From the NCBI GenBank assembly GCA_028598985.1, contig JAQRMV010000012.1:1-42832 (forward strand): a DNA stretch of 42,832 bases, given 5' to 3'. Under the pieces are notes generated by a model. It did not search any database. It saw only the letters and a program-made list of their open reading frames with translations, and was not told the origin of the DNA. Source of the DNA: Gammaproteobacteria bacterium (lineage in GTDB: Bacteria > Pseudomonadota > Gammaproteobacteria > Pseudomonadales > Balneatricaceae). Position numbers and translations under genes: made by a program. This document shows, piece after piece, positions 1-42,832 of the stretch (the first letter of the stretch is position 1; the number at the start of each line of letters is the position of its first letter).

Positions 1-451
1 ATACTAGAAAAAACCACAAAACGCCGTAACGTCCAGACTTACCCAAAAAAATGAGGCCAAAGCAGTATCTTTTTCTCCAACCCAAATAACCCGCCGCCAA
101 ACATAAACCATCACCTATAATAGGTAACCAGCTGAGTAGCAAAACCCACATACCGTATCGATTGAGCTGGGCAACTCGATGCTGCGACAAGGCAAACCAG
201 CTTTCCAGCCTGCCCCCGTTGTTTTGCCAGCCTTGGCCTTCTTTAAGAGACCTAGCACGCCATAATGCGATTAGATTGCCCATAAAAAAAGTAATGATCG
301 CGCCCACACTATTACCCGTAGAAGCCACCACCCATAACCACATTCCATGGGATGGTTGGTCTATTAACATACCAGAAAATAGAAGCTCTGAACCTCCTGG
401 TAGCAAGGTAGACGCTAGTGCACTGTAAACAAAAAGAACAACCCAAGACAT
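1..451 (-). CDS. yqaA: YqaA/DedA-like small membrane protein, 3' end truncated by window edge
   Basis: Manual translation from ATG at 451: MSWVVLFVYSALASTLLPGGSELLFSGMLIDQPSHGMWLWVVASTGNSVGAIITFFMGNLIALWRARSL..., open to position 1; the GGSELLF and glycine-rich TM pattern resembles YqaA. Absent from the ORF track because it has no stop in the window. Confidence 0.75.
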   Translation of the reverse strand, partial: MSWVVLFVYSALASTLLPGGSELLFSGMLIDQPSHGMWLWVVASTGNSVGAIITFFMGNLIALWRARSLKEGQGWQNNGGRLESWFALSQHRVAQLNRYGMWVLLLSWLPIIGDGLCLAAGYLGWRKRYCFGLIFLGKSGRYGVLWFFLV

Positions 452-455
452 ACTA

Positions 456-1910
456 TTAATTCATTGGATAAATAGATTCTGCGTACATATGCAGCTCTTC
501 AAGAATGGCAATTTGATCTGGTTCGGTGATTTTTTGTCCCAAGTCATTAAGCTCTTTGGCAAAGCTTTCGTATGTACGAGCACCAGAAGCCGATGCATCT
601 AACAAACGTTCTGCGCGAAAGGCTTCCCATGCTTCCATTTCGTCACTGGTTAATAACTCGGGGTAGTTGCGGGCCTTTAAACGGAATAACATTTCTTCTA
701 AACGATTGTCTGAAAAGGAAAACTTGCCTTCGACCCATGTTTCAGGATCTTCTTGGTGTACTTGTTCCATTAGCTTGCGATCATTGTCATTAAAAAAACC
801 TCCACCATAAAGCGCGGCATCTGGGTCAACGGTTGGAAAATCAGGACGCTTGCTAAAGGCTTCGACTAACGCAGTGCACAGTGCAGAATCTTTCTTTAAG
901 TAGCCTAAATGGGTGTTACATTGAGCTTTATCAATAGCAAATTTCTGCGCTTGATCATCTGCCAAAGTTTGTAGAGGTGCCACTACGGGACACTTATTCA
1001 CATGAATTTCTTTCACTGCAGGGCGCACCGTACCCGCAGGCAACTGGTCTTTTCGGCTGAACAACAGCTCTTGTAATTGATCACTGCTATAGCCCTGCCA
1101 AAGCCTAGGGTCTTGTCGTAAATCAAACACCAACACACCATTGTTATTACTTGGGTGTTTTGCAAACGCCCCCACCAAAGACAAATAGCCATTATCCCTG
1201 CCGTACATCGAAGAAACGTGTAACACAGGTTTATGTAGTTGCAAGTCTAACTGGCCCCAGACTTGAGCTTTATGTTTAAGCTGAAAGATATAATTGTAAA
1301 GGCGAGGCTGAGCTTTTTTAAGCAACTGCGCCAGTTCAATGGTGGCTCGCACATCGGCTAGTGCATCGTGGGCATTGGTGTGCTCTATGCCATTGGCTGG
1401 TGCTAGCTGATCTAGCTTTAGCACCAATTCATCATTTTCATTGCGGGGCCAGTTAATACCTTCGGGCCTTATCGCTGCCGCCGTACGTACAAGATCGATT
1501 AGATCCCAACGGCTATTTCCGCCTTGCCATTCGCGGGCATAGGCATCGAAGAAGTTGCGATACAATCCAAAACGTGTGAACTCATCATCAAAACGCAGGC
1601 TGTTGTAACCCAAACTACAGGTGCCCGGCTGACTCATTGCTTGATTAATGCGGGCCATGAATTCAACTTCGGGTAAACCTTCTTCAAGGCATTTTTGAGG
1701 CGTAACCCCAGTCACTAAGCAAGCTCCTGCAGAGGGTAAATAGTCATCAGCAGGACGGCAATACCACATCATGGGTTCGCCGATAGGGTTAAAATCTAGA
1801 TCTGTACGAATGGCAGCAAATTGAGAGGGACGGTCCCAACGGGGATCCAGACCAAAAGTCTCATAATCATGCCATAGCAAGGTTTGGGTTTGGTCTGGTT
1901 GGTAGGCCAC
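456..1910 (-). CDS. sbcB: Exodeoxyribonuclease I
   Basis: Protein has HDYETFG...DPRWDRPSQFAAIRTD and NAHDALADVRAT exonuclease motifs typical of SbcB. The ORF track starts at a TTG (1931); a GTG at 1910 with AAGGAG upstream is the more likely start. Confidence 0.93.
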   Translation of the reverse strand: MAYQPDQTQTLLWHDYETFGLDPRWDRPSQFAAIRTDLDFNPIGEPMMWYCRPADDYLPSAGACLVTGVTPQKCLEEGLPEVEFMARINQAMSQPGTCSLGYNSLRFDDEFTRFGLYRNFFDAYAREWQGGNSRWDLIDLVRTAAAIRPEGINWPRNENDELVLKLDQLAPANGIEHTNAHDALADVRATIELAQLLKKAQPRLYNYIFQLKHKAQVWGQLDLQLHKPVLHVSSMYGRDNGYLSLVGAFAKHPSNNNGVLVFDLRQDPRLWQGYSSDQLQELLFSRKDQLPAGTVRPAVKEIHVNKCPVVAPLQTLADDQAQKFAIDKAQCNTHLGYLKKDSALCTALVEAFSKRPDFPTVDPDAALYGGGFFNDNDRKLMEQVHQEDPETWVEGKFSFSDNRLEEMLFRLKARNYPELLTSDEMEAWEAFRAERLLDASASGARTYESFAKELNDLGQKITEPDQIAILEELHMYAESIYPMN

Positions 1911-1946
1911 GCGGCTCTCCTTAATCGGCAATGCCGGTGTTAAGTA

Positions 1947-3068
1947 CTACCGGCAGTATGTTTGAACTACAAATGGCATCTTACACACTCTGCAGGGTAA
2001 TTGCTTGCCACGCACAAGTGCAAATACTTGGGTATCAACCTCACACAGGGCGCTATCGAGATAGCCCATTGCTAAAGGTGATCCTAAACTGGGCCCAAAA
2101 CCACCGGAAGTGACAACACCAATTACACTTCCATCCGACGTGACTAGTTCCACACCCTCTCGTACTGGAGCTTTTCCTTCTGGCAACAAACCCACACGAC
2201 GGCGGGGCGCACCATTAGCCATTTGGTCCAAAATAACATGGGCTCCTGGAAAACCACCTTCTCTATCCCCACCGGCACGGCGGCTTTTTTGAATACCCCA
2301 AACCAAGTTGGCAGAAACAGGGGTCGTTTGTTGGTTTAGATCATGCCCATACAAACACAGGCCGGCCTCTAAACGCAGTGAATCTCGCGCACCCAAACCA
2401 ATCCATTCAACTTCATCGAACGCTAATAGGCTAGCGGCCAGTGCTTCGGCTCGGTCGTTGGCAACAGAAATTTCAAAACCGTCTTCACCCGTATAACCAG
2501 CGCGACCAATAAAACAATCGTGGCCTAGAATAGACACCGCTTTAGCATCCATAAAACGCATAGCTGCTACTTCTGGGGCCAAACGAGCTAATATGTCGCC
2601 CGCTTTAGGCCCCTGCAATGCCAACAAAGATCGGTTGTCCAGCACTTCTAGGTTAATATCGCTACCGAAGTGGGCTCGCATATGAGCGATATCTTGTTCC
2701 TTACATCCCGCATTAACCACAACGAAAAAATGGTCGCCTGCATTAGTCACCATTAAGTCATCCATAATGCCGCCCTGAGCATTAGTGAAAAACCCGTAAC
2801 GTTGACGACCTTCAGCAAGGTTTACATAGTCAGCTGGGATTAAACTTTCTAAAGCTAGAGCCACGGCTTCCATAGAAGTACCCGTGAGACGCACTTGACC
2901 CATGTGAGAAACATCAAACAACCCGACTTGCGCACGACAATGTAGATGTTCTTGTTTCACACCCATGGCATATTGCACGGGCATATCGTAACCAGCAAAA
3001 GGAACCATTTTGGCTCCCGCTTCAATATGCATGGCATGAAAAGGGGTGGTTAACAAAGAATCAGACAT
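1947..3068 (-). CDS. gcvT: Glycine cleavage system aminomethyltransferase (T protein)
   Basis: MSDSLLTTPFHAMHIEAGAKMVPFAGYDMPVQY... and GYTGEDGFEI motifs; next to gcvHP. Start set at internal ATG 3068. Confidence 0.95.
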   Translation of the reverse strand: MSDSLLTTPFHAMHIEAGAKMVPFAGYDMPVQYAMGVKQEHLHCRAQVGLFDVSHMGQVRLTGTSMEAVALALESLIPADYVNLAEGRQRYGFFTNAQGGIMDDLMVTNAGDHFFVVVNAGCKEQDIAHMRAHFGSDINLEVLDNRSLLALQGPKAGDILARLAPEVAAMRFMDAKAVSILGHDCFIGRAGYTGEDGFEISVANDRAEALAASLLAFDEVEWIGLGARDSLRLEAGLCLYGHDLNQQTTPVSANLVWGIQKSRRAGGDREGGFPGAHVILDQMANGAPRRRVGLLPEGKAPVREGVELVTSDGSVIGVVTSGGFGPSLGSPLAMGYLDSALCEVDTQVFALVRGKQLPCRVCKMPFVVQTYCR

Positions 3069-3134
3069 AGGAGTTCTCACTACTTGGATCAGTTAGGCTT
3101 ACTTGGGTTAGAAATCTGAAGCAATTATAAGCAA

Positions 3135-3150
3135 GTTTCCTATAGGAAAC
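3135..3150. promoter_or_regulatory. 16-bp perfect palindrome GTTTCCTATAGGAAAC upstream of gcvT; candidate operator
   Basis: Direct reading of the sequence; lies between gcvT start (3068) and the XRE-cupin stop (3187). Confidence 0.6.
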
Positions 3151-3186
3151 AAATTTTCTTTACAAAAGGCAAAACCTGACATTACG

Positions 3187-3822
3187 TTATCGTGCCACAA
3201 TCCACAAAACCAATGCATCTTGCTCACTTAGGCTTACTAGGGCATGGCCCATATTGGCATCGTAATACATGCTATCACCAGCCACCATAGCCACTGGCTC
3301 ATAAAACTCGGTATAGAGCGCCAACTCTCCTTCCAATACTAACAAAAACTCCTCGCCTTCATGGCGAACCCAATCTCCAAAGTCGTCGAAGCTGCGGGCC
3401 CGAACACGGGTTTTAAAAGGCACCATTTTTTTACGAGCAAGGTCTGTAGATAGCAATTCATGTTCATATGTACTGGTTGGATGGGGCGTACCTTCTCCCG
3501 ATTTTGTCAGCACTCTACGACCCGAAGCCATGGCACTTCGGGGCTTAGCAAAAAGCTGAGGGATATCAATCTGCAAACCATTAGCGAGCTTTTGCACTGC
3601 TGTAAAGGTTGGAGAAATTTGTTCATTTTCAATTTTTGATAGAGTTGAACGCGCTAAACCTGTCTTTTTGCTCGCTTCTTCTAAAGTTAAACTCAAGCTC
3701 TGGCGAATTTCCCGTAACCGCTTTCCTAATTGCAACGGCTCAACATTAGTTTGCAAACCAGAACCGGATTCAATTTTTAATTCTGGCATATCAGGTTGTT
3801 CTGAGGACATGAGGTAGCTCAT
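3187..3822 (-). CDS. XRE-family HTH regulator with C-terminal cupin domain
   Basis: N-terminal HTH (LGKRLREIRQSLSLTLEEASKKTGLARSTLSKIENEQISPTFTAVQKLANGL) and C-terminal cupin-like segment (HEGEEFLLVLEGELALYTEFYEPVAMVAGDSMYYDANMGHAL). Confidence 0.88.
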   Translation of the reverse strand: MSYLMSSEQPDMPELKIESGSGLQTNVEPLQLGKRLREIRQSLSLTLEEASKKTGLARSTLSKIENEQISPTFTAVQKLANGLQIDIPQLFAKPRSAMASGRRVLTKSGEGTPHPTSTYEHELLSTDLARKKMVPFKTRVRARSFDDFGDWVRHEGEEFLLVLEGELALYTEFYEPVAMVAGDSMYYDANMGHALVSLSEQDALVLWIVAR

Positions 3823-4040
3823 TGGTTTAACTCGATAACAGCCATGCTAACACGGCACTCCGCTGGCGTCATGTTGAAGGTGGCTAAATTTGATTAACAA
3901 GAAACCTTACATGGAAATATTTCCTATTGGCTAATTTATTGATTGAAAGGAATCGAAATGATATGCTTACCCTCAGTTATATAGTCAGGCAATCGCCTAC
4001 ACTATTAGTGTGTTATTAATTGATATCAGGAACCCAAATT

Positions 4041-4433
4041 ATGAGCAATATTCCTGCTGAATTGCTGTATACCAACTCCCACGAATGGCTGGCCCAAAAC
4101 GGCGACGGCACTGTTACCGTAGGCATTACACATCATGCCCAAGAATTGTTAGGCGACATTGTATTTGTAGAAGCTGCAGATATTGGCCGCCAACTTGATG
4201 CTGGCGAAGAATATACGGTGATCGAATCCGTTAAAGCAGCATCGGATTCATATTCTCCAGTGGCTGGCGAAATCATTGAATTCAATGAAGCCTTAGAAGA
4301 CACACCAGAAACAGTGAATGAAGAGCCATACACGCAAGGCTGGATCATGAAACTTAAGTTGGCAGATAATGCCGATCTAAGCGAGCTACTTAGTGCCGAA
4401 GCATATGCTGACGTTGTAGCCAGCGAAGGCTAA
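4041..4433 (+). CDS. gcvH: Glycine cleavage system H protein
   Basis: [17 protein letters not shown]... with lipoylation context [12 protein letters not shown]; start at ATG 4041. Confidence 0.95.
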
Positions 4434-4449
4434 AACAACCAGCCTAAAA

Positions 4450-4478
4450 CACAAAGCCCGTCTTGCACGGGCTTTGTG
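4450..4478 (+). other. Perfect 11-bp stem-loop in gcvH-gcvP intergenic region
   Basis: CACAAAGCCCG-TCTTGCA-CGGGCTTTGTG; no T-tract follows, so not a canonical terminator. Confidence 0.7.
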
Positions 4479-4511
4479 CGTTATTAATTGTCCCTAGTGA
4501 GGATTTTTTCC

Positions 4512-7415
4512 ATGCCTGAACCTACTACTGCCCCAACTCCAATCGCACAGCTACTCCAAAACAAGGCCTTTCTCAGCCGTCACCTTGGCCCTAGCGCTGC
4601 AGAAAATGAATCCATGTTATCTCATCTTCAAGTGGGCAGCATTGCCGAGCTATTAGATCAAACGGTTCCAGACAGCATCCGACTTAACCAGCCTTTAAAT
4701 TTGCCTGCGTCAAAGTCGGAAGTAGAGACCCTAGCTCAACTCAGGGAAATGGCGAACAAAAATACAGTCAATGTTTCATGCATCGGCATGGGTTACAGCA
4801 ATACCTTGGTGCCAAACGTTATTTTGCGTAACGTGATGGAAAACCCCGCTTGGTACACAGCCTATACACCCTACCAACCAGAGATTGCTCAAGGTCGCCT
4901 TGAAGCTCTACTCAACTACCAGCAAATGATAATGGACCTTACCGGCATGGAGCTGGCAAATGCGTCTCTACTAGACGAATCAACTGCTGCCGCCGAGGCT
5001 ATGGCTTTGTGTAAGCGTGCCAATAAGAAGAAGAGTGTTACTTTCTTCGTGGATGAAAATACGCACCCACAAAACCTTAGCGTAATACAGACCCGCGCGG
5101 AATATTTTGGATTTGATATTGTCACCGGCAACCCCGCTACAGATTTAGCGCAACACGATGTATTTGGCGTACTAGTGCAATATCCAGGCAGCAATGGCGT
5201 TATTTGTGACCTTAAAAACATCATTGAATCAGCCCATGAACAAAACGCTCTGGTAGCCGTTGGCGCTGACATCATGAGCTTAGTATTACTGCAATCGCCT
5301 GGTCAATTGGGAGCAGACGTGGTGTTTGGCTCTAGCCAGCGCTTTGGTGTTCCCCTTGGTTTTGGTGGCCCACATGCAGCCTTCTTTGCTAGCAAAGACA
5401 AATACAAACGCTCCATTCCCGGCCGTATTATTGGCGTCTCTATTGATACCAAAGGCAAACCAGCATTACGCATGGCAATGCAGACACGCGAACAGCATAT
5501 TCGCCGCGAGAAGGCTAACTCAAACATCTGTACTGCACAGGCACTTTTAGCCAACATGTCGTCCTTCTACGCCGTATACCATGGGCCTGAAGGCTTACGT
5601 ACTATTGCCAGCCGCATCCAGCGATTAACCGCTATTTTAGCCGCGCAGCTTGACGCTATAGGTTTCCCTGCAGACAACCAAACCTTCTTTGATACCCTTA
5701 CCTTAGCCACTCATGGTCAGCAAGACGCAATTTACCAGCGCGCCCTTAATGCTGGGTATAATTTACGCAAAATTGGTTTGGACCAACTAGGCATCAGCTT
5801 AGACGAAACTACACAAGTGACCCACATCCAAAGTCTTTTGAACATATTTGCTGGTGCCCAAGTCGATTTTGACCTAGCCGCCACAGACAATCTATGTAGC
5901 AGCATTAACATGGGTATGGCTAGCGAATTAATGCGTGCAGACGCCATTCTTGAACACCCCGTGTTTAATAGCTACCACAGCGAAACAGACATGCTGCGTT
6001 ACTTAAAGAAACTGGAAAACAAAGATTTTTCTTTAGTTCATGGCATGATCCCCTTAGGTTCGTGCACCATGAAACTTAATGCTACGGCGCAAATGGCAGC
6101 CGTCACTTGGCCTGAATTTGCTAACATGCATCCTTTTGCACCTGTAGAACAAACCCAGGGCTACCTCGAACTTATTCGTTCTTTAGAAGCACAATTAGTA
6201 GAGATTACCGGTTACGACCAAGTATCTATGCAACCCAATTCTGGGGCTCAAGGTGAATATGCAGGCCTTGTAGCTATCCGTAAATACCAACACAGTATAG
6301 GTGAAGGTCATCGTAACGTTTGTATCATACCTAGCTCTTCCCACGGCACTAATCCAGCCAGTGCCGCCATGGTAGATATGAAGGTGGTAGTGGTGCGCTG
6401 TGACGATCTAGGCAACGTTGATGTTGCCGATCTTAAAGCCAAGGCTGAGCAACATGCCGAACAATTATCTTGCTTAATGATCACCTACCCTTCTACCCAC
6501 GGCGTATACGAAGAAAGCATCGTAGATATTTGCGATATTATTCATCACAACGGTGGCCAAGTGTATATGGACGGTGCCAATATGAATGCCCAGGTAGGCA
6601 TCAGCAAACCTGGCATTATCGGGTCAGACGTTTCACATTTGAACTTGCACAAAACGTTTGCTATCCCACACGGTGGTGGTGGCCCGGGCATGGGTCCTAT
6701 CGGTGTAAAGTCCCACTTAGCGCCTTTCTTACCCAACCATCCTGTGATTTCAGTACATGGAGAGGATAATGGTAATGGAGCTGTTTCTGCAGCACCTTAC
6801 GGCAGCGGCTCCATCTTGCCTATTTCGTGGGCCTACATTAATTTGTTAGGTGCAGAAGGTTTAGAGCAGTCTACAGCCCAAGCTATTTTGAACGCCAACT
6901 ACATGGCTTCACGCCTAAGTGAGCATTTCCCAATTTTGTACCAAGGCCGCAATAACCGAGTAGCACACGAATGTATTATTGATATTCGTCCGCTTAAAGA
7001 AACCACGGGCATCAGCGAAGAAGACATTGCCAAACGTTTAATGGATTATGGTTTTCATGCGCCCACCATGTCATTCCCTGTGGCAGGTACGTTAATGATC
7101 GAGCCAACGGAATCTGAGCCGAAGCGAGAAATAGATCGCTTCTGTGACGCCATGGCTAACATTCGCGAAGAAATTGCTAAAATCGAAACAGGTGAATGGA
7201 GCCCTAAGCACAACCCACTTAAGATGGCACCTCATACCCAATTAGATCTAGCCAGCCATGGCTGGAACCGCGGCTATTCTCGCACCCTTGCAGCCTTCCC
7301 AACTGAAGCCACTTTAGATGCAAAATTTTGGCCTACTGTAAACCGTATAGACAACGTATATGGTGACCGCAATCTGATTTGCTCTTGCCCTCCAATGGAA
7401 GCGTACCAAGACTAA
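4512..7415 (+). CDS. gcvP: Glycine dehydrogenase (decarboxylating), P protein
   Basis: ~967 aa; [12 protein letters not shown]-lysine region [18 protein letters not shown] track starts at TTG 4488; ATG 4512 (MPEPTTAP) follows GTGAGGA and is preferred. Confidence 0.96.
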
Positions 7416-7431
7416 ATTATGTATGTGTAAC

Positions 7432-7478
7432 AAGCCCTACCAAAACCTGTAACATACGGTATTGGCAGGGCTTTTTTT
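7432..7478 (+). terminator. Rho-independent terminator after gcvP
   Basis: AAGCCCTACCAAAACC...GGTATTGGCAGGGCTTTTTTT stem followed by a T-run. Confidence 0.8.
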
Positions 7479-7604
7479 GGCGTCATTTTTTGCCCTATAC
7501 TTGGTTCCACCACAGTGGCTTAAATTAGCCATTGACCCACGATAAAAATTACTATAATTTGCGCCTGAATTACCGATTTAATATGACTTATTCATAGGTG
7601 GCCT

Positions 7605-9758
7605 GTGCGAGCACTGAATCAATTCTTACCTTTATACTTAAGCTGTACGCTTTTGCTTATGGGCAACGGTTTGCTGTTTATCATCATCCCTATGAGCATG
7701 CGCTTAGATGGCCAGGACACCGACGCCATCGGTTTAGTCATGTCGCTATATTTTGTGGGCATGTTGTTGGGTTCTTTATACGGTAGGCATCTTATTAGCC
7801 GAGTGGGCCACATCCGCATTTTTGCCGCTTGTGCTTCCGTGGCTACCATGTGCGCATTGTTACATAGCATCTGGTCTGTACCTCTAGTTTGGGGTTTACT
7901 TCGGGTTCTGATTGGCTTTACCAACGCCACTTTTTTTATGACAATGGAAACCTGGTTGAGTGAGAGTTCCACCAGCGAAAACCGCGCTACAGTATTTGGC
8001 AGCTATCAATTTGTGACCTACTTTGGTTTGGCACTGGGCCAGCTCATGCTTAACTTTGCAGAGCCACAAGATCCTATTCTCTATATCTACGTAGCGATGC
8101 TGTTTTGTTTATGCATGATTCCAGTGTTGATGAGCCGTTCTGGTGGCCCACGCATCAATGAACCTGAACCTATGCCCTTAAACACCCTCTATAAAACATC
8201 GCCTCTAGGGGTAGTGGGCATTATGATTTCGGGTATTTGTTTAGGTGCCCTATATAACATGAGTAGTGTGTACGGTGCTGATGTAGGTATGACAAAAAGC
8301 CAAATTGCCACCTTTATGAGCGCCACCATGGTGGGCGGTTTCTTATTGCAGTTCCCCATTGGTAAATTAGCCGATATATTTGACCGTCGAACAGTACTAG
8401 TAATGACTTTATTGGTCGCCTGCTTGTCTGCCATGATATTGCCGATTATGGCCACCCGCGGCGAATTAGCCATTACCATCGCCTGCGCTGTTATTCTTAG
8501 TGGTGCTTTAGCTTGTGTATACCCCATTGCCTTAGCAGACGCATTTGACCGATTAAAGCCTACAGAAATGGTGGCAGCCAGTGGCAAACTTATCCTAGCC
8601 TATGCTACTGGTGGCGCTATTGGTCCCTATACCGCCTCTTTAGTAATGAAACACATGGGAGCAGACGCCCTGTTTGGTTATTTGATTGTGGCCAGCTTAA
8701 TTTTGATCGCTTTCGTAATGTACCGCATGACTATTCGTTCCGCTGTACCCGATGCATTACAAGAATCTTTCGTCGTACAAGGCATGACACCTATGGCCAC
8801 CGAGCTTGACCCTCGAACTGAGTACAATAGCCTAAACGAAACCGGCGTGGCCGCAGAAACGGTTCTATTACTGGCAGAAGAAAACCCCAAAGATGTGGTA
8901 GAAATTGCCGTTAGTGTTGCCCTTAACCAGCCAGAAGAAGCGGTGAATATTGCTCAAGCTGCAGCTTATAATTACCCAGATAACGCCGAAGCATTAGCCA
9001 TTGCCTTAGCCGATGAACTACCACACTTTAAATTAGACATCATTACCAGCGTTGCCGGTTCTGCACCACAATCAAGTGCCGCACTTGCGCGCTACATGTG
9101 CGATCTCATTAAACAACAAAAGCTAGAGCCACAAGCCAGTTTTAATGCCCTAAGCCAACTCACCCGCAAACTGCTGGACGAAGCCCCACAACAAGCCACA
9201 GAGATTGCTGCCATTGTTAGTCAGGAAATAGCCGACGATATGCCGGAGTTAGTGGCAGAAATTGCCGTATTAGCTGCAGAAGCTGCTCCAGATCAACGGG
9301 TAGAAGTTGCCGCTGCCGTGATCCAAGAAGTTCCCGAAGCCAGTGTAGAAGTAGCCGCAGGCGTGGCCGAAGCCATTGCTGCAAGCCCTGACGATGAGCT
9401 GCACTCCTTCTTAGCTGGAGAGGGTGATGAAGATTATGTGGGCGAAGGTGCAGAGCTCGCCATGGCGGTAGCACACGAGGCACCAGATCAAGCGTTACTA
9501 GACATTGCCACCGCCGTAGCCGAAGCCCTGCCAGATGATGCCGCGCAGGTGGCAGAATCTATCGCCCAAACAGACCCAGAACAGGCCTCTGACATTGTAG
9601 ACAGTATTAGTGAAGCAGTGCCCGACATGGCAGATGACGTCATGTACGCCGTGGCTAGTTCGCTGCCTGATCAGGCGGAGGAATTATTACAAGAAGTGCT
9701 GCTAGATGCAGAGTCCAATGACCTTTCTACTGACAACTCTCATTCTTCAGTGAGCTAA
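7605..9758 (+). CDS. MFS transporter (YcaD-like) with C-terminal ~300-residue repeat domain
   Basis: N-terminal ~390 aa is a hydrophobic MFS core (LVMSLYFVGMLLGSLYGRHLISRVGHIR; GGFLLQFPIGKLADIFDRRTVL); the tail is hydrophilic, acidic and repetitive. GTG start with AGGTGG upstream. Confidence 0.85.
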   Translation: MRALNQFLPLYLSCTLLLMGNGLLFIIIPMSMRLDGQDTDAIGLVMSLYFVGMLLGSLYGRHLISRVGHIRIFAACASVATMCALLHSIWSVPLVWGLLRVLIGFTNATFFMTMETWLSESSTSENRATVFGSYQFVTYFGLALGQLMLNFAEPQDPILYIYVAMLFCLCMIPVLMSRSGGPRINEPEPMPLNTLYKTSPLGVVGIMISGICLGALYNMSSVYGADVGMTKSQIATFMSATMVGGFLLQFPIGKLADIFDRRTVLVMTLLVACLSAMILPIMATRGELAITIACAVILSGALACVYPIALADAFDRLKPTEMVAASGKLILAYATGGAIGPYTASLVMKHMGADALFGYLIVASLILIAFVMYRMTIRSAVPDALQESFVVQGMTPMATELDPRTEYNSLNETGVAAETVLLLAEENPKDVVEIAVSVALNQPEEAVNIAQAAAYNYPDNAEALAIALADELPHFKLDIITSVAGSAPQSSAALARYMCDLIKQQKLEPQASFNALSQLTRKLLDEAPQQATEIAAIVSQEIADDMPELVAEIAVLAAEAAPDQRVEVAAAVIQEVPEASVEVAAGVAEAIAASPDDELHSFLAGEGDEDYVGEGAELAMAVAHEAPDQALLDIATAVAEALPDDAAQVAESIAQTDPEQASDIVDSISEAVPDMADDVMYAVASSLPDQAEELLQEVLLDAESNDLSTDNSHSSVS
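8847..9719 (+). repeat. Region encoding degenerate ~15-aa protein repeats, consensus about [DEQ]xAxxIAxAVAxxxP[DE]
   Basis: Aligned units: DVVEIAVSVALNQPE / EAVNIAQAAAYNYPD / NAEALAIALADELPH / FKLDIITSVAGSAPQ / LVAEIAVLAAEAAPD / QRVEVAAAVIQEVPE / DAAQVAESIAQTDPE / QASDIVDSISEAVPD / MADDVMYAVASSLPD. Confidence 0.85.
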
Positions 9759-10161
9759 GAGGCCAAGTCTCGAGCAGTGTGTCGACTATAATTTGGTTAG
9801 CGTCGGGAATGGTTAGCTGGGGTAGATTTTGAACATCTACCCAAGTTAAGGGCTGCCCCTCTAAGCCTTTAGCAATGCCCCTAAAGTCATTGACTAGGTA
9901 GAAATACAACGAGACCTGCTTATCACTATAGTCGTGATGCACAGCCTTAAATAGCTTACAGGCCTGTGCATTAATGTGCAGGCCTACCTCTTCTTTAAGC
10001 TCTCTGGTTAATGCTTGTAGGTGGCTTTCATTGGCTTCTATTTTGCCGCCAGGAAATTCCCACTTGCTGCCTTGGTGTTGCCAACTGGCCCGCTGGGCCA
10101 TCAGTATTCGCTGTTGCGAATCGATTACAATGGCGGCTACCACTTCCACACGCTTAGTCAT
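9727..10161 (-). CDS. mutT: MutT/Nudix 8-oxo-dGTP diphosphatase-like
   Basis: Nudix box GGKIEANESHLQALTRELKEEVGL; follows argJ by 11 nt. Confidence 0.88.
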   Translation of the reverse strand: MTKRVEVVAAIVIDSQQRILMAQRASWQHQGSKWEFPGGKIEANESHLQALTRELKEEVGLHINAQACKLFKAVHHDYSDKQVSLYFYLVNDFRGIAKGLEGQPLTWVDVQNLPQLTIPDANQIIVDTLLETWPLSSLKNESCQ

Positions 10162-10172
10162 ATTGATAATCT

Positions 10173-11387
10173 TTAACTGCGGTAGTCGGCGTTAATTTTA
10201 ACGTAGTCGTAAGATAAGTCTGTGGTCCATACGATTTCTTTAGCATCACCCCGTTTAAGGTCTACTTTTATGGTGATTTCTTCTTGATCCATAACCATCT
10301 GTCCGGCCGCTTCGGTGTAGCTTTTTGCACAGCCGCCCTGCTCAACAAGGAGGACATTACCTAAATGAATGGTAAGGATATTAACATCTAGATTGGGCAC
10401 ACCCGCATAGCCAACTGCAGCCAATATACGGCCCCAGTTAGGATCGCTGGCGAACATGGCGGTTTTGATCAATGGGGAGTGGGCAATGGCGTAAGCCGCT
10501 TGCAAGCACTCTTCAGTATTAGCGCCGCCTTCTACTTCTACGCTAATAAACTTGGTTGCACCTTCACCGTCTCGCACTATGGCTTGGGCCAATTGTTGCA
10601 TAAGCTCGGTTAAGGCTTGGCTAAACTTAGCCACTAGCTCGCTGTCTTCATCTAAGCATAATTCACTTGCACCCGTAGCGATCAAGATACATGAATCGTT
10701 AGTAGACATATCGCCGTCTACAGTAATGCGATTAAAGCTTTTATTAACGGCTTGATTAAGCAGATCTTGAGTTAAGGTAGGAGAACACTGTGCATCTGTA
10801 GCAACAAAAGCCAACATGGTGGCCATATTGGGCCTAATCATACCCGAACCTTTAGATATGCCCGTAAGGCTAATCACTCGCCCTAAGTGTTCTATTTGTA
10901 CACTAGCACCTTTGGTCCGAGTGTCCGTGGTTAATATACCCCAGGCAGCATCCTGCCAACCATTAGCATTTAACTCGCTGACGGCATGGGGTAAACCTGC
11001 GACAATTTTTTCAATAGGGAGTTTTTCGCCAATCACACCAGTGGAAAAAGGCAAGACTTGAGAGCTGCGCAAGCTAAGCACTTGAGCCAGTTCGGCACAG
11101 GATGTAAGGGCATCGGCATCTCCAGCAGCGCCCGTGCCTGCATTAGCATTACCGGTATTAATCACTAAGGCTAGGGGGCTGTCTTCCTGCAAGTGATGCC
11201 TACAAAGGTGTACGGGGGCCGCGCAAAAGGCGTTGGCTGTGAACACACCCGCCATGCTCGAGCCTTCTTTGGCCTGTATCACCACTAAGTCTTTGCGTCC
11301 CGGGGTTTTAATACCCGCTTGCGTGGTGCCCAACTGCACACCTTCAATAGGATGGTAATTAACTTCAACTAACGTTCCAACTGCCAT
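10173..11387 (-). CDS. argJ: Bifunctional glutamate N-acetyltransferase/amino-acid acetyltransferase
   Basis: ArgJ features: GVFTANAF, autocleavage region SGMIRPNMATMLAFVATDA, SFNRITVDGDMSTNDS. Confidence 0.95.
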   Translation of the reverse strand: MAVGTLVEVNYHPIEGVQLGTTQAGIKTPGRKDLVVIQAKEGSSMAGVFTANAFCAAPVHLCRHHLQEDSPLALVINTGNANAGTGAAGDADALTSCAELAQVLSLRSSQVLPFSTGVIGEKLPIEKIVAGLPHAVSELNANGWQDAAWGILTTDTRTKGASVQIEHLGRVISLTGISKGSGMIRPNMATMLAFVATDAQCSPTLTQDLLNQAVNKSFNRITVDGDMSTNDSCILIATGASELCLDEDSELVAKFSQALTELMQQLAQAIVRDGEGATKFISVEVEGGANTEECLQAAYAIAHSPLIKTAMFASDPNWGRILAAVGYAGVPNLDVNILTIHLGNVLLVEQGGCAKSYTEAAGQMVMDQEEITIKVDLKRGDAKEIVWTTDLSYDYVKINADYRS

Positions 11388-11415
11388 GTTTGTATTCCTA
11401 GTGTATTACCTATGC

Positions 11416-14130
11416 TTAACTAAGCTTACCGTGACACTGCTTGTACTTTTTACCGGAACCACAAGGACATGGCTCATTTCGGCCTACCTTAGAAGAAGCT
11501 GATGAAGTCTTTTGGGGTGCTTTTTGCGTAGCCGGTTCAGAACCTGTCTCAGATTGTATTTGGGCATGCTGAAACTGCATCGCAGCTTGAGCTTGTTCAC
11601 GTTTTAAACGCTCTTCGGCCTCAACTTCTGCAGGTGAACGAACCTGGACGTGACTTAAAATGCGAATGACATCTTCTTTTATGGCCGATAAAAGCTGCTG
11701 AAATAATTCAAAAGACTCCCGCTTATATTCTTGTTTGGGATTCTTTTGGGCATACCCGCGTAAATGGATTCCTTGGCGCAACATGTCCATAGTAGCTAAG
11801 TGTTCTTTCCAACGGGAATCGATCACTTGCAACATCACTTGCTTTTCAAAACCACGGATGGTCTCAGCACCCACGACGTCAGTTTTAGCCTGATAGCTTT
11901 GTGTTAAATTAGTTTGGATTTTTTCACGTAGACCGTCTTCTTCTAAACGATCATCGCTGTCAAGCCACTCTTGTACTGGCAACGTCATACCAAACTGTTT
12001 TTCTAGCTCTTTTTCTAAACCACTGACATCCCACTGTTCCGCCAGGCTTTGTGGGGCAATAAAGCCATCTATGGCACTGTCTACCACTTCGGTTCGAATA
12101 TTAGTGATAACATCTGTGATATCGTCAGTAGACATTAGTTCGTTACGCTGATCGTACACCACGGTGCGCTGGTCGTTGGCCACATCATCATATTCGAGTA
12201 ATTGTTTACGCATATCGAAGTTACGGCCTTCCACTTTACGCTGTGATTTTTCAATAGCGTTGGAAACCATGCGGTGCTCAATAGCCTCACCTTTCTCCAT
12301 ACCTAATTTTTGCATGAGGCCTTTAATTCGCTCAGGTGCAAAAATACGCAGTAAGTTATCTTCTAAAGACAAGAAGAAACGAGATGATCCTGGGTCTCCT
12401 TGACGGCCAGCACGGCCACGCAACTGGTTATCAATACGACGTGACTCGTGGCGCTCGGTGCCTATAATGTGTAAACCGCCTGCTGCCAATACCAAATCAT
12501 GGCGCACTTGCCAATCGGCCTTGGCTGCATCAATGTCTGCTTCGCTTGCGCCATCACCCAGTGCTGCTATTTCAACTTCTAACTTACCACCCAAACCAAT
12601 ATCTGTACCGCGGCCAGCCATATTGGTGGCAATGGTTACAGCACCAGGGCGACCTGCCTCGGCAATTATGCTGGCTTCGCGTTCGTGTTGCTTGGCATTA
12701 AGTACATTGTGAGACACATCGGCTTTAGTTAAGGCTGCAGATACCATTTCTGACATTTCAATAGACGCAGTACCCACCAATACTGGGCGCTGCTCCTTCA
12801 CACAAAAGCGAATATCTTCAATAATAGCGTCAAATTTTTCTGCCATTGTGAGGTATACAAGGTCGTTCATGTCCTTGCGTTTAACTTCAACGTTGGTAGG
12901 GATTACCAACACGTCTAAGCCATAAATTTGATGCAATTCAAACGCTTCTGTATCTGCAGTGCCGGTCATACCAGAAAGCTTGTCATACAAACGGAAGTAA
13001 TTTTGGAACGTTGTTGAAGCCATGGTTTGGCTTTCTTTCTGAATGGTTACACCTTCTTTGGCTTCGATAGCCTGGTGTATACCTTCGGACCAGCGGCGCC
13101 CCGCCATAGTACGACCCGTGTGCTCGTCTACAATCACGATCTGATCGTCTTGGACGATATAGTCCACATTACGAGAGAAAACAACATGGGCTTTTAGCGC
13201 TGCATGTACATGGTGCAAGAGCGTTAAATTAGATGCTGCGTAAAGGCTGTCGCCTTGGTTCAACAGTTCTGCTCCAATAAGCAGCTCTTCAACAAATTGA
13301 TGGCCTGCTTCGGTAAGTTCTATGGTTTTGTGGGATTCATCATAAGTATAATGCCCCTTCGGCTCTTCATCACCTTCAACCTCAGGTTGTATGTCCAGGT
13401 GTGGCACTAGGCCGTTGATAGTGATATACATTTGAGTATTATCTTCAACGGGACCAGATATAATCAATGGTGTTCGCGCTTCGTCAATAAGAATGGAATC
13501 CACCTCATCAACAATGGCAAAGTGAAGCGGACGTTGTACTTTATCTGCAGCACTAAAGGCCATGTTGTCACGCAGGTAGTCAAAACCAAATTCGTTGTTA
13601 GTGCCATAGGTCACATCGCAAGCATATGCTTGGCGTTTTGTTACGGCATCTTGGCCAGATAAAATAACACCTACAGACAAACCTAAGCCTTCGTACAAAG
13701 GGCGCATCCACTGGGCATCACGCTGGGCTAGATAATCGTTTACGGTGACCACATGCACGCCGTTTGCCGTAATAGCATTGAGATATACAGCCAAGGTAGC
13801 TACTAAGGTTTTACCTTCACCAGTGCGCATTTCAGAAACTTTGCCTTGATGCAAAGCCATCCCACCGATCATTTGTACGTCAAAGTGGCGTAATCCCATA
13901 AAGCGTATCGATGCTTCTCGGCAAATCGCAAATGCTTCTGGTAATAACTGGTCTATGGTTTCACCCGCTTCAATACGCAGGTTGAATTCAGCTCGTTTAG
14001 CAGCAATCTCTATATCAGACAGCGACTGGACACTGCTTTCTAATGCGTTGATTGAGTTTACAATTTTACCAAACCGCTTAACTTCACGATCGTTCTTGCT
14101 GCCAAAAAGTGATTTTAAAATCTTTACCAT
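11416..14130 (-). CDS. secA: Preprotein translocase ATPase SecA
   Basis: MRTGEGKT Walker [21 protein letters not shown]-terminal zinc motif [13 protein letters not shown]. Confidence 0.98.
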
Positions 14131-14240
14131 TGTCTTGTCTTTTTATATGCGCTTCAGCGCTGTTATGGATAAACTGAGACGCTTATAATCTCTTCTATTA
14201 CTATGGGGTCTTAGTCCTATTTTCAAAGGCCTAAAACGTA

Positions 14241-14275
14241 GAAAAGCCGGAGTTCTTTAGAACACCGGCTTTTTC
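14241..14275 (-). terminator. Rho-independent terminator after lpxC
   Basis: Minus strand AAAAAGCCGGTGTTCTAAAGAACTCCGGCTTTTC. Confidence 0.75.
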
Positions 14276-14286
14276 ATTGCAGCCTG

Positions 14287-15201
14287 TTAAACGGCGGTAG
14301 CTGCTGGGCTCATATAGGCAATAGGAGCATCGGCCTCGTCATCAAATGTAACCACTTCCCATGCGTCCTCTTGTATCAATAACTCCCGCAAAAGCATGTG
14401 ATTTAAACCGTGGCCAGATTTATGACCCTGAAACTTTCCAATTAAGCTGCGACCAAGAAGATACAAATCACCTACCGCATCCAACACCTTATGTTTAACA
14501 AACTCGTCTTGGTAACGTAAGCCATCTTCGTTCAAAACACGATAGTCATCAACAGCAATAGCGTTATCTAAACTGCCACCTAATGCCAAATTTTTAGATC
14601 GCAGATATTCAAAGTCTTTCATAAAGCCAAACGTGCGCGCTCGGCTCACTTCCTTAACGTAAGAGGTGCTCGAAAAATCTAAGCTGGTTGTGCAGTTACG
14701 GCTTTCGAAAAGAGGATGATCAAAATCTATAGTAAAGCCCACCTGAAAACCATCAAATGGTTGTAAAGAAGCCTGTTTGTCGTCTTGGTTTACGCTAATG
14801 GTCTTTTTAATACGAATGAATTTTTTGGCAGCGTTTTGCTCTTCTACACCAGCTGATTGCAACAAAAAGATAAATGGAGCAGCGCTGCCGTCCATTATTG
14901 GCACTTCTTCGCCACTCAACTCAACGTAAGCATTATCAATACCAAGCCCTGCAAAAGCAGACAAAAGATGCTCAACTGTGCACACGCGCACACCGTCTTT
15001 TACCAAATTAGTAGATAATGTAGTGTCGCCCACATTTTGGGCTGTAGCGGCAATAGTCACAACAGGATCGAGATCTGTTCGACAAAAAACAATGCCCAAG
15101 TTGGCCGGGGCGGGCTTCAAAGTGAGATAAACCTTCTTACCCGTATGAATACCAATACCAGTGGCTCTGATAATATTTTTTAATGTACGCTGTTTGACCA
15201 T
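14287..15201 (-). CDS. lpxC: UDP-3-O-acyl-N-acetylglucosamine deacetylase
   Basis: [66 protein letters not shown]; downstream of ftsZ. Confidence 0.97.
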
Positions 15202-15218
15202 GATGTCCTAGACCCTGC

Positions 15219-15260
15219 ACTCGGGATAGCCGAGTATTATAGCACAAAAAACCCTGTCTC
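15219..15260 (-). promoter_or_regulatory. Candidate lpxC promoter with palindrome near the expected start site
   Basis: Minus-strand TATAAT at 15241-15236, followed by ACTCGG-N5-CCGAGT (15219-15235). No convincing -35 seen. Confidence 0.45.
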
Positions 15261-15314
15261 TAAGGAATAAACGCCTTAATTACAGACAACAAGCGCCACC
15301 ACCAGACTTAACCC

Positions 15315-16481
15315 TTAGTCAGCTTGACGCCGTAGAAACGCAGGGATATCTAAATAGCCAATATCTCCGTCAGAGGTAGCAGAATTATCCGCGTTCTCCG
15401 CCACTGAATCGCTCATATGCCCATTACCGGCATTGACTGTTGGCAACTCCATTTGATCACCCGTAGGGCGCTTCATAGTATTATTGACCACAGCTTTCAC
15501 AGTTGGTTCAACTTCTGCTGCATATGCATGCCCTAAACCCGTAGCCACAACAGTCACCTTGAGTTCATCAGACATTTCTGGATCAATAACAGTACCAATA
15601 ACTACGGTAGCATTGTCTGACGCGAACTCCTCAATAGTATTACCTACTTCAGAAAACTCACCCAAGTTCATGTCTAATCCAGCGGTAATATTAACCAAGA
15701 TACCCTTGGCACCACGTAAGTCCACATCCTCCAGCAATGGGCTACGAACCGCCGCTTCTGCCGCTTCACGAGCACGATCTTCACCACGTGCAACACCCGT
15801 ACCCATCATTGCCATGCCCATTTCAGACATCACGGTACGTACGTCAGCAAAATCAACGTTGATCATACCCGGGCGGATAATCAAGTCTGCAATGCCTTGA
15901 ACGGCACCAAGAAGCACATCATTAGCGGTGCTAAACGCAGTCAAAAGACTACAATTTTTACCTAATACCGGTAGCAATTTTTCATTAGGAATAGTGATCA
16001 AAGAATCCACATGCTCTGCTAATTCTTTTAAGCCTTGCTCGGCAATCGCCATGCGCTTACGGCCCTCAAAAGGGAACGGCTTAGTCACAACTGCTACGGT
16101 TAAAATGCCCATTTCACGAGCCACTTCAGCCACTATAGGCGCTGCCCCCGTGCCCGTGCCTCCACCCATACCGGCGGTAATAAAGACCATATCAGCACCT
16201 TCCAAGATACTTTCAATTTGGGCACGGTCCTCTATGGCAGCTTCGCGGCCAATGTTAGGATTAGCACCGGCACCCAAGCCTTTAGTGATCTGTGTTCCTA
16301 GCTGAACTACAGATCGAGCTTCCATGCCCTTGAGCGCTTGAGCGTCCGTATTGGCACAAATAAACTCTACACCGTCTATTTCACTAGACAACATGTGACT
16401 AACAGCATTACCACCGCCACCGCCTACGCCAATTACCTTAATAACTGCATTTTGCGGCACGTCATCAACTAATTCGTACAT
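15315..16481 (-). CDS. ftsZ: Cell division GTPase FtsZ
   Basis: [10 protein letters not shown] tubulin signature; C-terminal [13 protein letters not shown]. Confidence 0.98.
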
Positions 16482-16572
16482 CGCCTTGCTCCCGGTCTAA
16501 TTTATTGTTTTTCTGACAACCAATCCTATCGTTTATCAGACTTCACTTATGACAAGTTTAAACGACTCATCG

Positions 16573-17820
16573 TTAAAAATTCGATTTAATCCAAGCTTTA
16601 GCCTTTAATAACCACTGGCCGCTATTAAACCCCGAAAAAATCTTGCTTGGCGCCCTAACCTGCATGGAAGACCCTGTTTGTTGGGCATAGCTCAACAACC
16701 CTACACAGGTTGCATACGTTGGATTATCTAATAAACCACTGGGGCCCTGGGCCTTATGAGGCTTAGCTAAGCGCACTGGCATATGGAATATTTCTTCTGC
16801 TAGCTCTACCGCCCCTTCCATTTGAGCAGTACCCCCTGTTAACACCATACCGGCTGCAATCAGGTCTTCATAGCCACTGCGTCGCAGCTCAGATTGAATC
16901 AAGGTATAGAGCTCTTCATACCGAGGCTCCACCACTTCAGCCAAGGCTTGGCGAGACAAATCCCTTGCTGGACGATCGCCTACACTTGGCACTTTAATAC
17001 TTTCTGTTAGGTCCGTAAGTTGTGCTAAGGCACAGGCATACCTAACTTTTACATCTTCTGCATGGACCGTTGGTGTGCGTAGCGCCATGGCAATGTCGTT
17101 AGTCACTTGATCGCCCGCCACAGGGATCACTGAAGTGTGACGAATGGCACCCGCAGTAAATACAGCCACATCAATAGTGCCGCCGCCCATATCCACCAAA
17201 CACACACCTAGTTCTTTTTCGTCTTCTGTCAATACGGCATAGCTGGAGGCCAATGAGTTGAGAACAATGTTTTCCAACACTAAATCACATCGACTGACAC
17301 ACTTTTCAATATTTTGAGCCACGTTAAGGGCGCAGGTGACAATATGAACCTTTGCCTCTAAACGCACACCGGCCATACCCAGCGGATCTTGAATACCTTC
17401 TTGGCCATCGATCACGTATTCTTGAGGCAGTATGTGCAAAATCTTTTGATCTGAAGGAATCGCTACAGCTCTTGCCGCCTCAATCACACGCTCTAAATCA
17501 AGCTCTGACACTTCACCGGCCTGTATCGCTACAATGCCGTGTGAATTCATACTGCTAATATGATTACCACCAATCCCTACGGTAACCGAGTTAATCTTGC
17601 AATCCGCCATCAACTCAGCTTCTTCGATGGCTCGCTTCACAGACAGCACTGTAGATTCTATGTTGGCAACTATGCCTCGCTTTAAACCACGCGACTCTTG
17701 GGCTCCAATGCCCACTACCTGCAATTGGTCATCGTTACCCAGCTCTGCCACCATAGCGACCACTTTCGAAGTACCGATATCCAACCCAACGATCATGGGT
17801 TTAATTGCTGCTTCTGCCAC
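16573..17820 (-). CDS. ftsA: Cell division protein FtsA
   Basis: VGLDIGTSKVVAMVAE, VDMGGGTIDVAVFT; GTG start with AAGGAAG upstream. Confidence 0.96.
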   Translation of the reverse strand: MAEAAIKPMIVGLDIGTSKVVAMVAELGNDDQLQVVGIGAQESRGLKRGIVANIESTVLSVKRAIEEAELMADCKINSVTVGIGGNHISSMNSHGIVAIQAGEVSELDLERVIEAARAVAIPSDQKILHILPQEYVIDGQEGIQDPLGMAGVRLEAKVHIVTCALNVAQNIEKCVSRCDLVLENIVLNSLASSYAVLTEDEKELGVCLVDMGGGTIDVAVFTAGAIRHTSVIPVAGDQVTNDIAMALRTPTVHAEDVKVRYACALAQLTDLTESIKVPSVGDRPARDLSRQALAEVVEPRYEELYTLIQSELRRSGYEDLIAAGMVLTGGTAQMEGAVELAEEIFHMPVRLAKPHKAQGPSGLLDNPTYATCVGLLSYAQQTGSSMQVRAPSKIFSGFNSGQWLLKAKAWIKSNF

Positions 17821-17960
17821 CCAAATTCTTCCTTATAGATTTGTTTCTCAAGCCACCAAAAATAGGCACTTAAAGATTTTTTAATTATCCCACACTTTAG
17901 CCCCTAAGTGGTGGATTAATAGCATAAATTCTTCTTCAATCAAGGCCGCTACTCGTGCCT

Positions 17961-18689
17961 TTAAGTGGTAGTTTTCCACGCTACTGATACTCCATGGGGA
18001 TAACGTCCATCAATACGCTCAATGCGCGCCTCTTGGGTTAAAAAATGACTATGATAAACCTTCATCAAGCGCTGTAATCTTGGCAACATTTGTTTTCGAC
18101 CTAACACTAAAACAATACCATTTTTGAGTAGCAACTCCACCGCCCCTCGATGGGCCATAGAAAGCTGATCTATAATCAAATCATCCCGCCCAACCAGCCA
18201 ACTCATTTGTCGATACAATTGGCTCATAAACCAAGCACTACCCTGGGGGCCGGTAAATAAAGGCAAGTGGTCAGCACCCGGAACTAGGCTAGGGTTAACC
18301 AATACCAGCTCACCTTCGTGGTTAATAAAGCCACCATCTTGCCAACGGGCGATGAAAATTTGTTTATGGGCTTCAACCATCAGCCTATTGGGCCAAACAC
18401 GACTCACCTTGGCATCATTAACCCATGCATGGTCCTCTACACTTTGTCTAATATCTTGTAAATCGGCGCCGAAAAATGAATCTGACAAACGTAAATTTAG
18501 CTGGGCCTGAAGCGCCACCCTTTGAGAAGCGGGTATATCGGTATGTAAAATAATCTGTTGCAGGGGTCGCTTCAACCAAGGCTGCATAACCTGCCAAATT
18601 AACAGTCCCGCCATAAACACCACTAACAGCAAAAGCAGCCTAGCGCCCCAGCTCCAATGCGTGGTTTTCACGTCCACTTCAAGGCTCAT
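17961..18689 (-). CDS. ftsQ: Cell division protein FtsQ
   Basis: Single N-terminal TM, POTRA-like VSRVWPNRLMVEAHKQIFIARW, terminal ARIERIDGRYPHGVSVAWK; position between ddlB and ftsA. Confidence 0.9.
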   Translation of the reverse strand: MSLEVDVKTTHWSWGARLLLLLVVFMAGLLIWQVMQPWLKRPLQQIILHTDIPASQRVALQAQLNLRLSDSFFGADLQDIRQSVEDHAWVNDAKVSRVWPNRLMVEAHKQIFIARWQDGGFINHEGELVLVNPSLVPGADHLPLFTGPQGSAWFMSQLYRQMSWLVGRDDLIIDQLSMAHRGAVELLLKNGIVLVLGRKQMLPRLQRLMKVYHSHFLTQEARIERIDGRYPHGVSVAWKTTT

Positions 18690-19663
18690 TAGCTCACCCC
18701 AACCCGTGCAAAAGCCAGGTTTAATATCAGCAAAGTTAATTGAGAAAAATCTAACCCGGCAGCGTCAGCAGCCATTGGCACCAAACTATGACTGGTCATG
18801 CCTGGCGTTGTATTCACCTCTAATAACCAGTTCCTGCCTTGTTTATCTCGCATCACATCAATGCGACCCCAGTCCCTACACCCTAATACTTGAAAGGCAT
18901 AACGACATTCGTCTTGCATACCCTGCTGCTCTGCTGCACTCATAGGGTTATCAAACAAGTATTGAGTTTCGTCGGAGTAATACTTAGCCTGTAGGTCGTA
19001 AAAGGCATTATTAGTCTCTAGCCGAATCGCTGGCAAAGACAGGTCATTAAGTATAGGTACTGTGTACTCATCACCATCAATAAATTGCTCGGCCATTACT
19101 TCACGGTCGTATTCTGCTGCGTCTCGGTATGCTCGCTCTAGAGCGGCAGCTGAATCAACGATATTGATCCCTAAACTAGAACCTTCGTGCACTGGTTTAA
19201 CCACCAACGGTAGCTCTAGACGTTTAGCCACTTCTGCCCAATTACTTGAACTATTGAGCACTTCATAAGCAGGGGTTCTTACGCCCTGTGCCAACCATAC
19301 CAATTTGGTCATGAGCTTATTCATACCTAAACTAGAGGCTAAAACGTCGCAACCTGTGTATGGAATCTTCATGAATTCGAGCACACCCTGCAATGTGCCA
19401 TCTTCACCACCTCGGCCATGCAGAATAATAAACGCCGCATCCATTTTCGCCTGCTGAAGCTGAGACACCTGATCTAGGCCATCTGCGCCTAAGTCTAAAC
19501 CAAACGCATTAACACCAGCACTTTGCAGGTGGGATAAAACTTGCTCTCCACTCATTAAAGAAATTTCGCGCTCTGCGGAGGTGCCACCATAAATGACGGC
19601 AACACGGGCGTCTGGCACAGTGAGCAAATGAGCCCATCGTTTAGATAAATTCATATTTGTCAT
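18689..19663 (-). CDS. ddlB: D-alanine--D-alanine ligase
   Basis: VAVIYGGTSAEREISLMSG, LHGRGGEDGTLQG, LEVNTTPGMTSHSLVPMAA. Confidence 0.96.
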   Translation of the reverse strand: MTNMNLSKRWAHLLTVPDARVAVIYGGTSAEREISLMSGEQVLSHLQSAGVNAFGLDLGADGLDQVSQLQQAKMDAAFIILHGRGGEDGTLQGVLEFMKIPYTGCDVLASSLGMNKLMTKLVWLAQGVRTPAYEVLNSSSNWAEVAKRLELPLVVKPVHEGSSLGINIVDSAAALERAYRDAAEYDREVMAEQFIDGDEYTVPILNDLSLPAIRLETNNAFYDLQAKYYSDETQYLFDNPMSAAEQQGMQDECRYAFQVLGCRDWGRIDVMRDKQGRNWLLEVNTTPGMTSHSLVPMAADAAGLDFSQLTLLILNLAFARVGVS

Positions 19664-21100
19664 TTAGTATTTCTCCTGGTCTATTTTCTCCAACAAAGCT
19701 CTGGAAATTTGTCCAATATCTCCAGCACCTTGGGTCAACAATAAATCACCACTGTTTAGAACACCTTCCAACACAGGAGCAATAGCGGCGCCACGCTCCA
19801 CAAAGATTGGATCTACCTGCCCACGGGAACGAATACTTCTGCACAAACTACGCCCATCAGCCCCATTGATAGGCTCTTCACCAGCAGGATAAATATCTAA
19901 CAAAATCAGCACATCTACTCGCGACAACACGTCTACAAAATCTTCATATAAATCCCGGGTTCGAGAATACCGGTGCGGTTGATATACCATAACCAAACGC
20001 CTACCGGGCCAACCAGCACGGATTGCCTCAATAGTTGCTGACACTTCACGAGGGTGATGGCCATAATCATCCACCAAGGTTGCCACCCCTGTTTGTGCAG
20101 GATAGTCGCCAAGCACCTGAAAACGCCGCCCCACTCCAGAGAATTCGTTAAGACCAGTGACAATATGTTCGTCTGCCACTTCTAAGTCGGTTGCTACCGC
20201 TATCGCCGCCAGGGCATTTTGAACATTATGTTTACCTGGTATTGTTAAGGTAATATCAAGGTCTTGATAACCTTTTCGACACGCCGTAAACGAAGTCACC
20301 ATACCTTGTTGATGAAGATTAATGGCCTTAATATCTGCATTTTCATCAAAGCCATAAGTCATCAAAGGCCGGCTTACTTGGGGCAATATTTCCCACACTA
20401 CGGGATCATCAATACACACAATGGCAAGCCCATAGAATGGCAAGTTATGCAAAAACTCAACGAAGGTTTTCTTTAAGCGGTTGAAGTCCCCTTCATAGGT
20501 CGACATGTGGTCTGCATCGATATTAGTCACAATAGAAGTGAGTGGTTGCAAATGCAAAAAAGAAGCATCACTTTCGTCTGCCTCTGCCACCAAATAAGAA
20601 CTCGCTCCTAATTTAGCATTGGTGCCCGCACTGGTTAACTTACCACCAATAACAAAGGTTGGATCTAAACCACCCGCACCTAGAATAGAAGCCACTAAAG
20701 ACGTGGTAGTGGTTTTCCCATGGGTGCCTGCCACCGCGATACCATGTCGATAACGCATTAACTCTGCCAACATTTCGGCTCGCTGCACCACTGGTATACG
20801 ATGCGCCCTTGCTGCAACTAGCTCAGGATTTTCTTCTGTTACGGCTGTCGAAACCACCACTACATGGGCACCGCGAATATTGGATTCTTGATGGCCAATA
20901 AAAATCTGAGCTCCGTGGCTAGACAAGCGCTCAGTCACCGGACTGAGTTTTAGATCTGAACCACTAATTTCGTAACCCTGGTTAAGCAATACTTCAGCAA
21001 TGCCGCACATGCCTACGCCACCTATACCCACAAAATGGATTCTCTTAATGCGTCGCATTTCTGGAATTGTGTACTGATTGGGCGGGATGAATTTAACCAC
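19664..21100 (-). CDS. murC: UDP-N-acetylmuramate--L-alanine ligase
   Basis: [43 protein letters not shown]. Confidence 0.97.
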
Positions 21101-22172
21101 GGCTGATCTCCATACAATGTTGTGCCACTAAGTCTGCCGCATCGGGTGTAGCACAGGTTAACGCTGCGGTAGACATATTAATTATAGTTGGTTGATGACC
21201 TATTAAATCACTCATTACTCGACTTAAAGTGTCCGGCGTCAGCTGTGCTTGCGGCAACAGAATAGCGGCGCCTGCCGCCACCAACACATTAGCGTTAGCA
21301 GTTTGGTGGTCATCAACGGCATGGGGAAAAGGCACTAAAATAGACGCCATGCCAGCTCCCGCCAATTCACTTACTGTTAAAGCCCCGGCCCGACAGATGA
21401 CTAAATCTGCCCATGCATAGGCCTGTGCCATATCATCAATATAAGCCTCTATGCGTGCTTCAACCTTAGAGCTTGTATAGACCGATTGCGTCAGTAAAAG
21501 GTGTTTTGGGCCCGTTTGATGCCACATCTCTGGTCGAGATTCAGTAGGTAACAAACTAATCGCCTGAGGGACTACATTGTTCAGTGCAAGAGCCCCAAGG
21601 CTGCCACCCACCACCAAGACTCTAAGCCTTTTATGTGTTTCTTTACGAGGACCAATATCAGATCTCAAAGGATTACCCACTGTCACTACGTCATCTTTCG
21701 AAAAACTTCCTGGAAACGCCTGCAAAGTTCGGGCAGCCAAAGGGCGAAGCAATCGATTAGTGAGTCCAGGAATAGCATTTTGCTCATGCAAAACTAACGG
21801 TATCCCAAGCAGTTTAGCTGCCAACCCGCCTGGCCCTGAAACAAAACCACCCATCCCCAAGATGCAATGAGGTTTGAAACGACGAATCACGCCGACCGCT
21901 TGACACAAAGACTTTATCAAACGCCATGGAGCCAGCAACAAAGTCAATTTTCCTTTACCTCTCAAACCAACCACATCGATACAATGCAATTTTAATCCAG
22001 CTGCAGGCACCAAACGCGACTCAATACCCCTGTCCGTTCCCAGCCATTGCACCTGCCAGCCTTTTTTCAGCAGTATTTCAGCCGTAGCTAGGGCCGGATA
22101 TACATGTCCACCCGTACCCGCAGCAAGTACTAATAAACGTTTTGATTTCTGCTGTAAACTAACGCCCGTCAT
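21093..22172 (-). CDS. murG: UDP-GlcNAc--lipid I GlcNAc transferase
   Basis: [42 protein letters not shown] track start (22214) lies inside ftsW; ATG 22172 preferred. Confidence 0.95.
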
Positions 22173-23442
22173 AATGCTGACCTTGCTTTTGATCTTCATC
22201 AAACCACTGATCAATATCGTCTAGACCCGGTGTAGGAGCATAGACAGTACCTGTATCACTTACCTCTACATGACGAGACACTGAATCAGCGCGCTCACCC
22301 TTGTCATGGACCAGGTTATTTTCCAATGAAATTCGCAATAAAATACCCAAGCTACCTGCGCAAGCTAACATGCTACTGCCGCCGTAGCTTACAAACGGCA
22401 AAGTTAAACCTTTGGTAGGTAATAGACCTAGGTTTACACCGATATTGATCATGGCTTGAGCCGCAATCAACAGCACCAAACCATAAGCCAAGTAGGCTGA
22501 AAAATGGCGCCCTAGGCGCTCGGCTTTTTGGCCCACATGTAAACCACGCACAATAAGCACACCATATAATGCCACTACAATGAGTGCGCCAACTGCTCCC
22601 CATTCCTCAGCTAATACAGAATAAACAAAATCTGTGTGGGCCTCTGGCAAATAAAACAACTTCTGCATGCTTTGGCCTAAACCTTCACCAAACCAACCGC
22701 CACGACCAAACGCAATTTGAGCTTGAGTAAGCTGATACCCGCTGCCAAAAGGGTCTCCCCATGGGTCTAAATAAGTCATTAGCCGTTTGACTCGATACTC
22801 GGCGGCAAAAATGGTCATCGCTCCCAGAGCGCCAGCTGCAAGCAAAACCACAGAAATATGGCGCTTACGCATGCCACCTAAAAAGAACATCCCCAATACA
22901 GCGCCCATCATCACTACAACCGCACCAAAATCCGGCTCTAACAACAGGAGCACGATAAAGACGCCAAGAACCACAGTAGATTTAAGAAATCCTGAAAAGT
23001 GATTTCTAACTTCATCTTGTTGACGCACTAAATAGCCTGCCATAAATGCCACAACGGCAATTTTGGCAAATTCTGAAGGCTGTAAACTTAATGGGCCAAT
23101 GGGAATCCATCGAGTACTACCGTTCACATTTTTACCCAAACCCGGTAACAACACAGCGACTAATAACAGCGCTGCTACAAGCAACAGGTAAGGGCTTTGT
23201 TTTTGCCACACTTCCACAGGAATCAATAGACAAACCATAAGGCTTACACTACCCAACACCATAAACAACAACTGTCGTTTGCTTTGGTAAAAAGGATCAT
23301 TAAATTTAATCGCAACAACATCCATAGAGGCCGAGGTAATCATCACATAGCCAATCAGTGCCAAAGCTAAAGCGGGCAAAAATAAAGCAAGGTCTAACCT
23401 TTGGCTTGTTACGGTGTGCCACTGTTTCGATACATTAGTCAT
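22159..23442 (-). CDS. ftsW: Peptidoglycan glycosyltransferase FtsW
   Basis: SEDS motifs: PSEFAKIAVV, LLEPDFGAVVV, AEEWGAVGAL, LPFVSYGGSSMLACAGSLGILLRIS. Confidence 0.97.
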   Translation of the reverse strand: MTNVSKQWHTVTSQRLDLALFLPALALALIGYVMITSASMDVVAIKFNDPFYQSKRQLLFMVLGSVSLMVCLLIPVEVWQKQSPYLLLVAALLLVAVLLPGLGKNVNGSTRWIPIGPLSLQPSEFAKIAVVAFMAGYLVRQQDEVRNHFSGFLKSTVVLGVFIVLLLLEPDFGAVVVMMGAVLGMFFLGGMRKRHISVVLLAAGALGAMTIFAAEYRVKRLMTYLDPWGDPFGSGYQLTQAQIAFGRGGWFGEGLGQSMQKLFYLPEAHTDFVYSVLAEEWGAVGALIVVALYGVLIVRGLHVGQKAERLGRHFSAYLAYGLVLLIAAQAMINIGVNLGLLPTKGLTLPFVSYGGSSMLACAGSLGILLRISLENNLVHDKGERADSVSRHVEVSDTGTVYAPTPGLDDIDQWFDEDQKQGQHYDGR

Positions 23443-24794
23443 GCTAACGCCCGCACTAATTCGGCAAAATGATCACCCCTAGCCTGAAAACCACTATAGG
23501 CATCAAAACTTGCACAAGCAGGAGACAACAATACAAGATCACCGCTTTCTGCCATCTGGGACGCTGTTTTAACCGCATTTTGCATATTATGCACATGGCT
23601 AAACATCACTTGGCCAGATAAAGCCTGTTCAATTTGACTCGCGTCTTGGCCCATTAGTAGGGTTTGTTTGCCAAAGTGCTTGAGCGGTGCTGCAAGGTCA
23701 GAAAAGTCTGCTCCTTTGCCCACGCCCCCAGCAATAAGAATAATTTTACCTGTTAAATCCGGCCCAAAACCTTCCAGGGCAGCCACTGTGGCACCTACAT
23801 TAGTGCCCTTAGAATCATTAATGTAATCAACGCCATCAATATTCGCTACCAATTCACACCGGTGTGATAACCCTGTGAAGGTTTTTAGGGTATTAAGCAT
23901 GGCATCCATAGGCAATTTAACGGCTTGGCCAAGTGCTAACGCAGCAAGAGCATTGGCTACATTATGGAGACCCGACATAGCCATTTGGCTTACCGCCAAT
24001 AGCGGCTGTAAACCTTGAGCTAACCATACTTCACCACCCTTCTTGCGCAAACCAAATTGGCCTACATCTGGGTCCGCCAAGCTAAATCGTGTTTGTTTTA
24101 CTGTATCTGGAACCAACGGGTTGGTTAGCGCATCATCGCCATTTACTACGGCCGCTTTACATGATTGAAAAATTCGATGCTTAGCTTGGTGATATGCCAT
24201 TAAACTGTCATACCGATCCATATGGTCTGGGCTCACATTAAGCACACAAGCGACTGCGGCCCCTAATCCGGTGGTAGATTCTAACTGAAAACTAGACAGC
24301 TCGATGACGTACAAATCAACATCATCATCAAGCAACGACACAGCCGGTTCGCCTAGGTTTCCGCCTATACCTGCCTTCAAACCAGCATTATGAGCCATTT
24401 CACCCACTAGACTAGTAACCGTACTCTTAGCGTTAGAACCCGTAATGGCTACAACGGGCACTCCTGCAGAGCGAGCTGCCTGGGCAAATAAATCAATATC
24501 ACTGCGAATAGGCACCCCCACTTTAGCAGCCTCAACTAAAGCGGGTTCTTGCATGGATACGCCTGGGCTTAATATGATTTGGCTAGCTGCCTGACATAAG
24601 TCATGGGGGAAATCACCCAAATGGACAGCCACGTCTGGCTGCTCAGATCGCAACTGATGTAAAAATGGAGGTTGCTGCCTTGAGTCTGCAACTTGGAATC
24701 GTTCACCTTGAGCTGCCAAATACTGTGCGCAGGAAAATCCGGTTTTTCCTAACCCGATGATCAAGCTAAAACGATCACTGACGATTAACGACAT
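23439..24794 (-). CDS. murD: UDP-N-acetylmuramoyl-L-alanine--D-glutamate ligase
   Basis: GLGKTGFSCAQYL, ITGSNAKSTVTSLV, LSPACASFDAYSGFQARGDHF. Confidence 0.97.
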   Translation of the reverse strand: MSLIVSDRFSLIIGLGKTGFSCAQYLAAQGERFQVADSRQQPPFLHQLRSEQPDVAVHLGDFPHDLCQAASQIILSPGVSMQEPALVEAAKVGVPIRSDIDLFAQAARSAGVPVVAITGSNAKSTVTSLVGEMAHNAGLKAGIGGNLGEPAVSLLDDDVDLYVIELSSFQLESTTGLGAAVACVLNVSPDHMDRYDSLMAYHQAKHRIFQSCKAAVVNGDDALTNPLVPDTVKQTRFSLADPDVGQFGLRKKGGEVWLAQGLQPLLAVSQMAMSGLHNVANALAALALGQAVKLPMDAMLNTLKTFTGLSHRCELVANIDGVDYINDSKGTNVGATVAALEGFGPDLTGKIILIAGGVGKGADFSDLAAPLKHFGKQTLLMGQDASQIEQALSGQVMFSHVHNMQNAVKTASQMAESGDLVLLSPACASFDAYSGFQARGDHFAELVRALA

Positions 24795-24821
24795 TGGTAT
24801 TTATGCCCTTTGGAAGTTTAA

Positions 24822-25904
24822 CTATCTTAGCTTCAGTGTGGCTAAACCGATCAATACTAAAATTACAGTAATGATCCAAAAACGCACGATAATACGTGGC
24901 TCTGGCCAACCCTTTAATTCGAAATGATGGTGTATTGGCGCCATACGGAAGATCCGTTTTCCCGTTAACTTGAACGAAATCACCTGTAATATAACTGACA
25001 CCGTTTCCATCACAAATACACCACCCATGATTAATAACACTAACTCTTGGCGAACAATCACAGCCACTACGCCCAAAGCCGCGCCTAACGCCAAAGCACC
25101 CACATCCCCCATAAATACTTGAGCAGGATAGGTGTTAAACCATAAGAATCCCATGCCAGCGCCAACCATTGCGGCACAAAAAACCACCAATTCTCCTGCA
25201 CCACTAATATATGGAATATTAAGATATGCGGAAAACACTGAGTGGCCCGTTAAGTATGCAAATACCGCCAATGCGCCAGCAATAAGTACAGTCGGTAATA
25301 TCGCCAAGCCGTCTAGCCCGTCCGTTAGGTTAACCGCATTTGAAGTGCCCACAATGACGAAGTAAGTAAGCACGACATATAACACACCAATATTAATGCC
25401 TACAGTTTTGAAAAAAGGCACAATGAGTTCTAATTCTTGTGACGATTGGGCGCTGTAATACAGAAATAACGCCGCTCCCAAACCGCCTACAGATTGCCAA
25501 AAATACTTCCATCGAGCGATTAATCCACGGGAGTTTTTCTCTACAACTTTGCGATAATCATCCACCCAACCTACGGCACCAAATATAGCCGTTACTGCAA
25601 TTGTGACCCAAATATATCGGTTTGTTAGATCGCCCCACAACAAAGCACTGATTAATATCGCCACTAATATTAATGCGCCACCCATTGTGGGTGTTCCGGC
25701 TTTCACCAAATGAGTTTGCGGGCCATCATCACGAATTGACTGGCCTATTTGCTTGGCTTTTAAATGCTTAATCATATAAGGGCCAATTGCCATAGCGATA
25801 AACAAAGAAGTAAGCACTCCCATGATGCCACGCATAGTAAGGTATTGAAAAACACCAAAGGCGCTATAATACTGTGATAAATAATCTGCTAACCATAACA
25901 ACAT
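24822..25904 (-). CDS. mraY: Phospho-N-acetylmuramoyl-pentapeptide transferase
   Basis: [41 protein letters not shown]. Confidence 0.98.
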
Positions 25905-25907
25905 GGG

Positions 25908-27272
25908 CTAGTTTCCATTGTTAATTAATAATTCAACCACGTGTTCCATTTGACTGGATCGAGATCCTTTAACCAAACAGCTGAAGTCGGCTTTTGGCAG
26001 TTGTTCAAAGCAACTGTATAAATTTTTTTTGTCTGCACAAACCTTACCGTAGCCACCCCCGCACTGCTGATAGCTTTGAATGGCAGCCGCAGCTAACGGG
26101 CCAAATCCATAAAATTGCTCTATACCAGCTGCCGCCACTTGGGCTCCAATCCGCTGATGTAACGCCACCTCTTGAGAGCCTAATTCACCCAGATCACCCA
26201 ACATAAAACAGCGCACCCCTTGGCACTGTTCTAACACATCAATAGCCGCCTTAACCGACCCTGGGTTGGCATTATAGGTGTCATCAATAATGCAACGATC
26301 ATTACTGAGTTGATGACTAACCAGCCGTCCTTGATACGGTCTGGCCTGGGCGAGTCCTGCTACCACTTGGTCCAGCGATAAACCCAAAGCCAAGGCTGCC
26401 GCAGTTGTTGCTAAAGCATTAGCCACATTATGTATACCTAACAAAGCCAAGGACACTTGTCGCTGCTGCTCGCCAATATGAAGTGTAAAGCGGCTGCCTT
26501 GAGGCGTATTTTGAATATCCCTGGCATACACGCTAGCGCTGCTATTATTTAAGCTAAAACTCCATATTCTCCTGTCCTCAGCCAACACTTTCCATTGGTT
26601 AAAATGTGGATCATCCAAATTCAGCACAACCTGTCCTTGCGATGAAAGGCCTGTAATAATTTCGCCCTTGGCTTTAGCTACACCACTTAACCCCCCAAAG
26701 CCAGATAAGTGGGCCTCTTGTGCGTTATTCAAAATAGCCACGTCTGCCATCACCATGCGACTGGTATAGGCTATTTCACCAATATGGTTGGCACCCAGCT
26801 CTAGCACTTTATAATCAATGTCGTTGTGCATACCCCAAAGGGTTAGTGGCACACCAATATCATTGTTAAAATTACCTTGAGTTACCTCTGCTTGCCCCGC
26901 TTCAAATAACACCTTTTGGAGCATTTCCTTAACTGTAGTTTTACCGCTACTACCGGTGACGGCAACAAATTGACCATCCAGCGTTTGGCGCTTTATCTGT
27001 GCTAACTGACCCAAGGCAATACGCGTATCCGGCACAACCAACAAGGGTAGGTTTGTGTCTATTTCCGTGCTCACTAATGCTGCACATGCCCCTTGGCTTT
27101 GCGCCTGAGCTATAAATTCGTGACCGTCAAAATTAGGCCCTACCAAAGCAACAAATAGATCTCCTGCAACCAAGCTTCTTGTGTCTGTAGACAACCGACT
27201 AAATGAAGCCTCACCTATAGACCGGCTGAAAGGCACTTGTTTCGATAGTTCAGAGAGACTAAAAGAGGTCAT
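25908..27272 (-). CDS. murF: UDP-N-acetylmuramoyl-tripeptide--D-alanyl-D-alanine ligase
   Basis: AVTGSSGKTTVKEML, NFNNDIGVPLTL, DDTYNANPGS, VKGSRSSQME. Confidence 0.96.
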   Translation of the reverse strand: MTSFSLSELSKQVPFSRSIGEASFSRLSTDTRSLVAGDLFVALVGPNFDGHEFIAQAQSQGACAALVSTEIDTNLPLLVVPDTRIALGQLAQIKRQTLDGQFVAVTGSSGKTTVKEMLQKVLFEAGQAEVTQGNFNNDIGVPLTLWGMHNDIDYKVLELGANHIGEIAYTSRMVMADVAILNNAQEAHLSGFGGLSGVAKAKGEIITGLSSQGQVVLNLDDPHFNQWKVLAEDRRIWSFSLNNSSASVYARDIQNTPQGSRFTLHIGEQQRQVSLALLGIHNVANALATTAAALALGLSLDQVVAGLAQARPYQGRLVSHQLSNDRCIIDDTYNANPGSVKAAIDVLEQCQGVRCFMLGDLGELGSQEVALHQRIGAQVAAAGIEQFYGFGPLAAAAIQSYQQCGGGYGKVCADKKNLYSCFEQLPKADFSCLVKGSRSSQMEHVVELLINNGN

Positions 27273-28789
27273 GCTTTGGCGCCTCCCTGAAGGAAACGAT
27301 GCACTTGCTCTTGGTCACTGAAGTGATGTTTATGACCCTGTATATCTTGATAAGTTTCATGACCCTTGCCAGCAATCAACACAATATCGCATGCCTTAGC
27401 TCGACCCATTACCAACTTAATAGCCGCGCTTCGGTCACTTTCTATAATCACAGACTCTAAGCGCGAAAATCCTCTAGCAATGTGTTGTAATATTTGCTCA
27501 CTGGATTCAGTTCGAGGATTATCATCAGTCACCACCACATGATCTGCAAAACGTTCGGCGATACTTGCCATTTGAGGACGCTTGCCTGCGTCACGATCAC
27601 CTCCACAACCAAACACAACCCACAATTCTCCTTGAGTGATGTGTTCTTTAGCTGCTATGAGTGCTTGTTCTAAGGCATCAGGCGTATGAGCATAGTCGAC
27701 AATCGCTTGGGGTGCATTTTCCAACTGCCCTGCCTTACCAATAAGTTGCATCCGGCCACTTACGGTGGTCAAATTATTAATGGATTCCATCGCTGGTATT
27801 AATTTGACCCCATGCAACAAAAGCACCGCTAAACTGGCCAAAATATTACTTAAATTAAAACGCCCAATAAGGCCTACATTTAATGCAGCCGTTCCCATGG
27901 GAGTATGCACCAGTGCTTCGATGCCGTGTTTATGCTGGGTGATAGACGACACTCCTACATCCACATAATCAACTTCTGAAATTTGTGCACTGTAGGTATA
28001 GGTTTGCACCGAAGGGGCAACTTCATTAAGTAAGCCTCGCCCAAAATCATCATCAAAATTGATCACTGCGTGGCTCAAATTAGGCCACACGAATAACTTG
28101 GCCTTCACTTCTCCATAAGCTCGCATGCTGCCATGGTAATCAAGATGATCTCGAGTCAGATTGGTAAACACCGCAGTTTTAAAGCGACATCCATTCAAAC
28201 GGCCTTGGTCCAAACCATGGGAAGACACCTCTACTGCACAAGCCTTAGCGCCTGCATCTGCCATAGCACCCAGCTGACTCTGCATAGTGACTTCATCTGG
28301 CGTCGTATTTAGGCCCTGTTCCAACTGGTCGAGAAGGCCATAGCCTAAAGTGCCCATAACTCCACAAGTTTGACCAAGTTGCGTAAAACACTGGGCAATG
28401 AATTGGCTACAACTTGTTTTACCGTTAGTGCCAGTAATACCTACCAAGGACATCCTTTGGCTGGGTTCATTATTCATTTTTGCAGCCACAGATCCCTGAA
28501 TAACTGCTAGATTAGCAATACCCACAATGGGCACAGTGAGATTAGATGGGTCCAACTTCAACGCCTGTTGCGCATCAATAGCTACCGCCGCAGCTCCATT
28601 TGCCTGCGCTTGCTCTATATAGCTGCGCTGCCGCTTTGGTTCCCCTAAACAAGTAATGAACAAGTTGCCCTGCTCTACCTGCCGGCTATCTGATGACACC
28701 CCATACACACAAACATCAGCCCATTGTTGGGCTAGTCCTGGCAGGGACATCAGTTCGTGTAAGCGTTTGGTATCCACATCCAACCTCAC
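27269..28789 (-). CDS. murE: UDP-N-acetylmuramoylalanyl-D-glutamate--2,6-diaminopimelate ligase
   Basis: GITGTNGKTSCSQFIAQ, EVSSHGLDQGR, VTDDNPRTESSEQI (DAP-specificity motif DNPR). Confidence 0.97.
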   Translation of the reverse strand: MRLDVDTKRLHELMSLPGLAQQWADVCVYGVSSDSRQVEQGNLFITCLGEPKRQRSYIEQAQANGAAAVAIDAQQALKLDPSNLTVPIVGIANLAVIQGSVAAKMNNEPSQRMSLVGITGTNGKTSCSQFIAQCFTQLGQTCGVMGTLGYGLLDQLEQGLNTTPDEVTMQSQLGAMADAGAKACAVEVSSHGLDQGRLNGCRFKTAVFTNLTRDHLDYHGSMRAYGEVKAKLFVWPNLSHAVINFDDDFGRGLLNEVAPSVQTYTYSAQISEVDYVDVGVSSITQHKHGIEALVHTPMGTAALNVGLIGRFNLSNILASLAVLLLHGVKLIPAMESINNLTTVSGRMQLIGKAGQLENAPQAIVDYAHTPDALEQALIAAKEHITQGELWVVFGCGGDRDAGKRPQMASIAERFADHVVVTDDNPRTESSEQILQHIARGFSRLESVIIESDRSAAIKLVMGRAKACDIVLIAGKGHETYQDIQGHKHHFSDQEQVHRFLQGGAKA

Positions 28790-28791
28790 TG

Positions 28792-30468
28792 TTAACCTTG
28801 TAATGGCGCTAGATCATCTGGCGCCACATTTAATAACCGCAAGCTCTCCGCCATAATGCGGGAAAATACGGGTGCGGCCACTTCACCGCCATAATATTGT
28901 TCACCTTTTGGGTCATCGACAATCACCACACACACCAAACGCGGCTTAGATGCTGGAGCCATGCCGGCAAATACCGCAGCATAAACGTCATCATCATACC
29001 CACCATCCTTTGATGGTTTATGTACGGTGCCGGTTTTTCCTGCCACCTTATACGATGGCACCCTTGCCCGAGTTCCAGTGCCGCCTTTTTGCGTAACTGT
29101 TTCCAGCATGGCGATCACTTGTTTGGCCACGTATTCGGGCATCACTCGTTCGGCCTCAGGTATTTCGCTTTGTTTTAATATCGACACTGGACGTTTCAGG
29201 CCGTAGCTGGCAAAAACCCCGTAGGCCTGCGCTAACTGTACCGGCGTAACAGCAATGCCATATCCATAGGCCATGGTTGCCAAGTTAATAGGATTCCATT
29301 TTGCATAATTAGGCAAAATGCCAGAACTTTCACCGGGGAAACCACTGCCTGTGGCCTGGCCTAGACCAAAACTATAGAACGTATCCCTGACACTATTTTC
29401 GGGTAATGATAAGGCCAATTTAGTGACCCCTACGTTGCTTGATTTGGTGATAATGCCGGTGATATCTAATACACCATAATTACGGTGGTCACGAATAGTT
29501 TTACGTTTTACTTTAACAAAACCAGGGCTGGTATCTACTTGGCTGTCTGGATCGTATTGACCACTCATCAGTGCTGCGGCAATAGTCATAGGCTTCATGG
29601 TTGAGCCTGGCTCTAACACATCGGTTAAAGCACGATTACGCAAGCTATCTATACTCATGACTGAGCGATTATTTGGATTGTAAGCAGGTTGGTTAACCAT
29701 CGCCAAAATCTCACCAGTTTGTACATCCAGCACTACCGCAGAACCCGAAGACGCCTTGTGCTGCTGAACCACGGCCTTTAGCTCACGATAGGCAACATAT
29801 TGCATGCGTAAATCGATACTTAGATTCAGATCTTTTCCTGGCTGCGCATTGGCCAATAGTTGTAGGTCTTTAACGGTTCGGCCAGTGCGATCTTTTTGCA
29901 CCACTTTTTTCCCAGAAGCGCCTTGTAACCACGATTCGTATGCCAACTCCATACCTTCTTGGCCCTGATCATCTACGTTATTAAAACCTACTAAATGAGT
30001 AGCTACTTCTGCAGCAGGGTAATAACGATGGAATTCTTCACGCCCATGCACACCAACCCATTGTTGATCTAGCACAGCTTTTGCGTCAGCAGGGTTTACA
30101 TGCCTCTTTAGATACATAAACTCTTTGTTTTTGAGTCGATCCAAACGTTTTAAAAAAGCAACTTCAGGCAACCCTAGGCCTTTAGCCACTTGTTTGGCTT
30201 GAACTAAATCCTCACCCAACACTTGAGGGTTAGCCCATAAGCTAACCACTGGAGCACTGACAGCAAGAGGCTCACCACGCCGATCTAAAATCATGCCCCG
30301 GTGCGCAGGAATTGGAACCTCACGCACCATGCGAGCATCGCCTTGGCGCATTAAGAACGAACGTTCAGTTACATTAAGATGCACCAAACGCCAAGCCACA
30401 CCCGAAGCCGCTACCAATAAAATCAGCCACACCAGGCGTAAACGCCATGGATAATCCATGGCATTCAT
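28792..30468 (-). CDS. ftsI: Peptidoglycan transpeptidase FtsI (PBP3)
   Basis: PBP motifs STMK, SSN, KTGT; AHRGMILDRRGEPLAVS. Confidence 0.97.
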   Translation of the reverse strand: MNAMDYPWRLRLVWLILLVAASGVAWRLVHLNVTERSFLMRQGDARMVREVPIPAHRGMILDRRGEPLAVSAPVVSLWANPQVLGEDLVQAKQVAKGLGLPEVAFLKRLDRLKNKEFMYLKRHVNPADAKAVLDQQWVGVHGREEFHRYYPAAEVATHLVGFNNVDDQGQEGMELAYESWLQGASGKKVVQKDRTGRTVKDLQLLANAQPGKDLNLSIDLRMQYVAYRELKAVVQQHKASSGSAVVLDVQTGEILAMVNQPAYNPNNRSVMSIDSLRNRALTDVLEPGSTMKPMTIAAALMSGQYDPDSQVDTSPGFVKVKRKTIRDHRNYGVLDITGIITKSSNVGVTKLALSLPENSVRDTFYSFGLGQATGSGFPGESSGILPNYAKWNPINLATMAYGYGIAVTPVQLAQAYGVFASYGLKRPVSILKQSEIPEAERVMPEYVAKQVIAMLETVTQKGGTGTRARVPSYKVAGKTGTVHKPSKDGGYDDDVYAAVFAGMAPASKPRLVCVVIVDDPKGEQYYGGEVAAPVFSRIMAESLRLLNVAPDDLAPLQG

Positions 30469-30794
30469 GGTAAGCGCACCAAAATAATCTGTTTTGCTGG
30501 CGGCACACTCATCTGCAACTGTTCAGAGACCATCGATTCCACTCGACTATGAGACGCCCAAGCACTTTGCTCCAATAACAACTGTCCCCACTCCACTTGC
30601 ATGTTATTACGGTCTCGCTCTAACTGATGCAAATAGTTAATATGGCCTCGTGCCTGAAATGAGCTATAAACTACAGACTGAGCACTAATCACTAGAAACA
30701 CGAGTAATATAAGCCCCAGCATCATGGCATACCGCTCAGCCTGCAGGCTTGCACGTTTGAGCCAAACGTTAAGGCTTTGACTCAAGTCTTTCAT
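30465..30794 (-). CDS. ftsL: Cell division protein FtsL
   Basis: Short single-TM protein with coiled-coil-like periplasmic segment between rsmH and ftsI; 4-nt overlaps on both sides. Confidence 0.9.
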
Positions 30795-31729
30795 GCTATT
30801 TTTTCTGCTACCCGCATCACTGCACTGCGCGATCGAGGGTTAATGGCAATTTCATTGGCAGTAGGCTTCCTAGTCTTACCTATCAGCTTTAAACGTCGGC
30901 TTAACTGATCCTCAGTCACAGGTAGCCCTAAAGGAATGTGGGAGTCACCTTTAGCATGTTCTCGCATAAAGCGTTTTACAATACGATCTTCCAATGAATG
31001 AAAACTAATCACCACTAAACGGCCACCAGGAGCCAAGGCTTCTAGCGCAACTTGCAAGCCCACTTCTAGGTCTTTAAGCTCTTGGTTAATATGAATACGT
31101 ATACCTTGGAAAGCTCTAGTTGCTGGGTTTTTGCCTTTTTCCCATTTTGGATTAGCTGCAGCAATAATGCCCGCCAACTGTTTAGTTGTGGTAATCGGTT
31201 TTTGTTGGCGCTGCTCAACTACAGCCCGCGCCATCCTTCGAGAAAATCGTTCCTCCCCATAATGATAAAGCACATCGGCAATTTCTTCTGCACCGGCTCG
31301 CGCCAACCATTGCGCAGCAGATTCACCCTCATCAGGATTCATGCGCATGTCTAACGGTCCATCGCACTGGAAACTAAAACCACGATTCGCGTCATCTAAC
31401 TGGGGGGAAGAAACACCAAGATCTAGCAATATGCCCTGAACTTGACCGAAACAGTCTTGTTCTTGGGCAACTTGATCCAAATTAGCAAAAGAAGTTTGAG
31501 TAATGGTCAAGCGAGGGTCTTCGGCGATCATTGCCTGCGCTTGAGCAATGGCTAATGGGTCTTTATCAAAAGCCTGTAACCGACCATGGGCACCCAAGTG
31601 CTGCAAAATAAGCCCACTGTGCCCGCCACGACCAAAAGTACCGTCCATATAGATGCCATCGGCATCGTGTACCAATAGCTCTACAGCTTCATCAAGCAGG
31701 ACAGACTTATGTTTAAATTCTTGTGTCAT
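30791..31729 (-). CDS. rsmH: 16S rRNA m4C1402 methyltransferase
   Basis: [54 protein letters not shown] track start at 31870 runs into mraZ; ATG 31729 preferred. Confidence 0.96.
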
Positions 31730-31763
31730 TTCAGTTCCATTTTTTATGCTAGACAATGGCTGA

Positions 31764-32234
31764 CTATAAAGACAACTGATGCAAGAGTTCAGGCAGCTCT
31801 TCAGTGTTACTATTGGCCTGCAAATATGTCTCTCTGCGCGCACTCCATAAGGACTCGCTCCACAGTTCAATTTTTTTGCCCTGCCCTAAAAGAATGACTT
31901 TTTTATCGACCTGTGCATATTCACGCAACACAGCCGGCAATAAAATGCGCCCACTGGCATCCAGCTCTATATCTGTTGCATGGCCTATCAGTAAGCGCTG
32001 AATGCGCCTTGCGGCGGGATTAAAGCTAGGCAACTGTTCCAGCTTCTGTTGAATAATGTTCCATTCAACTAATGGGTAGATTAGTAGACAGGATTCTTCG
32101 GTATCAATGGTAATCACTAGTTGGGGGTTTGCATCGATCGGCGCTTTTTCTATAAATAGATCGCGAAAACGTACTGGCATCGCCATACGCCCTTTTGCAT
32201 CTAAATTTACTGTAGCCGCGCCACGAAACATCAT
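31764..32234 (-). CDS. mraZ: Transcriptional regulator MraZ
   Basis: [23 protein letters not shown]; first gene of the dcw cluster. Confidence 0.96.
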
Positions 32235-32267
32235 TTACTTCCCAAAAACAAAGCCATATTGGGAAAA

Positions 32268-32298
32268 TACACCACCTTTTCCCACTTTTACCCACCAT
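32268..32298 (-). promoter_or_regulatory. MraZ-box direct repeats upstream of mraZ
   Basis: Minus strand GGTGGGTAAA/AGTGGGAAAA/GGTGGTGTAT: GTGGG-type units at 10-bp spacing, matching the known MraZ autoregulatory site architecture. Confidence 0.75.
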
Positions 32299-32380
32299 AC
32301 TAGTGTAGGTAGGTCATGGCTATATTGCAAGTGAAAAAAGAAAGTTACTTGATCGCCCTAAACAGCAGGGCCTTGAGTCT

Positions 32381-33043
32381 TTACAGCAGGTCTTGTAACA
32401 CGTGGCTAGGCACTAGTATATGTTTTGATATCAGGCTTTGAGCGGCCTTAATGTCTCGCTCTAACACTGCGCAGACCAATTGTTCATGTTCCTTCTGGTT
32501 TACGTCAAAAGCGGCATGCCCCGCATTATGCTGTAACCACAAATTACGATAGCGGGACGCTTTTTCGTAAAGGTCTAAACGCACTCTAAGTAACTCTTTA
32601 GAACCACACCCTTTGGCAATGGCATAGTGAAACTGTTGATGTAGCTGCTCCCATGATTGCAAGTCACCGTCGGCTTGTAATAAAGACGCGTTAGCTTGCA
32701 AACGATACGCAGCGGCCACAATATCAGCTTCCCATTGTTGATCACCGCGTTCTATCGCTAAGCCTACACATAAACTCTCTATGCGGGCACGGGTATCATA
32801 AATGTCGATCAGTTCCGATTGAGAAACGGGGCAGACTCGATAACCTCGCTGGTCCTGTACTTGCACTAGCTGCATTACCACCAACTGGGACAAAGCTTCA
32901 CGTAACGGATTGACCCCCACATGGTAACGCTCTTTTAGGGCGCTCATTTTGAGTTTATGGCCTGGCGCAAAAACACCAGCCAAGATATCTTGCTTAACCA
33001 CCTGCAGGACTTTTGTTGCGGAGTTTTCTAAGGCCATTCTCAA
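32381..33043 (-). CDS. GntR-family (FCD/FadR-like) transcriptional regulator
   Basis: Winged-helix start LKMSALKERYHVGVNPLREALSQLVVMQLVQVQDQRGYRVCPVS and helical FCD-like C-terminus. Confidence 0.88.
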   Translation of the reverse strand: MRMALENSATKVLQVVKQDILAGVFAPGHKLKMSALKERYHVGVNPLREALSQLVVMQLVQVQDQRGYRVCPVSQSELIDIYDTRARIESLCVGLAIERGDQQWEADIVAAAYRLQANASLLQADGDLQSWEQLHQQFHYAIAKGCGSKELLRVRLDLYEKASRYRNLWLQHNAGHAAFDVNQKEHEQLVCAVLERDIKAAQSLISKHILVPSHVLQDLL

Positions 33044-33096
33044 AATCCATACATTTAGAAATAATGTCGATACTTTAATGCCATTTGATTACAAGA

Positions 33097-33843
33097 TCAA
33101 TCTAGGCCAAGCAAATGGCCTTCTTCCTTAAGCCACTGTTTTGCATCTCTATGATTAGGCAGTACTTTAGACACATGCGACCAAAACTCTGGGCCGTGAT
33201 GCATGTGCAACAGATGACAGAGTTCATGCACCACTACACTGTCTACTACGGCCTGAGGTGCCATCATCAACTTCCAGTTAAATTGCACCTCCCCACGAAG
33301 GTTGCAACTCCCCCATCGAGCACGATAAGTTTTAATCTCTACCTCTGTAGGCCATGCACCCACCAAAGGTGCAAAAAACGCCACCCGCTGCCTAAAATGA
33401 TCTTTTGCTTGTTGCTTATACCAACGCACCAAAGCATTCCGTATCCAATCAGGTTTAGCCTGGGGTGCGCTCACTACCAGCTGATTCATCATCTTAAGCT
33501 CTACACCAAAAGCACCCGGCCGAACAACTAATGTTAATTCGTCACCTAAATAAGGCAATCGATCTCCCGCCTGATACAACCGCACAGGACCTATCGGCAC
33601 TTCATCCAGCGCGGTAAGCTTGGACAATATCCAATCACTTTTTGCCGTTAACAAACCCTTTAATTGTTTATTCGTTATAGACTTTGGCGCCAACACCACC
33701 ACCTGACCGCCAGACAACCGAAAGCCTACACTGCCTTGACGCCGTGTACGTTTGATGATGGCTGTGAAGCCATTTAAAGAAATTGTTTCTGCGGAGGCTA
33801 AAATCATAAAGTCTGAAATCGCGCCATTTGAGCCACTAATCAA
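33097..33843 (-). CDS. YgjP/SprT-like putative metal-dependent hydrolase
   Basis: Zinc-protease motif VVHELCHLLHMHHGPEFW and YRARWGSCNLRGEVQFNWKL. Start uncertain: the track start is TTG, with an alternative ATG at 33807. Confidence 0.85.
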   Translation of the reverse strand: MISGSNGAISDFMILASAETISLNGFTAIIKRTRRQGSVGFRLSGGQVVVLAPKSITNKQLKGLLTAKSDWILSKLTALDEVPIGPVRLYQAGDRLPYLGDELTLVVRPGAFGVELKMMNQLVVSAPQAKPDWIRNALVRWYKQQAKDHFRQRVAFFAPLVGAWPTEVEIKTYRARWGSCNLRGEVQFNWKLMMAPQAVVDSVVVHELCHLLHMHHGPEFWSHVSKVLPNHRDAKQWLKEEGHLLGLD

Positions 33844-33867
33844 AGCAATTTTATGGATCTAAAAAGG

Positions 33868-34240
<373 letters not shown>

Positions 34241-34294
34241 GCAGAATACCGATTTTGCTCGCCTGTGGCAAGCTAAATGCAGGCTAACAGCAAC

Positions 34295-35137
34295 TTACTT
34301 GCCTTGTAGCTGCAAGGCTCGGTCATAAAGGGCCTTTTTTTTATGGCCGGTGATGGATGCGGTGATAGATGCAGCTTTTTTAATAGGTAATTCTGCTAAC
34401 AAAACAGATAGAATTCTCTCTTCTTCAACGCCAATCTCTTGAGGCGGTTGCTCTTCAGCCCCCGCCAACAATACAACAAACTCACCCTTTTGCTGATTAT
34501 GGTCTGCCGCAAGCCAAGCCTGCACATCGCCTGCCACAGAGCCATATACGGTTTCAAAAGTTTTGGTGAGTTCTCGAGCCAACACAAGCTGTCGCTCGGC
34601 GCCAATCACGCTAACAATATCATCGATCATAGCAACAATACGATGGGGGGATTCGTAAAACACTTGCGTATGAGTCACTTCTTTTAACTGCTGGAGTTGC
34701 TGTTTTCTGCCACTACTCTTGGCCGGTAAAAAACCATAGAAGCTAAATCGGTCGGTGGCTAGCCCAGAGACACTAAGGCCCGCAATCAAAGCACAAGGAC
34801 CTACAACCGGCACCACTTGATAACCCGCCTCACGTACAGCACTCACCAAGTGGTAGCCAGGGTCAGAAATCAACGGCGTACCTGCATCGGATATTAGTGC
34901 AATGGACTGCCCTTGAGCTAACTTTTGCACTAAAACTTGAGCTCGTTGGCGTTCGTTATGGTCATGCACAGCAAGCATGGGGGTAGTAATAGCAAAGTGC
35001 TGCATTAAACGACCACTGTGCCGAGTGTCTTCAGCGGCAATAAGGTCCACCTTTTTAAGGGTATCTACTGCTCTGGGGCTTAAATCATCAAGATTGCCAA
35101 TAGGTGTCGAAACCACATAAAGTATTGCTGCTGTCAT
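34295..35137 (-). CDS. rsmI: 16S rRNA 2'-O-ribose C1402 methyltransferase
   Basis: LYVVSTPIGNLDDLSPRAVDTLKKVDLIAAEDTRHS; ALISDAGTPLISDPGYHLV. Confidence 0.96.
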   Translation of the reverse strand: MTAAILYVVSTPIGNLDDLSPRAVDTLKKVDLIAAEDTRHSGRLMQHFAITTPMLAVHDHNERQRAQVLVQKLAQGQSIALISDAGTPLISDPGYHLVSAVREAGYQVVPVVGPCALIAGLSVSGLATDRFSFYGFLPAKSSGRKQQLQQLKEVTHTQVFYESPHRIVAMIDDIVSVIGAERQLVLARELTKTFETVYGSVAGDVQAWLAADHNQQKGEFVVLLAGAEEQPPQEIGVEEERILSVLLAELPIKKAASITASITGHKKKALYDRALQLQGK

Positions 35138-35265
35138 GCCTTAAGCCTTTTGCACTTGCTTGGCCAAGCTTTTATGCTAGGCTTACGAAGACCAGATCAC
35201 TAGATTGACCTGAGTTGCGCACATTGTAACCTAAACTAGCCACACCATACCCACAAGAATGCTTT

Positions 35266-37290
35266 ATGATTTTAATTCGACGCCATTGTTTCCGCATCAT
35301 ATATATTGCATTGGGCTTACTCATACTGACTGCCTGCCAGCCATCGAATGTACGTTCGCAATCCCAAACGTCTAATCCAACTCAAGCCGCTATTGTAATA
35401 GCGCTGGATTTAACTAAATCGAGCCCCCTTGACAACAATCAAGACATGGCCACTTTGCTTGAGGGCACTCCGGCCCTTGAAAGCAACACGGCCAGCATAT
35501 TAGAGAGCCCCAAACCCAATAGTCAACCAACAATTATAGATATACACCGCACCGAGCCAGCGCTGCCTCAACAACTCAATCAACAACTTCAACAAATATA
35601 CCAAACTCCTAAACCCATTCGTCAGTCACAATTACTGGCAATGGCACAAAAATTACTAGCACAAGGCCACGCTCAATCAAGCGCTCGCCTGCTTGATCAA
35701 ATCAATTTAGATAATCTTGAAAAAGCTTTACTGGGCCGTTACTTTGAAACTCGTGCAGAAACTCAACTAACCCTAGGCAATAGCTTCGGCGCCATCGTGT
35801 GGCTACATCAAGCACAATTATTAACCCCAGCAACTCAGCCTACAATTATTAGCAAGCGATTAGCGTTAAAAGCGCAAGCCTATGAACTCAACGGGCGTGC
35901 ACTTCCTGCAGCAACAACACTTATCGAGCTCAGCCAAACACTGGTAACGCAGGATCCCACCCAGTACAACCAACGAATATGGCGATCCCTAACAAAAGTG
36001 AGCAAAAATGCCTTGCAACAACACGCCGCCAAGGCAGCGTCGGATACGGCACGAGCTTGGTACAATTTGGCATTATTACCTCTAAACTATCACGATTTAC
36101 ACTTGCAACTAAATGCCTTAAAACAATGGCAACAACAGTGGCCCACACACCCAGCGGCACTCAAACCACCTAAAGATTTACAAAATCTAGCGGATTTAAA
36201 CGCCCATCAACCTCGTCGTATAGCCCTCGCTATTCCACTTGAGGGGCGGCTAGGAAAAGTAGGGAAAGCCGTGATTGATGGCTTTATGGCGGCTCGATTT
36301 GAGGCACATAAAAAACAAGGCATCATCCCTTATATTAAGGTTTATGACACCACCCAATTGCATGACTTGGATGCACTGTATCAACAAGCTAGCGATGATC
36401 AAATAGAAATGATCATCGGTCCTTTGGATAAGGAAGAAGTGGTTGAACTAAGCCAAAGAGAGGCTTTACCGATCCCTACCCTAGCGCTTAATTACGTACC
36501 CTTAGAGAGCAACCACAAACTCACCACCAATTTGATGCAATTTGGCCTAGTGGTCGAAGATGAATCTGCCCAACTCGCCAAACGGAACTGGGCCCAAGGC
36601 CACAAACGCATTCTTATATTGCATCAAGACCAAGCTTGGGCAATAAGAGCCGCTCGGCACTTTAAATCTACTTGGGATGAGCTAGGCGGCCAAATTGTGA
36701 GCCAAGTGAGCTTTTCTGGCGCCGGTGATCATTCTAAGGCTATCACCCAAGCGTTACTTATCAACCAAAGCCATGACCGCTCAAAAATTCTTAAACAAAT
36801 TCTGTCTGGCAGTAGCCCAACACTAAAATTTGAACCAAGAAGGCGCCAAGACATCGATGCAATTGTACTATTTGCACTGCCTGAAGATGGCCGCCAAATC
36901 ATTCCTACTTTAGCGTTCCATTACGCTGCAAACTTGCCAGTGTACGCAAGCCATCATATTTATCAGGGGCCGACTAAAACCAATCGAGACCGTGATCTAA
37001 ATAAAGTCATTTTCACGGAGCTACCCTGGATGATAGAGCAGCCGGAAATCCAAAAAACAATTAGCCACCAGTGGCCGCAAAGGCAGCGATATAACCGACT
37101 ATTTGCCATCGGCGTAGACGCCTATAGATTATTCCCAAGGCTTGAACAGTTACAGGCTTATAGTGATAGTCGTGTTCACGGCGTCACTGGATTATTACAG
37201 ATGAATGCCCAAGGTCGCATTGTTACGGAAAGGTCTTGGGGGCAATTTAAAGGTGGAAAAATCATCGTTAATCCTCGTGTAATAAAATGA
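35266..37290 (+). CDS. lpoA: Penicillin-binding protein activator LpoA-like lipoprotein
   Basis: Lipobox LLILTACQPS, TPR-like N-terminus and periplasmic-binding-like C-terminus (RRIALAIPLEGRLGKVGKAVIDGFMAA); conserved neighbourhood rsmI-lpoA-yraN. Confidence 0.9.
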   Translation: MILIRRHCFRIIYIALGLLILTACQPSNVRSQSQTSNPTQAAIVIALDLTKSSPLDNNQDMATLLEGTPALESNTASILESPKPNSQPTIIDIHRTEPALPQQLNQQLQQIYQTPKPIRQSQLLAMAQKLLAQGHAQSSARLLDQINLDNLEKALLGRYFETRAETQLTLGNSFGAIVWLHQAQLLTPATQPTIISKRLALKAQAYELNGRALPAATTLIELSQTLVTQDPTQYNQRIWRSLTKVSKNALQQHAAKAASDTARAWYNLALLPLNYHDLHLQLNALKQWQQQWPTHPAALKPPKDLQNLADLNAHQPRRIALAIPLEGRLGKVGKAVIDGFMAARFEAHKKQGIIPYIKVYDTTQLHDLDALYQQASDDQIEMIIGPLDKEEVVELSQREALPIPTLALNYVPLESNHKLTTNLMQFGLVVEDESAQLAKRNWAQGHKRILILHQDQAWAIRAARHFKSTWDELGGQIVSQVSFSGAGDHSKAITQALLINQSHDRSKILKQILSGSSPTLKFEPRRRQDIDAIVLFALPEDGRQIIPTLAFHYAANLPVYASHHIYQGPTKTNRDRDLNKVIFTELPWMIEQPEIQKTISHQWPQRQRYNRLFAIGVDAYRLFPRLEQLQAYSDSRVHGVTGLLQMNAQGRIVTERSWGQFKGGKIIVNPRVIK

Positions 37291-37655
37291 ACACCACACA
37301 AATAGGGGCATGGGCCGAAGACATCGCATGGCAACACATGCAACAGCATGGCTGGCAGCTGGTCGAACGCAATTTTTTTTGCAAAGGTGGAGAGCTTGAT
37401 ATCATCGCCCGCAAAGATAACGTACTTGCATTCGTTGAAGTAAAGTACCGTAAACATCACACAATGGGCGGTGCAGTGGCCAGCCTTAGCAAAGCTAAGC
37501 AGCGCCACTTAATCCACAGTGCGAAAGTATTTTTGCAACGTTATCCGCTGTTTAACAATATGGACTGCCGTTTTGATCTGGTGGCTATTAGTGGTTCTAA
37601 TAGCCCCCATAGCCAAGTTCAGATACAATGGTTAGACAACGCATTTATCACGTAG
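37287..37655 (+). CDS. yraN: YraN/UPF0102 endonuclease-like protein
   Basis: GAWAEDIAWQHMQQHGWQLVERNFFCKGGELDIIARKDNVLAFVEVKYRK. Confidence 0.94.
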   Translation: MNTTQIGAWAEDIAWQHMQQHGWQLVERNFFCKGGELDIIARKDNVLAFVEVKYRKHHTMGGAVASLSKAKQRHLIHSAKVFLQRYPLFNNMDCRFDLVAISGSNSPHSQVQIQWLDNAFIT

Positions 37656-37676
37656 GACTAACGCTAGGTCTCATTA

Positions 37677-38270
37677 ATGGAACTGCAAGAACGGGTTATC
37701 AATCAATTCCATGAGCATATGGGATGCGCAGCATACAGTGCAGAACATTTACCTCAAGACATTGGCATTGCCGCACAAATGCTGCATCAGTGTTTTATTG
37801 AGGAAGGCAAAATACTAATTTGCGGCAATGGCGCCAATGCCGCAAATGGCCATCATCTAAGCGCTGCTTTACTGAGCCGCTTTGAACAAGAGCGCCCAAG
37901 CCTTCCTGCTATTAATTTAACAGCCGACAGCACAACCATGAGCTCGATTACTCGCGAATCTAGCTTCCAAGATGTGTTTGCGAAGCAAATTACAGCTTTA
38001 GGTCAGCAAGGTGATATTCTTTTAGTACTTTCTGAACAAGGCAATTGTGGCAACCTAATTCAAGCCATACAAGCTGCCCATAACCGTAGTTTGCAGGTCA
38101 TTTCTATTACCGGACAAAGCGGTGGCGACATGGCGACAATACTCGATCCAGACGACGTAGCCATCCGCATTCCAAGCGATAACAATGTTAATATATTACA
38201 ACTTCAATTGATTACCATTCACTGCCTTTGTGATCTAATCGATTTTCAACTCTTTGGGAGCAATGAATAA
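37677..38270 (+). CDS. DiaA/GmhA-like SIS-domain protein
   Basis: ILICGNGANAANGHHLSAALLSRFEQERPSLPAINLTADS and CLCDLIDFQLF match the DiaA pattern; genomic position yraN-diaA-dolP. Confidence 0.88.
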   Translation: MELQERVINQFHEHMGCAAYSAEHLPQDIGIAAQMLHQCFIEEGKILICGNGANAANGHHLSAALLSRFEQERPSLPAINLTADSTTMSSITRESSFQDVFAKQITALGQQGDILLVLSEQGNCGNLIQAIQAAHNRSLQVISITGQSGGDMATILDPDDVAIRIPSDNNVNILQLQLITIHCLCDLIDFQLFGSNE

Positions 38271-38840
38271 ATGCTAAAACGCGGTATTCAACTAATCACC
38301 CTAGCTAGCTGTTTCGTTATAGTGAGCGCTTGCACACCTGTACTAAGCAGTAAACCTGTCACAGACACCAAAGGCTCCCGCTCTTTGGGCACCTTATACA
38401 ATGACCAATTGATTGAAACCACCACCATAGATTCAATTTTACGGGGTTCACCACTGCTTGAATCTGCCCATATTAGCGCTGTGAGCGTAAACGGTATTGT
38501 ACTATTGGTTGGCCAAGTACCCAGTGAGAGCACAAAACTCCTTGCTGGCGCTAAAGCTCGAGAGGTGACCAATGCCCGTAAAGTACACAATGAGCTGTTG
38601 GTTAGCGGCCCTTCTTCTTATGTCGTGCGCACCAACGACACTTTAATCACCACCAAAGTAAAAGCGCACATGGTGGGCGAACCCGCTTTTCCAGCTACCC
38701 GCGTCAAGGTGGTCACTGAGAACGGGGTAGTCTATCTAATGGGCTTGGTCACGCACGCAGAAGCCGAGTGGGCCGTTAAAGTATCTTCAGCTGCCAGTGG
38801 CATACAACGTATTGTAAAAGTGTTTGAGTACATCGACTAA
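38271..38840 (+). CDS. dolP: BON-domain outer-membrane lipoprotein (DolP/YraP)
   Basis: Lipobox VIVSACTPV; two BON repeats (NGIVLLVGQVPSE..., NGVVYLMGLVTHAEAE). Confidence 0.92.
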   Translation: MLKRGIQLITLASCFVIVSACTPVLSSKPVTDTKGSRSLGTLYNDQLIETTTIDSILRGSPLLESAHISAVSVNGIVLLVGQVPSESTKLLAGAKAREVTNARKVHNELLVSGPSSYVVRTNDTLITTKVKAHMVGEPAFPATRVKVVTENGVVYLMGLVTHAEAEWAVKVSSAASGIQRIVKVFEYID

Positions 38841-38856
38841 TAAAGGCACTTTGCAC

Positions 38857-38898
38857 CAGACCATAAAAAAGGGCCAACTGGCCCTTTTTTATGGTCTG
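38857..38898. terminator. Bidirectional intrinsic terminator between convergent dolP and sspB
   Basis: CAGACCATAAAAAAGGGCCA-AC-TGGCCCTTTTTTATGGTCTG: 20-bp perfect arms with A/T-tracts on both sides. Confidence 0.88.
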
Positions 38899-38903
38899 CA
38901 TCA

Positions 38904-39332
38904 TTACTTTACCACTTTGAGTATAGGTCGCTTAGATCGATCAGTGATAGAGGACACAGTACCCGGCTCTTTAGGTTTATCGGGCGGAGGTGGTTCTAAA
39001 TCATCTGGGTTGGGGATACCTGGCTCAAAACCAAACCCCATGCCTTCACCACTTTCCTTAGCGTAAACGGCCATTACCGCCAATATGGGCACGTAAACGT
39101 GCATACGCACGCCACCAAATCTAGCATTAAACTCTATTGCTTCATTGCTAAGGCTTAGGCCCTCTACAGCACTGGGCGAAATATTGAGCACAATTTGCCC
39201 ATCAGAAATAAATCGCTCTGGAACCATCACGTCATTGATGGTTGCATCAACCACTATATGAGGCGTGGAATCATTATCTAAAATCCACTCATGTAAAGCA
39301 CGTAATAAATAAGATCGGCTTGGAGTCATCAT
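38904..39332 (-). CDS. sspB: ClpXP adaptor / stringent starvation protein B
   Basis: YLLRALHEWILDNDSTPHIVVDA, ISPSAVEGLSLSNEAIEFNARFGG; C-terminal RPILKVVK (ClpX-binding tail). Confidence 0.95.
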   Translation of the reverse strand: MMTPSRSYLLRALHEWILDNDSTPHIVVDATINDVMVPERFISDGQIVLNISPSAVEGLSLSNEAIEFNARFGGVRMHVYVPILAVMAVYAKESGEGMGFGFEPGIPNPDDLEPPPPDKPKEPGTVSSITDRSKRPILKVVK

Positions 39333-39346
39333 CTAGACAGCCTCAA

Positions 39347-39976
39347 TTAGATACGCATTTCGTGCTCAAGCTCTGACAAGCTTTCTTGAAACCCTTCGCG
39401 AGCAAAGATACGCTCCATATACTCAAGCATCGGTGCAGCTTGTTCTTCTGGAAGCTCAATGCCTAGCTGTGGCAAACGCCACAAAATAGGCGCAATGCAG
39501 CAATCAACCAAAGTAAATTCTTCACTCATAAAGTATAATTTTTCAGTGAAGATAGGGGCTGTAGAAATCAAACTTTCACGTAATTCTTTTTGCGCTTCCA
39601 CGATTTCGACTTCGTCATCAGAAGTCATAATCACATCGGCTAAACGACACCAATCACGTTCAATACGATACATGTACAGACGGCTTTCTGCGCGAGCAAC
39701 GGGATAAACAGGCAATAGTGGAGGATGCGGAAAACGCTCATCCAAATATTCCATCATCACATTGGCTTCATAAAGCACAAGCTCACGATCTACTAGTGTA
39801 GGCAAGCTATTGTATGGATTAAGGTCAGCCAGGTCCTCTGGCTTATGCTCTGAATCAACATCAATAATGTCAACAGTCACACCTTTTTCTGCAAGCACAA
39901 TACGAACACGATGGCTGTAATGATTTGACCCATCAGAAAAAAACGTCATGGAAGAGCGTTTAGCTACTACACCCAT
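39347..39976 (-). CDS. sspA: Stringent starvation protein A (GST-like)
   Basis: [32 protein letters not shown]; adjacent to sspB. ATG 39976 preferred over the track start 39991. Confidence 0.94.
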
Positions 39977-40026
39977 GTAGGTATACCTCAATAATAAACG
40001 ATAGCGCTAGGCGCCGAAAACGAATA

Positions 40027-40069
40027 CGCGACCGGCTGTATTCATCATTAATGAACAACAACGGTCGCG
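40027..40069. other. Nested inverted repeat in petC-sspA intergenic region
   Basis: Outer arms CGCGACCG (40027-40034)/CGGTCGCG (40062-40069); inner TTCAT/ATGAA (40041-40045/40051-40055). Confidence 0.6.
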
Positions 40070-40111
40070 CTAAATAGATTAGATTGAGGCATTATACCTC
40101 AAAATTAGCTG

Positions 40112-40897
40112 TTAATGGACGTCGCGCCAGAATTCCTTTTTCAAGAAATAAAACACCACTGTCATTAACATGGTGAACAAAATAGCCCACATACCAATAC
40201 GCTGACTATCTGTCTTGTATGGCTTAGCCATGTAAGACATAAAGTTAGTTAAATCATAAGACACTGCATCAAATTGAGCCTGCGATAAACTACCAGTGCC
40301 TGCTTCTACACTCAGCACATCACAACTCTGCGCAGTTAACGCCTTACCGGTTAAGCTATCAATCATGACTACACCGTGGGTGTCCTTCTTGGGCACCTGA
40401 GCACAGATTTTTGACTGCACGCCTTGCAACTCAGCTAACACGTTAGGCATACCGACACTTGGAAAAACCACGTTATTAACGCCATACGGACGACTGTCAT
40501 CTGCATAAAAGCTACGTAGATATGTGTATACCCAATCAGCACCACGCAAATTCACTTCATTGGTTAGGTCTGGTGGCGTTGCACCAAACCATTTAGCGGC
40601 AAGCTTAGGATCCATAGCATTAGTCATTTGCGATCCGACCTTTTGATTACTCAAAATCAAATGTTCCGTCACTAAATCCTCTGGCATATGCAAGTCTTCA
40701 GCTGCACGAATGTAACGCTGGTACTGGGCAGTGTGGCAACCCAAACAATAGTTAACAAAAGTTTTCATGCCACGTTGCAAAGACGCGTGATCTGTTGCAT
40801 CGGTTTGGATAGAGTCTAAGTGAACATTAGAACCACCACCTGCTTGAGCAAACATTGGCATTACTAGCATTAAACTTAACAAGAATAATTTTTTCAT
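40112..40897 (-). CDS. petC: Ubiquinol-cytochrome c reductase cytochrome c1 subunit
   Basis: Signal peptide MKKLFLLSLMLVMPMFAQAGG, haem motif CLGCH, C-terminal TM anchor. ATG 40897 chosen; the track start lies inside petB. Confidence 0.95.
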   Translation of the reverse strand: MKKLFLLSLMLVMPMFAQAGGGSNVHLDSIQTDATDHASLQRGMKTFVNYCLGCHTAQYQRYIRAAEDLHMPEDLVTEHLILSNQKVGSQMTNAMDPKLAAKWFGATPPDLTNEVNLRGADWVYTYLRSFYADDSRPYGVNNVVFPSVGMPNVLAELQGVQSKICAQVPKKDTHGVVMIDSLTGKALTAQSCDVLSVEAGTGSLSQAQFDAVSYDLTNFMSYMAKPYKTDSQRIGMWAILFTMLMTVVFYFLKKEFWRDVH

Positions 40898-40899
40898 GA

Positions 40900-42162
40900 T
40901 TACACCACCCTTGCTGGAACAGGCTTGGTCGCTTCCATACGCGTGTAAAACGGCATAAGGATAAAGTAACCAAAATACAAAGCAGTACATATCTGAGCCA
41001 CTAAAGTGCGCCCCTCTGTAGCGGCCACGGTACCTAAATAACCCAATATAACAAAGCTCACTACAAAAATAGCCAACCAAACTTTGCTTAACCAACCTTT
41101 ATAACGCATCGACTTAACTGGGCTGCGATCTAACCAAGGCATCACAAAGAGGATAGCAATCGCGCCACCCATGGTGATGACACCTAGAAACTTAGCATCC
41201 AAACCAAATAGCGGGAAGGTGATCGCACGTAACATAGAGTAGTAAGGCGTGAAATACCATACCGGAGCAATATGTTCTGGCGTTTTCAACGAGTTGGCAG
41301 GCTCATAGTTGGGCTTCTCAATAAAGTACCCTCCCCCTTCTGGAAAGAAGAAAATAACCAAACAGAACACCGTTAAGAAGACACCCACTGCCACCAAGTC
41401 TTTAATGACGTGATAGGGCCAGAAAGCCACACCATCAACTGGCACACCATTTTCGTCCTTATTTTGATCAATTTCGATGCCATCTGGGTTACTAGAACCC
41501 ACATCGTGTAATGCCAAAATATGCAAGACAACCAAAGCCAAAATAACAATCGGCAAGGCAATAACATGTAATGAGAAGAAACGGTTAAGGGTAATGCCCG
41601 AAATCAGGAAGTCACCACGGATCCACTGCACAAGGTCTTCGCCTACAATAGGAATCGCACCCGCTAAGGATAAGATAACCTGGGCACCCCAATAAGACAT
41701 TTGACCCCATGGCAGCAAATAACCAAAGAAACCTTCAGCCATAAGTGCAAGGTATATGGCCATACCAAATAGCCAAATTAGCTCGCGCGGTTTTTGATAA
41801 GAGCCATACATTAAACCCCTAAACATATGCAAATAAACCACAACAAAGAAGGCCGAAGCGCCGGACGAGTGCATGTAGCGGATAATCCATCCCATCTCTA
41901 CATCACGCATAATATATTCTACCGAGGCAAAAGCACCCTCTGCGGTAGGTTCGTAGGACATTGTTAACCAAACACCCGTAAGGATTTGGTTAACTAAAAC
42001 CAATAATGAAAGCACACCAAATACGTACCAAACGTTAAAGTTTTTAGCAGCATAGTATTTGGACATGTGGTCTTGCCACATTTGAGTCAGCGGGAAACGG
42101 TCATCAATCCAACGAATGATGCCACTATCTGCCTTTGCGCGATTAGGATTACCGACAGCCAT
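40900..42162 (-). CDS. petB: Ubiquinol-cytochrome c reductase cytochrome b subunit
   Basis: SSGASAFFVVVYLHMFRGLMYGSY, GYLLPWGQMSYWGAQV, multiple TM helices with paired His. Confidence 0.97.
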   Translation of the reverse strand: MAVGNPNRAKADSGIIRWIDDRFPLTQMWQDHMSKYYAAKNFNVWYVFGVLSLLVLVNQILTGVWLTMSYEPTAEGAFASVEYIMRDVEMGWIIRYMHSSGASAFFVVVYLHMFRGLMYGSYQKPRELIWLFGMAIYLALMAEGFFGYLLPWGQMSYWGAQVILSLAGAIPIVGEDLVQWIRGDFLISGITLNRFFSLHVIALPIVILALVVLHILALHDVGSSNPDGIEIDQNKDENGVPVDGVAFWPYHVIKDLVAVGVFLTVFCLVIFFFPEGGGYFIEKPNYEPANSLKTPEHIAPVWYFTPYYSMLRAITFPLFGLDAKFLGVITMGGAIAILFVMPWLDRSPVKSMRYKGWLSKVWLAIFVVSFVILGYLGTVAATEGRTLVAQICTALYFGYFILMPFYTRMEATKPVPARVV

Positions 42163-42758
42163 TACGCATTACCTCCATCTTCGCCAATTTGAATAATTGA
42201 ATCACTCTCGTAAAAATGTGGCGGAATTTCTAAGTTTGTAGGGGCTGGTTTACTCTTATAAACACGGCCAGATAGATCAAAGGTAGAGCCATGGCAAGGA
42301 CAGTAAAAACCACCCTTCCAATCGGCGCCCAAATCGGCTGGAGCCACTTCTGGGCGATAGGTTGGAGAGCAACCTAAATGCGTGCAAATACCAACCATCA
42401 CCATCACTTCGTCACGTAATGCACGTGAAGGAGTGCCAGGCACATATTCAGGTTGCTTAGATTTAGCAGAAGTTGGATCGGCAAGGCTATCGTTTAAGGC
42501 CGCCAAATTCCCCAAAGCCTCTGCGCTACGGCGTACAATCCATACCGGCTTGCCGCGCCATTCAACAATCATTTGTTGGCCTGGCTCTAACTTGCTAATA
42601 TCCGCCTTGACCGGTGCGCCGGCCGCTCGGGCTCTTGCACTTGGGTTCCAGGAGGCTACAAAAGGGACTGCTGCACCTACGCCACCAGCGGCACCCACAA
42701 CTACAGATGCGCCGACTAGCACGCGACGTCGAGTCTTATTCACGCCATCATTACTCAT
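42162..42758 (-). CDS. petA: Rieske iron-sulfur subunit of cytochrome bc1
   Basis: Twin-arginine start TRRRVLVGASVVVG; [2Fe-2S] motifs CTHLGC and CPCHGS. Confidence 0.97.
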   Translation of the reverse strand: MSNDGVNKTRRRVLVGASVVVGAAGGVGAAVPFVASWNPSARARAAGAPVKADISKLEPGQQMIVEWRGKPVWIVRRSAEALGNLAALNDSLADPTSAKSKQPEYVPGTPSRALRDEVMVMVGICTHLGCSPTYRPEVAPADLGADWKGGFYCPCHGSTFDLSGRVYKSKPAPTNLEIPPHFYESDSIIQIGEDGGNA

Positions 42759-42832
42759 TCAATTGGTCTCCAGCTAGGCTGTAAAATTACTGCCTGCAAT
42801 ATTAAAGGAAAGCCTTTAAATAGACAAGGTTA

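Follow-up and report, generated by a model that had tools for sequence, protein, structure and literature searches.

Bacterial MFS carriers are mostly stand-alone proteins with 12 TM helices. YcaD-like and DHA1 carriers (PRK03633, NorA, MdfA) have the 12-TM fold and sequence in common with the core of the protein described here; however, the PRK03633 model and the NorA and MdfA structures are without a repeat tail, whereas this protein has one. TPR-type and designed helical repeats, which are often protein-binding scaffolds, form all-helical alpha/alpha arrays like the one predicted for that tail, but the tail differs from them in its 15-residue single-helix unit. In yeast, the glucose sensors Snf3 and Rgt2 combine a 12-TM MFS-type core with a long regulatory cytoplasmic C-terminal tail; their tails are phosphorylated and differ in both sequence and length (PMC10876965). 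Both sensors are eukaryotic, unlike the present protein, and the likeness is one of architecture; homology with the tail is not claimed. A search of open-licence papers returned nothing on such a bacterial architecture or on 15-residue alpha-repeats, and no characterised relative of the tailed protein was found.

The gene lies in a window of 42,832 nucleotides (contig JAQRMV010000012.1) from a gammaproteobacterium that we take to be marine. Its features are the following.

7605..9758, + strand: whole gene with its stop codon, starting with GTG and encoding 717 aa; MFS transporter with a predicted helical-repeat tail.
7605..8735, + strand: MFS core, residues 1-377, 12 predicted TM helices (Pfam MFS_1, AF2 helices, Foldseek).
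8745..8840, + strand: linker, residues 381-412, with the conserved QExFV...LDPR motif (invariant columns; AF2 confidence low at 391-412).
8841..9383, + strand: helical array block 1, residues 413-593, 11 predicted helices (periodicity, AF2).
9066..9182, + strand: residues 488-526, two longer predicted helices inside block 1 (AF2).
9384..9443, + strand: acidic linker between the helical blocks, residues 594-613 (pLDDT <50 at 596-608).
9444..9734, + strand: helical array block 2, residues 614-710, 6 predicted helices (AF2; 614-705 free of Lys and Arg).

The first-pass annotation had described this open reading frame as an MFS protein fused to a long tail, and the N-terminal assignment holds: residues 1-377 match Pfam MFS_1 well above its curated cutoff (E 1.3e-28; 100.4 bits against 33.4). 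The 12-TM fold is indicated by the AF2 helices and by 349 PDB matches of the core model at E up to 0.001 (Foldseek), the best solved structures being NorA (TM score 0.81 by target) and VMAT. The nearest NCBIfam model is the YcaD-like PRK03633 (E 9.3e-45), but the score of 153.3 bits falls below the cutoff of 361 for a YcaD equivalog. The MFS core retains conserved motifs, for example R100, D257, R261 and R262; thus, the core looks transport-competent and most likely transports, an activity predicted from sequence. With the N-terminus placed inside, the loops carry 14 Lys and Arg on the inner side versus 4 on the outer side, so that the C-terminus is predicted to be cytoplasmic, in agreement with the earlier argument from an even TM count.

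The tail has a clear 15-residue period. In a BLOSUM autocorrelation over residues 400-717, the strongest signal is at lag 15 (z = 7.4), with a second one at lag 30 (z = 6.0), whereas the highest value over all lags in shuffled controls was 4.1 and none of 500 shuffles reached the observed one. Prolines recur at 15-residue spacing (428/443/458/473/488, 547/562/577 and 643/658/673/688), and 28 family members contain 249 proline pairs at this spacing, versus 29 expected from shuffling (maximum 41). The repeat unit reads P1-[DE]2-x-A4-[VL]5-[DE]6-[IV]7-A8-x-x-[VIL]11-A12-x-x-x, or in shorter form P-[DE]-x-A-x-[DE]-[IV]-A-x-x-[VI]-A-x-x-x. The 15-residue repeat proposed from inspection of 8847-9719 (residues 415-705) is therefore real, and the consensus given for it was close to the measured unit without being identical. 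Conservation within the genus and its sister peaks at unit positions 1, 4, 7, 8, 11, 12 and 15; this pattern, with its peak at Pro1 and the hydrophobic positions, fits a core that is packed and a surface that is freer to vary. There is no DNA-level tandem repeat, which indicates that the repeat units are old.

AF2 models of the full-length protein (24 sequences, pLDDT 81) and of the tail alone (27 sequences, pLDDT 80.8, pTM 0.72) agree in placing 11 helices up to residue 593, a low-confidence acidic linker, and 6 helices up to residue 710. The predicted helices are about 11-23 residues long, mostly 14, and many are split by a single residue; an extra short helix lies in the linker. The tail is thus periodic and is not predicted to be disordered, and the first-pass suggestion of a helical-repeat or alpha-solenoid tail is supported by sequence and prediction alike: tandem helical repeats with a regular sequence period emerge from the autocorrelation, the proline spacing and the models. 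The helices may stack into one continuous superhelix; the tail model has a pTM of 0.72, and the fold matches are weak. The count of 11-12 units had captured a real array but fell short of the 17 helices plus the short linker helix in the model. Two interruptions had also been proposed: the second (about 594-613) is a genuine acidic break, whereas the first (from 488) corresponds to the predicted helices 488-504 and 509-526, which are continuous with the array.

Searches with the tail model against the PDB and viral fold libraries gave nothing at E <0.001; the best, though weak, PDB fold matches were mainly to TPR and designed helical repeats (TM score by query about 0.2). A PDB sequence-profile match to designed repeat proteins (E 1.5e-4) was put down to common helical-repeat composition. 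Pfam and NCBIfam have no model for the tail, and no profile places it in a known MFS C-terminal domain. TPR, HEAT and other Pfam repeats all stayed below their gathering scores, the best tail match being MIF4G at 16 bits versus 30.8, and no family recurred consistently in a Pfam scan of the tails of 27 members.

The QExFV...LDPR segment directly follows TM12 and is largely invariant in tailed proteins (invariant columns Q386, E387, V390, L401, D402, P403 and R404); it is also present, partly altered, in tail-less paralogs. In one family genome, G029, the protein stops at ...VELDPRTPD with no recognisable tail downstream. Since this protein is nested in a tailed clade (tree support 95/84), the best reading is that it lost the tail and retained the linker. 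The linker may therefore serve a function of its own. The tail may have arisen once or more than once, as the fork joining the tail-less paralogs to one of two tailed clades is weak (84/28).

Other paralogs end differently. Four loci (L061, L062, L065, L067) encode a class of MFS paralogs of about 545 aa with a conserved helical tail of their own of about 130 aa, the comparison of which with the studied tail is suggestive at most (hhalign probability 14%, E 0.002, 40 columns). The paralogs L064 and L068 end in acidic low-complexity tails past the same DPR linker.

The tail profile matches 70 of the 117 family genomes; in two of them (G029 and G031) only the linker is matched, so that the MFS-plus-tail protein occurs in about 68 of 117, spread over 11 of the 16 genera. 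In the order-level sample the profile matches 17 of 392 genomes, the source genome included, with linker-only matches in G029 and G645 and a non-MFS match in G478; in the class-wide sample it matches the source genome and one other (2/369). A 45-residue unit profile finds the combination in two further gammaproteobacterial families as well. A scan of named genomes gave matches in close relatives only, the closest being Oceanospirillaceae MAGs, one of them labelled ASP10-02a. This name reportedly appears in the marine bacterioplankton literature, including a paper on an Antarctic phytoplankton bloom (PMC4620155).

Tail length past LDPR ranges from about 200 to >580 aa, and the longest tails consist of a repeated three-helix module with acidic linkers between copies. 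L073, L076, L086 and similar loci have tails of at least 550 aa with several near-identical three-helix modules separated by such linkers. At L018, the one long-tail locus to which TRF was applied, it detected no tandem repeat in the DNA.

Pairwise dS values are mostly high or saturated. The pair L008/L009 (dS about 0.6) gives dN/dS ratios of 0.028 for the MFS core and 0.063 for the tail; the corresponding ratios for L004/L005 (dS about 1.3) are 0.015 and 0.051. Change is thus faster in the tail than in the core, yet the tail is clearly under purifying selection, most strongly at the core positions of its unit.

Comparison of 21 loci showed neighbouring genes common to nearest relatives only and none conserved further, and gene neighbours were therefore dropped as a source of a substrate or partner. 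In the window, gcvP (4488-7415) sits immediately upstream of the MFS gene, as it does in L069; in L071 one small ORF comes between the two, and in L070 gcvP is not a neighbour. The genus and one sister have gcvP close by, but G011 does not, and the gene was not used as a clue.

Units resembling those of the tail also occur in free-standing proteins made of 15-residue helix-Pro repeats (L055:1246-2262 (+), L092:937-2151 (-), L093:901-1755 (+), L099:964-1857 (+), and likewise in L094, L095, L097 and L101). Most have an apparent signal peptide, and those scanned match no Pfam or NCBIfam family. L055, L092, L093 and L099, which begin like exported proteins and have no MFS core, resemble the tail in unit length and pattern, L092 aligning with it at hhalign E 2e-6, but several are richer in Ala. 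The likeness may be convergent; possibly, these proteins represent a wider uncatalogued repeat class.

The reading that we favour, at roughly even odds, is that the MFS carrier has an acidic alpha-solenoid as an arm for docking or regulation. An inner-membrane carrier of the YcaD/DHA1-like kind would be tied by the QExFV...LDPR linker to a cytoplasmic, strongly acidic alpha-solenoid of single-helix 15-residue units; this arm would bind to cytoplasmic proteins (one or several) or to the inner face of the carrier itself, and its binding would position or tune the carrier. We infer docking or regulation from the 15-residue period, the conserved core positions of the unit, the purifying selection on the tail, the confident helical models, the leaning of the weak fold matches towards TPR and designed repeats, retention in about 68 of the family's 117 genomes, the preserved MFS motifs and the predicted cytoplasmic C-terminus. 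Against it stand the lack of a conserved neighbour across 21 loci, fold matches that are not significant, and a tail that is dispensable in G029 and missing from many relatives. The tail looks like a folded arm for binding proteins, and an accessory module would accord with its variable length and with its absence from G029.

The same tail could instead make the protein a transceptor, with the MFS core as the sensor of a solute and the tail passing the signal on to proteins of the cytoplasm. The long cytoplasmic C-terminal tail that AF2 and loop charge predict on a 12-TM core recalls Snf3 and Rgt2 (PMC10876965), and it is conserved and variable in length; but the core looks transport-competent, no regulator gene lies nearby and one relative survives without the tail, which leaves this reading unlikely. 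Tails of several carriers might also pack together and cluster the transporter in the membrane, as each chain in related genera carries several repeated modules, which would provide multivalency; a net tail charge of -58 would, however, repel like tails, and such self-association is improbable. A passive tail, tolerated as an expanded repeat with no role of its own, would accord with its wide length variation, its absence from many relatives and its clean loss in G029, but is very unlikely given purifying selection, conserved core positions, old units with no DNA-level tandem repeat and retention across about 11 genera. An apolipoprotein-like belt on the inner membrane face, a membrane-bound form of the amphipathic-helix scaffold raised in the first-pass annotation, would suit amphipathic helices punctuated by Pro but is highly improbable, since a tail so acidic (-58, with zero Lys or Arg in 614-705) is expected to bind anionic membranes poorly and AF2 models the array alone with high confidence.

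The combination of an MFS core with such an arm in bacteria, built from an uncatalogued 15-residue unit, is uncommon but not categorically new, because yeast 12-TM proteins with long regulatory tails and helical-repeat arms are both known. As no Pfam or NCBIfam model describes the repeat and similar units occur in apparently exported proteins, the unit is a candidate for a new family of repeats. If the docking or regulatory arm is real, it would add a regulatory or scaffolding layer to a secondary transporter, for which the nested relative G029, armless but with the linker kept, offers a natural control. It is conceivable, though doubtful, that these proteins constitute a family of bacterial MFS transceptors, or of transporters that dock partners, with an uncatalogued cytoplasmic solenoid arm of 15-residue single-helix units whose length is adjustable in evolution.
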